Virus record (IMG/VR): IMGVR_UViG_3300025137_000018
Coordinates: 62,001-126,000 of that record
Reading direction: 5' to 3' (one strand)
DNA from: a virus
DNA length: 64,000 bases
Made by a program: the position numbers and the translations under genes
Notes under the pieces: generated by a model
The model's database searches: none
Told to the model about the DNA's origin: nothing
The model's input: the letters and a program-made list of their open reading frames with translations, nothing else
Shown here: positions 1-64,000 of the stretch, one piece after another
Numbering within the stretch: position 1 is the stretch's first letter
Layout of the letters: each line of letters begins with the position of its first letter

Positions 1-1
1 A

Positions 2-367
2 GGAGCTATGGGACTTATAGGGTTTATGTATTATAATTTCTCTGTAGTACCTATGAAGACTAAACTAGAAGAACAATCCAAAGTAATTATAGCACAAGAC
101 CTAAGAGACCAAGAACAAAAGGCCACAATCGAGGCCATTCAAAATAATCTTCAAAAAACTTCACAAGAGTTAACAGGATTACAAGTTAGAAATCAAGCAT
201 ACGAAACAGAAATGAATGAGTATATGGATATATTCAGACGTCATAATCTGTCTAAATTGGCTAGTGCCAAACCTGGTATGATTGAGAAAAGAGCAAACAC
301 TAGAACAAAGGAGGCATTCGATGCGATTGAAGCAGATAGTCAGCGTATTAGCACTCTTAACGATTAG
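2..367 (+). CDS. i-spanin-like lysis protein (5' end probably outside window)
   Basis: The protein has a short hydrophobic N-terminus followed by about 90 residues of charged coiled coil, the architecture of inner-membrane spanins that help disrupt the outer membrane at lysis. An ATG lies at position 8, but the AGGAG before it is only 2 nt away and the frame stays open to the window edge. The visible hydrophobic stretch is also too short for a full membrane helix, so the true start is probably upstream. The next gene, a lipoprotein, starts inside this one in another frame, the nested arrangement typical of Rz/Rz1 pairs. The assignment rests on architecture and context, not on recognisable sequence identity. 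Confidence 0.6.
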   Translation, partial: GAMGLIGFMYYNFSVVPMKTKLEEQSKVIIAQDLRDQEQKATIEAIQNNLQKTSQELTGLQVRNQAYETEMNEYMDIFRRHNLSKLASAKPGMIEKRANTRTKEAFDAIEADSQRISTLND

Positions 368-821
368 TGGTTGTTCACTACTTCAACAAGCTCCAAGAGA
401 AGTTGAAATAATAACAAAACCAGTTCAGATAGATATTGTTCAGCCAGTAATGCCTAGAGCAATAGATTTAAAAGAACCTAAATGGTATGTAGTTTCAGAT
501 ACCAAGATAATAGAAAATTGTCTAAAAGATCCTGAAACTAAAAAATCAAACTGTAAATTAGGTAGAGAAGATTTATACCCAGAAGGATATACATACCTTG
601 ATAAATTTATAGATGATATAAAGAAAAACCATGGCGGTGATATTGTATTTGTTGCTATGACTGTTGATGATTATGAGTTAATGTCTTATAATACTCAAGA
701 AATTAAAAGATATATTAATCAGCTCGGCGAGGTGATAGTTTACTATAGGAATGTAACAATAAATGATGAAAATGCTGCAGCAGTTGAAATTAAACTGGAG
801 AAAAAAAATGGCAACGACTAG
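321..821 (+). CDS. o-spanin-like outer-membrane lipoprotein
   Basis: The start at 321 is chosen because AAAGGAGG lies just upstream; a longer version from 282 would place charged residues before the signal peptide. Residues 1-18 form a lipoprotein signal ending in the lipobox LTISGC, so Cys18 should be lipidated. The gene begins inside the i-spanin-like gene, as Rz1 does. At 166 aa it is long for an o-spanin. The part after about residue 60 is a folded-looking domain, which could mean an added function. The end overlaps the lipase start by 14 nt, suggesting a translationally coupled lysis cassette. Confidence 0.6.
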   Translation: MRLKQIVSVLALLTISGCSLLQQAPREVEIITKPVQIDIVQPVMPRAIDLKEPKWYVVSDTKIIENCLKDPETKKSNCKLGREDLYPEGYTYLDKFIDDIKKNHGGDIVFVAMTVDDYELMSYNTQEIKRYINQLGEVIVYYRNVTINDENAAAVEIKLEKKNGND

Positions 822-1569
822 AATGAAAGAAACAATGACAGTATGGGAAAGAGCAGAGGTAGCAGCTAAGCTATCCGCAATCGCATATATGAATCCTAAA
901 CCTGCAGAAACTGCAGCAAAAAAGCTAGGGTTTAACTCAGCAAATCTAATTAGTAGAGACGGAGCAGAAGTATTGGTATGTAAAGACCGTAATGATATGT
1001 GGTTTGCTTTTAGAGGAACAGAACCTTCAAAACTAAATGATGTATTAGCTGACCTTAAAGTAATTAAGAATACTGCTAAAGCTGGTGGTAAAGTTCACGG
1101 TGGATTCCAAGAAGAAGTAGATGACTTATGGATGGATATAGTAAAAGAACTTGATCATAATGACCAGTTAAAAGTAAGAAAAGATGTTTACTTTACTGGA
1201 CATAGCTTAGGTGCAGCCATGGCTACTATCAGTTCAACTAGGTATCAACCAGAAGAACTATTTACATTTGGTTCTCCAAGAGTTGGCGGAAAGCATTTTA
1301 TAAAGAATATCAAAGCTGATCATTATAGATTCATGAATAATAATGATATTGTATGTAGAATCCCACCAGCATGGCTAGGATTTAGACATCATGGTGAAAT
1401 GATTTATTTTGATAGATTCGGTAATAAAGCACTTAAGCCAACATGGGCTGATACGTTGTATGGTATATGGAATTCATGGAAAAGATTTAAATTCTTTGAT
1501 GGAGTTGTAGATCACGGAATGCCTAATTATGTACAAGCAATTAAAAAGCTTGCAAAAATTAAGGAATAA
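808..1569 (+). CDS. class 3 lipase family protein
   Basis: This is a 253-aa alpha/beta hydrolase of the class 3 (fungal-type) lipase family. It shows FRGTE near residue 68, the nucleophile elbow GHSLG with Ser133, then FGSPRVGG, NNDIVCRIPP (candidate Asp) and a late DHGMPNY (candidate His), so the triad looks complete. Start 808 is preferred over 763 because CTGGAG sits just before it. No signal peptide is visible. Directly downstream of spanin-type genes, it may act on host membrane lipids at lysis; that role is inferred from position. It could instead remodel host lipids earlier in infection. Confidence 0.85.
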   Translation: MATTRMKETMTVWERAEVAAKLSAIAYMNPKPAETAAKKLGFNSANLISRDGAEVLVCKDRNDMWFAFRGTEPSKLNDVLADLKVIKNTAKAGGKVHGGFQEEVDDLWMDIVKELDHNDQLKVRKDVYFTGHSLGAAMATISSTRYQPEELFTFGSPRVGGKHFIKNIKADHYRFMNNNDIVCRIPPAWLGFRHHGEMIYFDRFGNKALKPTWADTLYGIWNSWKRFKFFDGVVDHGMPNYVQAIKKLAKIKE

Positions 1570-1571
1570 TC

Positions 1572-1898
1572 ATGAACTGGCTTATCATACTCACACTTAA
1601 ATCAATTTTATCTTCAATCATTGGTAGTTCATTTTACAAATGGTTTGAAGGTACTACTGTAGGTATCTGGTTTCAAAAGAAAGTAGATACGTTTATGCAA
1701 TATCTTGCTGTAAAGTATGATATAGAATTAGCTAAGAAAGATGCTAAATTTAGAAAACAATATCCACTTGTAGCCGAAAGACTTGATTATGTAGAAAGTA
1801 TCGCACATTGTAAATGCGGTATTGAAGAGTTCGACGGCTATAAACCTCTTATATCTCGAATTGAAGAAATTGAAAGAAGACTCAAAATAAAAAAATAA
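1572..1898 (+). CDS. small membrane-associated protein of unknown function
   Basis: The protein is 108 aa with a hydrophobic N-terminal 20 residues and a charged, helical remainder containing one CKC pair near residue 80. It starts 3 nt after the lipase stop and ends just before a strong early-type promoter, so it closes the lysis operon. I do not recognise the family. A role in lysis is possible from position only. Confidence 0.6.
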   Translation: MNWLIILTLKSILSSIIGSSFYKWFEGTTVGIWFQKKVDTFMQYLAVKYDIELAKKDAKFRKQYPLVAERLDYVESIAHCKCGIEEFDGYKPLISRIEEIERRLKIKK

Positions 1899-1908
1899 CA
1901 CAAACTGG

Positions 1909-1937
1909 TGTACATTTGTTGAGTTCTATGGTATAAT
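1909..1937 (+). promoter_or_regulatory. early-type promoter upstream of nrdA
   Basis: TGTACA (1909-1914), 17 nt spacer, TATAAT (1932-1937) preceded by TATGG (extended -10). Same architecture as at least eight other sites in this window; drives the nrdA-nrdB-grx operon. Confidence 0.75.
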
Positions 1938-1979
1938 AGATATATTAAATGAAACACAATATGAACAGGGATAAACATT

Positions 1980-4286
1980 ATGGGCATAAATGTCACTAAG
2001 AGGGACGGCACTCTCCAAAGCTTCGATTTAGAAAAAGTACATAAGGTACTCGAATGGGCCGTAGAAGATATATCAGGTGTATCTCAATCAGAGATAGAAC
2101 TAAAATCAAATATTCAATTATACGATAAAATACCCGCTTATGATATACACGAATTACTTATCAAAAGTGCATCTGAATTAATATCTGAGCATACACCAAA
2201 CTATCAATACGTAGCGGCTCGATTAATCAATTATAAATTACGAAAAGAAGTTTATGGCGAATATAAACCATGGTCTCTTGCTCATCTTATTATTGAAAAT
2301 GTCTCACGTGGGGTATACGATGGCGATATTATGAAAAGCTACACTCGCGAAGAGATAGATCAATTAGATACATATATAAAGCATGACAGAGATGATCTAT
2401 TCACGTATGCTGGAATGGAACAGTTCCGTGGTAAATACCTAGTACAAGATAGAAAAGAAAAAATCCATTATGAAACACCACAGATGCTTTACATGATGGT
2501 TGCGGCAACTCTATTTTCAAATTATGCAAAAGAAACTCGAATGAAATTTGTAAAGGATTATTATGATGCAATTTCCCAATTTTATATATCACTCCCTACT
2601 CCAATTATGGCAGGAGTGCGTACACCAACCCGTCAGTTTTCAAGCTGTGTGCTTATCGAATCTGGCGATTCTCTTGACAGCATTAACGCTACTGCCACCT
2701 CTATCGTAAAATACATTAGTAAGAAAGCAGGTATTGGTATTGGTGCTGGTTCTATTAGAGCCAATGGTGCTAAAGTCGGTGATGGTTCAGTTGTTCATAC
2801 TGGATTAATTCCATTTTTAAAATATTTTCAAGCTGCGGTAAAATCATGTTCACAAGGTGGTGTTCGTGGTGGTGCAGCAACTGTATATCTACCACTATGG
2901 CATTATGAATTTGAAGACTTAGTAGTACTTAAAAACAATAAAGGAACTGATGAAACTCGTGTACGACACATGGATTACGCGTTCCAATTAAATAAGTTAA
3001 TGTACGAAAGACTATTAACAGGTGGTAATATAACCTTCTTTGATCCTAATGATGTGCCAGGGTTGTATGAATCGTTCTTTGATGACCAAGACAAATTTAA
3101 AGAGTTATATGAAAAATACGAAAGAGCTTATTCTGTGCGTAAAAAATCTTTACCAGCACTTGAAGTATTTCAGCAGTTATTAACTGAAAGAAAAGATACT
3201 GGTAGAATTTATATAATGAATGTCGACCATGCAAATGAACATGGAGCATTTAAACCAGATAGAGCACCAATTAGAATGAGTAATCTGTGTTGTGAAATTG
3301 ATTTACCTACAAAGCCATTACAATCATACAATGACGATGAAGGGGAAATTTCACTATGTACGTTATCCGCAATTAATTGGGGTTTAATTAACCATCCTGG
3401 AGAATTTAAAAAGTACTGTGAGTTAGCAGTAAGAGGTTTAGATGAATTATTGGATTATCAGGCATATCCAATTCCAGCTGCAGAAAAATCTACAATGGCT
3501 CGTAGACCATTAGGTATTGGTATTATTAACCTAGCTTATTTCTTAGCAAAAAGAGGATTAAAATACGATGAGTCAGCATTTAAAATTGTAGATGAATACG
3601 CAGAATCTTGGTCATATTATCTTATAAGAGCTTCATCAAAATTAGCTAGAGAAAAAGGTAAAATATCTGCAATTGATGACACAAAATACGGCTCTGGAGT
3701 ACTTCCAATTGATACATATAAAGGTGCAGTAGATAATTTAATAGAGCATAAAGAACGCGTACCTTGGAAACAATTAAGAACTCACTTAAAAGAACACGGT
3801 ATTAGAAACAGCACTTTAATGGCATTAATGCCAGCTGAAACATCTGCACAAATTAGTAATAGCACTAATGGTATTGAACCACCTAGAGCACTTGTATCTT
3901 ATAAACAATCTAAGGACGGTGTATTAGCTCAGGTTGTTCCAGGATACCATCATTTAAAAAATAAATATGATTTATTGTGGGATCAAGAAGGAACTGATGG
4001 ATATCTCAAGATATGTGCTATCCTTCAAAAGTATATTGATCAGGGTATTAGTGTTAATACTTCTTACAATCCAGAAAAGTTTGAAGACAATAAAATTCCT
4101 ATGTCGTTAATGATACAGGATCTTGTTAATGCGTACAAATTTGGATTAAAACAACTCTACTATTTTAACACTCATGATGGTGCAGGAGAAATGAAAGACG
4201 ATGACCATCATACATACGATAGTGGAACAACTGAAACCCAGTCAGTAATTATTGACGATGACGATTGCGAAAGCTGTAAAATTTAA
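1980..4286 (+). CDS. nrdA: ribonucleoside-diphosphate reductase class I alpha subunit
   Basis: The catalytic subunit (768 aa) reduces ribonucleoside diphosphates to deoxy forms, supplying dNTPs for phage replication. An ATP-cone-like N-terminus with TKRDGTLQSF opens the protein. The reductive cysteines are recognisable in QFSSCVLIESGDS and in EISLCTLSAINWG. The C-terminus ends in a mobile CESCKI tail that would be re-reduced by glutaredoxin or thioredoxin. Length matches the family and no intein or intron break is seen. It is followed after 12 nt by nrdB and soon by a glutaredoxin, so the full reduction system is one operon. Confidence 0.97.
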   Translation: MGINVTKRDGTLQSFDLEKVHKVLEWAVEDISGVSQSEIELKSNIQLYDKIPAYDIHELLIKSASELISEHTPNYQYVAARLINYKLRKEVYGEYKPWSLAHLIIENVSRGVYDGDIMKSYTREEIDQLDTYIKHDRDDLFTYAGMEQFRGKYLVQDRKEKIHYETPQMLYMMVAATLFSNYAKETRMKFVKDYYDAISQFYISLPTPIMAGVRTPTRQFSSCVLIESGDSLDSINATATSIVKYISKKAGIGIGAGSIRANGAKVGDGSVVHTGLIPFLKYFQAAVKSCSQGGVRGGAATVYLPLWHYEFEDLVVLKNNKGTDETRVRHMDYAFQLNKLMYERLLTGGNITFFDPNDVPGLYESFFDDQDKFKELYEKYERAYSVRKKSLPALEVFQQLLTERKDTGRIYIMNVDHANEHGAFKPDRAPIRMSNLCCEIDLPTKPLQSYNDDEGEISLCTLSAINWGLINHPGEFKKYCELAVRGLDELLDYQAYPIPAAEKSTMARRPLGIGIINLAYFLAKRGLKYDESAFKIVDEYAESWSYYLIRASSKLAREKGKISAIDDTKYGSGVLPIDTYKGAVDNLIEHKERVPWKQLRTHLKEHGIRNSTLMALMPAETSAQISNSTNGIEPPRALVSYKQSKDGVLAQVVPGYHHLKNKYDLLWDQEGTDGYLKICAILQKYIDQGISVNTSYNPEKFEDNKIPMSLMIQDLVNAYKFGLKQLYYFNTHDGAGEMKDDDHHTYDSGTTETQSVIIDDDDCESCKI

Positions 4287-4298
4287 AGGATATATAAA

Positions 4299-5372
4299 AT
4301 GGCAATATTGAAGAAAAATAAAAAATCACATCTAGCAAAGAACATGTTTTTAGATGAAGCAGTAGATATACAAAGGTTTGATACTTTAAAATACCCACAA
4401 ATAGATAAAATTACAGAAAAACAGCTTGGATTCTTTTGGAGGCCTGAAGAGGTAGATATTTCAAAAGATAAAAAAGATTTTGAAGGATTAACCGAACACG
4501 AAAAGCATATTTTTACAAGTAATCTTAAAAGACAAATTCTTTTAGATTCTGTTCAAGGTAGAGCACCAAACCTAGCATTTCTACCAATTGCAAGTTTACC
4601 AGAAATTGAAAACTGGATTGAAACTTGGAGCTTCTTTGAAACAATACACAGTAGATCATATACACATATTATTAGAAATATTTATCCAGATCCTTCAATA
4701 GTGTTTGATGGCATGCTTAATGTAAAAGAAATATTAGATTGTGGTAATGATATTGCAAAATATTACGATGACTTAATTACATGCAATCACGGACCAACAA
4801 ATAAGATGGATCATAAAAGAGCATTATATATGTGCTTAATGTCAGCTAATGCATTAGAAGGTATTAGGTTTTATGTGTCATTTGCATGTTCTTGGGCATT
4901 TGCTGAACTTAAAAAAATGGAAGGTAATGCAAAGATTATTAAGTTTATTGCTAGAGATGAAAATACACATTTAGCAGGTACAACGGTTTTAATTAAAAAT
5001 CTATTAAAAGAAGATAAAGATTATATTAAAATTGCTAAGGAAATGGAAGACGAAGTAGTAAAATTATTTACTAAAGTTATAGAACAAGAAAAAGAATGGG
5101 CACATTATTTATTTAAAGATGGCTCTATGATTGGACTTAACGAAAATATTTTAGGTAGCTATATTGAATGGATTGGTTGTAAGAGAATGAGAGCATTAAG
5201 TTTAACATGCCCTTACACTGTTCCTAAAATAAACCCATTGCCATGGACTGAAAAATGGATTGGTGGTGGTAATGTGCAAGTAGCTCCACAAGAAACTGAA
5301 ATTAGTTCATATGTTACAGGTGGTGTTAAACAAGACGTTGACCAAAAGTCATTATCAGGATTAAGTTTATAG
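4299..5372 (+). CDS. nrdB: ribonucleoside-diphosphate reductase class I beta subunit
   Basis: The radical-generating subunit (357 aa) pairs with NrdA. The ferritin-like helices carry the expected acidic and histidine ligands, for example ETIHSRSYTHI and RDENTHLAGT, which fit a diiron or dimetal site. It uses ATG 12 nt after nrdA. The stop codon overlaps the GTG of the next small gene. Confidence 0.96.
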   Translation: MAILKKNKKSHLAKNMFLDEAVDIQRFDTLKYPQIDKITEKQLGFFWRPEEVDISKDKKDFEGLTEHEKHIFTSNLKRQILLDSVQGRAPNLAFLPIASLPEIENWIETWSFFETIHSRSYTHIIRNIYPDPSIVFDGMLNVKEILDCGNDIAKYYDDLITCNHGPTNKMDHKRALYMCLMSANALEGIRFYVSFACSWAFAELKKMEGNAKIIKFIARDENTHLAGTTVLIKNLLKEDKDYIKIAKEMEDEVVKLFTKVIEQEKEWAHYLFKDGSMIGLNENILGSYIEWIGCKRMRALSLTCPYTVPKINPLPWTEKWIGGGNVQVAPQETEISSYVTGGVKQDVDQKSLSGLSL

Positions 5373-5554
5373 TGAATAACGAAGTACGGTGGTTTAAAAT
5401 AATTAAACATGCACTCGGGTCCTTTGGTAAGGACGATGGGTACGACAGTGATAACGAAGTTCTTATTACATATGTTCGTATGTCTATAGTAGGTTCTAAT
5501 CTACTATGTGTATGGATAATCATTATAAACATTATTTTAGGATGGATACAGTGA
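5372..5554 (+). CDS. small single-pass membrane protein
   Basis: This 60-aa ORF has a GTG start overlapping the nrdB stop and one C-terminal transmembrane segment (about residues 40-58, rich in Ile/Val/Leu). It ends in a GTGA overlap with the next gene. The tight coupling at both ends supports expression. Function unknown. Confidence 0.5.
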   Translation: MNNEVRWFKIIKHALGSFGKDDGYDSDNEVLITYVRMSIVGSNLLCVWIIIINIILGWIQ

Positions 5555-5730
5555 AACCTGAGAAAGTTTTACAGGTAGTAAACTTAGCCCCAAGTGAAGC
5601 TTGGGTAGAAAAAATAACAGAAATACATCCAATGCGTCAGATATTTTGGGCAACAGTAATTCAAGCATGTGTGTTTGGGTTTATGTTACTAGCGTTTTGG
5701 ATAATTAACGGAGCAGTAAATTGGTTATAG
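5551..5730 (+). CDS. small membrane protein in nrd operon
   Basis: GTG at 5551 is preferred because it overlaps the previous stop (GTGA) and has AGGAT upstream. An in-frame ATG at 5542 would leave almost no room for a ribosome site. The 59-aa product has a soluble N-terminal half (VLQVVNLAPSEAW) and a C-terminal transmembrane helix. Unknown function. The following glutaredoxin starts within its last codons. Confidence 0.5.
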   Translation: MKPEKVLQVVNLAPSEAWVEKITEIHPMRQIFWATVIQACVFGFMLLAFWIINGAVNWL

Positions 5731-5954
5731 AAATTTATAGTAAAACACAATGTCCATTTTGCGACATGGCAGTACGTAAAGCTGAAGCTATGGTACAAGA
5801 GTCAACCAACATTACATATGTAAAATATATGTTAAATGATGATTTCACACGAGAAGAGCTATTTGAGAAGTTTCCAACAGCAAGAACGTTTCCTCAAATA
5901 ACAATCGATGGTGAATCAATCGGAGGCTGGGACCAATTTAAGGATATAGTCTAA
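5721..5954 (+). CDS. glutaredoxin
   Basis: A 77-aa thioredoxin-fold protein with the dithiol active site CPFC at residues 11-14, the cis-proline region TFPQI and the glutathione-binding GGWDQF. It should reduce the C-terminal cysteines of NrdA. Translation appears to start at TTG (5721), with GGAG seven nt upstream; no ATG fits. It plays the part of T4 nrdC within the nucleotide operon. Confidence 0.9.
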   Translation: MVIEIYSKTQCPFCDMAVRKAEAMVQESTNITYVKYMLNDDFTREELFEKFPTARTFPQITIDGESIGGWDQFKDIV

Positions 5955-6124
5955 TGTCAACTACAATAATAGAATGCAATGTGTGTTTTCATGCTTCTGA
6001 AATTTATTACGAAATTGATGAAGACGATAACCCAGATCTACTTCCAAAACATTGTCCATTTTGTGGTTATAAAGAACCAGAAGAAAATTTTGATGAAGAT
6101 TGGGAAGATATAGACGATACATAA
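5954..6124 (+). CDS. 56-aa double-CxxC (zinc-ribbon-like) protein
   Basis: The ATG overlaps the glutaredoxin stop (TAATG). The product has CNVC near residue 8 and CPFC near residue 38, separated by acidic residues, followed by a very acidic tail. Two CxxC knuckles suggest a zinc ribbon, perhaps a nucleic-acid or protein adaptor. Coupling to the upstream gene and the paired cysteines argue that it is real. No specific function is claimed. Confidence 0.6.
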   Translation: MSTTIIECNVCFHASEIYYEIDEDDNPDLLPKHCPFCGYKEPEENFDEDWEDIDDT

Positions 6125-6132
6125 ATATAATT

Positions 6133-6555
6133 ATGGAATGGTTATATAAAGGTAGAGTGTTTGTCCCACCAGAGAATTTTAGTAGTGATGATTACTATGG
6201 CTTTGTTTACGAAATAACAAATCGTTGCAATGGTAAAAAGTATATAGGAAAGAAATTTTTCTGGAGCCAAAAAACATTGGCTAAAACAAAGACTAGAAAA
6301 CGTAGAAAAAAAATATTAATAGAATCTGATTGGAGAAATTATTTTGGATCAAATAAAATTTTATCTGAAGAAGTTAAAACTCAAGGCGAAAGTATTTTCC
6401 ATAGAAATATTTTGCATTTATGTAACACTAAAGGTGAATGTGCTTACCTGGAGGCTAAAGAGCAATTCGATAAAGAAGTATTAATGTCAGATAAATATTA
6501 TAACGGTATTATCAATGTTAGACTTGGCGGAAATGCAGTAAAAGGGCTAAAATAA
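6133..6555 (+). CDS. GIY-YIG-like endonuclease
   Basis: From the ATG at 6133 (140 aa) the N-terminal region reads GFVY (23-26) followed by YIG (37-39), the two motif strands of GIY-YIG nucleases. A basic KTKTRKRRKK segment and WRNYFGS follow, as in the phage Seg-type group. Such proteins in T4-like phages are often free-standing homing endonucleases that spread into related phages; others degrade host DNA. The ORF is open for 11 codons upstream, but those would overlap the zinc-ribbon gene. It lies just before a promoter. Confidence 0.7.
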   Translation: MEWLYKGRVFVPPENFSSDDYYGFVYEITNRCNGKKYIGKKFFWSQKTLAKTKTRKRRKKILIESDWRNYFGSNKILSEEVKTQGESIFHRNILHLCNTKGECAYLEAKEQFDKEVLMSDKYYNGIINVRLGGNAVKGLK

Positions 6556-6558
6556 CAC

Positions 6559-6587
6559 TGTACAATCAATGGAATATATGGTATAAT
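6559..6587 (+). promoter_or_regulatory. early-type promoter
   Basis: ACACTGTACA box (TGTACA 6559-6564), 17 nt spacer, TATGG-TATAAT (6582-6587). Lies 7 nt before the next ATG, so the mRNA leader would be extremely short. Confidence 0.75.
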
Positions 6588-6593
6588 AACACT

Positions 6594-6992
6594 ATGAAAG
6601 CAGAAAAAAGTAATGTAATTCAGTTTCCTACAGAACGTAGATTAGCTGAAGTAGAGGAAGAACGAATGGATATCATGCTTCAAAACGAAGATGATGCTAT
6701 CAATGTTGCTCATTACATAATGGATTTAATACAATCAGCATTAGATGAATTATCAGTAGAATATCCAGATCTTAATATTGACATGTCAGATAATGAAGAT
6801 GTTAACTATAAAGATTTTATGGTTATTCTAAATATGCTTGTTAGTTTATTTTTCAGAAGAGCTGGAATGGATCATATCTTACATGAAGATTTAGAAAATT
6901 CATATGCAAAATTAGCCGCTTTAGTTGCTTTCAGACTAGAAGATTACCAATTAACAGTAGAGGACGTTGAAGACGAAGATGATATTACTTGA
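6594..6992 (+). CDS. conserved phage protein of unknown function
   Basis: The 132-aa product has an N-terminal NVIQFP peptide, a predominantly helical core and a very acidic C-terminus (VEDVEDEDDIT). It overlaps the start of rnh by 14 nt, so the two are probably co-translated. I recognise the type as a marine T4-like hypothetical but not its function. Confidence 0.7.
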   Translation: MKAEKSNVIQFPTERRLAEVEEERMDIMLQNEDDAINVAHYIMDLIQSALDELSVEYPDLNIDMSDNEDVNYKDFMVILNMLVSLFFRRAGMDHILHEDLENSYAKLAALVAFRLEDYQLTVEDVEDEDDIT

Positions 6993-7839
6993 TTATAGCC
7001 AAATCGCACTATCAAATATTATAGTGCAAAAACTAAATGATGAAAAAATGATTAGACACATGATACTAAACAGTATCAGAATGTATAATAAAAAATACCG
7101 AAATGAGTATGGCCAAATGGTTATATGTGCTGACGGTATGAATACTTGGAGAAAAGAATTTTTTCCAGAATACAAAGCTCATAGAAAAAAGAAGAGAGCA
7201 GAAACCGATTCAACTATGGATTGGACCGAAGTATTTAGAATTTTAAATTTGGTTAGAGAAGAACTTAAAGATAATTTTCCATATAAAGTAGTACATATGG
7301 AAGGTGCAGAGGCTGATGATATTATTGGTGCTCTAGTACAAAATACTCAAGAGTTTGGCAATCATGAACCAGTAATGATTATATCTTCTGATAAAGATTT
7401 TATACAATTACACAAATATTCAAATGTAAAACAGTTTTCACCAATTCAAAAGAAAGCTGTTTCAGATAAAAATCCTAGGACATATTGTTTTGAACATATA
7501 TGTCGTGGCGACAAGGGAGATGGTATACCAAATATACTATCACCTGATAACTCTTTTGTTGATGAAATAAGGCAATCGCCAATGACACAAAAGAAAATAG
7601 CTTATTGGTTAGAAAACTCCGATAAGCTACAAGAAGTGATGACAACTGAGGAATTCAGAAATTACCAAAGGAATAAAAAACTTATTGATTTGGAAGAAAT
7701 CCCGTTTGATCTATCTCAAACTATTATAAATAATTTTGTAGAGCAAAAGCCAGCTATGCGAATGAAAGTTTTAAACTATCTAATTAAAAACAGATTAAAG
7801 AATCTGGTTGAATGTGCGGAGGAATTTTACAATGGCTAA
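6979..7839 (+). CDS. rnh: RNase H / 5'-3' exonuclease (T4 Rnh, FEN family)
   Basis: The protein (286 aa from the ATG at 6979) carries FEN-family acidic metal motifs: LLDYSQ at the N-terminus, CADGMNTWRK, the EGAEADDIIGA block and SSDKDFIQL, followed by RGDKGDGIPN (helix-hairpin-helix region). In T4 it removes RNA primers from lagging strands. ATG 6979 is chosen over the TTG at 6967 because it immediately precedes the conserved metal motif. T4 also keeps rnh close to dsbA, 33 and 59, all of which are present in this window though dispersed. Confidence 0.92.
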   Translation: MILLDYSQIALSNIIVQKLNDEKMIRHMILNSIRMYNKKYRNEYGQMVICADGMNTWRKEFFPEYKAHRKKKRAETDSTMDWTEVFRILNLVREELKDNFPYKVVHMEGAEADDIIGALVQNTQEFGNHEPVMIISSDKDFIQLHKYSNVKQFSPIQKKAVSDKNPRTYCFEHICRGDKGDGIPNILSPDNSFVDEIRQSPMTQKKIAYWLENSDKLQEVMTTEEFRNYQRNKKLIDLEEIPFDLSQTIINNFVEQKPAMRMKVLNYLIKNRLKNLVECAEEFYNG

Positions 7840-8305
7840 TTTATTAATCTCTGAGGTATTAACTAATACCGGTAAAAAAAGAGGAAAAGCTGAGAAGCAA
7901 AAATATCTAAAAGACAACTATTCGGTTGCCTTAATTACAGTACTAAAAGGAGCTTGGGATCCCATTGTAGAATGGAATCTTCCTAAAGGCGTGCCACCTT
8001 ACGTAAAGGACGATGCACCTATAGGACATAGCCCTAGTAGTATACATTTAGAGCAGAAAAGATTACCTTACCTTGTTAAAGGTCATCCTTTAGCAAAAGG
8101 ATTATCACAGAGTAAGGTAGAAACAATGTTTATTAGCATGTTAGAATCAGTACATCCTGACGAAGCTGATATTCTTATTGCAATGAAGGACAAGGCATTT
8201 ACTAGTAAGTTCGGTGGTGTTACTAAAAAAATGGTAGCAGAAGTATGGCCTGACCTATTCAGTGATATGGTGTTAGATGACGCTATTGTTGATAAAGCAA
8301 TCTAA
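7832..8305 (+). CDS. conserved T4-like phage protein (DUF6433-like)
   Basis: A strong GGAGG precedes the ATG at 7832; the upstream extension to 7808 overlaps rnh and is unlikely. The 157-aa sequence has the pattern I associate with a widespread marine myophage family: ANLLISEVL at the start, a WNLPKGVPPY segment, LVKG, and LESVHPDEADILIAMKDK in the second half. Function is unknown; the domain name is from memory. Confidence 0.75.
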   Translation: MANLLISEVLTNTGKKRGKAEKQKYLKDNYSVALITVLKGAWDPIVEWNLPKGVPPYVKDDAPIGHSPSSIHLEQKRLPYLVKGHPLAKGLSQSKVETMFISMLESVHPDEADILIAMKDKAFTSKFGGVTKKMVAEVWPDLFSDMVLDDAIVDKAI

Positions 8306-8382
8306 TTAAAATTAACTTAACAGGAGAACCCAATACCTATATTATGTTTTTTTAAATTTTAACTAACCAACAAGGAGAATCC

Positions 8383-8547
8383 ATGCACGGTATTCATCGA
8401 TTGAGGCGAGATATTATTGAAACTAAACATTATAGAATGAGATTAATTAAAAAAGGCAAAGAAGTTCTGGCATATAAAATGGCTAAAAAAGTATTATATA
8501 TGGAAAAGAATCTTCAAGATCTTGAACGGGTATATATGGGGAGGTAA
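8383..8547 (+). CDS. 54-aa basic small protein
   Basis: ATG at 8383 is preceded by AAGGAGA at good spacing. The product is short, helical and rich in Lys/Arg (for example MRLIKKGKEVLAYKMAKK). It stands alone between two transcription units and ends just before a hairpin terminator. Function unknown; a nucleic-acid-binding role would fit the charge. Confidence 0.55.
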   Translation: MHGIHRLRRDIIETKHYRMRLIKKGKEVLAYKMAKKVLYMEKNLQDLERVYMGR

Positions 8548-8555
8548 ACCATTGG

Positions 8556-8586
8556 GTTAACCTCAGACGTGGGGTTAACTTTTACT
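8556..8586 (+). terminator. hairpin terminator
   Basis: Arms GTTAACC (8556-8562) and GGTTAAC (8573-8579) are followed by TTTT. The 7-bp stem is modest, but the next element is a fresh promoter. Confidence 0.5.
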
Positions 8587-8604
8587 AAAACATGCAAATA
8601 CATG

Positions 8605-8633
8605 TGTACATTATGTCTAAAATATGGTATAAT
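8605..8633 (+). promoter_or_regulatory. early-type promoter
   Basis: TGTACA (8605-8610), 17 nt spacer, TATGG-TATAAT (8628-8633). Drives the 8665-11697 operon. Confidence 0.75.
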
Positions 8634-8664
8634 AGCATATATAAACTAATAAAAGAAGTATATT

Positions 8665-8916
8665 ATGAATGAATTTTTAATTGAAAAAAACGTATACAAC
8701 GGTGGTATACAAAAGGTATTTAAATTTCCTAACGGATATGGTGCAAGTGTTGTAAGGCACAAAGGTAGTTACGGCTACATGAAAGGCCAATGGGAAATTG
8801 CTGTTCTTGACGAATCTGGTGCTATATGTTACAGCACTCCAATTACAGATAATGTAATTGGTTACCTCAATGATCCAGAAGTTGATAATCTATTAGGCCA
8901 AATCTCTAGATTATGA
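8665..8916 (+). CDS. conserved phage protein of unknown function
   Basis: An 83-aa soluble protein, first gene after a strong promoter and overlapping the next start by 4 nt. The pattern FKFPNGYGASVVRHKGSYGY and WEIAVLD suggests a small beta-rich fold. It is the kind of small early gene shared by marine myophages, with no function I can name. Confidence 0.65.
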   Translation: MNEFLIEKNVYNGGIQKVFKFPNGYGASVVRHKGSYGYMKGQWEIAVLDESGAICYSTPITDNVIGYLNDPEVDNLLGQISRL

Positions 8917-9467
8917 ATATATTTATCTTAAATAATGATCCAGTGAAAGCGGCACAAGACCAGTGCGATAAACATGTGGTCAAAATGATTGTAGAATCAG
9001 CACAAATGCTTTCTACAGTACATCGTATGCTTGATGGCGTAATGGAACGTAGGCCATCAAAGTCTGGTTCCATGTTACAATACTTTAAACTCAATGACGA
9101 AAGAGAAGACATTCTTTATAAGGCATGTCATTTTAATCATCCATCTACAGTATGGACCAGAGAATCAGTACATAATTACAAGTGGCATTATGAACATTTT
9201 GTAGCCTTATGTGATGAGTATACATACAGATATGGTAAGATACATTCAACAGATCGTAAACTTAGAGGAGAGTTATATGACATACCAGATAATATTCCTC
9301 AAATACCAATGACTCCATTTAAATTAGCAATGGCTTCATTTCCAGAATGTATCTCAGAATGTCCAATTACGTCATATCGTAAATTTTATGAAACAAAACA
9401 ACATAGGTTCAATATGGCTTGGACTAAACGAGAAGTACCGGAGTGGTTTAATTATGCCAATGTATGA
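8913..9467 (+). CDS. pyrimidine-dimer DNA glycosylase-like protein (Pyr_excise family)
   Basis: The 184-aa sequence begins with the family pattern (MNIFILNNDP, CDKHVVKMIVESAQMLSTVHR) and continues with WTRESVHNYKWHYEH, seen in phage proteins annotated as pyrimidine-dimer glycosylase or endonuclease V relatives. If active it would start base-excision repair of UV damage, useful for a sunlit marine phage. The catalytic N-terminus of T4 DenV is not clearly conserved here, so another DNA-related role is possible. Confidence 0.65.
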   Translation: MNIFILNNDPVKAAQDQCDKHVVKMIVESAQMLSTVHRMLDGVMERRPSKSGSMLQYFKLNDEREDILYKACHFNHPSTVWTRESVHNYKWHYEHFVALCDEYTYRYGKIHSTDRKLRGELYDIPDNIPQIPMTPFKLAMASFPECISECPITSYRKFYETKQHRFNMAWTKREVPEWFNYANV

Positions 9468-9696
9468 TTTTAAAAATTTAGAAACTGATGAAGTAGAAAC
9501 CAAAATGATGTCAATTGCTGACATGGAAGAATATGTTAAAGATCCAAATATTCAACAAGTTATATCTCCATCTCATATAGGTCATGAAGGAAATAAATCT
9601 ATATTAACAAGAGCTGGAGGCGGTTGGAAAGAAGTTCAAGATAGAATTAAAAGCGGATTGCCACCAAAAGATAGGGATAACATTAAAACAAAATGA
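9454..9696 (+). CDS. FmdB-like small protein without zinc cysteines
   Basis: Start 9454 gives 80 aa beginning MPMYDFKNLETDEVE, which resembles the MPxYxF start of FmdB-type regulators but lacks their cysteines. GGGWKEVQDRI near the C-terminus is typical of the marine phage version. It overlaps the preceding gene by 14 nt and the following phoH by 4 nt. Function unknown. Confidence 0.65.
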   Translation: MPMYDFKNLETDEVETKMMSIADMEEYVKDPNIQQVISPSHIGHEGNKSILTRAGGGWKEVQDRIKSGLPPKDRDNIKTK

Positions 9697-10376
9697 ATAA
9701 GAAGCCATCAAAACTTAGGATTGAGCACTTAGCCAAATTAGAACCACTAACAGAAAATCAGAAATTAGCATTTGATTCATTTGCTTCTGGTAATCATATG
9801 TGTTTAGATGGTTCAGCAGGTACAGGTAAAACCTTTATATCATTATACCTCGCATTAGAAGCTGTCTTAAAGAAAGAATACAGTAAAGTTATTATTGTAC
9901 GTTCTGCAGTTCCTACAAGAGATATGGGATTCCTACCAGGAACGCAAGAAGAAAAAGAAGATGCATACACTGCACCTTACAAAGCTATTGTTAATGATTT
10001 ATTTCAAGATAACGATGGATGGACCAAAATGATCCAAAATAAAAATATAGAGTTTCTTACAACTTCGTTTATAAGAGGATTAACTATTAAAAACGCTATT
10101 GTAATAGTTGATGAATCTCAAAACTGTAATTACCATGAGCTATGTTCAGTAATCACAAGGTTAGGAGAAGACTGCAGATTTATAACGTCAGGTGATTATT
10201 ATCAATCTGATTTTACAAGAAATGGTGATAAAGACGGAATTAAAGAATTTATTAACATTATTAAAAACATGAAATATTTTGATCATATCGAATTTTCATG
10301 GGAAGATATCGTACGAAGTGGATTCGTAAGAGACTTTATTATGACAAAGGAATTATATGAAAATGGGAAACTTTAA
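9693..10376 (+). CDS. phoH: PhoH-like P-loop ATPase
   Basis: A 227-aa ATPase with Walker A GSAGTGKT near residue 42, RSAVPTRDMGFLPG, Walker B IVIVDESQN and a GDYYQSD motif, all characteristic of PhoH. PhoH genes are common in marine phages. The biochemical role (RNA or DNA helicase/ATPase) is uncertain, and the link to phosphate starvation comes from the bacterial homologue. It starts in an ATGA overlap and is followed by a nuclease whose start lies inside it. Confidence 0.93.
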   Translation: MNKKPSKLRIEHLAKLEPLTENQKLAFDSFASGNHMCLDGSAGTGKTFISLYLALEAVLKKEYSKVIIVRSAVPTRDMGFLPGTQEEKEDAYTAPYKAIVNDLFQDNDGWTKMIQNKNIEFLTTSFIRGLTIKNAIVIVDESQNCNYHELCSVITRLGEDCRFITSGDYYQSDFTRNGDKDGIKEFINIIKNMKYFDHIEFSWEDIVRSGFVRDFIMTKELYENGKL

Positions 10377-11040
10377 ACATGAACCAATTGATCTTGGCTA
10401 TACAGACCTTAACGCACAATCTACTGGCTCTGGGCGAGAGTACACCGATCCTGATAATAATAGGTATCCTAGTGTTACAACAGTACTTTCAATATTAAGT
10501 GAAGATCATATTCGTGCTTGGAGAGCACGTGTAGGAGAAGAAGAAGCCAATAGGATATCACGAAGAGCTTCTACAAGAGGCACTAAAGTACATGCAGTAT
10601 TAGAAAAGTATGTAGATAACGATAAGGATTATTTAGATGGTGCAAATCCAATTGTCACTTCTAATTTTCTTGAAGTTAAAAAGATTTTAGATGAAAGATT
10701 AAGTTTAGTTTATGCTCAAGAAGCAGCATTATATTCTAAACACTTAGGGTTAGCTGGAAGAGTTGATTGTGTAGGTGTATGGGATGGAAAAAACTCAATT
10801 ATAGATTATAAAACAGCAGCCAAACATAAACGAAAAGAATGGTGTGAAAACTATTTTATTCAAGAAACCGCATATGCTATTATGTGGGAAGAAAGAACAG
10901 GAATGCCAATTACACAATTGGTAACTGTAATCGCAGGAGACGAAGGCGCACAAGTCTTTGTTGAAAATCGCGATAATTGGAGCAATAAGTTATTAGAGAC
11001 AATTGCTGAATACAAAAAACGTAAGATTTTCGGGAGATAA
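10357..11040 (+). CDS. PD-(D/E)XK (RecB/Cas4-like) exonuclease
   Basis: The 227-aa product shows a RecB-type nuclease core: RGTKVHAVLEKY (motif around H), LGLAGRVDCVGVWDGKNSIIDYKTA with the D...D-Y-K catalytic signature, and a downstream QETAYAIMWEE helix (QxxxY motif). Such nucleases act in phage recombination or degradation of host DNA. ATG 10357 has AAGGAA upstream; ATG 10363 is also possible. Confidence 0.85.
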   Translation: MKMGNFKHEPIDLGYTDLNAQSTGSGREYTDPDNNRYPSVTTVLSILSEDHIRAWRARVGEEEANRISRRASTRGTKVHAVLEKYVDNDKDYLDGANPIVTSNFLEVKKILDERLSLVYAQEAALYSKHLGLAGRVDCVGVWDGKNSIIDYKTAAKHKRKEWCENYFIQETAYAIMWEERTGMPITQLVTVIAGDEGAQVFVENRDNWSNKLLETIAEYKKRKIFGR

Positions 11041-11041
11041 G

Positions 11042-11251
11042 ATGAAAAACTTTAGAGATCAGATGGTAAAAACGTCTATGGATTATATGCAAGCTCAGGC
11101 TGCAAAACACAAAATGAATGCAGATATTATTCTAAGCAATCACGTATCTGTTGGTGAACATTCAGACCAAATGGAAACACTTGAAAAAGAGCTTGGTATG
11201 ATGGTTGATTACATTGACAAATACGAAATTTTAGAAAAATATTTTAAATAA
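11042..11251 (+). CDS. small helical protein of unknown function
   Basis: ATG 11042 with GGGAGAT upstream gives 69 aa, mostly helical (SMDYMQAQAAKHKMNADI, METLEKELGMMVDY). It lies between the RecB-like nuclease and the cytidylyltransferase, with a 1-nt overlap with the latter. No family recognised. Confidence 0.6.
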   Translation: MKNFRDQMVKTSMDYMQAQAAKHKMNADIILSNHVSVGEHSDQMETLEKELGMMVDYIDKYEILEKYFK

Positions 11252-11697
11252 TGTTAAAGTGGTTACAAAATCATGAATCAAAGGGCCACGTAGGTATTAC
11301 ATGTGGCGCCTTTGATCTACTTCATGCTGGGCATATTACAATGCTAGCAGAAGCTAAAAATGAATGTGATTATTTAGTAGTAGCACTTCAGTGTGATCCT
11401 ACACTTGATAGACCAGAAAAAAACAAACCTGTTCAATCAATAGTTGAACGTCAATTACAAGTTGCTGCAGTTAGGTATGTCGACGATGTAATTATCTATA
11501 ATACAGAAGAAGAGTTAAAGGATATATTTCTATCACTTCCAATAGATGTAAGAATTATTGGATCTGATTACTTAAATAAAGACTTTACTGGTAAAAACAT
11601 ATGCGAAGAAAGAAATATTCGTATAGTTTATAACACTAGAGATCACTCTTTTTCTTCTACTTCCTTACGAGAAAGAATCAAAAAACAAGAGAAATAA
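11251..11697 (+). CDS. cytidylyltransferase-like nucleotidyltransferase
   Basis: A 148-aa HIGH-superfamily enzyme with CGAFDLLHAGHITML (the HxGH CTP-binding motif), ERQLQVAAVRYVDDVI and a C-terminal STSLRERI (the RTxGISTS-like loop). It resembles glycerol-3-phosphate cytidylyltransferase (TagD) and ADP-heptose synthases. The expected reaction is activation of a phosphorylated polyol or sugar with CTP. Substrate cannot be told from sequence; an effect on surface polysaccharide or lipid headgroups is possible. Confidence 0.85.
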   Translation: MLKWLQNHESKGHVGITCGAFDLLHAGHITMLAEAKNECDYLVVALQCDPTLDRPEKNKPVQSIVERQLQVAAVRYVDDVIIYNTEEELKDIFLSLPIDVRIIGSDYLNKDFTGKNICEERNIRIVYNTRDHSFSSTSLRERIKKQEK

Positions 11698-11709
11698 TGC
11701 AGAAAACCC

Positions 11710-11738
11710 TGTACAAATGTGTATAATAATGGTATAAT
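11710..11738 (+). promoter_or_regulatory. early-type promoter
   Basis: CCCTGTACA (TGTACA 11710-11715), 17 nt spacer, ATGG-TATAAT (11733-11738), 30 nt before the HAD gene. Confidence 0.75.
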
Positions 11739-11767
11739 ATACATATTAAACAAACAAATAAAGAAAG

Positions 11768-12364
11768 ATGAACGATAAAAAGATGAAAGAAAATATAATT
11801 TTAGTAGATTGCGATGGAGTATTATGTGATTGGGAATACTCATTTACGCAGTGGATGAACCATAAAGGTTATCCAACAAGTGATTACACTCAATATAATG
11901 TTGCTAAAAGGTTTAATTTAACTCAAGAGTTTAGTAAAAAGAGTGTTCAACAATTTAACGAATCAGCTGCAATTGCTTTTTTACCACCTTTAAGAGATGC
12001 TGTCTATTACATGAAAAGACTTAATATGTTACATGGTTATAGATTCCATTGTATTACATCCTTAAGTGATAATAAATACGCTCAGAGATTAAGAACTCAA
12101 AACCTAGAATTACTTTTTGGTAAAGAATTATTTGACGATTATATCTATCTACCTTGCGGTGCTGATAAAGATAAAGAACTTAAAAGGTACGAAGGTACAG
12201 AATGCTTTTGGGTAGAAGACAAAGTAGAGAACGCAGAAGTTGGAAAGGCCTTCGGTCTTAATTCAATTCTTGTGGCTCATGAACATAACGCTTATTATGA
12301 AGGAAATATTCCAAGGTATTGGAAGTGGAAAGACATATATAAGCATATAACTGGAGAAGTATAA
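11768..12364 (+). CDS. HAD-superfamily 5'(3')-nucleotidase-like phosphatase
   Basis: The N-terminal motif LVDCDGVLCDWE supplies the DxD nucleophile pair of HAD phosphatases, with CITSLSD as motif II and WVEDKVENAEVGKAFG as the acidic motif. Size (198 aa) and layout resemble 5'-nucleotidases of the NT5C type, which would fit a role in nucleotide balance beside the nrd genes. A different phosphorylated substrate is possible. It shares a 1-nt overlap with the next gene. Confidence 0.8.
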   Translation: MNDKKMKENIILVDCDGVLCDWEYSFTQWMNHKGYPTSDYTQYNVAKRFNLTQEFSKKSVQQFNESAAIAFLPPLRDAVYYMKRLNMLHGYRFHCITSLSDNKYAQRLRTQNLELLFGKELFDDYIYLPCGADKDKELKRYEGTECFWVEDKVENAEVGKAFGLNSILVAHEHNAYYEGNIPRYWKWKDIYKHITGEV

Positions 12365-12546
12365 TGCCAATGAAATTTAAACCAAGTCAATCCTTAAGAA
12401 GTAAAGCTTCAGGAAAAACTACAATACAACATTTTTATATGAAGTCAACACCTTTAAAGGATTTGACTGAAGCGTTGGAAAACCGCAATACCACAAGTAA
12501 GAGAAAACAAAAAATACGTAACGAATTAGTAAGAAGAGGGACGTGA
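12364..12546 (+). CDS. 60-aa basic conserved phage protein
   Basis: Short, basic and helical (MKFKPSQSLRSKASGKTT, LENRNTTSKRKQKIRNELVRRG). It shares its start with the HAD stop and ends in a GTGA overlap with the next gene. I recognise the pattern as conserved among marine T4-like phages, without known function. Confidence 0.7.
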   Translation: MPMKFKPSQSLRSKASGKTTIQHFYMKSTPLKDLTEALENRNTTSKRKQKIRNELVRRGT

Positions 12547-12722
12547 AGAAGTGGTGGAGAATCTGGGCTAAAAGCCTAGGAGAAAAAGTTGGTGAAACTG
12601 ACACTCAAGCTAATACTGTAGCAAGCATTAGAACTATTTGGTGGATAACTCACATGGCAACATGCTGGTTTATCATACTAAACGCTATAGCAAACCACGG
12701 TTGGGGACTTATAGGATTCTGA
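12543..12722 (+). CDS. 59-aa small membrane protein
   Basis: The GTG start overlaps the previous stop. The N-terminus is KKWWRIWAKSLGEKVGETD, followed by one hydrophobic segment near residues 35-58. The same KKWWR-WAKSLGEK start is, as I recall, seen in marine myophage genomes. Possible roles include membrane alteration of the host; nothing specific is visible. Confidence 0.65.
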   Translation: MKKWWRIWAKSLGEKVGETDTQANTVASIRTIWWITHMATCWFIILNAIANHGWGLIGF

Positions 12723-12842
12723 GTATTATAACCTGGTGTTTTCTATAGTGGTATTACAGCAATGGTGTTTTATAACTCTGTGTAATCTACCTGACTTCAT
12801 CATCTTATGAAATTTTTTAAAATATCTTCTTAACATACACTA

Positions 12843-12851
12843 CTATTTATA
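12843..12851 (-). promoter_or_regulatory. possible minus-strand late promoter
   Basis: CTATTTATA on the plus strand is TATAAATAG on the minus strand, the exact late consensus used elsewhere here. It points left into plus-strand genes, so it would make antisense RNA or is a chance match. Confidence 0.3.
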
Positions 12852-12857
12852 AGACTT

Positions 12858-13079
12858 ATGGCAACAAAAAACGAAATAACAGGCGACTCTATTAAAAGTA
12901 AGGGTCCAAGTAAAAAATACTCTGATAACTGGGATGCAGTCTTTGGTAAAAAGAAAAATGAGCTTAGCGAATCAGAAATAATGCAGGCCGAGTTAGAACC
13001 TATTCCTACAGAAAAAGAAGGAAGTTTCTATGGTTATAAACCAAAGCATGATAACTTTTATCCAGAGTTAGACGACTAA
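12858..13079 (+). CDS. small hydrophilic protein of unknown function
   Basis: 73 aa, charged and probably disordered, with YSDNWDAVFGKKK and a C-terminal YGYKPKHDNFYPELDD. It starts 15 nt after the minus-strand late element and ends in a TAATG overlap with the next ORF. Not recognised. Confidence 0.6.
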   Translation: MATKNEITGDSIKSKGPSKKYSDNWDAVFGKKKNELSESEIMQAELEPIPTEKEGSFYGYKPKHDNFYPELDD

Positions 13080-13258
13080 TGAAAGAACTATGGAACGATT
13101 ACATGGGTAATCTAAAAAGATGGCAGGATAACTCAGACGGTTGGGTATCTACCATGAATGTATCTAAAGAGAATAAAGAAGAATACCAGAGGTATTTAAG
13201 TAAAACATCAAATCCAGTTCCTTATAGAGACTGGCTGAAAGAGGTGCAGCGCTCTTAG
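13079..13258 (+). CDS. 59-aa small protein ending inside the tRNA gene
   Basis: ATG overlaps the preceding stop (TAATG). The product starts MKELWNDYMGNLKRW and has aromatic and charged residues throughout. Its last three codons and stop lie in the 5' end of the tRNA-Arg gene. Coupling suggests it is real; function unknown. Confidence 0.5.
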   Translation: MKELWNDYMGNLKRWQDNSDGWVSTMNVSKENKEEYQRYLSKTSNPVPYRDWLKEVQRS

Positions 13259-13325
13259 CTCAGCTGGATAGAGCAACAGCCTTCTAAGCTGTGGGTCCCA
13301 GGTTCGAATCCTGGAGAGCGTGCCA
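13249..13325 (+). tRNA. tRNA-Arg (anticodon UCU)
   Basis: The 77-nt cloverleaf folds completely. The acceptor stem GCGCTCT pairs with AGAGCGT (one G-U), the D arm is GCTC/GAGC, the anticodon stem ACAGC/GCTGT has loop CTTCTAA, and the T arm is CCAGG-TTCGAAT-CCTGG. CCA is encoded. The UCU anticodon reads AGA, the arginine codon this AT-rich genome uses heavily. Confidence 0.95.
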
Positions 13326-13331
13326 AAAAAA

Positions 13332-13379
13332 TATATACTTGAATATATACTTGAATGTATATTAGAATGTATATTAGAA
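13332..13379 (+). repeat. four tandem 12-bp repeats downstream of the tRNA
   Basis: Two copies of TATATACTTGAA (13332-13355) are followed by two copies of TGTATATTAGAA (13356-13379). They sit between the tRNA 3' end and the DsbA-like gene. Iteron-like spacing; function unknown. Confidence 0.85.
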
Positions 13380-13411
13380 TATATAATTATTAACTAAAAA
13401 AGGAAAGTGAA

Positions 13412-13669
13412 ATGAGTAGTATTATTATACCATCGTCGGATGCAGACAAAAAACGTATCAGAGAAGCAATGCAAGAAATTAGTAACTCTTACATTAGAAT
13501 GGAAAGCGAAAGAGCTTTTGTAAAAGAAGCTATTGAAGCATTAGAAGACGATGTGGAAGTACCAAAGAAGATTCTTCGCAAAATGTCAAAGGCCTTTCAT
13601 AAGCAAAATATATCTGAAATTGTTACAGAAGTTGAGGATATTGAGGCATTAATGGAAGCTACTAAGTAA
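13412..13669 (+). CDS. DsbA-like double-stranded DNA-binding protein
   Basis: An 85-aa helical protein with good ribosome site (AAAGGAAAG). KKILRKMSKAFHKQNISEIVTEVEDIEALME in two consecutive stretches resembles the C-terminal half of T4 DsbA, a small protein that binds DNA near late promoters and aids late transcription. The N-terminal part (ADKKRIREAMQEISNSY) fits the cyanomyophage version. It precedes a late promoter. Similarity is moderate. Confidence 0.6.
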   Translation: MSSIIIPSSDADKKRIREAMQEISNSYIRMESERAFVKEAIEALEDDVEVPKKILRKMSKAFHKQNISEIVTEVEDIEALMEATK

Positions 13670-13676
13670 AAAATCT

Positions 13677-13685
13677 TATAAATAG
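13677..13685 (+). promoter_or_regulatory. late promoter (leaderless)
   Basis: TATAAATAG followed by 4 nt and ATG (13690). With T4 geometry (+1 six nt after TATAAATA) transcription would start on the A of ATG. No ribosome-binding sequence is present. Confidence 0.75.
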
Positions 13686-13689
13686 TAGT

Positions 13690-15114
13690 ATGATTAATTT
13701 TAATGGCTACATCACAGAAGAAATAGAAAAACGCGGAGTCACAGAAGTTGTGGTATTAGCACTAGATGCTGATGAAGGAACTGCTGCTGATATAATCTCT
13801 AATGTTTGTGAGTTTAACGATGTTAAATGTACAATTATACATACCAACAAAGCATTCCTAGCGGATAGCGATGTAGAACTAAGAAAAGTTGAAATACATA
13901 ATATTGATGGTGAAGGTAAACTTATATCTTTAGACATTGATAATACAATAGTTTTTGTTAGAGCAGGTGCTGTAGGAACTTTAGTAGGGCAAGCATTAGT
14001 ATCATCTTTACAGACAGCTGGATTCTTTTTAATAAATGATTTAGAATCCATGATGTTATGTAATAATAAAATGGCAACAAGTATTGCATTACAAAGAAAT
14101 AATGTGCAGATACCTAAAACAGTTATTTTAAATAATGAAGAATCTATTGATTTAGCTGTAAAAAGCGTTGGTGGTAAATATCCATTAATCGTAAAAACAC
14201 TTACAGGAACACAAGGTATTGGTGTATCTAAGATCGAATCGTATGATTCATTAATCTCAGTGTGCCAAACATTATGGAAGTTTGAAGCACAGCTGTTATT
14301 GCAAGAATATTTAGACATGAAATCTGATATTAGAACACTTGTAATAAATGGCCATATTATGGCATCAGCTGAAAGAAGACAAACTAAAAAATCTAAGGAC
14401 TTTAGAAAAAATGTTCATAGAGGTGCAGAAGCAATTCCATATAAACTATCTGAAGAAGAGGTAGAAGTAATACTAAATGCTGCTCGAGCAACTGGTGCAT
14501 ATTATTGCGGAGTTGATCATACAGTAGTTAATGGTAAAATATATGTTGTTGAAGTAAACGGTTCGCCTGGTGCTAAATCACACTTTATGGGTTATGATTT
14601 AGAAACTAATAAACCTACTAAACCTTTAACTGCTGAGAAAGCAATTGATTTAATGATTAAACATATATTAGAACCCTACAATAGAAAAACATGGTTTAGA
14701 CAAGAAGCTGGTTATATAGAAACTGTATATATCGAAGGTTATAAACTACCTGTTAGAGCTAAATTTGATACAGGTAATGGTACAGATGCTTCCATGTTAC
14801 ATGTAGATAAAATAGAAATAAAAAATGATAAAGTGTATTGGGAAAAGAATGGTCAAAAATTCGTTAACAAATACCTTGGAAAATCAGTAGCGGTTAGAGG
14901 TCCTACCACCAGAATCGAAAGAGCTAAGGTAGAACTTACGATTAAATTTAATGGTAGATCATATAATGCATTTGTTGGTTTAACTGAAGAAGATTCAGCA
15001 AGTGAAATGTTAGTTAATAGAGAATTAATGACACTTATGAGAATAGCAATTAATCCAAGCTTAAGGTTTGGTATTAGTGATTGGACAAGAAAGAACGATG
15101 AAACTGATGTTTAA
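13690..15114 (+). CDS. RimK-type ATP-grasp ligase fused to RimK-associated aspartyl protease-like domain
   Basis: This 474-aa protein has an N-terminal alpha/beta domain, an ATP-grasp domain from about residue 100 to 320 (KTLTGTQGIGVSKI, RTLVINGHIMASAERR, YVVEVNGSPG) typical of RimK glutamate ligases, and a C-terminal domain from about 345 with KFDTGNGTDAS. The DTG at 360-362 is the signature of the retropepsin-like family often called RimK-associated zinc protease. RimK adds glutamates to ribosomal protein S6 in bacteria; the partner may trim them. The phage target is unknown. It is the first gene after a leaderless late promoter, suggesting action late in infection or on virion proteins. 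Confidence 0.85.
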   Translation: MINFNGYITEEIEKRGVTEVVVLALDADEGTAADIISNVCEFNDVKCTIIHTNKAFLADSDVELRKVEIHNIDGEGKLISLDIDNTIVFVRAGAVGTLVGQALVSSLQTAGFFLINDLESMMLCNNKMATSIALQRNNVQIPKTVILNNEESIDLAVKSVGGKYPLIVKTLTGTQGIGVSKIESYDSLISVCQTLWKFEAQLLLQEYLDMKSDIRTLVINGHIMASAERRQTKKSKDFRKNVHRGAEAIPYKLSEEEVEVILNAARATGAYYCGVDHTVVNGKIYVVEVNGSPGAKSHFMGYDLETNKPTKPLTAEKAIDLMIKHILEPYNRKTWFRQEAGYIETVYIEGYKLPVRAKFDTGNGTDASMLHVDKIEIKNDKVYWEKNGQKFVNKYLGKSVAVRGPTTRIERAKVELTIKFNGRSYNAFVGLTEEDSASEMLVNRELMTLMRIAINPSLRFGISDWTRKNDETDV

Positions 15115-15238
15115 TAATAGAAATATAAAAGTTAGGAAGATAGTTCCAGTGCATGCTTTAACCAAAATCCAGGAAGATAAAACTAAAAAAATTCCTAGGA
15201 AAGAGAAGCATAAGCATATAAATAGTTACGAGGTATAA
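15107..15238 (+). CDS. possible 43-aa basic peptide
   Basis: ATG 15107 overlaps the RimK-like stop. The peptide is very basic (NIKVRKIVPVHALTKIQ, KTKKIPRKEKHKH). There is no clear ribosome site and the late promoter of the next gene lies within its end. It could be a real coupled small gene or a chance ORF. Confidence 0.35.
   Translation: MFNNRNIKVRKIVPVHALTKIQEDKTKKIPRKEKHKHINSYEV
15217..15225 (+). promoter_or_regulatory. late promoter
   Basis: TATAAATAG, predicted start near 15231, ten nt before ATG 15241, leaving room for ACGAGG as ribosome site. Confidence 0.75.
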
Positions 15239-15240
15239 AA

Positions 15241-15507
15241 ATGGCAGATATAAATTTAGATTTTGATTTTGGTTTTACAGCCGTAGATGAAAATGAATTA
15301 GAAGCAGTACAGAAAGTTACGACACAAGCTTCTGATACATCAGCTAGTTTACAAGAAGCTGAAGAAAAATTAAATAAATTATATAATGCTATATTACCTT
15401 TGCTAACTAACTTAAAGAAAAATCCAGAAAAAGAATATATTCTATGGCCAAATAGAGTTGACAAAATAGAACAATTCGAAGATTTAATATCAGGAATTAT
15501 AAAATGA
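15241..15507 (+). CDS. conserved structural-module protein of unknown function
   Basis: 88 aa starting MADINLDFDFGFTAVDENEL, with a helical middle (QEAEEKLNKLYNAILPLLTNLKK) and ILWPNRVDKIEQFEDLI at the end. The ILWPNR pattern recurs in marine myophage small proteins. It is driven by a late promoter and overlaps the fibre-like gene by 4 nt, so it is probably a virion or assembly protein. Function unknown. Confidence 0.65.
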   Translation: MADINLDFDFGFTAVDENELEAVQKVTTQASDTSASLQEAEEKLNKLYNAILPLLTNLKKNPEKEYILWPNRVDKIEQFEDLISGIIK

Positions 15508-16925
15508 CAATAATATCGTCTGGACAAATAGCTTTACAAGATGGAGGAACTAATCCATCAACCACAGTAGAAAATAAGTTATACGATAATACTATGACAT
15601 CAGGTGTTGATGCTTTACTTGAAATAATAAGAAAGTACGAGCTTCCTGGCGGTGATAGTTTTGATGATTTCGATGAATGGCGAGGAGATCTTTATGGTTT
15701 TAATTCAAGTTTTATTACCACAAGTCTTGCAGGAAATAGTATATTTAACTTTTTAGGTCAAGCTGGAAGTGGAGTACCTGCAGGAACTTTTCGAGGGTCG
15801 TCAGTATCAAATATTGGAACAGCCACAACTGCTTTTACAGATGGCGGTGGAACTTCTCGTACTATAAAAGGTATAATGTGGGGAATACCTGACGGATCTC
15901 CATCACCAAATAACACTAGTAAATGGTTAATATTTGCTCTTTCTGGAACTGGTATTTCTAATTCAGATACTACATTTAAAAGTATAAAAATTACTAAACC
16001 TAGTGGATCACAACAAACATTTACAAGATCTAGTGCATCAGAATACAGTTCAACTACCAATGGTTCTACTGCATGGGCTTGGGAAGTTGAGAGTTCTGGT
16101 ACAACTACTATCGATAATTTAGGAACTAGTGGAAGTGGATGGGACATAGAAATATTTGGTTCAGATATTACAACGACATTAAATAATGGTATTGCGGAAG
16201 AAATGGGCGGTGATGATAGTTCTAATGTTAAAATGTCAGATTATTATAGCCCTGGAACATTTATAGGTTCTGGTTTATCAGGTGTACCATCATCTGGTCA
16301 AATTAAATTTTCTGATTTTTACGGAAAAACACACATAGGGCTTGTAACATCTGCGGTTGAGATACAACCAGCTGCCAAGTATGAACTTATTAGCGGCCCT
16401 CGTGGCTATAGTTATGAAGCTATTCTTCATGGATTTGGACAAACGTATTCTAATACTTACGATAGTACTATTGGAACCGTCAATAGTAATATATCTAGTT
16501 CTATTAAAACAGACTCAGCTCAAGGCAGTGTTATAGGTAGTCCCGATTTAACTCTTTGGGGGCCAGCTGCAGGTACAATAGGCACATTAAGATCAATAAT
16601 GCACTCCTCATCAGGACCTAATCAATCAACAGATAACGTAATAATGATAGTAGAAGGTACAGGAAGTAATAGTAATGCTGGATTTACCAATTTAACAGCA
16701 ACACGAAGTGGTATGACAACATTAACACTTGCAAGAAGTTCTGCTACTTACTATTATTCTTCAACCAATACAACAAGAATATGGTTGTGGGCCGACGTTA
16801 ATTATGCTACAGGTACCCCACTTTCGTTTACTGCTACTCATGAAAGTACATTGTTTCCAGGAGGAGCAGGTAGTGGTAGTGCAAATACAACAACAACTGA
16901 TCGATCAACTTGGACAATATCATAA
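15504..16925 (+). CDS. tail fibre/virion-like protein with FSDFYGKT repeats
   Basis: The 473-aa protein begins ISSGQIALQDGGTNPS and is very rich in Ser, Gly and Thr. It contains SGQIKFSDFYGKTH near residue 265, a motif shared with small phage tail proteins. The rest is low-complexity beta-rich sequence resembling receptor-binding or decoration proteins. No enzymatic domain is seen. It heads an island in which structural genes alternate with modification enzymes. Confidence 0.7.
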   Translation: MTIISSGQIALQDGGTNPSTTVENKLYDNTMTSGVDALLEIIRKYELPGGDSFDDFDEWRGDLYGFNSSFITTSLAGNSIFNFLGQAGSGVPAGTFRGSSVSNIGTATTAFTDGGGTSRTIKGIMWGIPDGSPSPNNTSKWLIFALSGTGISNSDTTFKSIKITKPSGSQQTFTRSSASEYSSTTNGSTAWAWEVESSGTTTIDNLGTSGSGWDIEIFGSDITTTLNNGIAEEMGGDDSSNVKMSDYYSPGTFIGSGLSGVPSSGQIKFSDFYGKTHIGLVTSAVEIQPAAKYELISGPRGYSYEAILHGFGQTYSNTYDSTIGTVNSNISSSIKTDSAQGSVIGSPDLTLWGPAAGTIGTLRSIMHSSSGPNQSTDNVIMIVEGTGSNSNAGFTNLTATRSGMTTLTLARSSATYYYSSTNTTRIWLWADVNYATGTPLSFTATHESTLFPGGAGSGSANTTTTDRSTWTIS

Positions 16926-17131
16926 TGTCAAATACAGCATACATAATAGTAGAAGATTGGGATACTCCAAACAGTACATTAAAATGGGCTCAGTTTAGCT
17001 GGTCAGATGGATCTGCACAAATCCATGCAGTATTAGATTCAGAAGATAATACACTTATTGATGAAGCAGCAACACAATATAAAGTTAATGAATGGGTCGA
17101 AGAACATCTACCATGGAATGAAACAGTATGA
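16925..17131 (+). CDS. 68-aa protein of unknown function
   Basis: ATG 16925 overlaps the stop of the fibre-like gene (TAATG). The sequence is acidic and Trp-rich (VEDWDTPNSTLKWAQFSW, WVEEHLPWNETV). It overlaps the methyltransferase start by 4 nt. It may be a small partner or substrate of the neighbouring enzymes; that is speculation. Confidence 0.6.
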   Translation: MSNTAYIIVEDWDTPNSTLKWAQFSWSDGSAQIHAVLDSEDNTLIDEAATQYKVNEWVEEHLPWNETV

Positions 17132-17880
17132 AAAATTGGATAGTAAATAGAGTATTCGATTACGCAATCGATAAAGAAAGAACTGAAGCATATTTGGAAT
17201 TTATTAAAGCAAATGTTTCAGGTAAAACAGTAGTTGAACTAGGAGCTGGTTCAGGAATTATGGCATGGTTATGTGTTAAACACGGTGCAACACATGTATA
17301 TGCATATGAAAATAATAAAAGAATTATTAATTGGCTTAAAGTTTTGTTTAAAGACGAGGCCAAAGTAACTATTGTAGAAGAAAATGTATCTACAGCAACA
17401 TTACGAGATGCAGATATATATTTACATGAACATTTTTCATCAAATGTTATTACGGAAGATATCTTAGGTTTATATGCTAACCTTAAAGCTCAAAATTTAG
17501 AAGATAAAACATTCCCAAACAAATTAAAAATGCAATACGGAACATATGATGTAAGTAAAAATACAGATACAACGGGCGCAGATAGATATGCTGAAATTGA
17601 TGATGCAGATATGCTAGAGTTTTTTGCAGCGTGTCCAATGGATGAAATAATGCCAGGTCTTGGATGGTTGCACAAACAAGTAGATGAAAGTGAAGTAACA
17701 ATTAATGGAACTTTATTTGATGGAGATATAAAAGATTTAACACAGTTTACGGCCTCAGATACAAATGATGAATTAGTATTTTGGGAAGCTACATTTAATG
17801 GAGCACATACTTTAAGTAATTGGAAAGGTAAAACTCATTGGAATACCATACCGATTGATAAAGTTGTGAATATGGAATAA
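17128..17880 (+). CDS. SAM-dependent methyltransferase (class I, PRMT-like)
   Basis: A 250-aa Rossmann-fold methyltransferase with VVELGAGSGIMAWLCVKHGA (SAM-binding motif I) from about residue 35, YAYENNKR (acidic residue binding ribose), and DADIYLHEHFSS where arginine methyltransferases carry a double-glutamate-like loop. The substrate may be a protein or small molecule. Placed between small tail genes and next to an ATP-grasp and a SET gene, it could modify virion proteins. Confidence 0.75.
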   Translation: MKNWIVNRVFDYAIDKERTEAYLEFIKANVSGKTVVELGAGSGIMAWLCVKHGATHVYAYENNKRIINWLKVLFKDEAKVTIVEENVSTATLRDADIYLHEHFSSNVITEDILGLYANLKAQNLEDKTFPNKLKMQYGTYDVSKNTDTTGADRYAEIDDADMLEFFAACPMDEIMPGLGWLHKQVDESEVTINGTLFDGDIKDLTQFTASDTNDELVFWEATFNGAHTLSNWKGKTHWNTIPIDKVVNME

Positions 17881-18428
17881 TGACATTACCATCAGCTGGA
17901 AACACAATAAGTTTTGGACAACTTCAAACGGAGTTTGGGGGATCTAACCCTATATCTATGAATGAGTATGGAGATAAAATTGGTTTAACTGTCGGCACTA
18001 CCTCAACTCATGATATGGCTGATTTTTATGGCCTTAGTAATAACTTAGGAACTATTGGTATTACTCCAGGTAGTAGATTTGTTGGTAAAGCAAATAGACG
18101 TCATCATGGTTACGAGTCATCTCCTGCTAACGGTTCTATTCAGACATCAACTCCTGTTAGTATGAATGGAGCTACTATTACTCCAACACAAATGAAATGG
18201 ATAGATGTTATTGGTTGGAGATTCCAAGCTACAATTAATAGCGGAACGTGGAATACAACTGCTTGGACAAAGTTCAGAGTTATAGATGATAATGATGACG
18301 AAAGTGATGTAAATTTAGAAAGGTCTACAGTAACTTCTCAGTCAGTAGTTGGAAGTCAGCTTGTTATCGTCTGGCCAGCTGAAGATCAAAATGTCTATGG
18401 AGGCACTCTGACATGGGAGTTAACATAA
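17880..18428 (+). CDS. small tail-fibre-like structural protein
   Basis: 182 aa beginning LPSAGNTISFGQLQTEFGG and containing HDMADFYGLS, the same ISFxQL and DFYG pattern as the 473-aa neighbour. These two are probably paralogous tail or adhesin proteins. It starts in a 1-nt overlap with the methyltransferase. Confidence 0.65.
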   Translation: MTLPSAGNTISFGQLQTEFGGSNPISMNEYGDKIGLTVGTTSTHDMADFYGLSNNLGTIGITPGSRFVGKANRRHHGYESSPANGSIQTSTPVSMNGATITPTQMKWIDVIGWRFQATINSGTWNTTAWTKFRVIDDNDDESDVNLERSTVTSQSVVGSQLVIVWPAEDQNVYGGTLTWELT

Positions 18429-18429
18429 A

Positions 18430-19350
18430 ATGAAAATATTACTTGTAGGTATGCCAACAACATTTGATTATTTGGTAACACCCCTTACTGCGGCTGGACA
18501 TACTGTACGATTAATTGATGGCACAGACCAAGATTTTTCTTTATTAACTAATGCAACATTAGCTAAGGATTATATCCTAGAACAAATTGCTGCTTTTGTT
18601 CCAGATATGGTAGTTAATGCAATTACACCGGTAGTTCTTCCTGTATCATCAGATTATACTTATGTAGGTAATACTGCAGCAAGTGCGAAATTAGAAACTC
18701 ATAAGTGGGAAACAAGAACAAAGGCTGGAGAGTTAGGTTGGTCATTACCTACAGTGTTAGAAGAATGTAATATGAATGCTGTATCTAATTATGATAAAAC
18801 AGTATATGTAAAACCTAAAGGCGACTGTCAATTAAGACAAATATTTAAAGTACCTGCATCAACAAATAATGAACTACATAATTTAGAGATGACTGCAGAT
18901 GCAGGATATGTAGAAGATGGTGTTGACTATGAAGTTGAAGCTTGGTGCTTCTTTACTATATCTAATGGATCATATTCTATAATAAGAACATTAGGTTGTA
19001 CTGGATATGGAAATGATAAATTAGTAGATTCAACAGGTGACTGGAGACAAGGTGATATCACTCTGGTAGATTTAACTGACGCTCAACGAGCTGCATTCAT
19101 TACAAAATGCGAAGCATGGTTAGACTATGCAGTAACCTTAGGTGGAAATTACGAAGGAACCTTAGGTGGAGCAATTACTGACGATAATACTGTATATTGG
19201 TTTGAACAAAACAGTAGACCTGGAACGTATAACATAGGAATGTTACCTGGGACAGTACAAGATTGGATTGATGGACTAACCACCGATTCAACTAAATCTG
19301 TTAATCAAATAACGGCAGCAACGATAAGATCCGAAAAGGGATTTGGCTAG
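18430..19350 (+). CDS. ATP-grasp enzyme, PurD-like
   Basis: A 306-aa ATP-grasp protein. MKILLVGMPTTFDYLVTPL forms the N-terminal nucleotide fold, KTVYVKPKGDCQLRQIFKV and YEVEAWCFF mark the grasp core, and WFEQNSRPG near residue 257 is the metal-binding motif as in GAR synthetase-type ligases. The product is shorter than PurD, so a full purine-pathway role is doubtful. Peptide or sugar amide ligation is more likely. It is the second ATP-grasp enzyme in the window. Confidence 0.7.
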   Translation: MKILLVGMPTTFDYLVTPLTAAGHTVRLIDGTDQDFSLLTNATLAKDYILEQIAAFVPDMVVNAITPVVLPVSSDYTYVGNTAASAKLETHKWETRTKAGELGWSLPTVLEECNMNAVSNYDKTVYVKPKGDCQLRQIFKVPASTNNELHNLEMTADAGYVEDGVDYEVEAWCFFTISNGSYSIIRTLGCTGYGNDKLVDSTGDWRQGDITLVDLTDAQRAAFITKCEAWLDYAVTLGGNYEGTLGGAITDDNTVYWFEQNSRPGTYNIGMLPGTVQDWIDGLTTDSTKSVNQITAATIRSEKGFG

Positions 19351-19352
19351 AT

Positions 19353-19682
19353 ATGACTATAAATTTTAAAAATACTTGGAGACCATTACCAAGTTGCGTA
19401 ACTATAAAGGAAAGTACAATAGATGGTTTAGGACTATTTGCTGTTGAGAATATACCCTTAGGCACTGACTTAGGATTAATGAGATTTATGTATCATGATA
19501 CATTTGTAAGAACAGCTCTAGGATCTTTTTCTAATCACTGTGAAGAACCTAACTGTGTTAACATGAGCAGTATTAATGAGCATGGAGACGAAGAGTATAC
19601 TTTAGTTACTAATCAAGATATCAAAATTGGAGATGAGTTAACGCTTTGTTATCAAATGAAGCAGTATTATATAGGAGAATAA
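19353..19682 (+). CDS. SET-domain protein lysine methyltransferase-like
   Basis: This 109-aa protein contains a compact SET domain. STIDGLGLFAVENIPLGTDLG provides the GxG SAM loop, SFSNHCEEPNCVN matches the NHxxxPN motif (residues 61-67), and IGDELTLCY provides the ELxxxY motif. The post-SET zinc site is absent. SET proteins methylate lysines in eukaryotes and some bacteria; here the target is unknown. The adjacent small structural proteins or host ribosomal and DNA-binding proteins are candidates. Confidence 0.85.
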   Translation: MTINFKNTWRPLPSCVTIKESTIDGLGLFAVENIPLGTDLGLMRFMYHDTFVRTALGSFSNHCEEPNCVNMSSINEHGDEEYTLVTNQDIKIGDELTLCYQMKQYYIGE

Positions 19683-19683
19683 A

Positions 19684-20148
19684 ATGTTTTTTAATAAAAA
19701 TAAAGATATTGATGTAGATCAATTAAGAGAACAATTAATAATAGACGAGGGTCAGGTAAATGAAATATATCATGATCACCTTGGCTATGCTACATTTGGC
19801 ATTGGACATTTGGTATTGGAAGGAGACCCAGAATTCGGGTTGGCGTTGGGTACTGCAGTCTCAGAGGATAGAGTTATATCATGCTTCGCCAAGGATGTAG
19901 AGACAGTCATAAGTGATTGCATAAAATTACACAACGGGTGGGATGGATATCCACAAGAAGTAAAACAAGTCATTGCGAACATGATGTTCAACATGGGACT
20001 TACGCGCTTAAGTAAATTTAAAAAGCACAATGCAGCGCTGCAGTGTGGTGATTGGCCGGTAGCGGCTATTGAAGGGAGAGATTCAAGATGGTACAAGCAA
20101 GTAACGAACAGAGCAGAAAGACTTATGGGAAGATTAGAGGCCCTTTAA
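19684..20148 (+). CDS. e: endolysin, T4 lysozyme family (GH24)
   Basis: A 154-aa muramidase with the T4 catalytic triad pattern: DEG with Glu22, then Asp31 and Thr37 in YHDHLGYATFGIGH, giving the same 9- and 15-residue spacing as Glu11, Asp20 and Thr26 of T4 lysozyme. NMMFNMG and AERLMGRL complete the C-terminal domain. No signal sequence is present, so a holin is needed. It would cleave peptidoglycan at lysis. It is distant from the spanin genes at 1-821. Confidence 0.93.
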   Translation: MFFNKNKDIDVDQLREQLIIDEGQVNEIYHDHLGYATFGIGHLVLEGDPEFGLALGTAVSEDRVISCFAKDVETVISDCIKLHNGWDGYPQEVKQVIANMMFNMGLTRLSKFKKHNAALQCGDWPVAAIEGRDSRWYKQVTNRAERLMGRLEAL

Positions 20149-20279
20149 AGGTCGAATCTAGTATTCCACAAGAGAAACAAGAAAATAAGGGTTGGTATTG
20201 GTGTCATGAAAAGCAAGGTCTTTTTAGACACTCAGACTGGCATAAATCAATAAATGAACTTAATTTAAGCAGTTCATAA
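20088..20279 (+). CDS. 63-aa protein overlapping the lysozyme gene
   Basis: ATG 20088 has GGGAGAG upstream and the frame runs 131 nt past the lysozyme stop. The distal half (GWYWCHEKQGLFRHSDWHKS) looks like a folded protein, not random sequence. The 61-nt overlap is unusual for this genome, so the exact start is uncertain. Confidence 0.45.
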   Translation: MVQASNEQSRKTYGKIRGPLKVESSIPQEKQENKGWYWCHEKQGLFRHSDWHKSINELNLSSS

Positions 20280-20292
20280 TAAGGAGAAAGAA

Positions 20293-20544
20293 ATGGCAAG
20301 TACAATTAAACTTTTAGGATCTCAAACAGATCTTACATCAGCTACTACAGTAGGAGAAGCCACAGTTGTTAGAGTATTAGCAACTGCAGCTGGAACTATA
20401 ACGCAAAAAGCAGCAGCTGCTGGAGCTACCATAGGTACTATTCAGATGTTAGCAAATACAGAAATCGTATTGGCTAAAGCACCTGCTAATACTTTAGAAG
20501 GTGGTGCAACATTTAAAGTAGTTAAAATCGCTTACAGCAATTAA
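20293..20544 (+). CDS. small virion-type protein
   Basis: 83 aa with a strong AAGGAG site. The sequence (IKLLGSQTDLTSATTV, TVVRVLATAAGTITQ, MLANTEIVLAKAP) is Ala/Thr-rich and beta-like. The pattern is common in marine myophages, where I believe it is a structural protein. No enzymatic signal. Confidence 0.65.
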   Translation: MASTIKLLGSQTDLTSATTVGEATVVRVLATAAGTITQKAAAAGATIGTIQMLANTEIVLAKAPANTLEGGATFKVVKIAYSN

Positions 20545-20555
20545 GTTAATGCCGT

Positions 20556-20873
20556 ATGATAGATATAACCGAGATAGCACATGAAAAACTCGTCGAAAAG
20601 ACGCGCAAAGCTGGTAACAATATTATCAGAATTGGGCTACTTCCTGCTGGTTGCAACGGTTGGAAATACCAGTTTGTATTTGTTACTGAGAGCGATCCAG
20701 ACGACCACATAATAGATTATGGCGATTATATCTTAGTTGTTGAAACAGGCCAGCTTCATAACTTTATGAATATGACCCTTGATTATCAAACCGAGGGTCT
20801 AAATTCAGAATTTAAATTCTTAAATCCAAACGAGGTCGCGTCCTGCGGCTGTGGACAATCAATATCGTTCTAA
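20556..20873 (+). CDS. A-type iron-sulfur carrier (IscA/HesB family)
   Basis: A 105-aa protein with the three conserved cysteines of A-type carriers: Cys33 in PAGCNGWKYQF and Cys97/Cys99 in the C-terminal CGCGQS. It should accept or deliver Fe-S clusters. With IscU encoded 5 kb downstream, the phage carries both a scaffold and a carrier. Similar hesB-like genes are known in marine T4-like phages. Confidence 0.9.
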   Translation: MIDITEIAHEKLVEKTRKAGNNIIRIGLLPAGCNGWKYQFVFVTESDPDDHIIDYGDYILVVETGQLHNFMNMTLDYQTEGLNSEFKFLNPNEVASCGCGQSISF

Positions 20874-20884
20874 ACAATTAATCT

Positions 20885-20893
20885 TATAAATAG
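20885..20893 (+). promoter_or_regulatory. late promoter of the curli/cyclase operon (leaderless)
   Basis: TATAAATAG followed by 5 nt and ATG 20899. The predicted start is 20898. No ribosome-binding sequence precedes the ATG. It is the only late promoter I find before the 7.3-kb operon. Confidence 0.75.
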
Positions 20894-20898
20894 ATTAT

Positions 20899-21195
20899 AT
20901 GGAAGATTTGTTTACTTTAATTAGAGATGTCGGCGTGCCGATTGCAGCTGCAGTATCATGTGGTGTCTTTGTATTTATAGTAATTAAACAAATATTTAGT
21001 GGTGTATTAGATCAAATAACCACATTAACAATATTTACCAAATCTCTAGAAAATAGAGCTAGATCTATGAATAACGAAATTATTAAAATTGATTTATTAG
21101 TATCTAGTGCTTTAGAGTTAACCCCACCTATAGACCGAGTGGCTCGAGCTGAAAATTTTGCAGAGGACGGGAAAATCGATACAAGAAGAGACTAG
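20899..21195 (+). CDS. small membrane protein with coiled coil (holin-like)
   Basis: 98 aa: a transmembrane segment at about residues 13-33 (VGVPIAAAVSCGVFVFIVI), then an amphipathic helical region (TKSLENRARSMNNEIIKI). One helix plus a cytoplasmic coiled coil resembles BhlA/UviB-type holins. It heads the operon with curli genes, so it could equally be a membrane anchor. Holin function is a hypothesis. Confidence 0.6.
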   Translation: MEDLFTLIRDVGVPIAAAVSCGVFVFIVIKQIFSGVLDQITTLTIFTKSLENRARSMNNEIIKIDLLVSSALELTPPIDRVARAENFAEDGKIDTRRD

Positions 21196-21201
21196 TAAAC
21201 T

Positions 21202-21468
21202 ATGGACATAGCTGGATTAATTATAGAATTCGGATTTGAAACAATTGCTTTAGTAGGTCTCGGATATTTTGTTTTTTATGTATGGCAATTTGTATCAAAC
21301 GACTTGGAACCAAAGATTGAAGAAATGCATTTCGGTTTAATACGTTTAATAGACCAAGTTAGAATGCTTGATCAAGATATGATTAGATTACAAGAAAAGG
21401 TTAAAGTTGTACTAGAGTATAGAGAAAGACAGAAAATATTAGATATGGAAAACAAAAATGAAGATTAG
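21202..21468 (+). CDS. small membrane protein with coiled coil (holin-like, second copy)
   Basis: 88 aa with the same layout as its neighbour: one N-terminal membrane helix (FGFETIALVGLGYFVFYVW) and a charged coiled coil (DQVRMLDQDMIRLQEKVKVV). The two may work together as a heteromer. Its last codons overlap the CsgF start by 11 nt. Confidence 0.6.
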   Translation: MDIAGLIIEFGFETIALVGLGYFVFYVWQFVSNDLEPKIEEMHFGLIRLIDQVRMLDQDMIRLQEKVKVVLEYRERQKILDMENKNED

Positions 21469-21940
21469 AAATATAGCATTCATAGGAATGGTAATATCAT
21501 TTTCAGTATATGCTGATGAAATTAAATTTGGATTTAAAAATCCATCGTTCAGTGGATCTGGAACAGGAGCACATTATTTAACGATTGAGAACCAAGAACA
21601 TTCTCGTAAAAAGGCGATTGAAGATGCTTTAGAAGCTGCAAGAAAAGCTGCAGAAAGAGAAGCTGAAAACTCTACAATGGCCAAGTTTATTAGAAACTTG
21701 GAGAGTAGAATATACTCTCAGATGTCAAAACAATTAGTTGAATCTATGTTTAGTAACGATGGGTCAGTAAGATTTGGTTCATTTACATTAGAAGGTAATG
21801 TAGTAACATACGAAGTACTTATTAACGAAGACGGTACAGAATATATTAAAATGACCATTGTAGATTCAGATGGAACTACAACCGTTATTGAAATACCAGT
21901 AGGAACTGGCAACTTTGGGCAAGATCCAGATGTTGGTTAA
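21458..21940 (+). CDS. csgF: curli assembly factor CsgF-like
   Basis: 160 aa with a signal peptide (about residues 1-19, ending VYAD). The mature N-terminus IKFGFKNPSFSGSGTGAHYL matches the CsgF peptide (FQFRNPNFGG in E. coli), the part that plugs into the CsgG pore. The second half has the domain pattern KFIRNLESRIYSQMSKQLVE and a beta-rich tail. An Ala/Glu-rich helical insert separates the two. In bacteria CsgF sits at the outer side of the CsgG channel and helps nucleate curlin. The gene overlaps csgG by 11 nt. Confidence 0.9.
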   Translation: MKIRNIAFIGMVISFSVYADEIKFGFKNPSFSGSGTGAHYLTIENQEHSRKKAIEDALEAARKAAEREAENSTMAKFIRNLESRIYSQMSKQLVESMFSNDGSVRFGSFTLEGNVVTYEVLINEDGTEYIKMTIVDSDGTTTVIEIPVGTGNFGQDPDVG

Positions 21941-22940
21941 GTATATTTTAGTATTGTTAATGCTTAGCGGATGCGCATCAGTTCCGCAGTGGAGTCCAAA
22001 TCCTCAAGATTGTAATGACCTATCAGGAAAGTACGCTCAAGGTTGGAAAACAGATGTTGATAATGATGGTATTATAAATGATACTGCCTGGGATGTAGCT
22101 AAACAAGGATATATGGGTTATAAAAAGGCAATGGCAAGAAAGTATATTTGCGTTGATGAACCCACTGCAGTTAGATTACCTGCATATGTAGATTTATTAA
22201 ATCTACCTCCAGCAAAGGATATGCCGGTTGTTGCAGTATACGCATTTAAAGATCTAACAGGACAAAGAAAATCAGTAGATAATATAGCATCGTTCTCTAC
22301 TGCAGTTACCCAAGGCGGTACTGAATTATTAATAGATGCTCTCAAAACTGCAGGTGGCGGAACCTGGTTTAGAGTAGTAGAAAGACAAGGGATTGATAAT
22401 CTTGTAAGGGAAAGACAAATTGTAAGATCGACCCGACAAGATGTTGCTAAAGCCGAAGGGACTGAAGCACGAGGAGTTGGACCTCTCTTATTCGCTGGAA
22501 TGATTATAGAGGGAGGTATTATTGGTTATGATGCTAATACGGAAACAGGTGGACGCGGCGCACGAACACTTGGTATAGGTTTTAGTAAAATGTATCGTAA
22601 AGACGTTGTTACAGTTTCTGTGAGAGCAGTATCTGTATTAACGGGTGAAGTTTTGTTAAACGTCCAAAGTAAGAAATCGGTATTATCTTACGGAAGTGGT
22701 GGTGACTTGTTTAGATTTATTGAACAGGGAACACAACTTATAGAATATGAGGACGGTGTAGGTAATAATGAGTCAGTAACATATGCAGTTAGAGCTGCTA
22801 TTGAAGCTGCAGTTTTGGAATTAATCTACCAGGGTCATGACCGTAAATTCTGGGATATAACCGCGGGTCATCGTCATCCACATCAATTTGATGGCAAAAA
22901 CGATAAACACGCAATTAACGAGGAAAACGAAAATGAATAA
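21930..22940 (+). CDS. csgG: curli secretion pore lipoprotein CsgG-like
   Basis: 336 aa, with lipobox LSGC placing the lipidated cysteine at residue 15. From about residue 80 it follows CsgG: VYAFKDLTGQRK, FSTAVTQGGTELLIDALK, RVVERQGIDNLVRERQIV, EGGIIGYDANTETGGRGARTLGIG, VSVRAVSVLTGEVLLNV, KSVLSYGSGGDLFRFIE. This covers the barrel hairpins and the periplasmic domain, so an outer-membrane nonamer is expected. Two departures: about 60 extra residues after the lipid cysteine, containing an acidic DVDNDG motif, and a changed constriction loop in which the Phe is kept while the Tyr and Asn positions differ. CsgE is not found nearby. Confidence 0.93.
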   Translation: MLVKYILVLLMLSGCASVPQWSPNPQDCNDLSGKYAQGWKTDVDNDGIINDTAWDVAKQGYMGYKKAMARKYICVDEPTAVRLPAYVDLLNLPPAKDMPVVAVYAFKDLTGQRKSVDNIASFSTAVTQGGTELLIDALKTAGGGTWFRVVERQGIDNLVRERQIVRSTRQDVAKAEGTEARGVGPLLFAGMIIEGGIIGYDANTETGGRGARTLGIGFSKMYRKDVVTVSVRAVSVLTGEVLLNVQSKKSVLSYGSGGDLFRFIEQGTQLIEYEDGVGNNESVTYAVRAAIEAAVLELIYQGHDRKFWDITAGHRHPHQFDGKNDKHAINEENENE

Positions 22941-23673
22941 ACTTTTAAGTATAGTTGTCTTAGGACTATTATCAACATCGTTTGTTTATGCTGCAGCTAC
23001 TGATGATAACGAAATTAGAATAGATCAAACTGGTGACACTTTAATCTTATATATCGATCAAGTAGGTTTTGGTAACAAAATAGGACTCACCGATTACTCT
23101 GGAAGTCCTGCAGATATGACAATAATAGGTTCAAGCTTAACATTTAATCTTGACCAGATTGGTAATCAGAATTTAATCTACGGCCCGCTGAAGCTAGACT
23201 CATCTTCTTTAACATTCAATTTAACTGGAGATTCAAATAAGGTAGATTGGGATATAGGTACAACAGGTAGTTCTGATACTACTAATTATGCCTTTGCTGT
23301 TACTGGAGATAGTAATACATTTGATATAGACCAAGGTAAAGTTGGAGCAAGTGCTGAAAGATTAGATGCTGATTTAATATTAATTGGTAACTCAAACGTA
23401 TTTGATTTAGATTTTGAAACCGATGATGTAACTTGGAATTTTGAAATTACTGGAGACAGTAATAATGTTAATACATTACAGAAAGATGGTTCACAAAAAA
23501 TAACGCTTGAATTAGTAGGTGATAGTGCAGATATTGATATTAATCAATTATCAGGTACATGTGCTGCTAGTGGCGGAGGTTGTGCAACTCCTAATGCAAT
23601 TATAAATTTAGATATTACATCAGACAATGCTAAGATTCAGATCAACCAGAAAGATTCTGGTAGCGACTCTTAG
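22933..23673 (+). CDS. curlin-repeat protein (CsgA/CsgB-like), first copy
   Basis: ATG 22933 follows AGGAAAACGAAA. A Sec signal (MNKLLSIVVLGLLSTSFVYA) leads into DDNEIRIDQTGDTLILYIDQ, then repeated short units such as TGDSNKVDWD, TGDSNTFDID, IGNSNVFDLD, TGDSNNVNTL and VGDSADIDINQ. The units follow the curlin pattern in which Gln/Asn ladders form amyloid strands, although the spacing is looser than in E. coli CsgA. The end has a Cys pair (TCAASGGGC) and a final IQINQKDSG. It immediately follows csgG, its probable export channel. Confidence 0.85.
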   Translation: MNKLLSIVVLGLLSTSFVYAAATDDNEIRIDQTGDTLILYIDQVGFGNKIGLTDYSGSPADMTIIGSSLTFNLDQIGNQNLIYGPLKLDSSSLTFNLTGDSNKVDWDIGTTGSSDTTNYAFAVTGDSNTFDIDQGKVGASAERLDADLILIGNSNVFDLDFETDDVTWNFEITGDSNNVNTLQKDGSQKITLELVGDSADIDINQLSGTCAASGGGCATPNAIINLDITSDNAKIQINQKDSGSDS

Positions 23674-24736
23674 TTTACTATTCATCACTGGAATCGCCTA
23701 TGCTGATTCCATTGGTGACATAGTAGAGTCAACTGGCATCGGCCAGATTGTTCGTAATAATGAACAAATAGTAGTAGCTAATGCATTAGCAATAGAACTA
23801 AATGATGAAGCAAAAACTGGTAACGGAAGAATGCTTATTGAGTTTTTAGATAAGGCTCAATTATCCTTAAAGGAACATTCTGAAGTACTAATAGACGAAA
23901 TATATTATGACCCTGATCCTTCACTCTCAAAAATGAGTATGAAGTTTACAATGGGAACGGCAAGATTCGCATCTGGAAGATTAGGATTAGTGAATAAAGC
24001 CAATATTGATATCAAGACTCCTACGGCCTCAATTGCCGTACGGGGAACTGATTTTACAACAACAGTAGATGAGTTAGGTAGAAGCCTAATCATATTACTA
24101 CCAGATGAGAATGGTGACCCATCTGGTGAGATAGTAGTTTCTAATGAAGGCGGAGTAGTTACATTAAACGAAGCCTATGCCGCAACAATGGTATCATCAT
24201 TAGATTCATCACCAACACAGTCAATCGTAGTGAATGGTATTACACCAGCATTAATTGACAATATGTTTATTGTATCACCTCCACCGGCAGTTGCTGAAAG
24301 AATACAAGAAGAAATGGCCGATGAAGCGAACGAAGACCAAGGGCTATTAGATATAGATTTTTTAGAGTTCACTGAGTTAGAAGAAGATGAGTTAGAAGAA
24401 GATGAACTTGAAGATTTTACCGAACTGGATATTGATGAATTAAGTGTCGATTTTTTAGTAGATGTATTAAACGCCATAGACAATTCAGATGTTCTAAATA
24501 CAATAGGCGAATTTAATATCAAAGGTGCTAGTAAAGGATTTAATATTAAATCCCAATGGAATGTTTTTTTACAAGATGGCGATTTAGTATTGTATAGAAG
24601 CGTTAATGGTGTTATAAGTGTTAAAATAGGTGCAGCTGGTAATTTTGCATTAGAAGCTATAACTCCAACTTGGGACGGACTAATAACTGGAAACGAGGGT
24701 GATGATATCCTCATTTATATAAATCAGGTGAATTAA
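23627..24736 (+). CDS. FecR-domain periplasmic protein
   Basis: The 369-aa product starts inside the curlin gene (47-nt overlap). A signal peptide (VATLSLLFITGIAYA) precedes a FecR domain at about residues 28-180 (GQIVRNNEQIVV, RMLIEFLDKAQLSLKEHSE, IDIKTPTASIAVRGTDFTTTV), an acidic linker (LEEDELEEDELEDF) near 250 and a C-terminal domain ending NEGDDILIYINQVN. FecR proteins transmit periplasmic signals. The cyclase downstream has a CHASE2 sensor, and FecR and CHASE2 domains are commonly associated in bacteria, so this may be its ligand or partner. It sits between two curlin-like genes. Confidence 0.85.
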   Translation: MLRFRSTRKILVATLSLLFITGIAYADSIGDIVESTGIGQIVRNNEQIVVANALAIELNDEAKTGNGRMLIEFLDKAQLSLKEHSEVLIDEIYYDPDPSLSKMSMKFTMGTARFASGRLGLVNKANIDIKTPTASIAVRGTDFTTTVDELGRSLIILLPDENGDPSGEIVVSNEGGVVTLNEAYAATMVSSLDSSPTQSIVVNGITPALIDNMFIVSPPPAVAERIQEEMADEANEDQGLLDIDFLEFTELEEDELEEDELEDFTELDIDELSVDFLVDVLNAIDNSDVLNTIGEFNIKGASKGFNIKSQWNVFLQDGDLVLYRSVNGVISVKIGAAGNFALEAITPTWDGLITGNEGDDILIYINQVN

Positions 24737-24737
24737 T

Positions 24738-25511
24738 ATGTTAGATAAATTAGAAGAATATTCAATGAAAGCTTTAATATGGGCAAGTGTTTTATTTTGG
24801 CCTATTATTATATTGTCACTACTTTTAGCACCACTGTTTGCAAATGCTGATGATAATATTATTACTATGGAACAAACAGGTGATACCTTTCAATTAGGTG
24901 TTGATCAATTTGGTTATAGTAATGAAATTAAAATGCTAGATGGTAATTCATATATTACAGCCACAAGTTTAGATATGTATTTAGTCCAGGTTAATACAAG
25001 TACTGGTGCACTTCCTAATAAAATTACATTCGATGAAATAAGTGGAACAGGTAATCAAATGAAATTAGCTCAAGGTGTTGCATGGAATACTCTTGATTCT
25101 GACACTGATTTAACTTGGTCGCATGATAGTTATGAAGGGGGCGGCCATGAAATTGATATTATTATGTACGGTGACAACAATAAATTAGCAGTTCAACAAA
25201 CGAACCAAACTGGTGCAGCCGACGGACATAACTTTGATCTACATTTAGCTGGTGATAATAATGAAGTTAAAATAAAACAACAAAGTAATGGTTCTAAGAC
25301 TATTGACCTAACAATTTACAATGATAATAACGATGTGTTTATTCGTCAATATGGTCAAGGGTCATCACACAATGCTAATATTACGTTAGATGGACTATAT
25401 AACACTGATTTAATTTTAAAACAATTAGGTACATCAGGTTCCAATGCATACACACTTAACCAAAACTGTTTTACAGTTGGTGGTTGCTCAGTGTCAGTAA
25501 CTCAGGAGTAA
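24738..25511 (+). CDS. curlin-repeat protein (CsgA/CsgB-like), second copy
   Basis: 257 aa with an N-terminal cytoplasmic tail, a hydrophobic segment and a likely signal cleavage near FANADD at about residue 36. The mature part opens DNIITMEQTGDTFQLGVDQ, parallel to the first copy, and carries units such as YGDNNKLAVQQ, AGDNNEVKIKQQ and YNDNNDVFIRQ. These match the curlin consensus better than the first copy. It also ends in a Cys pair (NCFTVGGC). One copy may nucleate and the other polymerise, as CsgB and CsgA do; that split is inference. Confidence 0.87.
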   Translation: MLDKLEEYSMKALIWASVLFWPIIILSLLLAPLFANADDNIITMEQTGDTFQLGVDQFGYSNEIKMLDGNSYITATSLDMYLVQVNTSTGALPNKITFDEISGTGNQMKLAQGVAWNTLDSDTDLTWSHDSYEGGGHEIDIIMYGDNNKLAVQQTNQTGAADGHNFDLHLAGDNNEVKIKQQSNGSKTIDLTIYNDNNDVFIRQYGQGSSHNANITLDGLYNTDLILKQLGTSGSNAYTLNQNCFTVGGCSVSVTQE

Positions 25512-25513
25512 TT

Positions 25514-25999
25514 ATGGCATATTCAGACGAAGTAGTAAAGAGATTTGAAGCGGTTCTAGCCAACCCTAAAAAACATTCTGTTGGCTCATTAGATAGAAAG
25601 GATCCAAAAGTAGCAACCGGTCTTGCAGGAGCTCCTGCATGTGGTGACGTAATGCAATTACAGCTATTACTCGATGATGATGAAAAGATTATCGATGTTA
25701 AATTTAAAACATATGGTTGTGGGTCAGCAATTGCATCTTCATCATTGTTTGTTGATATGATGATGGGTCTAACTATCGAAGAAGCAAAACTAATTAAAGA
25801 TAAGGACATTGCAGAGGTCTTACAACTTCCACCAATTAAATTACATTGTAGCGTATTAGCAGAAGATGCTATTAAACAAGCTATGGTAGATTACGAAACA
25901 AAAAACGACAAAGACTACACACATCCAATTTTAGACCAACCTAAATCTATGATAGGTCATAATAGACCACCACTCGAAAGAGAGGACTTCATAGAATGA
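25514..25999 (+). CDS. iscU: iron-sulfur cluster scaffold IscU
   Basis: 161 aa from ATG 25514 (AGGAG upstream). All key residues are present: Cys43 and Asp45 in GAPACGD, Cys69 in TYGCGSAIASSS, His111 and Cys112 in LHCS, and the LPPIK chaperone-recognition loop at 105-109. The core reads like bacterial IscU at very high similarity. A 30-residue C-terminal extension (HPILDQPKSMIGHNRPPLERED) is not typical. It would build [2Fe-2S] clusters on host or phage proteins. It is close to the IscA-type gene at 20556. Confidence 0.95.
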   Translation: MAYSDEVVKRFEAVLANPKKHSVGSLDRKDPKVATGLAGAPACGDVMQLQLLLDDDEKIIDVKFKTYGCGSAIASSSLFVDMMMGLTIEEAKLIKDKDIAEVLQLPPIKLHCSVLAEDAIKQAMVDYETKNDKDYTHPILDQPKSMIGHNRPPLEREDFIE

Positions 26000-26082
26000 T
26001 AAAAAATTATTATAGATTTATAAGAATGAAGTACGGATACAGACTTGCATCTAAAGGAATTTTAGTGGATATATACGTATGA
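25996..26082 (+). CDS. 28-aa peptide filling the iscU-26079 gap
   Basis: ATGA overlaps couple it to the iscU stop and to the next ATG at 26079. The peptide is basic and aromatic (MIKNYYRFIRMKYGYRLAS). The precise fit between two genes favours a real small gene, but the length allows chance. Confidence 0.4.
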   Translation: MIKNYYRFIRMKYGYRLASKGILVDIYV

Positions 26083-26354
26083 CAATAGAATGCCCAGAAG
26101 AATATTATGAGTGTCTTACCGAAGAAGAATATGATGAAATATTAGAACTCTTCGAAGAGAATGAAATATCATTTCCAGATTCAATTCAACCAGAAAGCGT
26201 AAGCGATGCACAAGCAGTAGCTGATTTTACGTGGCAAGTGCTATTCTTATCTCCATGGGAATTAGCTTATATAGCTTTACCAATGAGCGTATTAGCCTTT
26301 TATGGATTAACTATATACGCTATTTTTAAATGGGTCCAGAGAAAATTTAGCTAA
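26079..26354 (+). CDS. small membrane protein upstream of the cyclase
   Basis: 91 aa: an acidic N-terminal half (ECPEEYYECLTEEEYDEILELFEENE) and one membrane helix near residues 60-83 (ELAYIALPMSVLAFYGLTIY) with a basic end. It overlaps the cyclase start by 1 nt. It may be a partner of the cyclase or of the curli proteins; no family recognised. Confidence 0.6.
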   Translation: MTIECPEEYYECLTEEEYDEILELFEENEISFPDSIQPESVSDAQAVADFTWQVLFLSPWELAYIALPMSVLAFYGLTIYAIFKWVQRKFS

Positions 26355-28192
26355 TGAAACTAATAACCAGTATTTGGACAACCATAATACTGTCACTTAT
26401 TCTTATAGGTATAAGAATAATTGATCCTAGCTTTGTTCAGCAGTTAAGATTAAACACTTTTGATCAATATATTTCTACCATTCCAGAAAAGAAATCAGAT
26501 ATAGTTCTACTGAATATAGGAGAAGAATCCTTAGGTTTATTAGGACAATATCCATTCCCTCGTCAAACTTACGCACAATTAATATCTGATTTAAGGAATG
26601 CTAATGCAGGATTAATTGGATTTACTTTAATGTTTCCAGAGGCTGATAGATTCGGTGGAGACGAAGTGTTTGCTTCTTGGGTAAATGATAATGGTATTAT
26701 CTTATCTCAGGATGCAGATGAAAATGGAAGAAGTACTAAAGCACCCTATGTTGGTTCAGTAACATTTGGTACAGGTGATCCATTAGATTGGGCTATAAGA
26801 TATAAAGGATTAGTTACAAATATAACTGAAATAGAACAAGGTGCATGGGGTACTGGATTAATAAATGGCATGCCAGAAGTCGATGGATTAGTGCGTAGAA
26901 TACCTTTGTTAAGTCAAATTAATAAGGAACTATACCCATCGTTTGCACTAGAACTTCTTAGAGTATCTAATGAACGATTATCTTATACTGTAAAAGTTAA
27001 TGATGTAGGTATAGAAGAAATAATTATTAGGCCATTTAGAATTACTACAGATCCTAATGGATCATTCTGGATTAACCATAATTATACCTTTACGGAAATA
27101 GAGGTCGGGACCAAGCTACCTGATCTTCAGGGCCAAACAGTTCTAATTGGACTGACAGCGAAGGGATTAGCGGCCCAGATTCCAACTCCTGCTGGTCTTC
27201 AATCAGCTCATCATATTCAGGCTGCGTCCATCCAGTCAATAATGGATGAAATATCGATATCTCGTCCTCTCTGGGCGGATTTAATTGAAATCCTGGTAAT
27301 GCTAATTGCCTCGGGACTCTTAATCTATATTGTGTATTACCGTTCGATTCGTTCATCAGCCATAATCTTCGTTGGGATTGCGATCTCGACCGGAGCTTCT
27401 GTTGCATACGTCTGGAATGAATGGGGAATTCTCCTTGATATTAGTTACTTTTCACTATTATATATAATAGTATTCTCATCAGCAAGTTTTAATAATTTTT
27501 ATAAACAATATATGTTAAGGCAACAGATAAAGAAACAGTTTGAGACCTATTTAGATCCTAAACAAGTATACCTATTACAGAAAAATCCAGGTTTATTAAA
27601 GCTTGGTGGAGAGCGAAAACAGATGTCGTTTCTTTTTATGGATATTGTAGGCTTTACTCCTATATCAGAACACTATAAGAACAATGATGATCCAGAAGGA
27701 TTAGTAGAATTAATTAATGAATTTCTTAATGCAATGACAAATATTATTCTTGCAAATGGTGGTACTATTGACAAATATATGGGGGACTGTATAATGGCAT
27801 TTTGGAATGCTCCATTACCCTGTGAAAATCACGCTGAAATGGCAGTTAAATCAGCGATAGAAATAGAGACTAAAACAAATGAACTTAAAGAGTTATATTC
27901 TGCCAGGGGTTTGCCTGACATTAATGTTGGTACTGGCGTTAACACCGGTGATTGTATTGTTGGTAACATGGGTAGTGAATCCAGATTTGACTACTCGGTT
28001 ATTGGAGATGCAGTCAATCTTGCCGCGAGGCTTGAGGCTACCGCTGCAAGGCATGAATATATAGAATATAAAACCATCATTTCTGAGGATACTTACAGCA
28101 GGTTACCCTCTAGCCTAAAATGCACAAAAATTGGCCAAATAACTGTAAAAGGTAAAAAAGACCTTATAACCATATATTCTCCTTCGTTATAA
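26354..28192 (+). CDS. membrane adenylate cyclase with CHASE2 sensor (class III)
   Basis: 612 aa: an N-terminal membrane helix (about 6-24), a periplasmic CHASE2 domain (about 25-305), three membrane helices (about 307-378) and a class III cyclase domain (about 423-600). Catalytic residues are complete: metal Asp430 in FLFMDIVGFT, adenine-binding Lys474 in IDKYMGD, Asp478, Asp546 in FDYSVIGD, and transition-state Asn555 and Arg559 in NLAARLE. The Lys/Asp pair predicts ATP over GTP. Signals sensed by CHASE2 are unknown; the FecR protein upstream is a plausible partner. A higher-GC segment covers residues 249-358. The gene closes the operon. Confidence 0.93.
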   Translation: MKLITSIWTTIILSLILIGIRIIDPSFVQQLRLNTFDQYISTIPEKKSDIVLLNIGEESLGLLGQYPFPRQTYAQLISDLRNANAGLIGFTLMFPEADRFGGDEVFASWVNDNGIILSQDADENGRSTKAPYVGSVTFGTGDPLDWAIRYKGLVTNITEIEQGAWGTGLINGMPEVDGLVRRIPLLSQINKELYPSFALELLRVSNERLSYTVKVNDVGIEEIIIRPFRITTDPNGSFWINHNYTFTEIEVGTKLPDLQGQTVLIGLTAKGLAAQIPTPAGLQSAHHIQAASIQSIMDEISISRPLWADLIEILVMLIASGLLIYIVYYRSIRSSAIIFVGIAISTGASVAYVWNEWGILLDISYFSLLYIIVFSSASFNNFYKQYMLRQQIKKQFETYLDPKQVYLLQKNPGLLKLGGERKQMSFLFMDIVGFTPISEHYKNNDDPEGLVELINEFLNAMTNIILANGGTIDKYMGDCIMAFWNAPLPCENHAEMAVKSAIEIETKTNELKELYSARGLPDINVGTGVNTGDCIVGNMGSESRFDYSVIGDAVNLAARLEATAARHEYIEYKTIISEDTYSRLPSSLKCTKIGQITVKGKKDLITIYSPSL

Positions 28193-28220
28193 CCTTATAA
28201 CTAAAAAGTATAAAAAACAC

Positions 28221-28249
28221 TGTACATTTGGATCCAGCCATGATAGAAT
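28221..28249 (+). promoter_or_regulatory. early-type promoter (weaker -10)
   Basis: ACACTGTACATT (TGTACA 28221-28226), 17 nt, TAGAAT (28244-28249). It follows the end of the cyclase operon directly. Confidence 0.6.
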
Positions 28250-28277
28250 ATACCTATATTAACCAATCAGGAAATTT

Positions 28278-28697
28278 ATGATTTATTTAGAGATTAATGG
28301 TCAAATAAAGAATAAAAAGGCGATATATGTCTACCTAGAAAATCTATCTAGGTCGTTAAATATACACAGATTAAGATCTAAAGCGATTTTCGTCAGGTTT
28401 AGTAAAGAGCTCGACGATGGTAACCAGGGTAATTGCTGGGGTGATCGTAAAGAAGGATATATAACTATTAATATAGCCAAAACCTGTGAAGGAGAACCTT
28501 ACTCAACGGCCGAGGTGATGCAAACTCTAGCACATGAGATGGTTCATGCCAAACAATATTTACGAGGGGAACTGGACGGCTACAGTGGATCTTGGAAGGG
28601 TCGTAAGCCACGTAACTATAAGTACCTTAATCAACCATGGGAAATAGAAGCTTATGGAAGAGAAGAATATCTATTTGGTACATGTTGGTCACATTAA
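28278..28697 (+). CDS. SprT-like zinc metallopeptidase domain protein
   Basis: 139 aa with the zincin motif LAHEMVHAKQYLRG (HExxH) and a downstream WEIEAYGREEYLF that could supply the third ligand or glutamate. The fold recalls SprT/Spartan-type proteases, which cut DNA-protein cross-links. Whether it acts on DNA-bound host proteins is not known. It is in its own unit after an early-type promoter. Confidence 0.7.
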   Translation: MIYLEINGQIKNKKAIYVYLENLSRSLNIHRLRSKAIFVRFSKELDDGNQGNCWGDRKEGYITINIAKTCEGEPYSTAEVMQTLAHEMVHAKQYLRGELDGYSGSWKGRKPRNYKYLNQPWEIEAYGREEYLFGTCWSH

Positions 28698-28731
28698 TTG
28701 CAAAATAAATGCAAATAAATGCAGAAAACAC

Positions 28732-28761
28732 TGTACATTCAACCAAAAACTATGGTATAAT
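28732..28761 (+). promoter_or_regulatory. early-type promoter
   Basis: GCAGAAAACACTGTACATT element (TGTACA 28732-28737), 18 nt, TATGG-TATAAT (28756-28761). The upstream 20-odd nt are nearly identical to the promoter at 29242. Confidence 0.75.
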
Positions 28762-28794
28762 ATACATATAAATTAATCAAACAAGGAATATATT

Positions 28795-29007
28795 ATGAAA
28801 ATCATCGCTCAAAGAACATCACCAGTAACAGGTAAAGATAACCAAATGGTAATATTTGCCACTAATGAGCAGTTAATTGCTTGGCACGAGGGCATGCTTA
28901 TTCAGGACGCAATGCCTGAAGCGACAGTGGATCAGAGAGAGTTTCTGATCTCTGGCTGTACACCACAGTGCTGGGCCTCAATGTTCGGACCTGAGGACGA
29001 TTCATAA
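28795..29007 (+). CDS. small early protein of unknown function
   Basis: 70 aa, soluble, with a GCTPQCW cysteine pair near residue 55 and an acidic C-terminus. First gene after a strong early-type promoter, with a 1-nt overlap with the next gene. Not recognised; early small genes of this kind often modify host functions. Confidence 0.6.
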   Translation: MKIIAQRTSPVTGKDNQMVIFATNEQLIAWHEGMLIQDAMPEATVDQREFLISGCTPQCWASMFGPEDDS

Positions 29008-29222
29008 TGGCTATGTCAATGGCTTACTGCGACTACATCGCACATACTATAATCAAACCTGGTCTCGATAAAGATTCTTCTCACTCTAATGGATTACTTG
29101 TTAATGTAGATAGAGTAAAGATGGATCTACACAAGGAAGGTTGGATGCAAACTACCACAAAAACTATTGAATGCTCAGACATCCATGGCAAAAGCTATAG
29201 GATTACTGTAGAAGAAATTTAA
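29007..29222 (+). CDS. small early protein of unknown function
   Basis: 71 aa, coupled to its neighbour. It contains NVDRVKMDLHKEGW and a beta-like tail (YRITVEEI). No known domain. Followed directly by another early-type promoter. Confidence 0.6.
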   Translation: MAMSMAYCDYIAHTIIKPGLDKDSSHSNGLLVNVDRVKMDLHKEGWMQTTTKTIECSDIHGKSYRITVEEI

Positions 29223-29241
29223 AAATAAATGCAGAAAACAC

Positions 29242-29270
29242 TGTACATTTGGTTAAAGACCTGGTACAAT
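29242..29270 (+). promoter_or_regulatory. early-type promoter
   Basis: TGTACA (29242-29247), 17 nt, TGG-TACAAT (29265-29270). The first half duplicates the promoter at 28732. Confidence 0.7.
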
Positions 29271-29307
29271 ATACATATAAAATAAAACTTGATAAGGAAA
29301 CTACATT

Positions 29308-29580
29308 ATGAAAAAATCAATTATTAACGCAATAGATTCAATCGAAACAAGTTCAGAAATGAATGAAGTTATTGAATTAATCAAAATTAAACAGAAACAA
29401 TTACGTGCAGTAAAGGCACTTAATGTTAAAAACAGTATTAGTGTTGGATCACCAGTACTTGTAAACTCAAGGTCAGGTACCGAAGAAGGTACTGTTACTA
29501 AAATCAAACGTACTAAAGCAGTTGTTGAAATCAACGGCCGTCTTTGGAACTGTCCTCTATCAATCTTAAAAGCAGTATAA
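29308..29580 (+). CDS. small protein with KOW/SH3-like segment
   Basis: 90 aa: a helical N-terminus (MNEVIELIKIKQKQLRAVKAL) and a C-terminal part GSPVLVNSRSGTEEGTVTKI followed by KAVVEINGRLWNCPLSIL, which reads like a KOW or SH3-type beta barrel. Such modules bind RNA, DNA or RNA polymerase factors. A transcription role is possible but unproved. Confidence 0.65.
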   Translation: MKKSIINAIDSIETSSEMNEVIELIKIKQKQLRAVKALNVKNSISVGSPVLVNSRSGTEEGTVTKIKRTKAVVEINGRLWNCPLSILKAV

Positions 29581-29591
29581 GGAATAATATA

Positions 29592-29900
29592 ATGACAGAC
29601 ACTAACAGAATTGCACTTATTAAAGCTGCAGCAGAAAAGGCTCGAGAAAAAAGAGAAATGAAGCGTGTAATACACACAATGGATCTTCGTAAAGCTAAGA
29701 TTAAAGCTGAAACAAAAGCAGCTATGAGGTTGCATAAAAAGCTCACCAAGCAAGTATTAAAAGCTGGTGATAAAGCACCGTCATCCTTTGAATGTAATAA
29801 ACCAGAAAATATGTATTACTCTGATACAGATACTCAAGCATTTATTGCTGGATCTACTATAATGGATGCATATAACGAAGGTAAAAATGACTGGGACTAA
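29592..29900 (+). CDS. basic helical protein of unknown function
   Basis: ATG 29592 (AAGGAATAAT upstream) gives 102 aa. The first 60 residues are Lys/Arg/Ala-rich helix (AEKAREKREMKRVIHTMDL), followed by FECNKPENMYYSDTDTQAF. The overlap with the next gene is 14 nt. Not recognised. Confidence 0.6.
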   Translation: MTDTNRIALIKAAAEKAREKREMKRVIHTMDLRKAKIKAETKAAMRLHKKLTKQVLKAGDKAPSSFECNKPENMYYSDTDTQAFIAGSTIMDAYNEGKNDWD

Positions 29901-30045
29901 TAGAACAATACAAAGAGCTATAGCTCTTAGAACAGCTCGAGATAAAGCACAAAATCCAGAGTTTAAACAACTCTGGGATCAGAAATTAAGAGAGTTAATA
30001 AGGCTAGCAGAATTAGGAAGGAGTTCACATGACACAGTACACTGA
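29887..30045 (+). CDS. 52-aa helical small protein
   Basis: ATG 29887 overlaps the previous gene. The peptide is charged and helical (NRTIQRAIALRTARDKAQN, WDQKLRELIRLAEL). It ends 17 nt inside the next gene, whose ribosome site AAGGAG lies within it. The coupled arrangement favours a real gene. Confidence 0.5.
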   Translation: MTGTNRTIQRAIALRTARDKAQNPEFKQLWDQKLRELIRLAELGRSSHDTVH

Positions 30046-30247
30046 TGCAGTAGAGTACCAAAGACGTAAAATGGCAGTTGAAAAATGGTCAGGTCAAGTT
30101 GAGTACATTTTAGGACAAGATGGATATGTTGAAAAGGCATATAACTCAGGATTGGTTACACGTGAATATCGTGATGGTACTTTTGAAGTAGTAACAGAGG
30201 AAAAGCCAATGTCAGAGTTACTTATTGAAGCACCAGGAAATGTATAA
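30029..30247 (+). CDS. small early protein of unknown function
   Basis: 72 aa with a strong AAGGAG site; soluble, mixed charge (VEYQRRKMAVEKWSGQVEYI), acidic tail. It overlaps the next start by 1 nt. No family. Confidence 0.6.
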   Translation: MTQYTDAVEYQRRKMAVEKWSGQVEYILGQDGYVEKAYNSGLVTREYRDGTFEVVTEEKPMSELLIEAPGNV

Positions 30248-30555
30248 TGGCAGTAACTAATTTTTATGCAGGATCACTTAGGTATGGACCTAACGGCAAA
30301 AAGCGTAAGACCAAATCTATGTCTAAACCTAAGATAAAAACAATGGCCGACTTTGATTGGTCAACACCAAAACAAAATTCAGCAGTAAGGCAAACAACAC
30401 ACTATCCTTCTGCACCATTAACTCCAGTAAACAGTAAGGTAGAAGACCAAAGCTGGAAGCTCGAAGAGAGTAAGAAATTCACAGTCGCACCAGCATATAA
30501 TAAAGGTGCATATCAAGTCATACCAAAGGGTGACGTTAAACATATAGGGAAATAA
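30247..30555 (+). CDS. basic low-complexity protein of unknown function
   Basis: 102 aa, basic N-terminal half (GPNGKKRKTKSMSKPKIKT), many Pro, Ser and Thr, ending GAYQVIPKGDVKHIGK. Probably disordered. No function recognised. Confidence 0.6.
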   Translation: MAVTNFYAGSLRYGPNGKKRKTKSMSKPKIKTMADFDWSTPKQNSAVRQTTHYPSAPLTPVNSKVEDQSWKLEESKKFTVAPAYNKGAYQVIPKGDVKHIGK

Positions 30556-30556
30556 A

Positions 30557-30760
30557 ATGGAAATAGTATTATCAATAATAGGATTATTTGTTTTTGTTTA
30601 CTTGTGCACAGGTGCTATTTTATTAGTTCAAGACTCAGAAACAAGACATAGTATTCGTAAAGAATTAAAAAATAAATACCCAGATTTATCTAGAGATCAA
30701 ATAAGGGTATTATCATATATAAAATTAAAAGAAACGTTGGAGAAGCAAAATGAAAAATGA
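30557..30760 (+). CDS. small membrane protein of unknown function
   Basis: 67 aa: one N-terminal membrane helix (IVLSIIGLFVFVYLCTGAILL) and a basic soluble tail with YPDLSRDQIRVLSYIKLKETL. It overlaps the next gene by 11 nt. Confidence 0.6.
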   Translation: MEIVLSIIGLFVFVYLCTGAILLVQDSETRHSIRKELKNKYPDLSRDQIRVLSYIKLKETLEKQNEK

Positions 30761-30983
30761 ATACATGCTATTAAGTTCTTATCGTGGCGATGGAAAGTTT
30801 AAAAACCGTAAAGTAGAAGTTTTACGAACCGTTGGATCTAAACATAATTTTGGTATTAGAATGTATATTAACGATAATGCATTAGGAATAGAATGGTTTA
30901 ATGGGCATAACGAAGCGTATGCAGAAAGCGCTGCTGAAAATTATGTTCTAGGTATTAAGGACTATAAGCGATTAGGTGAATAA
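30750..30983 (+). CDS. small protein of unknown function
   Basis: 77 aa, soluble, beta-like (KNRKVEVLRTVGSKHNFGI) with AYAESAAENYVLGI at the end. The last gene before the next early-type promoter; not recognised. Confidence 0.6.
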   Translation: MKNEYMLLSSYRGDGKFKNRKVEVLRTVGSKHNFGIRMYINDNALGIEWFNGHNEAYAESAAENYVLGIKDYKRLGE

Positions 30984-30987
30984 ACAC

Positions 30988-31016
30988 TGTACATTATATT
31001 TAAACTATGGTATAAT
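30988..31016 (+). promoter_or_regulatory. early-type promoter
   Basis: ACACTGTACATT (TGTACA 30988-30993), 17 nt, TATGG-TATAAT (31011-31016). Drives 31045-33057. Confidence 0.75.
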
Positions 31017-31044
31017 GGTTATATTATTACAAAAGGAGTATTAA

Positions 31045-32211
31045 ATGGCAAAAGCTAAGCGTAGAGGACCTTCATTAGAAGATAAGCATTTAGGTAGTGA
31101 ACCTAGTTATCATGGTGTTGAGTTTAAAACTAAAGAAGAGTTAAGGACTGCTTATCATAAAGCATCTAACTATTTTAACTATTTTAATAATGCAAAAACT
31201 AATGCACCTGCAGTAATACTATATGCTGAAAAGACACTAGGATTTTCAAAGAAAGATATTCAAGCACTTAAAAAGGTAGAAAACTGGAAACTCAATCAAG
31301 GCATTGGTAATATTATACGATGTATTAATTCAGGATTACCATTAGATAAATTTACTGATGGCAATACAGTTAATGATAAAATTCAAGAAAGGCTAAATGA
31401 ACTTCTTAAAGAAGGTAAAAAACTAGTTGCTATTCAGAAAGCTGAGCCTCCTAAAGTTATTATATCACCTGCAGAAAGAATGAGAACAAAAATCTCACAA
31501 ACTATTATGGGTGATTTTGATGAGATGGTTGTAGATAAATGGATGGATGGAGAGTTCGATAATATTAAATTCCCTGCATATAGTTTATTAGCCACACACA
31601 AAATTAAAGGTGCAGGAATAAAAATATTTAGAGAAAAAATGCAGTTTGAACTTGACTGTATTAGTGATGCATATAATAAAACATGCGAACAGGCCGAGGA
31701 AGCTTATTCACATATCACTAAAGGTAATAAGAAGAAAATGATTACCTTGCTCGAAAAGACTATTGACGATATTGATAGACTTAAGGCTAATAATAAAACA
31801 ATTAAAGTACCTAGGGCTAAAAAGCCAAAGGCGTCTGATCAACAAGTTGCAAAGCTTAAGTTTAAATCAGATGACATTGAATATAAGTGCACATCTATTA
31901 ATCCAATAATGATACCAGGTAAAAATACCTTATATGTATTTAACACTAAGACAAGAGCTCTAGCAATGTACATAACCGATTCGCCTAAAGGATTTGAAGT
32001 TAAGGGTACATCTATTAAGAATTTTAATCCCGCACTAAGTAAGCAGACAAAACTTAGAAAACCAGATGAGGTATTACCTCTTATTATAAACAAAACAATC
32101 ATTCAGTCAATGAAAGTATGGGATACTTTTACTACAGTGATTAAAGAACCTAATGGTAGAATTAATGATGATTGCATATTACTTAAGGTGGGAGACATCA
32201 ATATACAATGA
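31045..32211 (+). CDS. conserved phage protein of unknown function (388 aa)
   Basis: The N-terminus is basic (MAKAKRRGPSLEDKHLG), followed by helical segments (FKTKEELRTAYHKASNYFNYF) and a more beta-rich C-terminal third (STSINPIMIPGKNTLYVFNT-like region). Marine T4-like phages carry a similar large protein beside gene 33. The basic character and position beside replication genes suggest a nucleic-acid-related role, without a known domain. The stop overlaps the start of gene 33 (ATGA). Confidence 0.65.
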   Translation: MAKAKRRGPSLEDKHLGSEPSYHGVEFKTKEELRTAYHKASNYFNYFNNAKTNAPAVILYAEKTLGFSKKDIQALKKVENWKLNQGIGNIIRCINSGLPLDKFTDGNTVNDKIQERLNELLKEGKKLVAIQKAEPPKVIISPAERMRTKISQTIMGDFDEMVVDKWMDGEFDNIKFPAYSLLATHKIKGAGIKIFREKMQFELDCISDAYNKTCEQAEEAYSHITKGNKKKMITLLEKTIDDIDRLKANNKTIKVPRAKKPKASDQQVAKLKFKSDDIEYKCTSINPIMIPGKNTLYVFNTKTRALAMYITDSPKGFEVKGTSIKNFNPALSKQTKLRKPDEVLPLIINKTIIQSMKVWDTFTTVIKEPNGRINDDCILLKVGDINIQ

Positions 32212-32447
32212 TTGATCTTGAACAGAAAATAATGACTAAAAAACGATTCACTACAGCAGTTGAAATGTTAGTCGCAAAAAACAATATGAGTTATATAGAC
32301 GCTATGACTTATGTAATAGAAGAAAGAGGGATGGATTATAGTAATATTAAGAGATTACTAAGTGATGCACTTAAGGCCAAATTAGAGGCCGAAGCATCAG
32401 GTTTAAACCTTATTGAAGCGGAGAAAGGAAATAAACTACCTATCTAG
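32208..32447 (+). CDS. 33: late transcription coactivator gp33-like
   Basis: 79 aa, helical. The C-terminal stretch RLLSDALKAKLEAEASGLNLIE matches gp33 of T4-like phages, and the gene sits directly before 59 and 32 as in T4. T4 gp33 bridges RNA polymerase and the sliding clamp at TATAAATA late promoters, which occur throughout this window. Internal ATG 32232 is a possible alternative start. Shorter than T4 gp33 (112 aa). Confidence 0.75.
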   Translation: MIDLEQKIMTKKRFTTAVEMLVAKNNMSYIDAMTYVIEERGMDYSNIKRLLSDALKAKLEAEASGLNLIEAEKGNKLPI

Positions 32448-32448
32448 A

Positions 32449-33057
32449 ATGAATGATCCATATGATGTTTATAAGTTATATCAGTCTTTAAAGTTACACT
32501 TTGAGACAGACGGCTATGATGCCATAAAGTATAATTTTAAAACATCTGTTAAACCTCAATCATTTTTTAAACGAAGAGATAAATTCTTCTTTGCCAAATT
32601 AGGTAAACACTACGGTAAAGATATCACTGAATACCTCATTGCAAACTTTGTTAATGACGTATCATACGTTGGTGATATGATTAATACCGATGGTGAAAGG
32701 AACTACCTTGAGCATAAAAGAATAAAAGAATCACTGCATCGTGTGTTTTCAATTGATATAAATATACTTGCAGAATACTCAGAGAGCAATGATTTAACCT
32801 TTGATGATTTATTAATCGTTAAAGAACATAATCAACCACCTCTGATTATAAAGCTTTGGATGCAAGAAGAGATATCGTTACAAACGGTAGCTATTCTTAA
32901 TTCCTTAACTGGGTTTATGCAAGGTGCCCAAAAGAGTATAACAGAAACCATTTCATGGCCTGGTATATTCCGAAAGGTTACCAAGTATCAACCCTTCGTA
33001 AAGTACGACCCTGATAAATGTACAAAATTAATCAGAAAGTCCTTTACAAAATCATAG
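32449..33057 (+). CDS. 59: helicase-loading protein gp59-like
   Basis: From ATG 32449 (202 aa) the sequence matches the gp59 pattern: YDVYKLYQSLKLHF, NFKTSVKPQSFFKRRDKFFF and a C-terminal WPGIFRKVTKYQPFVKYD. In T4 it loads gp41 helicase onto gp32-coated forks. The order 33-59-32 confirms the assignment. Starts upstream of 32449 would overlap gene 33. Confidence 0.9.
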   Translation: MNDPYDVYKLYQSLKLHFETDGYDAIKYNFKTSVKPQSFFKRRDKFFFAKLGKHYGKDITEYLIANFVNDVSYVGDMINTDGERNYLEHKRIKESLHRVFSIDINILAEYSESNDLTFDDLLIVKEHNQPPLIIKLWMQEEISLQTVAILNSLTGFMQGAQKSITETISWPGIFRKVTKYQPFVKYDPDKCTKLIRKSFTKS

Positions 33058-33071
33058 AAATATGATATAAT
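33043..33071 (+). promoter_or_regulatory. promoter upstream of gene 32
   Basis: TTTACA (33043-33048), 17 nt, TATAAT (33066-33071). The -35 differs from the TGTACA family, being nearer the host consensus. Confidence 0.6.
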
Positions 33072-33106
33072 AGATATATATTATGAATAAAGTGGATAAA
33101 ATAGAA

Positions 33107-33121
33107 AAGGTCTTAGACCTT
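33107..33121 (+). promoter_or_regulatory. hairpin in the gene 32 leader
   Basis: AAGGTC-TTA-GACCTT, a perfect 6-bp stem 27 nt upstream of the gp32 start. T4 gene 32 has a leader structure bound by gp32 for self-repression; this could be its counterpart. A 27-codon ORF (33083-33166) also spans the leader. Confidence 0.45.
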
Positions 33122-33147
33122 AATACAACGCAATACGGAGAAATACA

Positions 33148-34053
33148 ATGTCATTTGCAAACTTAAAGAGCTCACGAGGCTCGTCAATCGACAAACTCGT
33201 TAAAGCAGCTGAAGCTGTGTCATCACCAAAGTCAGAATCAAAGGGTTACGGCGACGATAGATTTTGGGCACCCCAAAGGGATAAAGCAGGTAATGGTTAT
33301 GCCGTTATCCGATTCCTACCTCAGAAAGAGGGAGAGGATTTACCTTGGGTACGATATTGGGATCATGGCTTTAAAGGCCCTACTGGTCTCTGGTATATCG
33401 AAAATTCTTTAACTTCTGTTGGTCAGCAAGATCCAGTTTCTGAAATGAATTCAGAACTGTGGAATACTGGTCGAGATGAAGATAAAGCTACCGCTCGTGA
33501 TAGAAAAAGACGTTTACATTATGTGTCAAACATTATGGTCGTGTCTGATCCATCTAACCCAGAAAATGAAGGAAAAGTATTCCTTTATAAATTTGGTAAG
33601 AAAATCTTTGATAAGATTATGGATGTTATGCAACCACAATTTGAAGATGAGCAACCAGTAAATCCATATGATTTCTGGGAAGGTGCGGATTTTAAAATTA
33701 AAATTCGTAAAGTAGAAGGTTGGGTAAACTATGATAAGTCAGAGTTTGCATCACCAGCTGCACTACACGGTGGAGATGAAGGAATGCTAGAGGATGTATA
33801 CGGACAGTTACATTCATTAGGTGATTTCCTTGATGTTAAGAACTATAAAACATACGATGAGCTAAAAGGCAAGTTGAATAAAGTTCTTGGGATTACTGCC
33901 GGAGCAACTGCTGAATCCTATATGGAAACAGCGCCATCAGTTACAACAAATGAGTTTGTACCTGAGGCTCCAGCCACTGAAGCACCTACAGCAGAAGCGT
34001 CTTCTGATGATGAAGATACACTCAGCTATTTTGCTAAATTGGCAAATTCATAA
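33148..34053 (+). CDS. 32: single-stranded DNA-binding protein gp32
   Basis: 301 aa with the gp32 layout: basic N-terminal cooperativity segment (MSFANLKSSRGSSIDKLVKA), OB core (YAVIRFLPQKEGEDLPWVRYW; RRLHYVSNIMVVSDPSNPEN; GKVFLYKFGKKIFDKI) and acidic C-terminal tail (SSDDEDTLSYFAKLA) that contacts partner proteins. The zinc-binding cysteines of T4 gp32 are missing (DPVS where T4 has CPVC). It coats ssDNA in replication and recombination. GGAG site at normal spacing. Confidence 0.95.
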   Translation: MSFANLKSSRGSSIDKLVKAAEAVSSPKSESKGYGDDRFWAPQRDKAGNGYAVIRFLPQKEGEDLPWVRYWDHGFKGPTGLWYIENSLTSVGQQDPVSEMNSELWNTGRDEDKATARDRKRRLHYVSNIMVVSDPSNPENEGKVFLYKFGKKIFDKIMDVMQPQFEDEQPVNPYDFWEGADFKIKIRKVEGWVNYDKSEFASPAALHGGDEGMLEDVYGQLHSLGDFLDVKNYKTYDELKGKLNKVLGITAGATAESYMETAPSVTTNEFVPEAPATEAPTAEASSDDEDTLSYFAKLANS

Positions 34054-34071
34054 AAAGATTCCTTAAGGGAA
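34052..34071 (-). terminator. weak minus-strand terminator
   Basis: On the minus strand TTCC-CTTAA-GGAA is followed by a short T run. It would end the convergent tail operon. Confidence 0.35.
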
Positions 34072-34078
34072 CATTTTT

Positions 34079-34103
34079 AGGGACCCTAGGGGTCCCTTTT
34101 TTT
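34079..34103 (+). terminator. rho-independent terminator after gene 32
   Basis: AGGGACCC-TAG-GGGTCCCT, an 8-bp perfect stem (34079-34097), followed by a run of seven T. It ends the 33-59-32 unit facing the minus-strand operon. Confidence 0.9.
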
Positions 34104-34105
34104 GT

Positions 34106-35800
34106 TTACTGATTGGCTAGGTTTAGATCTCTACGTTTTCTAGAACCTCTAGTATTACTGAATGAGGTTGTAGTAGTAGTTGAATTGGATTGATTATTAA
34201 CTTGTTGTACTACTATTTCTTTAGTGTACTCTTCTTTAATAGATTGATTTTCAGTAGATGTTTGATCAAGTTGTTCACCTGTCATAACCTGAGGACCAGC
34301 TCCTTCGATTTGATCAGTTGGTTCTGGAATTCTTGCACCTGTTTCTGGATCAAGACCTGCAAATTCGTATACTGAATCAGGAATAGCCTTTTGAATAAGA
34401 TTCATTGGGTTATACCATTTTCCATCTCCTGCAGGGTCAGGTAGAATAAGTCTAAGTATAGCACCATAAAACTTTTTCATCATATTACCTACTCCACTAA
34501 CAAGCGATTTAAGTGCACCCATTGGATTACTAAATAGTGTTCCAAACCAATCTATAATACCAAATACTGCCTCTTTAATTTTATCAAAGAGTTTACCGAT
34601 CATATCTTTAAAGGAAAAGCTTTTAAGAGCTTCAGCACTATCGTCGAATCCAAACTTACCCATTAACCATGCAATACCATCTTTAAGTAAATCTAAAGGC
34701 ATACCAATTAATCCTTGTAGTAGTCCACTGATTCCACCGAATATACCAGCCATGATCTTTTTACCAAGGCCACCTTCTTGTTCTGTAAACCCTTTAATAG
34801 CACCTTTAACAGTATCGACAATACCCATTATAATTTGTATTGGTAAGAATAATTTACCAATAACTCTACCAAAGGATTTAAACGCTGTAAAGAATGTTTT
34901 GAATATTGATGTTATAGGTTTAAGGAATTTCTTTATAGGATCAAGTAGTTTAGATCCTTTAGATAAACCACCTAATGCGCCTTTAAATCCTGCAAATGCA
35001 TTTTTAATAGCAGCAAATGCTTTAGTAATACCTGTAAATTTACCTATGGATTTAAGTGCATTAACACCTTTAGCTAAGAGAGCCCCTAACTTACCAAAGA
35101 ATCCTAACTTACCAAATGCACCTACTGAAGTTCTAAATGTTTTTAAACCAGCAAATCCAGCTTTAAATGCTTTAGGTATATCCTTAAAGAAGTTTTTAAA
35201 AGTTTTAGCTGCAGCAGTAATGGAGGTTCTAATACCTTTTAATAGATTGGCTGTTTTAGGAAAAGCTTTAGCCAATGATGCACCAAGCTTGGTAAATCCA
35301 AGTTTAAGTACTTTAGCAAAACCACCAAGAATTAATTTAACATTACTTAAAAGACCAGCTGCGATACCTACGCCTAATCCTAATAGTGCGCCACCAATAG
35401 CTGCAACAAATCCACCTGCAGCTTGGCCTATTCCATCAAATGTAATATTTTCTGCTTTAGGAATAGTGTTATCGAATATACCTTCAAGGTAACCAAGCAT
35501 TTGGCTAAATATATTTCCTGATTCTCTATCGTTTTCTGCATCTTTACCTTTTTTAGCCAGGTCTGCATCTCTTACTTGATCTTGAATTTGTACACTCTTT
35601 TCAGAAGCAACGGTTAACGCTTCAGCTGCAGCAACCTGATCAGCATTCATGTTTAAACCTACCTGTAACAATGCTTGTTGCTTAGCCGATTCATCCTTAA
35701 TGGATTTATCAGTAGTGTCTTGAGTCTTATCAACCTCTTCAAGCTTTTTAACAACCTCGGTTAATAATCCTGGAACTGTTTTACCGGTATCTTTTGCCAT
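34106..35800 (-). CDS. tail tape-measure-like protein
   Basis: 564 aa with an alpha-helical N-terminal third (VTVASEKSVQIQDQ-like charged region), a Gly/Ala-rich hydrophobic segment (GGFVAAIGGALLGLGVGIAAGLL) near residue 130 and many Lys-Phe-Gly-Ala motifs through the middle (KAFKAGFAGLKTF, FGKLGFFGKLGALL). This repetitive, membrane-active composition is characteristic of tape-measure proteins. Its place at the end of the gp4-gp26-gp51 operon supports a gp29-type role in setting tail length or in membrane penetration. No peptidoglycan-hydrolase domain is visible. Confidence 0.7.
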   Translation of the reverse strand: MAKDTGKTVPGLLTEVVKKLEEVDKTQDTTDKSIKDESAKQQALLQVGLNMNADQVAAAEALTVASEKSVQIQDQVRDADLAKKGKDAENDRESGNIFSQMLGYLEGIFDNTIPKAENITFDGIGQAAGGFVAAIGGALLGLGVGIAAGLLSNVKLILGGFAKVLKLGFTKLGASLAKAFPKTANLLKGIRTSITAAAKTFKNFFKDIPKAFKAGFAGLKTFRTSVGAFGKLGFFGKLGALLAKGVNALKSIGKFTGITKAFAAIKNAFAGFKGALGGLSKGSKLLDPIKKFLKPITSIFKTFFTAFKSFGRVIGKLFLPIQIIMGIVDTVKGAIKGFTEQEGGLGKKIMAGIFGGISGLLQGLIGMPLDLLKDGIAWLMGKFGFDDSAEALKSFSFKDMIGKLFDKIKEAVFGIIDWFGTLFSNPMGALKSLVSGVGNMMKKFYGAILRLILPDPAGDGKWYNPMNLIQKAIPDSVYEFAGLDPETGARIPEPTDQIEGAGPQVMTGEQLDQTSTENQSIKEEYTKEIVVQQVNNQSNSTTTTTSFSNTRGSRKRRDLNLANQ

Positions 35801-35809
35801 TTTTTATTC

Positions 35810-36130
35810 CTATTTTTTACCGTAAGCTTGTGCACCAAAGAATGCTGCAACAATACCTGCGACAGCTACAAAGTATGTTGGAGCCATACTTCCAAGAGTT
35901 TTTTGTGCTTCGTCTAGTCCAACCAAAGATGCGAGTACTACCGCAAATGGGTATAACAATAATCCACCTAATGCAAACCAAGTCATCTTGCGCTGTGCAT
36001 CTCGCATAGCATCTTGATCATCTAACTCTTTTCTTTTAAACTCTAAATACATATCATGCTCTTCCTTGGAAACTTTTCCATCTCCATTGGTATCAGCAGG
36101 ATGTGATTGATTTTTAATTTCTTCTTCCAT
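35810..36130 (-). CDS. EF-hand protein with two membrane helices
   Basis: 106 aa. ADTNGDGKVSKEEHD at residues 12-26 is a canonical calcium-binding EF-hand loop (D-N-D-K-E pattern). A charged helix follows, then two membrane helices (FALGGLLLYPFAVVLASLVG and YFVAVAGIVAAFFGAQAYG). It lies between gp51-like and the tape-measure-like gene. It may be a calcium-responsive tail or membrane factor; function unknown. Confidence 0.75.
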   Translation of the reverse strand: MEEEIKNQSHPADTNGDGKVSKEEHDMYLEFKRKELDDQDAMRDAQRKMTWFALGGLLLYPFAVVLASLVGLDEAQKTLGSMAPTYFVAVAGIVAAFFGAQAYGKK

Positions 36131-36273
36131 TATCGGTTCCTTTTTTGTTGCTCTTTTTGCAACCTTTCGTTCTCTTCTTTAATATGTTCCTGTAGGAGAG
36201 CGACATATATCTCTCGTTCCCACGGTACCATGTTGTCAAGTTCACTTAACCTATATCCGTGATGTTGCATCAT
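36130..36273 (-). CDS. 51: gp51-like baseplate hub assembly protein
   Basis: The ORF reads MMQHHGYRLSELDNM, VPWEREIYVALLQEHIKEENERLQ from ATG 36273 (47 aa). The MQHH and PWEREIYV patterns match gp51-type proteins, and the gene follows gp26. The frame stays open beyond the ATG to codon ATA (36324), which overlaps the gp26 stop; the true N-terminus may begin there. The stop overlaps the next ATG. Confidence 0.7.
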   Translation of the reverse strand: MMQHHGYRLSELDNMVPWEREIYVALLQEHIKEENERLQKEQQKRNR

Positions 36274-36320
36274 CGCGAAGTTAGTTTTATAATGGTTTAC
36301 TAAACTATCGTGAGAGAGGC

Positions 36321-37025
36321 TTATGTAAAAAAACTCTGCAGTCCTCTCAACTCGATTTCGTTCTTCTTATCGCACTTAATACAATTAAATTCTATCGTAT
36401 GTTTTAACACCGGTAGGTTTTCAAAGAACGTTGTAAGTGCACCAAATTGCACATTGTTTAATCCATCTAAAAATTCTGTTAACGACTTATCCGTTTCATC
36501 TTTAGCTGGGTAAACTTTATCATCATCGTATATACCATCAATACAACTTTTAATTAATTTAAAAGCACCATCAACAGTTTCTAATTCACCTTCTTTAAAT
36601 TTCTCTAAATCAGCTGCCTTAGGGTAATTAAACTTAACACTAATTGTATCAGTTAATTCTACCATTCTGTTGGTGTTAACCTCAGGTGGTTGTATATCGC
36701 TTAAGTTAATTGTGTAAGGGTTTATTGTTTCACATTCACTACATTTAGAGTTAAGTGATACAATCTCTCCTACAGATTTAGCTCTTAAGCTTAAGAATAA
36801 ACTTTCTATATCAAATATAGCTAGTTTTTCCATGTTAATATCATCAAGTACACATGCCTTAATTACATCTTTTACAGCTCTTAATACTTGTTGTTGGTCA
36901 CTAGATTCTAATGCAATCATTAGTATCTTTTCTTCCTTAACCAAGTATGGTCTGTATTCTATAGTTTGTCCTGTTGATGGAACTATTGTTTCATACCTAG
37001 AACTATTCAGTTTTGGTAAAGCCAT
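36321..37025 (-). CDS. 26: baseplate hub protein gp26-like (T4 baseplate family)
   Basis: 234 aa beginning MALPKLNSSRYETIVPSTGQTIEYRPYLVKEEKILMIALES in two consecutive blocks, the hallmark of the T4 baseplate gp26 family. CSEC near residue 95 and CIKC near residue 218 form a likely zinc site. In T4 it takes part in hub assembly with gp51 and gp27. It is followed by gp51-like. Confidence 0.9.
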   Translation of the reverse strand: MALPKLNSSRYETIVPSTGQTIEYRPYLVKEEKILMIALESSDQQQVLRAVKDVIKACVLDDINMEKLAIFDIESLFLSLRAKSVGEIVSLNSKCSECETINPYTINLSDIQPPEVNTNRMVELTDTISVKFNYPKAADLEKFKEGELETVDGAFKLIKSCIDGIYDDDKVYPAKDETDKSLTEFLDGLNNVQFGALTTFFENLPVLKHTIEFNCIKCDKKNEIELRGLQSFFT

Positions 37026-37047
37026 TATATATTTCTCCTAATATAAA

Positions 37048-37674
37048 TTATAATCCAAGTGCAGCACCGGCTCCGGATATAGCACTTGTTAACCCATCTT
37101 CTACAACATATTTATCGTATGAAAATGTCACGGTCAGTTTGTTTGGAGTATCAGCTGTTTCATTTGAAAGAGCAACACCTCCAATTGTTGTTGGAAATGC
37201 ATTTTCCAACTTCACTCCATAAATAGGAATGTTCTGTTTGTTCAGTTGCTGTATTACAACATCTGTAACAATATCTTTTTTATAAGCAACTCTGTATGTT
37301 TCTAGGTCAATGATTGATTGACCCCATTTATCAAACATGTTCTTAATGTAATAATCATTGGTAAGCAAGAATGTCATAGTGACCTCTTCTTGTATTACTG
37401 CGTATGGTATCTTAACACTTTGTTTTTCTGCAATATGGTCAAGTGTAGTTATCTGTGAGCTTGGTAGATTAACTGATTCTGCAAGGAGTGATATATCCCT
37501 AGGATCGTTTACAATATTTGAGAGTCCACCACCAGAAGCCAAGCCACCAATAAGAGTAGCAGGGTCACTATTTAAAAGAGATCCTTGTGGGGGTGTGAAC
37601 ATTACATTAAACCTGTTGGCCTGTGATAATCCACCTTTTTTACTTATTGTAGCTTTTAATTGGTCAATTGACAT
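37048..37674 (-). CDS. tail-tube-fold baseplate protein (gp54/gp19-like)
   Basis: 208 aa with NRFNVMFTPP, SVNLPSSQITTLDHI, VTMTFLLTNDYYIKNMFDKW and a final YDKYVVEDGL, a pattern shared by gp19-type tail tube and gp54/gp48 baseplate tube proteins. Location beside gp26 and gp51 favours a baseplate tube initiator (gp54). The true tail tube gene is probably outside this window. Confidence 0.7.
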   Translation of the reverse strand: MSIDQLKATISKKGGLSQANRFNVMFTPPQGSLLNSDPATLIGGLASGGGLSNIVNDPRDISLLAESVNLPSSQITTLDHIAEKQSVKIPYAVIQEEVTMTFLLTNDYYIKNMFDKWGQSIIDLETYRVAYKKDIVTDVVIQQLNKQNIPIYGVKLENAFPTTIGGVALSNETADTPNKLTVTFSYDKYVVEDGLTSAISGAGAALGL

Positions 37675-37677
37675 AAG

Positions 37678-38268
37678 TTATCCTGCGTATTGTTTCCTTG
37701 AGTATCTCCATACTGATTCTTTCTTAACTTTCATAAACTGTTCAGTTGGTAAGAATACTGCGATTTCCCACTCTGGCATTGGTACTCTTGCCATCCTAGA
37801 TGCAACATGGCCCATCAGATAATGTTTATAACATGGTTGAAACTCTTTGTATTTTGCAACACCAGTCAGTAGTTTATACCTCATCTTGGTTAAACGTGTA
37901 CTGTCTGTCATTTTCTTTGGTGCTAATTCCATTAACTCATCAAGGAATTGTGCTCTTACTCTTGGTGAGAGATAATGTAAGTTTAACCCATGAAATCCAC
38001 CCTTAGCTGGTTGCACCATAATAGTTAGAGGGAATCTATCGTAATATGGTAGAGTTGCTTTGGTCTTAGGATCATAGAAGTACATCATCATATCACCAAT
38101 CTGTGGCTTTGTTGTAGGGTCTAATGCTTTATCTTTAAGGACCGTCCTTGGTGATACATCTCCTAATTCCTTTACCTTACGCTCAAACCATTGACTCGAT
38201 TTTTTGGTCCGTGCTTGGACTCCAGCTCTAAAAGCGCCTGTTTGTAATGTGTTAAATAAACTAGCCAT
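37678..38268 (-). CDS. conserved tail/head morphogenesis protein
   Basis: 196 aa, basic, with MMMYFYDPKTKATLPYYDRF, GFHGLNLHYLSP and a final WRYSRKQYAG. Marine T4-like phages carry it between gp4 and the hub genes. In T4 this neighbourhood holds genes 2 and 3, but I cannot confirm identity with either. Late-expressed from a leaderless promoter on the minus strand. Confidence 0.65.
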   Translation of the reverse strand: MASLFNTLQTGAFRAGVQARTKKSSQWFERKVKELGDVSPRTVLKDKALDPTTKPQIGDMMMYFYDPKTKATLPYYDRFPLTIMVQPAKGGFHGLNLHYLSPRVRAQFLDELMELAPKKMTDSTRLTKMRYKLLTGVAKYKEFQPCYKHYLMGHVASRMARVPMPEWEIAVFLPTEQFMKVKKESVWRYSRKQYAG

Positions 38269-38272
38269 AATA

Positions 38273-38281
38273 CTATTTATA
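38273..38281 (-). promoter_or_regulatory. late promoter (leaderless, minus strand)
   Basis: Minus-strand TATAAATAG, 4 nt, then ATG (38268). Predicted start exactly at the A of ATG; no ribosome site. Confidence 0.75.
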
Positions 38282-38725
38282 TCAATTCTTTAGTAGTTTT
38301 ATGCCTAAATTCTTTAAAGTGTCCTCAGTCCATACCTGAAATTTCCATCCTTTCCTTTGTGCAAACTTATCAGCTGCAGTCCATTTGGATGTATTTTTGA
38401 TATAGGTTGTGACCTCGTTGATATACTTCTTAGTTTTTCTTTGTTTCTTAGGTGCAACAGTATGTTTCTTTGGCTTTATTTCAACCAATATACACTCACC
38501 ATTATCCATTTCAATAAAGAGATCTATAAAGTATCGATGTAGTTTCTGATCTGTCTTGCACTTATAGGGTATAACAACCTCTTCACTGTTCCATTTTACT
38601 ATTCTAGGATTGCTTTCACACCATTTCATGGCCTGGCGTTCCCACATAGAGCGATATGTTACCTTGGTTGAATCACCAATATACTTTGATTTGTTCTTTA
38701 CTGTGTATTTACCCTTGTAAGCCAT
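38282..38725 (-). CDS. 4: head completion protein gp4
   Basis: 147 aa starting MAYKGKYTVKNKSKYIGDST, with YRSMWERQAMKWCE, WNSEEVVIPYKCKTDQKLHRYFIDLFIE and ILVEIKPKK in order. These match T4 gp4, which has a nuclease-like fold and is needed to complete the DNA-filled head. It starts where a plus-strand late promoter overlaps its initiation codon. Confidence 0.9.
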   Translation of the reverse strand: MAYKGKYTVKNKSKYIGDSTKVTYRSMWERQAMKWCESNPRIVKWNSEEVVIPYKCKTDQKLHRYFIDLFIEMDNGECILVEIKPKKHTVAPKKQRKTKKYINEVTTYIKNTSKWTAADKFAQRKGWKFQVWTEDTLKNLGIKLLKN

Positions 38726-38733
38726 ATAAATAG
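38725..38733 (+). promoter_or_regulatory. late promoter for gene 48
   Basis: TATAAATAG, predicted start near 38738, 40 nt before ATG 38778. Its first base is also part of the gp4 start codon on the other strand. Confidence 0.7.
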
Positions 38734-38757
38734 ATATACCAAATAAGTTATTTAATA

Positions 38758-38766
38758 CTATTTATA
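38758..38766 (-). promoter_or_regulatory. late promoter for gene 4 operon
   Basis: Minus-strand TATAAATAG, predicted start near 38753, 28 nt before the gp4 ATG. It faces and crosses the plus-strand late promoter at 38725. Confidence 0.7.
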
Positions 38767-38777
38767 CGGACAAAAAC

Positions 38778-39518
38778 ATGAAAATTTTAACGTTTCCAAA
38801 ACATTTAAGAAAGCAGATTGATGATGGCAGTGCAGCTCATATATCATTTCAAGTGTTTCCAAAAGATAACCCTGAAGGTGGTGCAAAAGTACATCTTTAT
38901 ATGCCATCTGGTATATCAGTACCAGACTCAGCTGGTTATACATCAGTAGATCTTGGTGCAATTGGTGCTGCAAAATCTGCAGGTACTGGAGAAGCTGAGA
39001 TGACTGAAGCTGATATTGCAATCGGTGGCCTTAATCTACTTAAAGGTAAAGGCAGTACTGCAGAAGCTTTTTCAACAACTGCAGGATTAGAGAAGGGTAT
39101 TGTATCTAATCCATTTACAAATATTGCGTTTCAATCTACAACTGTTCGTACATTTGCATTTACATTTAAATTAGTATCAGAATCTGCAGATGAAGCTGAA
39201 GAAGCACGACTGATTGAAAACTTTTTTAGAAAGAATCTATACCCTAAGAAGTTAGGAGTGTTTGCATTACAATATCCACCAACATTTAAGATCAGAATGT
39301 ATACATCAGGTTCAGAGGAATCTAAATTTCTACCATTTATTCAAGATTGTTATCTGGTAAATGCAACAACTTCATATAACGAAACTGCAAACATATTCCA
39401 TGCAGATGGTGCACCGGTTGAAACCTCTATTGCACTATCATTCCAGGAAACAAAAAACCTTACACGTGATGACCTATATGGTACAAGTGAAGGGTACGAT
39501 CAGATACGAGGTAGATAA
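38778..39518 (+). CDS. 48: baseplate tail-tube protein gp48-like
   Basis: 246 aa. The C-terminal half (ARLIENFFRKNLYPKKLGVF, YPPTFKIRMYTSGSEESKFLPF, NIFHADGAPVETSIALSFQE) is the gp48 pattern. T4 gp48 caps the hub and starts the tail tube. It is shorter than T4 gp48 (364 aa) but like those of marine relatives. It precedes gene 53. Confidence 0.85.
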   Translation: MKILTFPKHLRKQIDDGSAAHISFQVFPKDNPEGGAKVHLYMPSGISVPDSAGYTSVDLGAIGAAKSAGTGEAEMTEADIAIGGLNLLKGKGSTAEAFSTTAGLEKGIVSNPFTNIAFQSTTVRTFAFTFKLVSESADEAEEARLIENFFRKNLYPKKLGVFALQYPPTFKIRMYTSGSEESKFLPFIQDCYLVNATTSYNETANIFHADGAPVETSIALSFQETKNLTRDDLYGTSEGYDQIRGR

Positions 39519-39520
39519 AC

Positions 39521-40348
39521 ATGTCATTCTTTAAACAATTTCCAACACAAAGCTATGATTTTAACCGTGATGGTATTATACAACAGGTAGTTGACATATA
39601 TCGATCAGTCAGAATTGAAGGCTCAAGCATTGACAACCCAGCCTTATACCTAAACTATAACATTAAAGATGGTGAAAGGCCTGACATTGTATCTCAAAGG
39701 TTGTATAATACACCAGAATATTACTGGACATTCTTTGTCATTAACGAAATATTGCATGATGGCATGAGAGCATGGCCAATGAGTCGTAGTGTAATGGAAG
39801 ATTACCTTGCAGAAGAATATAGCGGTGTCGTTATTACAACAAACCCTGTTACAGTAACCAATACTGACCTTGGTGTTACAACATTTAGAGACTCACTTGC
39901 AGGTAGATTTAGATTAAATGAAACAATCACAGGCCAGGCGGCTTTACATAACAACAATCCACCAACAGGTACACTAGTTAAAAAGGATATTGACCTTAAT
40001 CAATTAGTATTAAAGGACGTAACAGGTACATTTATTGGTGATCCTGACCTTACATCTAACAGCTCTGAAACAATTTCTGGTAATCTTTCTAATGATAGTG
40101 TCAACACCTTTAGAGTATATCCCTACAGAGATGCACCACATCATTGGCATTTGATTACTGATACAGATAAAAGACCAACAGACAATGGTGTATATGTTAA
40201 CGGTGGTACATCTATAAACGATATTACATACCAATCTAATCAATCATTTGTATTTGATTTAAATGAGAAAAGATCTAGCATTCGGGTCATATCACCACAA
40301 TATATCGATAGATTCGTAGAAGATTTTGAGACTATGATTAATGAGTAA
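39521..40348 (+). CDS. 53: baseplate wedge protein gp53
   Basis: 275 aa. RPDIVSQRLYNTPEYYWTFFVINEI followed by HDGMRAWPMSRSVMEDYLAEEY is the gp53 LysM-like wedge pattern (GNPQLYWVLL in T4). A longer middle region (about 105-190) is inserted relative to T4's 196 aa. It joins wedge to hub. Eight nt overlap with the next gene. Confidence 0.88.
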   Translation: MSFFKQFPTQSYDFNRDGIIQQVVDIYRSVRIEGSSIDNPALYLNYNIKDGERPDIVSQRLYNTPEYYWTFFVINEILHDGMRAWPMSRSVMEDYLAEEYSGVVITTNPVTVTNTDLGVTTFRDSLAGRFRLNETITGQAALHNNNPPTGTLVKKDIDLNQLVLKDVTGTFIGDPDLTSNSSETISGNLSNDSVNTFRVYPYRDAPHHWHLITDTDKRPTDNGVYVNGGTSINDITYQSNQSFVFDLNEKRSSIRVISPQYIDRFVEDFETMINE

Positions 40349-41645
40349 TCAACATTTCATACAATCAGGTACAAGTAAGAGTATTATACCCTCTTCATAT
40401 CAGTTAAAGACTGCAACAATTGTATCAAATAGTGGTAAGGAGTTCAATATAATCGATCTGGTCGATTCATTTACTGTCCTAGAATCACTCTATCAATCGT
40501 CTATTACGGTCAATCTAGTGATTGCAGATGGGGTTTCATTCCTTGAAGCTGCACGAATAACAGGTAGCGAAGAGATTATATTAGGTGTAACGCATACTTC
40601 TTTAAACGATAATAAGAAAAAACAATTCAATTTCTCAGTGTTTATCTCTGAGATCTATAATCATTCCAAGCCTAAGCCAGGGTTACAGGTATATGAGATA
40701 GAAGCATTCTCTGAACACATGTACATTTCACATACAAAACGAATGGTAAAACCCTTTGGAGGAACACTTGCATCATCAATCAAAGAGTTGATACGAGACG
40801 CAGGAGTGTCAAGAACTCATATTGTAGAGACAGATTCAAAGAGTACTGTTGAAGGTATATACCCTAGATTACATCCATTAGAGGCGATATCCTGGTTAAT
40901 GCGTAATACATTTGATAAAGGAACACCATATTTCTTTTATGAGACCGCAAAAGATGGTGTCAGTCTACGCTCATATGCATCTTTGTTAAATGACGAAGTG
41001 TACGATACCTATAATCATTTTCCATACTTTAAATCACAGATAGGAGATGAAGAGTATTATGAAGAAGCACGTAAAAAGATACAAAAGCTTTCATCTGATT
41101 TAGATCTATCGCAACTTGCAACACTGGCTTCCGGCGGTTATTCCTCTACATTAACAGATATTGATATTGCAACAAAGACAGTAACAACTTCTGTGATGAA
41201 AGCAGACGATAATGCAACACGATTAAATGAACATCCGGTCTACGCCGATGCATCACAATTTGGATCTGTATTATTAAAAGAAGCCACTGATTCACATCAC
41301 CATTATGTATCAACAAATAGTAAAGCATTTGATTCAGATAACTATTCAAATGCATCATCACCGACCGTAATGAATCAACAGGCCACGCTACAAACTTTAG
41401 ATGCATTAACGCAACGGATTACACTGGCTGGCGATCTAAATCTTACTGTTGGTAGTATCATATACCTTGAGATTCCTCGTACACAAGATCCAAGTGAAAT
41501 AAAAGGTAACATAAAGATGGATAAAATGCTAAGCGGTAGACATATAGTAACACAAATAGAACATTCTTTTGACGAAGAGTATAACATGACCGTATATTGC
41601 AATAAAGATTCTTATATAATGGACATGAATGGAGAGACAGAGTAA
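40341..41645 (+). CDS. 27: baseplate hub protein gp27-like
   Basis: 434 aa. The ELVDSF/TVLESLYQSSITVNLVIADGV-type opening, the barrel-forming middle with YEIEAFSEHMYISHTKRM, and the late TQIEHSFDEEYNMTVYCNKDS match hub proteins of the gp27/gpD type that hold the spike. The 1-nt overlap with gene 5 supports hub assembly. Assignment rests on motif and order. Confidence 0.8.
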   Translation: MSNQHFIQSGTSKSIIPSSYQLKTATIVSNSGKEFNIIDLVDSFTVLESLYQSSITVNLVIADGVSFLEAARITGSEEIILGVTHTSLNDNKKKQFNFSVFISEIYNHSKPKPGLQVYEIEAFSEHMYISHTKRMVKPFGGTLASSIKELIRDAGVSRTHIVETDSKSTVEGIYPRLHPLEAISWLMRNTFDKGTPYFFYETAKDGVSLRSYASLLNDEVYDTYNHFPYFKSQIGDEEYYEEARKKIQKLSSDLDLSQLATLASGGYSSTLTDIDIATKTVTTSVMKADDNATRLNEHPVYADASQFGSVLLKEATDSHHHYVSTNSKAFDSDNYSNASSPTVMNQQATLQTLDALTQRITLAGDLNLTVGSIIYLEIPRTQDPSEIKGNIKMDKMLSGRHIVTQIEHSFDEEYNMTVYCNKDSYIMDMNGETE

Positions 41646-42367
41646 TGATTAGCCGTAAAGAAGATCAATTCATATCACCAGATAACAACTTTGTATGGTT
41701 TACAGGTATCGTAGAAGACGTAAGTGATCCATTATACATGAATAGAGTACGTGTTAGGTGCATTGGTTACCATACAACTGACAAGGGAGTATTACCTACA
41801 GATAAACTACCATGGGCTACAGTGATGATGGGTAATGACGTTGCAAGTGTTGCAGGGGTCGGAAAAAACCATAGTTGCCGGGTTGATTCATGGATCCTAG
41901 GCTTCTTCCGAGATGGCAAAAGCGCACAGGATCCAATCATATTAGGGACCATAACAAGTAGCACAGGAGGCGTATCCGATATTCCACCAGAGGCGCATGT
42001 CAATGGTAACACAAATCATGTACATAGAACAGAGGCAGGTCATCTAATAGAGTATGATAACACTCCTAATAACAATCGGATTAATATAACGCACTCTAGC
42101 GGGACAACTATTAATATTAATAACGCAGGAGATGTGGAGATTAATAGTGTATCTGATGTTGTTAGTATAGATGGCAACACTACAATCACTGGTACACTGC
42201 ATGTAACAGAGGCGACTACTTGTGCAGAAGAGATTACAGCGAAGAGTACAGGCGAAGAGAGTGTTACACTAACAGGACATACACATACAGAAGTGCCAGG
42301 TACAGGTGGGGCAAGTTCTCCTACACCAGCAACGGCACAGACTAAGAAGCCAACGGCAGGTACATAA
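41645..42367 (+). CDS. 5: central spike/baseplate hub protein gp5-like without lysozyme domain
   Basis: 240 aa. An OB domain (VWFTGIVEDVSDPLYMNRVRVRCIGYH, PWATVMM) is followed by a HLIEYDNTPNNNRINITHSSGTT strand region and a beta-helix of short repeats (INNAGDVEINSVSDVVSIDG). It ends with TGHTHTEVPGTGG, an HxH pair like that holding iron in other spike tips. T4 gp5 has a lysozyme domain after the OB fold, absent here, so the peptidoglycan must be opened by another protein. Terminates before the non-coding region. Confidence 0.87.
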   Translation: MISRKEDQFISPDNNFVWFTGIVEDVSDPLYMNRVRVRCIGYHTTDKGVLPTDKLPWATVMMGNDVASVAGVGKNHSCRVDSWILGFFRDGKSAQDPIILGTITSSTGGVSDIPPEAHVNGNTNHVHRTEAGHLIEYDNTPNNNRINITHSSGTTININNAGDVEINSVSDVVSIDGNTTITGTLHVTEATTCAEEITAKSTGEESVTLTGHTHTEVPGTGGASSPTPATAQTKKPTAGT

Positions 42368-42402
42368 TGAGTACTACCTCTGCCCCCCATAGAACCTATT
42401 AT

Positions 42403-42431
42403 ATTATACCATACTTTCGAGCAAATGTACA
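42403..42431 (-). promoter_or_regulatory. minus-strand early-type promoter
   Basis: On the minus strand: ACACTGTACATTT (TGTACA at 42426-42431), 17 nt, TATGG-TATAAT (42408 down to 42403). It is a full match to the plus-strand family but points against genes 5 to 48. Confidence 0.75.
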
Positions 42432-42632
42432 GTGTTTCCGGAGATTATATGAGGCATCTGTGTACGCATATTGGCCATTATATACGAGGGGAAATGCATG
42501 CAGCGGTGGCGGGGGGCTAGTACATGCATGTTCTTCGATATGAATCTGAGTTTTGCTTCGATATGCATTATATAAAAAAAATTTCTCGAGAAAAATTTCT
42601 TCCTAGAACCTTGTCAACTATAACACAAAGGA

Positions 42633-42641
42633 TATAAATAG
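42633..42641 (+). promoter_or_regulatory. late promoter (leaderless) of gene 25
   Basis: TATAAATAG, 4 nt, ATG 42646. Predicted transcription start exactly on the A of ATG. Confidence 0.75.
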
Positions 42642-42645
42642 ATAC

Positions 42646-43098
42646 ATGGGAACAGTTAATAGACACAATGCAGGATTCGTTATATCAGATAGTGAGACCT
42701 CTTCACGTACCTCTCGTAAGAAAGGATGGGCTGACCTTGATCTATCTCTCTATATAAATGATAAGACAAAAGATCTTTATATACCACAGGATGAACAGGC
42801 AATACGTAATGCAGTAAAGAACTTATTGTTATCTAACTTTTATGATAGGCCTTTTGCTCCAACACTTGGTGCGAATATGAGAGGGTTGTTATTTGAACCT
42901 GCTGATACCATAACAAAGATAGCATTAAAAGAGAATATAGAGAATGTATTGCGTATACATGAGGGAAGGATTGAATTATATAATGTGTTTATTGATGATC
43001 TGGCAGATGATAACGCATATAGAATAACCGCACACTATAATATAAAGGAGTACGATATAGAACAAGAAGTTGAATTAGTACTTCGAAGACTAAGGTAA
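42646..43098 (+). CDS. 25: baseplate wedge protein gp25
   Basis: 150 aa; T4 gp25/lysozyme-like wedge family. DLDLSLYINDKTKDLYIPQDEQAIRNAV in two consecutive parts, followed by ERPFAP-type YDRPFAPTLGANMRGLLFEP and a final EQEVELVLRRLR, are the family signature. It joins sheath and wedge. First gene of the wedge operon, from a leaderless late promoter. Confidence 0.95.
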   Translation: MGTVNRHNAGFVISDSETSSRTSRKKGWADLDLSLYINDKTKDLYIPQDEQAIRNAVKNLLLSNFYDRPFAPTLGANMRGLLFEPADTITKIALKENIENVLRIHEGRIELYNVFIDDLADDNAYRITAHYNIKEYDIEQEVELVLRRLR

Positions 43099-43104
43099 AG
43101 AATT

Positions 43105-44985
43105 ATGGCAACAAATTTTAAAGTAACGGAATTAGATTTCGACCAAATTAAAAAGAATCTTAAGAACTATCTGAAGACACAGTCGACATTTAATGATTAT
43201 GATTTCGAAGGAAGTGGTATGAGTGTACTCTTAGATGTATTAGCATATAATACACACTATAATGCAATGGCTGCTCACTTCAGTTTAAACGAGGCCTTTT
43301 TAGACTCAGCACAGATACGTGGTAATGTAGTCTCTCGGGCAAGGTTGCTTGGATATACTCCAAGGTCTAAACTCGCTTCTCGTGCAGTTGTTAATATTGC
43401 GGTCACAGGATTTACTGGTGATCAGGCTTCGAATAATCCTGCGAACCTAACACTGCCACGAGGAACACAATTAGTCACAACTGTTGGCGGTAGAGAATTT
43501 TCGTTCATTGTTATCTCTGCAGATAACGCAACCATTGATTCAGTTACAAATAAGTATACCTTTAATAATGTGGAGATCGCAGAAGGTACACTTAAGACGT
43601 TAAAGTTTAGAGTAGACAATGATTTAACCAATCAGAAGTATCAGATATCAGATAAGGATGCAGATACATCTACACTACGTGTTCGTGTACAGGCTAACGA
43701 TTTATCTTCTGCATTCGATATCTATACTAAGTATACTACGCTACTCAATGTCGACGCTGCAACTCGAATCTTTCATCTACAAGAGAATGCAAATGAATAT
43801 TACGAAGTATACTTTGGCGATGGTGTTATTGGAGCTCGTCCTCAGTCAAATAATATCGTAACGCTCGACTATGTGTATACAAATGGTAAGGATGTAAATG
43901 GTGCGACGAACTTCGGAATGGGATCTAATATTAGTATCGGACCATTCAGTGCATCAGCAGTCTCCATAAGCCTTGTCAGTAAGTCGACTGGCGGCGCGGA
44001 CAGAGAGACATTAGAGTCAATACGATATAATGCTCCGCTAACATTTACTTCTCAGAACAGAGCGGTAACCACAGATGACTATCGTGCTATTATTCAAAGA
44101 GAGTTTTCAGACATCGATGCGATTAGTACCTGGGGTGGTGAAGATAATGATCCACCAGATTATGGTAGCGTATATGTCTGTGTTAAACCAGTACAAAACG
44201 AAACACTGACAGATGCACAAAAGAATACAATTAAGAATAATATACTTAAAGGTAAGAACGTGGTCTCTATTACTCCGGTCATGGTTGATCCTAACTATAC
44301 TTACCTAGAGCTAGATGTATTCTTTAAATATAATAATAACCTGACAGACAGAAGTGCAAGTGATCTACTTAGTGTGGTCAGTGATACAGTAGAAGATTAT
44401 AGTTTTAATAACCTCAATAAATTTGATGGAGTGTTCAGACATTCACAACTATTAAAAGCAATCGATAACGCTGATCCATCAATTGTTAACTCAACTGTAC
44501 GACCTATGTTATTTAAAACAATTACACCTAGCTTAACTCGTAAGGATAATAATTTTACTTTATTCTTTACAGGTTCTTTCTATGTCAGTGGTAGTAGTAC
44601 TGATTCAGTTATCACATCAACAGCATTTCAAATTGATGGAGTTGACCACTTCTTTGGAGATGAAGCAGTAACAGGCCAAGCAAATCGTAGAGTATATGTT
44701 TATAAAATCGTAGGTGGTAAAGAAACTATTGTTGTAACAGATGCAGGCAGTGTAGATACTACAGCAGGTAAAGTTGTATTAAATAGCTTCGCACCTTCAG
44801 TTCTACCAACAGGTGGAATTAAAATTACAGTGACACCAGCTTCATTAGACATTGCTCCTAAGAGAGATCAACTAATTGCAATTGATCCATTAAGGACTAC
44901 AATTACTCCAGAGATCGATTCAATTGCTGTATCAGGAAGTACTGGTACTATATCATATAACACTACATCAAGACTTAGAGGATAA
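43105..44985 (+). CDS. 6: baseplate wedge protein gp6
   Basis: 626 aa (T4 gp6: 660). The N-terminal segment (DFDQIKKNLKNYLKTQSTF, FEGSGMSVLLDVLAYNTHYNAMAAHFSLNEAFLDSAQ, in adjacent parts) and the core (TGGADRETLESIRYNAP, FTSQNRAVTTDDYRAII) are the gp6/gpJ family. It forms the inner baseplate ring. Follows gp25 directly as in many T4-like phages. Confidence 0.95.
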   Translation: MATNFKVTELDFDQIKKNLKNYLKTQSTFNDYDFEGSGMSVLLDVLAYNTHYNAMAAHFSLNEAFLDSAQIRGNVVSRARLLGYTPRSKLASRAVVNIAVTGFTGDQASNNPANLTLPRGTQLVTTVGGREFSFIVISADNATIDSVTNKYTFNNVEIAEGTLKTLKFRVDNDLTNQKYQISDKDADTSTLRVRVQANDLSSAFDIYTKYTTLLNVDAATRIFHLQENANEYYEVYFGDGVIGARPQSNNIVTLDYVYTNGKDVNGATNFGMGSNISIGPFSASAVSISLVSKSTGGADRETLESIRYNAPLTFTSQNRAVTTDDYRAIIQREFSDIDAISTWGGEDNDPPDYGSVYVCVKPVQNETLTDAQKNTIKNNILKGKNVVSITPVMVDPNYTYLELDVFFKYNNNLTDRSASDLLSVVSDTVEDYSFNNLNKFDGVFRHSQLLKAIDNADPSIVNSTVRPMLFKTITPSLTRKDNNFTLFFTGSFYVSGSSTDSVITSTAFQIDGVDHFFGDEAVTGQANRRVYVYKIVGGKETIVVTDAGSVDTTAGKVVLNSFAPSVLPTGGIKITVTPASLDIAPKRDQLIAIDPLRTTITPEIDSIAVSGSTGTISYNTTSRLRG

Positions 44986-44988
44986 CAC

Positions 44989-47334
44989 ATGGCTCGATAT
45001 GGAGGAGAATCACAAACACCTGGTTATATCGAATCAGTTGCTTCAAGTAAGCGTAAGACAAAAGAAAATCTTAGACTTGATGAGCTCATACCTACTAATA
45101 TTCTTCAAGATCAAATTGGCGATGGAGATCAGTCTAATCAAAGAGGTATTAAAGAATTACTTAAATCATATTATGAATTTAATAATATGGAAGAGTTTAT
45201 ATATCAAGAGACTGAAGTATTCCTTGATACTGTTTTAACCAAACAAGCTATCTTTAGAGTTAAGGATCCTGAGAATTCAAATGATCATTTCTTCTCAGAC
45301 TTTCAAGGAGCAAGTAGTACATTATTAATTAAAAATAATACCGATGCTAATATAACATTTAACAGCGTTGCATATACTCCTGGACAAAGTATACCTGTTC
45401 CTCTTACCGGTAGCGGTGCACCGCAGATTAATATTACTAATGGTAACGAACTTCCTGGGTCACTTAAAAATAATACTAACCCTCATGGTAAAACATTTAG
45501 AATTGTTTTTAGTGATAATACCTTTAATGGTTTACAAGCTACTCTTACAACTGTAATTAAATATTGGGTAGGTCCTGGTCCATCATATGTTCTTAATGCG
45601 ATTGAAGAAGCGTTAGACATTGATGAGAACACAGAAGATTATTTAGAGATGATGCAGAAAGAAGTAGCCGCGGCTATTCCTAGAGACTTATCTAATGTAG
45701 ATAAAAGGTCTCTTTATAAAAAGATAGTCGACTTCTATAAAGTTAGAGGTGCTTCAGATTCTATTGAAATATTCTTCAGACTATTATTTAATGAAGAAGT
45801 AGAAGTTGCAAGACCTTGGGACAAAACTTTAATACCTTCATCAGGTGCATGGGATTCATCACAAAGCCAGTATTTAGATCATAAAGGCTGGTTATCAGAC
45901 CAAATTAAACTACAAGACAGCGACTTTTATCAAAAGTTTTCATACCTTATTAGAACTGGTAGGAACGTATCAGATTGGTCAGCAGCATTTAGCAAATTAG
46001 TTCACCCTGCAGGATTTAAATTCTTCGGAGAGATTCTAATATTACTGCAGTTAACAAGAAAGGCTTTAGGAGATAACACAAAAGCTATGTACGAGGTTCC
46101 ACACATTGGTGGACCGAAACATGGTCAAGGTACAGGCCAGTTCTTTTATGGCTATCCTAGAATTAACAGATTAACTTTATCATCTATGCCTGACCGACAG
46201 CCTGGTGTGATTGGAATAGAAGATGTTCCACTCCTAGTTAAAATGTTTGCTTCAATGTTTGAACCAAGACCATCTGCACTTATTAAAAGAAGTGGACAGA
46301 TTAGTATTAATTTACAACCAACGACATTACCGAATGGCCAAGCTAATACAAATGCTGGTAAAATACTTTCAGCTGAGATTGCTAAAGCGGGCTATGGTTA
46401 TCCAGTAAATCTTAGTACTGAAACAATAGTTAATGGCGAAAAGCTTTATGCAGGTCCTACTGTTACAGTAACAGGAACGGGCGGATCAGGTGGAGCTCTT
46501 ACTTGTAAAGTTACAGCTAATGGTTCATTATCACCAGATGGATTTGTTATTACCAATGTAGGATCAGGTTATACTGGAATTGCGGCTTCAATACCAGCAG
46601 TAAGTAATCCTGGAACTATAAGTAAAATATTTTTACATGGCGTTACAGGCGCTAATCAAAAATATAGAATTCCACCTAAGGTAGTTATAGATGCACCAAC
46701 ATCAAAAAACGCTTTAGGGGAACCACTATCAACTAACATTCAAGCGACAGCGACACTTTTACTTCAGCCAACAACGATTAATAATATACAAGTAGTAAAT
46801 ACTGGTAGTAGTTATTCATCTGCACCAACAGTAACAATAAGTGGTGGAGGTGGTAGTAATGCTACTGCAGTAGCACAAATGGATAATGGTAATATAAGTA
46901 GAATTGTTATGACAAATCATGGGAGTGGTTATACATCAGTTCCAACAGTAACAGTTACTGGTAATGGTAAATTAAGAGCTGAACTAGTTCCTTCGCCATT
47001 AGCAGATAGTACAATTTTAGTTCCTACTAATCCTGGTAGGGGATATATTTTAGAACCTGAGATACGACTTGGCTCTGGTGTCCAAGACGAAGTAAGAGCT
47101 AAAGACACTACTATGATATTACAATTAGTAATGAATCTGCTTGAAGATACTTTTGAAATTAATCATGATAACAACTTTTATAATATTAAAAAGAACAATT
47201 GGTTTTCAACTAGAAAATTTAGAGATAATGTGCCATTAAAAGAATATGGTGCAAATTTACTTACAACTACATCTATAACTAATATAAATAGATATAACGG
47301 TATGAGTAGCATAACATATAAGTCTACAACATAA
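44989..47334 (+). CDS. 7: baseplate wedge protein gp7-like
   Basis: 781 aa, between gp6 and gp8 as in T4, though shorter than T4 gp7 (1032). The N-terminal half contains KGRGTGDAIRFFFR-like variant VRGASDSIEIFFRLLF. From about residue 480 beta repeats appear (GPTVTVTGTGGSGG, SSAPTVTISGGGGSNA, SVPTVTVTGNG), which recur in gp8. A late promoter motif lies in the last codons. Assigned mainly by position. Confidence 0.75.
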   Translation: MARYGGESQTPGYIESVASSKRKTKENLRLDELIPTNILQDQIGDGDQSNQRGIKELLKSYYEFNNMEEFIYQETEVFLDTVLTKQAIFRVKDPENSNDHFFSDFQGASSTLLIKNNTDANITFNSVAYTPGQSIPVPLTGSGAPQINITNGNELPGSLKNNTNPHGKTFRIVFSDNTFNGLQATLTTVIKYWVGPGPSYVLNAIEEALDIDENTEDYLEMMQKEVAAAIPRDLSNVDKRSLYKKIVDFYKVRGASDSIEIFFRLLFNEEVEVARPWDKTLIPSSGAWDSSQSQYLDHKGWLSDQIKLQDSDFYQKFSYLIRTGRNVSDWSAAFSKLVHPAGFKFFGEILILLQLTRKALGDNTKAMYEVPHIGGPKHGQGTGQFFYGYPRINRLTLSSMPDRQPGVIGIEDVPLLVKMFASMFEPRPSALIKRSGQISINLQPTTLPNGQANTNAGKILSAEIAKAGYGYPVNLSTETIVNGEKLYAGPTVTVTGTGGSGGALTCKVTANGSLSPDGFVITNVGSGYTGIAASIPAVSNPGTISKIFLHGVTGANQKYRIPPKVVIDAPTSKNALGEPLSTNIQATATLLLQPTTINNIQVVNTGSSYSSAPTVTISGGGGSNATAVAQMDNGNISRIVMTNHGSGYTSVPTVTVTGNGKLRAELVPSPLADSTILVPTNPGRGYILEPEIRLGSGVQDEVRAKDTTMILQLVMNLLEDTFEINHDNNFYNIKKNNWFSTRKFRDNVPLKEYGANLLTTTSITNINRYNGMSSITYKSTT
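47283..47291 (+). promoter_or_regulatory. late promoter for gene 8
   Basis: TATAAATAG within the end of gene 7; predicted start near 47297, 63 nt before the gp8 ATG. Confidence 0.5.
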
Positions 47335-47359
47335 TGTATAAACAACGGGAATTAGAAAA

Positions 47360-48877
47360 ATGACAGCAATAGTAACTTCACAGTTTAGAGTAGTAAATGC
47401 TCAAAATTTTAAAGAGGACGTAGAAACTAGCAGTGTATATGTTGGCATCGGTAAAGCAGACGTTTGGTCAAACAGCACATCCGATAAAACAGACACTGAT
47501 GCTTTTACTCCATACGACAACCAAACAAACGTAGCAGAAGCTTGGCAGAACATGATCGGTCTTAAAAAGATCGCGGCCAGTGATGTATCACATGTAGTAC
47601 CAAGACATAATTGGACTGCAGGTAATAGTTATCAACCATGGGATTCAAATTATAAAGAATCTATTAGTGGTGTGATAACACCTACATCTATCTTTGATTC
47701 TCTAAACCCGTTTTATGTTATGACTTCTCAGTTTAAAGTTTATAAATGTATTATTGCTGGTCCTTCAGGTGTTTCAGTTGAACCTGTACATACATCAGAA
47801 CAGCCCACAGGTGCTGCAGAAGATGGTTACCAATGGAAATATATGTATACAGTTACCGTTGCTGCTTCAGAAAAATTCCTAACTACTTCATACATGCCAG
47901 TTAAAACCTTAGCATTAAGTCCAGCTCTTGCGGCTACTGATCCTAATCAGCCACAACAAGCAGCTCAAATAGCTTCAAACAGTAGTGCTAAACGTGAAGG
48001 AATCGAAAGATTAGTTATAACTACTAACGGTGTTGATAGTGTTACTTCAGGCTCTGGGTATTCAACAACAAACCGACCTACAGTTACTATCACAGGTGAT
48101 GGTAATAATGCTGCAGCTGTTGTTAATGCGACTGATATTGATAGTAGTGGTAGACTTACTAGTATTACTATTACTAATAAAGGAAGTGGTTATACAGTAG
48201 CAGATGTTACTATAACAAAAAACTCTAGTGATTCTGGAACTCCAGTTATTGCAACAGCTCGAGCTGTCCTTGCTCCTTCAGGAGGCCACGGCGTAGATCC
48301 AGTATCTGAACTTGGAGCTTTCTATGTTGGTATTAATAGTTTACTTACAGGTAACGAAGGCTCTGGTAACGACCTTACAATTAATCAAGACTTTAGACAA
48401 GTTAGTCTAATTAAAAATCCATCCTCAATCGCAGCTGGCGTTAAGGTTGGAACTATCGTGGCTGGTAATTTAACTACACCTGCAACAGCAACTACGCTAA
48501 AAGGAACACAGTTCTTAAAAGTTGCATCAGGTCAAACTACTACTAACTTTAATGCTGATCAAGTTGTATTAGGTGGAACAAGTGGAGCTAAGGCATTCGT
48601 AGTAGAAGCACCACAGACAGGAGCCCAGGCTGGTAGAATTTATTATCACCAAAACGAAAAGACTGGTTATACCAAGTTTACAACAGGTGAGACAGTTAGT
48701 ACTACAGCTGATGGAGGATCAGGTTCAGCCTCATTAGATACTACAGGAAACGGCGGATTTAATTTTACAGCTGAAGCACATAAAGGTAGCGGCGAAATGG
48801 TATTCCTAGAAAATAGAGCACCTATTAGCAGAACAGCTACACAGATTGAAGATATTAAACTCATAATTGAATTCTAA
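47360..48877 (+). CDS. 8: baseplate wedge protein gp8
   Basis: 505 aa. VYVGIGKADVWSNST, VVPRHNWTAGNSYQPWDSNY, YVMTSQFKVYKCI and DGYQWKYMYTV are the gp8 motifs. In the middle a GSGYSTTNRPTVTITGDG repeat unit has been inserted, like those in gp7. T4 gp8 is 334 aa, so the insert explains the length. It forms the outer wedge. Confidence 0.9.
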   Translation: MTAIVTSQFRVVNAQNFKEDVETSSVYVGIGKADVWSNSTSDKTDTDAFTPYDNQTNVAEAWQNMIGLKKIAASDVSHVVPRHNWTAGNSYQPWDSNYKESISGVITPTSIFDSLNPFYVMTSQFKVYKCIIAGPSGVSVEPVHTSEQPTGAAEDGYQWKYMYTVTVAASEKFLTTSYMPVKTLALSPALAATDPNQPQQAAQIASNSSAKREGIERLVITTNGVDSVTSGSGYSTTNRPTVTITGDGNNAAAVVNATDIDSSGRLTSITITNKGSGYTVADVTITKNSSDSGTPVIATARAVLAPSGGHGVDPVSELGAFYVGINSLLTGNEGSGNDLTINQDFRQVSLIKNPSSIAAGVKVGTIVAGNLTTPATATTLKGTQFLKVASGQTTTNFNADQVVLGGTSGAKAFVVEAPQTGAQAGRIYYHQNEKTGYTKFTTGETVSTTADGGSGSASLDTTGNGGFNFTAEAHKGSGEMVFLENRAPISRTATQIEDIKLIIEF

Positions 48878-48884
48878 TATACAT

Positions 48885-48893
48885 TATAAATAT
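48885..48893 (+). promoter_or_regulatory. late promoter of the large baseplate gene
   Basis: TATAAATAT with predicted start near 48898; the ribosome site AGAAGAGAGAA follows. Confidence 0.65.
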
Positions 48894-48914
48894 TAGTAAG
48901 AAGAGAGAAAAAAG

Positions 48915-51900
48915 ATGACAATAAGTAAAAGCCTTAAGAACTATGACACACTACCATATTTTGATGACTTTGATGAATCAAAAAATTATTCGCGAATATT
49001 ATTTAAGCCAGGGTATTCTGTTCAAGCTAGAGAGCTTACTCAGCTACAGACAGCATTGCAAGCACAGATTGATAAGTATGGTCAATGGGCGTTTAATAAT
49101 GGTTCGGCTGTCATTGGTGGTAAGGTCTCATTAGATGTTGAATACGATTTTATTAAAATAGAAGATGTATTTTATTCTACTGTTCTTACTGGAAGCGGAG
49201 CTTCATATAATTCTTCTACTAACATTGCTGACTTTGTTGGAAAGACAATTACCGGTAAAGGAAATACTACTAATCAAGTTACAGCTAAGGTTGTAGGATT
49301 TAGTACATTTGTTAGTAATGGAGAACCTAATACATTATTTATTAAATATACTAATAGCGGTGGCCCTGCTAAGGATGTTAAAAAGTTTGTAGCTGGAGAA
49401 ACCTTTGTTAGTAGTGGTACCGCTCAATACGGTAAAGTTGGTGGAGAAGCTTCAGCAAGTGCTACTGAATATGTAGGTACGACTGCATCAACAAACTCAT
49501 CAATAACAGGCGATAAAATAGGAAAAGGTTCATCAGCATATTTAGAAGAAGGTGTATTCTTTTTACATGGCACATTTGTTTATGTACCAGGACAAACTTT
49601 AGTTTTAGAAAAATACACTAATACTCCAACATATGCACTAGGATTAAGCGTAGTCGAAAATGCGGTAACGTCTGGAACTGATGCATCATTAACAGATAAT
49701 GCTAGTGGATCTCCCAATCACACAGCACCTGGCGCAGATAGATACCAAATCGTCGCCACATTAGTTAAAGATAATATACTAGAAGCTAGTCAAACAACTG
49801 TTAACTTTATTCCATTAACTAAAATTAAAAATGGTATTACACAATCTGTCACCACTGACGACACTAATGTTGCACTTACTGAAAGATTTGCAACTAGAAC
49901 ATTTGATGAAAGTGGAAACTATGTAGTAAGGCCTTTTGTTCTAGACATTAATGAACATTTAAACGATGGTGCTGGAAATAATGGTTACCTACTACTTGCA
50001 GATGGCGGTAATTCTAGTAAGATGGCTATTACAGTTGAACCATCAGTTGCTTACGTACAAGGATTTAGAATTGATAAAGGTGCTACTGATCCTGTTATTA
50101 TAGATAAGCCAAGATCAGCAAGTGATACTGGTTTAGCATCAGGAGCAACTACAGCTATACCATTAGGCAATTATATTAAATTAAGACCTACAGATATTCT
50201 AGGTATACCAGATGTTGATGATTTAAAGTTAATTAATTTAACAGATACCGCAGCCGGTGCTGGAACTGTAATTGGTACAGCAAGGACACGAGGATTAGAA
50301 TATATTAGCGTTGGTGATGCTCATTATAGATTATATATATTTGATGTTGTAATGGGTACAAATCGAGTATTCACAAATGTCAAAGGTGTTATACAAGCAA
50401 ATAGTGGAGTAGACTTTAAAGGTACAGTAGGCAGTACTGCCGCGGCTTCAACGTCAGCTACTATTTTTGATACTGGTAATAACTCATTAGTATATAGGTT
50501 GCCATTTGACACAGTAAAAACTTTAGAAACTTCTGGTTCAACTGTTGGTTCATATAAGGTAAGACAGAAAGTTTCAACTACAATCAATGGAAGCGGAAAG
50601 GCAATATTTACTATTTCTAGTGGTCTTCTTGCTAACAACGATGATATCTTCGTATCTATTGCTGATCATCAAAGTGGTAAGATTATTCCAATTGATACAG
50701 TTGAAACTGGTATTAATGCTTCTAATTTTACATTAGGCACAGCTGATACAGGTGTTACTATGACTAATGGTGTAGCAATTCAAGCAATAGTTACAGTTCT
50801 TAGAAATAATTTTCAACCAAAATCGAAAACATTAGCTTCAGGATCTGTAACAAAAACATTTGCAGTTAATACCGCACGTTATCCTCTAGGCGTAAATGAT
50901 GTTAGTAAATTAAATGATATTAGAGATGTTAATAATAAGTCGGTTCTTAATAAGTTTCAATTAGATGATGGACAAAGAGAAAATTTCTATACACAATCGT
51001 CTATTATATTAAAGGGTGGTGAAACAGTACCAGCTGGTGCAATGGTAATTACATATGAGCATTACACACATGGACCTGGTGACTACTTCTCAGTAGATTC
51101 ATATTACACACCAGGCTCTCCAAGTGGTACACCTACTACTGCTGAAGCTGCTAAGTACGAAAGAATACCAACATTTAAAAGTTCTCAAGGCGTTATTGAT
51201 CTAAGAGATTGTTTAGACTTTAGGCCAGTGAAAGCTGTTGACGGAACATTTTCGGGAGGTATATCCTCTATATCATCTCCAGTAGCTCCTGATAACTTTG
51301 CTACTAATAATATTAGTGTATATCTTCCACGTAAGGATAAACTCTTTATTACTAAACAAGGCGAATACAAATACGTTACAGGTGTCTCTAATATTGATCC
51401 AGTAGCTCCTGAAAATGTAAAGGACGCAATGCCGTTATACACATTAGAAATTTCTCCTTATGTATTTAATAAATTAGATATTAAACCTGTCCCTTATGAT
51501 AATAAGAGATACACAATGAGAGATATTGGAAAGCTAGATAAAAGAATTAAAACATTAGAATATTATACTACGCTTTCACTATTAGAAAAATCAGCGCAAG
51601 CAACACCACTATTAGATGCTGATGGTAACCCAAGAATTAAAAATGGATTCATCGTAGATAATTTTACAGGACACAATATAGGTAATGTATCTAATTCAGA
51701 TTATCATGTGGCGGTTGATAAATCAGCTGGTCTTGCTAGGCCAATGTTTGATGAAAGGAATGTTAACCTTATAAGAAAAACAGGTGATTCTGGAGCATGT
51801 GTTAACTCTTCAGTTGAATTTGGAGTTAAAGGCGATGGTGTTGCAAGAAGAGGAGATATTGTTACTCTCCCTTATACATCAGGTCTCTATATCGATCAAC

Positions 51901-54404
51901 CATTTTCAACTTATGCTGAATTTGTAAATCCATATGATATATTCGTATGGGAAGGAAAAATTGAATTATCTCCTGGTTCAGACGAATGGAAAGAAGTTGA
52001 TGTTAGACCAGATATTATAATAGATGATAATAGCATATACGATCAATTTGTAGCCATGGCTGAGGAAGAAGGTATTCTTGGAACAGTTTGGAATGAATGG
52101 GAAACAAATTGGGCAGGTAAAGAACAGACAGGTGAAACATCAACTCAAAGATTAGTAGGAAAAAATGTTGCACAAAGTCTAGGTTTAGGCCAAGCTCCAC
52201 GTAATACAAACGCAGCTATAATTAAAGAAACTCAAAAGGCATTTACAGAAACTGGTACAGCCTCTAGATCTGGATTAACAACTTCAATTGCAACTGATAC
52301 TCAATTTAAAGAAGTTGGAGATTATGTTGTAGAAACAAACTTTATTCCATTCATGCGTTCAAGAAGAATATATTTCCAAGCTGAACTTATGAAACCAAAC
52401 AGTAAGTTACATGCATTCTTTAATGGTACTAATGTAACTGCATACTGTAAAACAGAATCAAGTTTTGTACAATTTTCAACTCGTACTGGTGTTAAATCAT
52501 ATAGTGGAAAAACTGTATGGGTTGATTCTAATGGTGCAACCTCTGGTTCATCTGGATCTTTAACAACTGACGCGGCTGGTAGATGTACTGGATCATTTGT
52601 TATTCCTAGGAATGATGTTCTTAAATTTAAAACAGGCTCAAGAGAATTTAAATTAACTGACAGTTCAGCCAATGATTCCAATCTTGCTGATACTTATGCA
52701 TCAACAACATTTTATTCTCAAGGTTTACTTGAGGTTCATCAGAAAACAATTATTGCTACTAAAATACCAAGATTGGTTACTAGAGAAGTTGGTGAATCTA
52801 ATTCAGTTACTAGGACAACGTTTGAAAAATCAGTTGAATTAGTAAGATGGACTGATCCTGTATCTCAAACGTTTGCAATAACAGATCCAGATTCTACTGG
52901 TTCTGGTATATTTGCTAATAGTGTTGATATATTCTTTAATGCTAAGGATGCTAATATTCCAATAGAAATTTCTATTAGAGCTGTAGAGAATGGTTATCCT
53001 ACACAAAGAGTAGTTCCTGGGTCAGACGTAGTTGTATATCCAGCTAATATTTCTACTTCAGCTGATGCTTCTACAGCTACTAATGTTAAATTTAAATTCC
53101 CAGTATACCTAGAAAGAGATACAGAATACGCTATAGTATTAATCGCTAACTCAGCTGTTTATAAAGTATACGTAGCTGAAGTAGGCGGAATGGATTTAAC
53201 AAGAACATCTATAAGAGTTAACAAACAACCATATAACGGAGTGTTCTTTACATCTGCAAATGCTTCCACATGGACAGCTGAACAAACTAAAGATCTTAAG
53301 TTTAAGCTTAATCGTTGTGTGTTTAGTACTAGTGATCAACATATTACTTTAGTTAATGATGCTATTGAACCTTTTAAATTAAATCCAAATTCACTAGAGT
53401 TTCTTACAGCTACTAAAATTAGAGTTCACCATAAAAACCATGGTCATTACGGAAGCGTTGCTCATCAAGTTGTCTTAGCTGGATTTGTTGCTGAAAATGG
53501 TATTACTGATATTAGTAAGATCAATAAGGCACATGCTATTACTGAGATAGAACATGATTCATATGTTATTACACATACAGGAAGTGCTACTGCTGTTGGT
53601 ATTGTAGGCGGTGGAACTGAAATGACTGCTACTGAAAACAGAGCTTATAACACATTAAGGTTATCATTAGAGAATACTCAAGTGCCAGGCACTACACTTA
53701 CTACTAAATTGCTTCCAACAGCTGGTTCTTCTATGGACTCTTCTACTCAATCACCATACGGTATACAGTCAGAAGTTACAATACTTCCAAATAGTAACTT
53801 TAGGCCAGATATTCCATTATGTGTAATGTCCCCAGTTGCTAATGGAGGATCTACTTCACTTACTGAAGTTAAATGTATATTAAGTAATAGTGGTAACGAT
53901 AGAATATCTCCAGTACTAGATATTGAAAGAACATCTCTAGTAACAGTTCAAAACAGAATTAATGATGCTACTTCAAATTCTTCAGCTTATACAAGTAGAG
54001 GAACTTATATAGCAGAAACTGCACCAACAGGTACTTCTAATTTAGCTAAATATATAACTAAGAAGATTGAATTAGAAAACGAAGCTGATATAATTGATGT
54101 ATATACATCAGTACATAGACCTACAGATTCATCAGTAGATCTATATTATAAAGTTCAAGGTTCCGGTGATGATGGAGACTTTTCAGAAATCCCGTGGGTA
54201 CTAGTTAATCCATTAAAGGCAATACCAATATCAGATTCTGGAATGAGTGAAGCGCATTACGAAATTAATCCTACAGCTGTGCTGGGTGGAGTAACTTCAG
54301 CGTTAGCATTCTCAAAGTTTGCAATTAAAATTGTATTAAGATCTAAAAACAGCTCGAACGTTCCAATGATTGGCGACTTTAGAGCAATAGCAACAACGGC
54401 GTAA
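48915..54404 (+). CDS. large virion structural protein (DUF4815-like N-terminus)
   Basis: 1829 aa starting with DTLPYFDDFDESKNYSRILFKPGYSVQARELTQLQTALQAQI (in adjacent parts), the mark of a baseplate-peripheral family called DUF4815 as I recall. Later regions are beta-rich and contain ALTRESVTR-like VTREVGESNSVTRTTFEK and a final domain ending in KFAIKIVLRSKNSS. It takes the place of T4 gp9/gp10 after gp8, so it probably links baseplate and fibres. No enzymatic domain. Confidence 0.85.
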   Translation: MTISKSLKNYDTLPYFDDFDESKNYSRILFKPGYSVQARELTQLQTALQAQIDKYGQWAFNNGSAVIGGKVSLDVEYDFIKIEDVFYSTVLTGSGASYNSSTNIADFVGKTITGKGNTTNQVTAKVVGFSTFVSNGEPNTLFIKYTNSGGPAKDVKKFVAGETFVSSGTAQYGKVGGEASASATEYVGTTASTNSSITGDKIGKGSSAYLEEGVFFLHGTFVYVPGQTLVLEKYTNTPTYALGLSVVENAVTSGTDASLTDNASGSPNHTAPGADRYQIVATLVKDNILEASQTTVNFIPLTKIKNGITQSVTTDDTNVALTERFATRTFDESGNYVVRPFVLDINEHLNDGAGNNGYLLLADGGNSSKMAITVEPSVAYVQGFRIDKGATDPVIIDKPRSASDTGLASGATTAIPLGNYIKLRPTDILGIPDVDDLKLINLTDTAAGAGTVIGTARTRGLEYISVGDAHYRLYIFDVVMGTNRVFTNVKGVIQANSGVDFKGTVGSTAAASTSATIFDTGNNSLVYRLPFDTVKTLETSGSTVGSYKVRQKVSTTINGSGKAIFTISSGLLANNDDIFVSIADHQSGKIIPIDTVETGINASNFTLGTADTGVTMTNGVAIQAIVTVLRNNFQPKSKTLASGSVTKTFAVNTARYPLGVNDVSKLNDIRDVNNKSVLNKFQLDDGQRENFYTQSSIILKGGETVPAGAMVITYEHYTHGPGDYFSVDSYYTPGSPSGTPTTAEAAKYERIPTFKSSQGVIDLRDCLDFRPVKAVDGTFSGGISSISSPVAPDNFATNNISVYLPRKDKLFITKQGEYKYVTGVSNIDPVAPENVKDAMPLYTLEISPYVFNKLDIKPVPYDNKRYTMRDIGKLDKRIKTLEYYTTLSLLEKSAQATPLLDADGNPRIKNGFIVDNFTGHNIGNVSNSDYHVAVDKSAGLARPMFDERNVNLIRKTGDSGACVNSSVEFGVKGDGVARRGDIVTLPYTSGLYIDQPFSTYAEFVNPYDIFVWEGKIELSPGSDEWKEVDVRPDIIIDDNSIYDQFVAMAEEEGILGTVWNEWETNWAGKEQTGETSTQRLVGKNVAQSLGLGQAPRNTNAAIIKETQKAFTETGTASRSGLTTSIATDTQFKEVGDYVVETNFIPFMRSRRIYFQAELMKPNSKLHAFFNGTNVTAYCKTESSFVQFSTRTGVKSYSGKTVWVDSNGATSGSSGSLTTDAAGRCTGSFVIPRNDVLKFKTGSREFKLTDSSANDSNLADTYASTTFYSQGLLEVHQKTIIATKIPRLVTREVGESNSVTRTTFEKSVELVRWTDPVSQTFAITDPDSTGSGIFANSVDIFFNAKDANIPIEISIRAVENGYPTQRVVPGSDVVVYPANISTSADASTATNVKFKFPVYLERDTEYAIVLIANSAVYKVYVAEVGGMDLTRTSIRVNKQPYNGVFFTSANASTWTAEQTKDLKFKLNRCVFSTSDQHITLVNDAIEPFKLNPNSLEFLTATKIRVHHKNHGHYGSVAHQVVLAGFVAENGITDISKINKAHAITEIEHDSYVITHTGSATAVGIVGGGTEMTATENRAYNTLRLSLENTQVPGTTLTTKLLPTAGSSMDSSTQSPYGIQSEVTILPNSNFRPDIPLCVMSPVANGGSTSLTEVKCILSNSGNDRISPVLDIERTSLVTVQNRINDATSNSSAYTSRGTYIAETAPTGTSNLAKYITKKIELENEADIIDVYTSVHRPTDSSVDLYYKVQGSGDDGDFSEIPWVLVNPLKAIPISDSGMSEAHYEINPTAVLGGVTSALAFSKFAIKIVLRSKNSSNVPMIGDFRAIATTA

Positions 54405-54407
54405 ATT

Positions 54408-54638
54408 ATGGCAAAGAAGAAAATAGTAGAAATAACAGATGAACCTAACCTAGTTAAAGATCTAACATCTGGTGCAGTTATAAATACTAATAGGTCGGCA
54501 TATGAAGCAAGGATTGAAGCAAGAGATCGTAAAGCCAGAAAGGCTGAAACCGATCTTCAGCAAAGTAAAGATATCGATTCATTAAAAGCTGATATGGCAG
54601 AAATAAAGAAATTACTAAAAAGTATAGCGAGTAAATAA
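54408..54638 (+). CDS. small coiled-coil structural-module protein
   Basis: 76 aa, basic and helical (YEARIEARDRKARKAETDLQ, IDSLKADMAEIKKLLKSIAS). The stop shares one nt with the start of the giant fibre gene. Possibly a fibre chaperone or attachment factor; position is the only support. Confidence 0.65.
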   Translation: MAKKKIVEITDEPNLVKDLTSGAVINTNRSAYEARIEARDRKARKAETDLQQSKDIDSLKADMAEIKKLLKSIASK

Positions 54639-57600
54639 TGGCTAATAAAGAAACTAGAGTATTACAATCAGATTCATTAGAGGGTTTAAGACAGAAGGGT
54701 AACGAAGTATCTCTTCACCTAGGCGATAATGAACAGCTTAATTCTAATTTAAAAGATAAAACATATCTATTTGATAATGTTACTGCAGGTGATACACTAT
54801 ACTATGGAAACGATGATGGTAGTAAAACTGTAAGGTTTGAAATTAAACCACAAGAAACAGTTGATAATACTGGTGGCTATATTATTCTTAAAGGTAATCC
54901 TACTATTCCAGCATCGTTTGTATCTGGTGTAGAGATGACGCAGACAGGCGGATTCACTTGTACAATCGTATCTATTGACAGCACTAAGATATTAGTTAAA
55001 AATACTACTGGTATATTTAATGCTTCAAGTAAACTTACAGCTGACGGCTCAGATATTGCTGCAGCTAAGATTGTTAGCAGAATTGGTGAAGCATATCCAT
55101 TAGGTGTTGTAAGAGTTTATAAAAATGGAACTGAACTTACACAAAGCATCGCTGCAGTCAATGGATTCCATGCTATTAATTTAAGAGCTAGGGTTCCTTT
55201 AACTGGAAGTCCTACTGTAACAGAATTTGTTGAAGGACAAACTGTTTATATTCACAGCAGTCAATTATCTACACAAGCAAGTGTAGAATCAACTGCTTCT
55301 TGGTATGGTACTATTTTAAGAACTACAGCAACTGAAATGCTACTTAAAGTAAGTAGTGGTTCATTTGTTGCTAGTGATGATATAAGAGTTCTTGGACAAT
55401 CATCAGTAATTGCTGGTAATAAGCATGGTGCTATTGTCAACTATGATACATCATACGGAAATGGTATTGAATTAAATACTCCAGCTGCAGCTAATGACGA
55501 TATTAAAATATTTAGTATGGATGTTATTGCTGCTATTAACGAACTTCAAGATGACGTTGGTGTTACTGAAAACTTAGCTACTGCTGCTAATGATTTAGTA
55601 TTATCAATTAACGAACACGAAACAGATTTATATGGTACTACTAATGTATCATTTACCGGATTATCTTCTGGCGGATTCCAAGATGCTATTGAAGAGTTAA
55701 GAGCTGAACTTGGTGATCACAATGATATTAATAATGCTGCAGGATATTCTTCAACAACAGCTGTTACCGGTATTCAAGAAATTCAAGGCGACATTGGTGA
55801 TATTACTGTATTAGGAACAACAGTAAAATCTTCATTGGTTGGATCTATTAACGAAATAGAAACTGCAGTAAGAGGTAGTTTAGGTAACTATACATTAACA
55901 ACTGCACAGACTGCTCACGGATTAATTGGTGCAGTTAATGAAATCGAATCAGTATTCGACGCATCAACACATGAGATTAGTGCAGGTTCAAATACATTTA
56001 CAATCAATTCAGACAACTTTACTGTTAATTCAAACGGAACTATTAAACTTGATGCAGAAGATGGTATTATAAATCTATTTGATAATACTACTCAATATGG
56101 TTCTTTAACTAATTCTGGTGGTAACTTAGTAATTAAATCTGGCACTTCTACAATGCTAACAGGCAGTGGAACTAATGCTACATTTAATAATAATCTTACA
56201 GTAGAAAATAATTTAGAAGTTGATGGCACAGCAGGAATAGATGGTAACCTAAGAGTAGGTACTAATAAATTCAATGTTGATGCTGCAACCGGTGATACAC
56301 AGATTGATAGAAATTTAGAAGTAGACGGAACAGTTGGTGTCGATGGTAACTTTAGAGTTGGTGGTACTCAATATAGTGATGCTACTTTCAAGGTAGACGA
56401 ATCAAATGGTAACACACAAGTTGCTGGAACATTTAACGTAGATAGTGCTACAACATTAAATGGTACAACCATTGATGGCGACTTAGATTTAAACGGCTCA
56501 GTAAATGTTTCAACTAATGCTGTTATTACTGGTACTGTTAATATTGATGGTGCTACTGATATAGATTCAACGCTTGATGTACTAAATGGAACTACACTTA
56601 GAAGCACATTGGACGTAACTGGTAAAACTACAATTACTGGTGTATTAGATATTGGAGACCTTAATGGTAAATTTACAAATACTAATAATATTAAGTTAGC
56701 ACTTAACGAGTTACATGACGAAGTTGGTGTTGGAGGTAACGCATTTAGTTCACTTGCTAATCACTCAACAAATGGTCAAACAAATATCACAAACGCAATC
56801 CTAGCTATCGTAGCAGACCTTGGAGCAGTTAATACAACAGATGGTATTACACATAGTGGTGGAAATCACGCACATAAATCTTCTACAATATTTGGAGTAT
56901 TAGATAACCTAAGTGGCGCTATTGTTGCTAACGATACAGAACTTACTACTCTTAGAGGAATTACTTTATCGGGCGGTAGCGGTATTACTACTACTATTGG
57001 AAACCTAACAGCGAATAGATCAATATCAGTTGATAACACAGTTGTTAGAACTTCAGGAGCTCAAATAATTGCTGGAGCTAAAACTTTCAGTGATGCAATG
57101 ACAGTTAATAACAATTTATCAGTCGATGCTACTACAATAACTTTTACTGGTAATATGGACATCGGTGAAAATGAGGGAAGTGATAACATTGTATTTAAAA
57201 ATGGAACACAAGTTGATTTCTCAAATGCTACTGTATTATTCTCATCAGCAGGTGGAGTTGCAAACTTCGGATCAGCATTCTTAAAATTAGATGCTAACAT
57301 TAATACTCAAATGGGATTAGAGGTAGATAGAGCTCATATTTCTGGTAGTAACGATCACGGTGTTAAACTCCAATGGGACGAAACAAAAGTATCAGCTGAT
57401 CCATCAAGAGCATGGACAGTGGTTGGAATGAAGAACGATGGTACTACAGTAACATCACCTCTTGTTAACTTCTATAACGCTAGACATTTAATTAGCAGTA
57501 GTGCTAGTAATGGACTTACTGCAACCTGGACAGAAACTGGTACATCACCAGACCTATCTGGTTATTGGGATCTTGATGTTAAGCTTAATGGTACTTCACT

Positions 57601-60600
57601 TGAAATTGATAACGATGGTTTAAGAATTAAAGCACTTGGTGTTGCGACTGGAATGATTGCAGATGATGCTATCACACTAGATAAAATTGCAGACGATGCT
57701 GTAACCCTAGGAACTAAAACATCTGGTAGTTATGTAGCAACTATAGCAGGAACTTCAGCAGAGGTTGAAGTTACAGGCTCTGGAACAGAAGGAAGAAACG
57801 TTACAGTTGGATTACCAGATGATGTAACAATCGCAAACGATTTAACAGTTACAGGTGATCTATATGTTAATGGAACTGAAACTAAATTAAATGTTTCAAC
57901 ACTAGAAGTAGAAGATACTTTAATTTTAGCTGGTAACAATTTAGGTTCAACTGAACCAACAAGTGGCGGATTTGGACTCGAAACAAAACCATTCGCTGGT
58001 GTTCATAGTAATGCAGCCGGTGGAGTAACAGGTGCTCACTCAATTGTATATAACTTTGCAACTGATAGATGGGAAGCAGATGGATCATTAATTCTTTCTA
58101 CTGCGACTCTTTCAACTCCTCAAATTGAAGGATCTGATTTTGGACCTGGTGATAATTTAACATTTACTGCAGGAACTGGATTAAGCGAAAGTGTATCAGG
58201 ATTTGCTGTAACATATAATAACACCGATAGAGGTTCATCACAGTATATCTGGAAAAATATTGCAACTGATAATGGTACAGCTGTAGCAAATAGTAATAAT
58301 GATACACTAACTATTGCTGGCGGCACGATGGTAGATTCAGCAAGATCTGGCGATACGATTACAATTCATCACGCTGATACTTCCTCATTAAACGGAGCAT
58401 ACGGTAACCTTTCAACACAGAATGGTATATATGTTTCAGGACTCGTTGTTGATGACAGAGGCCATTTAACAAATATTCAAACAGGAAACTTCGATACTAG
58501 ATATATTCAATCATTCCAAGTAGAAGACGGAGATGGTACTGAACTATCTATTACTCAAGGTAAAGAATGGAAATTCGTTGAAGGTGCTGGTTCAGGTGCA
58601 TCGATCGATATTAATTGGACAGACACTTCACCTGGTTCAGATGCAGATCCATTTGATCTCACCTTTGCTGTTACAAATACTGATAAAGGTTCATCTCAAA
58701 ATATCTTTAAGAATGTACAATTAAGAAATGCTGCACATAGTGCTTTAGGAACCTTGGTTGCTGATAGTAACAACGATACATTAATCATCGATGCAGGTAA
58801 CAGTGGAATCACATTAGTTGTTGATGACGTTTCGGGTGATAGATTCTCTATTCACCATGCTGATACATCAAATCAAGCTGATATTAATAATTCTGCTAAT
58901 ACATTTATACAAGATTTAACCTTTGATGCCTACGGCCACGTAACTGGTGCATCTAGTGGAACAGTTACAGTTGGTGACGGTGTTACAACTGCACAAGTAC
59001 CTTCAGCTGCAACAACTACTACTCATGCATCAGGTATTGTTCTTACAGGAGATACTAACTGGTCTGCTAATCAGACAGGAGCAAGTCAGTTTCAAATTGC
59101 TCACGCGAATACCTCAAGTCAAGCCAGTGTTGATAATAGCGGTAACAATGTAATCCAAGATATTACACTTGATACATTTGGACATGTTACAGGTCTTGTC
59201 AGTAAAGAAATTACCAGTGTTGGTCATGCAACAAATGCTGATAACATTAATATTGACGAATCAAATATTAGTAGTGATTACCAAGTAACATTTAGTGCTA
59301 ACAGCAATGTCGGATATAATAGACAATATATCGATACTGATAATGCTCACTTTAACTATAATCCAAGCACAAATCACCTTCATGGTTTTGCTGAAATCAC
59401 AGCAACAAAATTTGATGGTGCTCTAGAAGGAAATGCTGATACAGCTACTTGGGCTGATACAGTAGATGTTAATGATTCAAATGCAAACAACAATTATCGT
59501 ATAGTATGGCATAGTGGTGATACTGTTTATTCTACTGATGGAATTACATTGCATCCACTTAATAACACAATATCTGCGACTACATTTATTGGTGCTTTAT
59601 CAGGTAATGCTACAACTTCATCAAGCTGTAGTGGTAATGCAGCAACAGCCACATACGCTACATCAGCTGGGAGTGCTACAACAGCAACAACTGCTACCAA
59701 CTCAAATAAAATTAATATTCAGACAACTGCTGGAAATGCTTCATACAGATTAGTATTTAAAGGAGCTGCAAATGAAACTGCAGGCTATCACGAGTTATAT
59801 CAAGATAGTGGAGCAAGCTTATATTATAATCCATCTACGAATGTATTAACATGTCCTACATTTTCTGGTGCTTTAAGTGGTAATGCTACAACAGCAAGCT
59901 CGACACCTATTGCTACAAATGCTGATAATATTAATATCGATGAAACAAATAGTAATGCTAATTATCAAGTATACTTTGGTACACTCAATGGTTCATCGTA
60001 TCAAAGGCCTTATATCGATACTGACAATAGTCACTTTAATTATAATCCGGCCACGTCTCACCTTCATGGCTTTGCTGAAATAACGGCAACAAAATTTGAT
60101 GGAGCTTTAGAAGGAAATGCAGATACTGCTACGGATATTAGAGTAGTAGAAAGAACAACTGAGAATATAAATTATCATATTACTGGTGTAGGTGCTACTA
60201 TTGCTGGTACTAGTAAAACAGTTAACGGCCATGCATCATTTTATTGGAATGGTAATTCCACTAAATTACATGCACCAAAATTTGCTGGAGATATATCAAG
60301 TTGTACTGGTTATGCTTATAGTGATTTAACAGGTGCACCTAGCATACCTACTGTAGGCAATGGTACAATTACTATAACACAACCTGGAATATCTAATCAA
60401 ACATTTACTGTCAATCAGTCTGGCAATACAACAATTGCCTTAGCAGATAATAATACAACATACTCTGCAGGAACTGGTTTAGATCTTAGTGGTACAACAT
60501 TTAGTGTTGAACCAGATTTAAGAGGTGAAGTTACTAGAATAGGATATAGCAGTACAACATATACTAATATGTCGGCCAGTACTTCTACCCAGTGGGTCTT

Positions 60601-60994
60601 TGGTAACCTTGTTCAAATGATTTTAGAATCTGATGGTGATTTATTTGCTGATGGAGATATCACTGCGTTTTCTACTTCTACTAGCTCAGATAGAAAACTA
60701 AAAACAAATATTGTTACTGTTGAAAATGCACTTGATAAGGTATGTCAATTAGACGGTGTTACTTTCGATTGGATTAAAGATGGTAAAGAATCCGCTGGTG
60801 TTGTTGCACAGAATGTAGAAGATGTATTACCTAGAGCTGTTAAAGAAGTTAAAGAACTTAATAGCGATGATACTTATAAGACGGTCGATTACAACCAATT
60901 ATCTGCATTATTCATTGAAGCAATAAAAGAATTAAAAGAAGAAAATAAATATCTCAGAGATGAGATTGAAAATCTTAAAAGTATAAATAGATAG
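54638..60994 (+). CDS. long tail fibre with C-terminal S74 intramolecular chaperone
   Basis: 2118 aa. The body is an extended beta-structured fibre with repeated short units (LDVTGKTTITGVLDIG, INIDESNISS, GALEGNADTAT) and collagen-free linkers. Near residues 1530-1600 and 1760-1830 a unit with HFNYNPSTNHLHGFAEITATK is duplicated. The C-terminal SSDRKLKTNIVTVENALDK with GVVAQNVEDVLP is the Peptidase_S74 chaperone, which cleaves itself after trimer folding at the Ser-Lys dyad. The likely host-recognition protein. Confidence 0.9.
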   Translation: MANKETRVLQSDSLEGLRQKGNEVSLHLGDNEQLNSNLKDKTYLFDNVTAGDTLYYGNDDGSKTVRFEIKPQETVDNTGGYIILKGNPTIPASFVSGVEMTQTGGFTCTIVSIDSTKILVKNTTGIFNASSKLTADGSDIAAAKIVSRIGEAYPLGVVRVYKNGTELTQSIAAVNGFHAINLRARVPLTGSPTVTEFVEGQTVYIHSSQLSTQASVESTASWYGTILRTTATEMLLKVSSGSFVASDDIRVLGQSSVIAGNKHGAIVNYDTSYGNGIELNTPAAANDDIKIFSMDVIAAINELQDDVGVTENLATAANDLVLSINEHETDLYGTTNVSFTGLSSGGFQDAIEELRAELGDHNDINNAAGYSSTTAVTGIQEIQGDIGDITVLGTTVKSSLVGSINEIETAVRGSLGNYTLTTAQTAHGLIGAVNEIESVFDASTHEISAGSNTFTINSDNFTVNSNGTIKLDAEDGIINLFDNTTQYGSLTNSGGNLVIKSGTSTMLTGSGTNATFNNNLTVENNLEVDGTAGIDGNLRVGTNKFNVDAATGDTQIDRNLEVDGTVGVDGNFRVGGTQYSDATFKVDESNGNTQVAGTFNVDSATTLNGTTIDGDLDLNGSVNVSTNAVITGTVNIDGATDIDSTLDVLNGTTLRSTLDVTGKTTITGVLDIGDLNGKFTNTNNIKLALNELHDEVGVGGNAFSSLANHSTNGQTNITNAILAIVADLGAVNTTDGITHSGGNHAHKSSTIFGVLDNLSGAIVANDTELTTLRGITLSGGSGITTTIGNLTANRSISVDNTVVRTSGAQIIAGAKTFSDAMTVNNNLSVDATTITFTGNMDIGENEGSDNIVFKNGTQVDFSNATVLFSSAGGVANFGSAFLKLDANINTQMGLEVDRAHISGSNDHGVKLQWDETKVSADPSRAWTVVGMKNDGTTVTSPLVNFYNARHLISSSASNGLTATWTETGTSPDLSGYWDLDVKLNGTSLEIDNDGLRIKALGVATGMIADDAITLDKIADDAVTLGTKTSGSYVATIAGTSAEVEVTGSGTEGRNVTVGLPDDVTIANDLTVTGDLYVNGTETKLNVSTLEVEDTLILAGNNLGSTEPTSGGFGLETKPFAGVHSNAAGGVTGAHSIVYNFATDRWEADGSLILSTATLSTPQIEGSDFGPGDNLTFTAGTGLSESVSGFAVTYNNTDRGSSQYIWKNIATDNGTAVANSNNDTLTIAGGTMVDSARSGDTITIHHADTSSLNGAYGNLSTQNGIYVSGLVVDDRGHLTNIQTGNFDTRYIQSFQVEDGDGTELSITQGKEWKFVEGAGSGASIDINWTDTSPGSDADPFDLTFAVTNTDKGSSQNIFKNVQLRNAAHSALGTLVADSNNDTLIIDAGNSGITLVVDDVSGDRFSIHHADTSNQADINNSANTFIQDLTFDAYGHVTGASSGTVTVGDGVTTAQVPSAATTTTHASGIVLTGDTNWSANQTGASQFQIAHANTSSQASVDNSGNNVIQDITLDTFGHVTGLVSKEITSVGHATNADNINIDESNISSDYQVTFSANSNVGYNRQYIDTDNAHFNYNPSTNHLHGFAEITATKFDGALEGNADTATWADTVDVNDSNANNNYRIVWHSGDTVYSTDGITLHPLNNTISATTFIGALSGNATTSSSCSGNAATATYATSAGSATTATTATNSNKINIQTTAGNASYRLVFKGAANETAGYHELYQDSGASLYYNPSTNVLTCPTFSGALSGNATTASSTPIATNADNINIDETNSNANYQVYFGTLNGSSYQRPYIDTDNSHFNYNPATSHLHGFAEITATKFDGALEGNADTATDIRVVERTTENINYHITGVGATIAGTSKTVNGHASFYWNGNSTKLHAPKFAGDISSCTGYAYSDLTGAPSIPTVGNGTITITQPGISNQTFTVNQSGNTTIALADNNTTYSAGTGLDLSGTTFSVEPDLRGEVTRIGYSSTTYTNMSASTSTQWVFGNLVQMILESDGDLFADGDITAFSTSTSSDRKLKTNIVTVENALDKVCQLDGVTFDWIKDGKESAGVVAQNVEDVLPRAVKEVKELNSDDTYKTVDYNQLSALFIEAIKELKEENKYLRDEIENLKSINR
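59230..60125 (+). repeat. duplicated module inside the long fibre gene
   Basis: The segments at about 59230-59450 and 59917-60125 encode nearly the same peptides (ADNINIDE, QYIDTDN/RPYIDTDN, HFNYNP, LHGFAEITATKFDGALEGN). About 690 nt separate the two starts. Confidence 0.8.
60982..60990 (+). promoter_or_regulatory. late promoter
   Basis: TATAAATAG at the end of the fibre gene; predicted start near 60995, nine nt before ATG 61005 with AGGTAAAAG as weak ribosome site. Confidence 0.65.
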
Positions 60995-61004
60995 GTAAAA
61001 GTTA

Positions 61005-61337
61005 ATGGCTATATATTCAAATTTAAATATTGACCAAGGTAGTACCTTTGATATAAAAGTAGATATTACTGATGCGGAAGATGCTATATTAAATTTAACG
61101 AATTACACTGTAGCAGGACAGATTAGAAAAAACTTTAGTTCCTCTACAGCTGTAGCCTTTGTTGCAACAGTATATAATGCTAGTGCTGGAACTATTAAGT
61201 TACTTCTAGATGCTTCTACTACTAATGCTATGAAGGCTGGACGATATGTATATGATGTCGAAATCACATCAGCTGCAGGAGTCGTTACAAGAGTTTTAGA
61301 AGGACAGGTAGAAGTTTCACCAGGTGTAACAAGATAA
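61005..61337 (+). CDS. small beta-sandwich virion protein
   Basis: 110 aa with IYSNLNIDQGSTFDIKVDI, TVAGQIRKNFSSS and AGRYVYDVEITS, a layout typical of baseplate or fibre attachment Ig-like domains in phages. The late promoter and neighbours suggest a virion part. No named family certain. Confidence 0.7.
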   Translation: MAIYSNLNIDQGSTFDIKVDITDAEDAILNLTNYTVAGQIRKNFSSSTAVAFVATVYNASAGTIKLLLDASTTNAMKAGRYVYDVEITSAAGVVTRVLEGQVEVSPGVTR

Positions 61338-61349
61338 GGTAAAGAATAA

Positions 61350-61598
61350 ATGGCTAACATGAAGGCAAAAATTCAGACAGGCGGAAGAGTTAAAGGTAAA
61401 TCTAAAGCTCAACAAGAAATACAAGCTAAGTCTGTAACAGTTGGTAATTTCGATTTAACATTAGGAGATCTAACAGATGTAACTGTTAATGGAAATCCTG
61501 ATGGCGGAATGCTACAAAGAAATGGATCTTCGGGTAAATACGAAGTCGTAACAAGTTTAGAGAATCAAAATCTCAATATAATTGGAGGCACATACTAG
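61350..61598 (+). CDS. small fibre-associated protein
   Basis: 82 aa with a basic N-terminal half (IQTGGRVKGKSKAQQEIQAK) and LGDLTDVTVNGNPDGGMLQRN, similar to the start regions of fibre proteins. Its stop overlaps the GTG start of the next fibre gene. Probably a fibre connector. Confidence 0.65.
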   Translation: MANMKAKIQTGGRVKGKSKAQQEIQAKSVTVGNFDLTLGDLTDVTVNGNPDGGMLQRNGSSGKYEVVTSLENQNLNIIGGTY

Positions 61599-63205
61599 TG
61601 GCTAATTTAACAAGAATAAAAATCTTAACTACGGGTGCAACCACCAATGCCCCTAGTAATATTAAAACAGGTGAATTAGCATACTCATATGTAGCTGGTA
61701 CACAAGCAAATAATGGTGATAGATTATACATTGGTACTGGAACAGAATCTGGTGGGGTTGCTTCTAGTGTCGATTTAATTGGCGGTAAGTATTTTGTAGG
61801 ATTACTCGATCATGTACATGGTACTACAACAGCAAGTTCTGCGTTAATCGTAGATGCTCAGAAACACGTAACAGAATTAAATATTGGCTCTCTTGCTCTT
61901 GAAGCTTCTGGTGGTTCAGGTCAAGTAGTAACAAGTATTTCTACTTCAACAACTTTAGCTGGAGCTTCTAACTCTCAGTTAGTTACAGCATTAGCCGCTA
62001 AGACTTATATTGACGCTCAAGTCACAGCTCAAGATTTAGATATATCTGGTGACTCTGGTACAGATTCAATTGATCTTGATTCTGAAGTATTAGACTTTAA
62101 TGGTCTTACTGGTATTACAACCTCTGTTACTTCTAATACAGTTAACATCGATCTAGATGATACTGCGGTAACTCCTAACAGTTACGGATCTAACACACAA
62201 ATTCCAACCTTTACAGTTGACCAACAAGGTAGATTAACAGCTGCTGGTCAAGTTGCTGTTGCAACAGCATTAACAGTTGATGGCGATACTGGTGCACAAG
62301 ATGTAAATATTCTAACAGATGATTTACAAATACTTGGAACAACCAATGAAATTGAAACAGCTGTAACTAAGGTAGGTTCAGATGTAAAAGTTGTTGTTGG
62401 ATTACCTAATGATGTTACTGTAGGAAATGATTTAACAGTAACAACAGATTTAGTAGTAGGTTCAAACAAATTAACAGTCGCAGGTGCTACTGGTAATACA
62501 GTTGTTGATGGTACATTACAAGTTAATGGTAACGTTAGCCTTGGTAACGCAACTTCAGACACAGTCGTAATTGCAGGTAACTTAACAGTTCAAGGTACTA
62601 CAACAACAGTCGAATCAACTACTGTAACATTAGACGACCCGGTTATTGCTTTAGCAGATAATACTTCTTCAAATACGTCAGATGGTCTTGATCGTGGTGT
62701 AAGATTTAAATGGGGAACTGGTTCTGCAGTTGCTACTGGATTCTTTGGATTTGACATCCAGTCACAAAGATTTGTATTTACTAAAGATGAAGATTTAAGT
62801 GGTGGAGAAAACGCTTCCGCACCATGGAGTGATGCTGAATTTGGAAACATTTATGGTACAGGTGCTGATCTTGGTAATATCACAGTTGGTATTGCTGATG
62901 ACCAAACTATTACCACAACGGCTGGTAAGTTAGTACTTGATTCAGCTACTAATGAAGTTGAAGTAAATGCAGACCTTGACCTAAATGGTAATCTAGATGT
63001 ATCAGGAACTGTAACACTTGGTACTGATCTTGCAGTTCTTCACGGTGGTACTGGTGTATCAAGCTTTACAGGTAACGGTGTATTTATATCAAACGGTGCA
63101 GGTACTGCTTTATCACAAGTAACTGGTACTCAAGGTAAACTTATACAGTTTAATGGTTCAGGTGTTCCTTTCGCTTCTGAAGTAATTGATGGCGGAACTT
63201 ACTAA
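61598..63205 (+). CDS. tail fibre-like structural protein
   Basis: The 535-aa protein uses GTG (61598), overlapping the previous stop, with GGAGG 13 nt upstream. It starts LTRIKILTTGATTNAPSNIKTGELAYSY in two parts, a motif also seen in the next gene (LNLGELALN), then repeats such as TVDGDTGAQDVNIL, VGNDLTVTTDLVVGSNKLTV and GNLDVSGTVTLG. It ends with LHGGTGVSSF and IDGGTY. The pattern is that of fibres with repeated beta-strand turns. Confidence 0.8.
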   Translation: MANLTRIKILTTGATTNAPSNIKTGELAYSYVAGTQANNGDRLYIGTGTESGGVASSVDLIGGKYFVGLLDHVHGTTTASSALIVDAQKHVTELNIGSLALEASGGSGQVVTSISTSTTLAGASNSQLVTALAAKTYIDAQVTAQDLDISGDSGTDSIDLDSEVLDFNGLTGITTSVTSNTVNIDLDDTAVTPNSYGSNTQIPTFTVDQQGRLTAAGQVAVATALTVDGDTGAQDVNILTDDLQILGTTNEIETAVTKVGSDVKVVVGLPNDVTVGNDLTVTTDLVVGSNKLTVAGATGNTVVDGTLQVNGNVSLGNATSDTVVIAGNLTVQGTTTTVESTTVTLDDPVIALADNTSSNTSDGLDRGVRFKWGTGSAVATGFFGFDIQSQRFVFTKDEDLSGGENASAPWSDAEFGNIYGTGADLGNITVGIADDQTITTTAGKLVLDSATNEVEVNADLDLNGNLDVSGTVTLGTDLAVLHGGTGVSSFTGNGVFISNGAGTALSQVTGTQGKLIQFNGSGVPFASEVIDGGTY

Positions 63206-63231
63206 AACATAGCAATTGGCTTCCTAAACAT

Positions 63232-63240
63232 TATAAATAG
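63232..63240 (+). promoter_or_regulatory. late promoter
   Basis: TATAAATAG; predicted start near 63245, immediately before the hairpin at 63247. Confidence 0.7.
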
Positions 63241-63246
63241 ATATAC

Positions 63247-63300
63247 GCTAATATATATTAGCAGAAATTTTATTTTTAATTAATATCTCTTATATAAGAG
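63247..63300 (+). promoter_or_regulatory. two palindromes in the 5' leader
   Basis: GCTAATATATATTAGC (63247-63262) would form a hairpin at the very 5' end of the late mRNA. CTCTTATATAAGAG (63287-63300) follows, close to the ribosome site TAGGAG. They may stabilise the mRNA or control initiation. Confidence 0.4.
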
Positions 63301-63320
63301 TTGAAACATAGGAGCCAACA

Positions 63321-64000
63321 TTGGCCAGATTATCAGACATTCGTTTACGACGCTCAGCCGTCAGTGGGTCTATACCCAGCACATCTAATTTAAACCTAGG
63401 GGAACTCGCACTTAATACTGCAGACGGTAAAGTCTACATGAAGAAGAGCGTAGGCGGTACTGACAGTGTTGTAGAGATTGGTGGAGCAAATTCAGGTATT
63501 GCATCAACATTTACTGCTTATGAATATACAGCAACTGCTAACCAAACAACATTTTCTGGATCAGATAATTATTCAAACACCCTAGCCTATAACACAGGCA
63601 CTCCTCCTAAAGTTCAAGTCTTTATGAATGGTATTCTTCTTGATGAAGGATCTTCAGCTGACTACACAGGAGCAAACGGAACATCGGTTGTATTAACTAC
63701 AGGAGCTGATGCTGGCGATTTAATTCAAATTCATGCTTATAAATCAGACGTATCTGTTAGTAGTAATATTAGTTTTGGAGATAATAAAAAGCTACAATTT
63801 GGTGATGCACAGGATTTACAAATTTATCATGACGGTTCTAATAGCCATATAAAAGATACTGGTACAGGTGATTTATTAATAGAAGGTTCAGATAACATTT
63901 GGCTTATGCAGTCAGGTGGTGCAAAAGTATTTTTAAATACAATAGATTCTAACGCAATAAATCTATATTTTAATAATTCAAAAAAACTAGAAACAACTGC
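63321..64000 (+). CDS. tail fibre-like protein (3' end outside window)
   Basis: The frame is open from TTG 63321 (TAGGAG upstream) to the window end, 226 residues. ARLSDIRLRRSAVSGSIPS and LGELALNTADGKVYMKK form the standard start of marine myophage fibres. Later DDAQDLQIYHDGSNSHI-like units (KLQFGDAQDLQIYHDGSNSH) repeat as in fibres with S74 ends. No ATG start fits, so a TTG start is proposed. Confidence 0.8.
   Translation, partial: MARLSDIRLRRSAVSGSIPSTSNLNLGELALNTADGKVYMKKSVGGTDSVVEIGGANSGIASTFTAYEYTATANQTTFSGSDNYSNTLAYNTGTPPKVQVFMNGILLDEGSSADYTGANGTSVVLTTGADAGDLIQIHAYKSDVSVSSNISFGDNKKLQFGDAQDLQIYHDGSNSHIKDTGTGDLLIEGSDNIWLMQSGGAKVFLNTIDSNAINLYFNNSKKLETT

Follow-up and report, generated by a model that had tools for sequence, protein, structure and literature searches.

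The window analysed here comprises 64,000 nucleotides, bases 62001-126000 of a virus record of 126,379 bp (G000). The longest real non-coding gap that we saw among its late genes spans positions 42368-42645 (278 bp) and lies between two plus-strand open reading frames, a gp5-like hub gene on the left (41645-42367) and a gp25-like wedge gene on the right (42646-43098). Both the coordinates and the rank of this gap had been given in a first-pass annotation of the DNA, and they proved correct when checked against the sequence and the flanking ORFs. A coding function of the gap was rejected, as ORFs running across it are not kept as such where the left side changes in relatives, and relatives do not preserve the sole long antisense ORF (42040-42390) either. 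No near DNA match to the gap was found in named phages, and no terminator was found for its predicted leftward transcript. Elsewhere in the window, the plus strand encodes a 612-aa protein that combines CHASE2 with adenylate/guanylate cyclase catalytic domains (26354..28192), a putative phage-encoded cyclic-nucleotide cyclase; a curli-like cluster (21458..25511) that includes a homologue of CsgG and a protein with a FecR domain, as likewise reported for Melnitz and HTVC008M; and the iron-sulphur cluster biogenesis proteins Fe-S_biosyn and NifU_N (20556..20873 and 25484..25999, respectively). The features of the gap, together with a second site outside the window, are the following.

42403..42431, minus strand: early-type sigma-70 promoter, exact consensus match, −35 TGTACA at 42431-42426 and −10 TATAAT at 42408-42403
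42371..42402, minus strand: G-rich initial transcribed region ATAATAGGTTCTATGGGGGGCAGAGGTAGTACT, matching the gp55-gap family described below
42375..42431, minus strand: stretch matched by sequence model R1 of that family (40.9 bits, E 4.5e-11, model positions 3-59 of 62)
42371..42590, minus strand: constrained core, comprising the promoter, the G-rich transcript start and ~160 bp upstream of the promoter; few differences among relatives, left boundary kept where the neighbour changes
42493..42530, no strand: GC-rich patch between two ATGCAT words, 67% GC in 42500-42529, kept in all relatives covering the patch
42533..42565, no strand: two CTTCGATATG copies, 23 bp apart, the second degenerate in five relatives
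42563..42602, no strand: AT-rich tract with the palindrome TTTCTCGAGAAA (42582-42593), upstream, not downstream, of the minus-strand promoter
42633..42640, plus strand: late promoter TATAAATA of the gp25-like gene, a neighbour outside the element, kept directly before gp25 in distant relatives that have no gap
G000:C1:23351-23410 (= L015:3351-3410), outside the window, minus strand: second orphan counter-directional early promoter with a G-rich start, 90/90 identical in a relative

The early consensus of this phage reads TGTACA...ATGGTATAAT, and the minus-strand promoter of the gap, with its 17-bp spacer and ATGG ahead of the −10 TATAAT, is identical to it. Exact early promoters number 17 genome-wide; 15 are on the plus strand and two on the minus strand, one in the gap and the other at G000:C1:23409. 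A related phage of 136.8 kb (G001) has 16 exact matches, of which the two counter-directional ones occupy the same two sites. Neither of them serves a gene, the DNA downstream being antisense to plus-strand genes, and the exact match to the consensus confirms the earlier description of a perfect minus-strand early-type promoter without an early gene to serve. The 15 rightward promoters have short AT-rich (AU-rich) leaders, in most cases with an ATG no more than 50 nt from the start, and contain 3-9 G in the first 40 nt, compared to 13 in the gap copy (with a run of 6) and 14 in the copy near gp55 (with a run of 3).

The smaller motifs that had been pointed out in the gap are real, namely the three ATGCAT words (42494, 42524 and 42563), the two CTTCGATATG copies (42533 and 42556, one of which reads CTTCGACATG in some relatives) and the 12-bp palindrome. 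Of the dinucleotide shuffles of the gap, however, 9.8% have a palindromic hexamer at 3 copies, 11.8% contain a 12-bp palindrome and 4.8% a 10-bp direct repeat, and with each at 5-12% we rejected these motifs as evidence. Two features of the gap, taken together, do go beyond chance: the orphan promoter and the constraint on the 220-bp core.

Compared to six relatives, the core of ~220 bp shows only 2-4 differences (1-2%), whereas four-fold degenerate sites in the flanking gp5, gp25 and gp6 genes are 10-13% diverged in the same comparison (Fisher p 7e-7 to 3e-6 per relative). The final ~42 bp ahead of gp25 diverge at the neutral rate. Between G000 and G001 the gp55 gap is identical at 90/90 positions and the gap in the window at 273/278, against an aligned-genome mean of 91.5%, which places both among the best-kept non-coding gaps genome-wide. 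Two further non-coding gaps, G000:C1:49561-49953 and 77115-77240, are also highly conserved (98.4-98.5% identical to G001 in the aligned parts).

The left side of the element has a different history. In five relatives the DNA there is unrelated, with no change in the element from AGTACTACC on; a relative contig that was examined in full carries genes for calx-beta-like, subtilase and PAAR proteins on this side. In IMGVR_UViG_3300017776_001048 (L027:1829-5688), the stretch between gp5 and the element encodes a gp5 C-terminus that differs, together with calx-beta-like, subtilase (Peptidase_S8) and PAAR proteins; the window lineage is without these calx-beta-like, subtilase and PAAR genes of the group-b relatives. 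In more distant relatives, whose gp25 is ~50% identical, there is neither gap nor element at this place, and the gene upstream runs right up to gp25's late promoter TATAAATA. An alignment of the gap across relatives, which the first-pass annotation had proposed as a check, thus gives a divided answer: core and promoter are kept in close relatives, and the element is absent here in distant ones. Because the left neighbour is swapped and distant relatives do without the gap, gp25 does not need the element, nor is the element tied to gp5. The ~160-bp block upstream of the promoter has homologues only within the same lineage. The swapped left neighbourhood also means that insertions happen here, and the promoter might be a relic of a lost early gene or a mobile cassette; we regard this as very improbable, given that the 220 bp are kept at 1-2% divergence against 10-13% at neutral sites and that the same element is conserved family-wide at gp55.

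The second copy in G000 sits between the gene that follows uvsW and a 67-aa ORF preceding gp55, in the gene order uvsY-uvsW-131 aa-[element]-67 aa-gp55-47-46. We surveyed 80 gp55 loci from other environmental phages (71-99% identity). A leftward promoter of the form T(T/G)(T/G)ACA-17-TATAAT is present in 79 of the 80, followed by a G-rich start with a consensus near AATATAGTCAACCGGGGAGGTTAGAGGTATAC, and in 13 larger contigs the full-length element match is on the strand opposite the ordinary early promoters. One relative has two tandem counter-directional elements before gp55 (L191/L194; G011:C1:333-391 and 112-170). Cultured Kyanoviridae show the same synteny, with a near-consensus minus-strand host promoter in the 34-185-bp space before gp55. 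The carriers are C48C1, HTVC008M, Mosig, S-PM2, Syn1, ACG-2014b, ACG-2014f, S-P4, P-SSM3, P-RSM4, P-TIM68, S-SM2, S-CAM1 and S-RIM8, among them about ten cyanophages of many genera; the promoter in Mosig was read by eye, the automatic scan having missed it owing to the short annotated space, and that in Melnitz is weaker. The cultured total is 14-15. In S-PM2, Syn1, ACG-2014b, P-TIM68 and S-RIM8 no exact TTGACA-N17-TANAAT in that direction other than this promoter occurs in 170-197 kb; the same holds for S-CAM1, the record of which is reversed.

Model R1 was trained on 56 gp55-gap copies, with the window element outside the training set. Its best match in G000 is the window element (40.9 bits), above the phage's own gp55-gap copy (38.5 bits), and ordinary early promoters score no higher than 23.8 bits, in the promoter half. 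BLAST likewise aligns the window element with gp55-gap copies of other phages over 57 bp at 79-81% (81% to L136, E 3.5e-8). The window element therefore has the minus-strand promoter and the G-rich start along model R1 that define the family, but not the location between uvsW and gp55. Judged by sequence, a widespread element with its primary copy between uvsW and gp55 is present a second time in the window, perhaps acquired from another phage.

What might such an element do? At both sites the predicted transcripts run against late-type plus-strand genes, and an early leftward transcript could silence the genes in its path, uvsW in the case of the main copy and the operon of the baseplate hub in that of the window copy. 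T4 UvsW destroys origin R-loops (PMC3016281), so silencing uvsW early would make sense. On the other hand, five relatives have exchanged the DNA left of the window element for the PAAR/subtilase module in place of gp5, and the element stays; antisense control of gp5 is therefore not what is conserved, and the earlier suggestion that an antisense RNA limits the late hub genes is weakened accordingly. Silencing also leaves the G-rich start and the conserved block upstream of the promoter unexplained, and we think it unlikely as the function of the element. Regulation of the rightward neighbour, gp55 or gp25, is a further option, in which the promoter would set the timing of that gene through divergent-promoter interference or local supercoiling. 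The back-to-back arrangement of the leftward promoter with the gp55 promoter would suit this; the late gene beside the window copy, however, has a TATAAATA box of its own, and gp25 of distant relatives does without the gap, which makes such a role improbable.

Could the promoter instead yield a short trans-acting or structured small RNA? The conserved part is the initial transcribed region, many family members allow a small 5' inverted repeat to be drawn, and free-energy z-scores average −0.93 in the environmental set. An arm-swap test was, however, not significant (WC pairing was reached in 132/1000 swaps and GU pairing in 343/1000), the mean z of the cultured phages is −0.16, RNAalifold pairs no positions, and neither an Rfam match above the gathering score nor a terminator was found. 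We consider a small RNA quite unlikely. The gap folds in an ordinary manner (z of 0.16 and −0.71), and an apparent covarying 5' hairpin was dropped since arm swaps and shuffles did not favour it; no RNA structure is claimed.

The position and direction of the window element recall a replication origin of T4. According to the T4 record, oriE lies in gene 5 and has the (-) strand direction, its primer RNA being complementary to gene 5. For oriF the place is between uvsY and gene 25; oriE has an early-mode promoter and does not need a middle promoter (PMC3016281). The window element is likewise near the 3' end of the gp5 gene and on the minus strand, with a predicted RNA antisense to gp5 and an early-mode promoter. 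It differs from oriE in being located after gene 5 and not inside it, and in its G-rich start, which T4 oriE does not have. An evenly spaced cluster of 12-nt iterons of the oriE type is absent from the gap, which contains only the two 10-mers, one of them degenerate in relatives, and an A+T-rich unwinding element (DUE) is absent downstream of the promoter, where 42200-42400 is 43-63% AT and the AT-rich tract lies upstream; oriF and oriG have such an element on the downstream side. No RepEA homologue was found, the best tblastn hit of RepEA having an E of 0.1 at an unrelated site, and there is no RepEA-like ORF. To T4 oriF and oriG, the main copy of the family is similar in its uvsY-uvsW neighbourhood, in the promoter-driven RNA as the proposed primer, and in the T4-type replisome and UvsW of the phage; it differs in that its promoter is of the sigma-70 early type and not a MotA middle promoter, and in that its transcript would be antisense to uvsW/uvsY. 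Another antisense transcript in a T4-like marine phage, as is predicted here, is the cfrI RNA of cyanophage S-PM2 (PMC2984593), but cfrI lies at psbA, a different place, with no shared sequence known.

We propose that the element is a duplicated, conserved transcript-priming (R-loop) origin, and put the probability of this reading, with its predicted transcript, R-loop and priming, at roughly 0.4. The host-sigma-70 promoter, aimed against the genes, would produce an early leftward transcript, the G/purine-rich start of which would stay annealed to its template just downstream of the start site as an R-loop. Trimming of the annealed RNA by RNase H would leave a primer, from which the phage's T4-type replisome could carry out leftward leading-strand synthesis, as at T4 origins. 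The phage has genes for a T4-type polymerase, clamp, clamp loader, SSB, UvsY, a UvsW-like helicase and an exonuclease of phrog_107, which we take to be the family of T4 RNase H. For prokaryotic RNA polymerases, G-clusters near the RNA 5' end favour R-loops (PMC4245955); a G-rich start is only permissive for a persistent RNA-DNA hybrid. Transcript priming is favoured by the combination of the T4-type replisome and UvsY/UvsW genes, the likeness to T4 origins and the work on G-clusters, and the position of the wider gp55-gap family beside UvsY/UvsW, as near T4 oriF, strengthens the origin idea. Because the window copy looks like a duplicate limited to close relatives, it may be a secondary or recent origin. 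The conserved 160-bp block upstream of the promoter is not accounted for by an origin.

Nucleotide skew separates the two copies. Cumulative GC3 skew, taken at third codon positions, falls close to its minimum at the gp55-gap copy in six genomes (percentiles 4-22%), which an origin should show, and comes close to its maximum at the window copy (94-95th percentile), where an old bidirectional origin would call for the opposite sign; the signal is small, the cyanophages are mutually related and gene timing may cause the skew. Cumulative total GC skew gave no useful signal, as gene direction dominates. The GC3 skew fits an old origin at gp55 and not an old bidirectional one at gp5-gp25, and is compatible with a recent or weak origin there. 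The first-pass proposal of an oriE-like origin thus stands in part: position, direction and promoter type match oriE, but iterons, RepEA and a downstream AT-rich element are absent and the GC3 skew has the wrong sign. A broader version, that the marine T4-like phages (Kyanoviridae and relatives) share one transcript-primed origin at uvsW-gp55, which was duplicated in the window lineage to the oriE position after gene 5, is possible but doubtful.

Replication start sites of ocean T4-like phages appear to be unmapped, although a single theta origin predicted for Syn9 is cited in a review (PMC2984593). Our literature search found no report of this promoter; the Syn9 genome and transcriptome papers were outside the search, so priority is not established. 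The element bears on whether origins besides oriF and oriG use R-loops, which has been listed as an open question (PMC3016281). A transcript-primed T4-type origin is known as a kind, and the form, place and breadth seen here would be new. Being single, conserved and fixed in position, the orphan promoter of cultured cyanophages offers a precise, testable candidate site for the start of replication.
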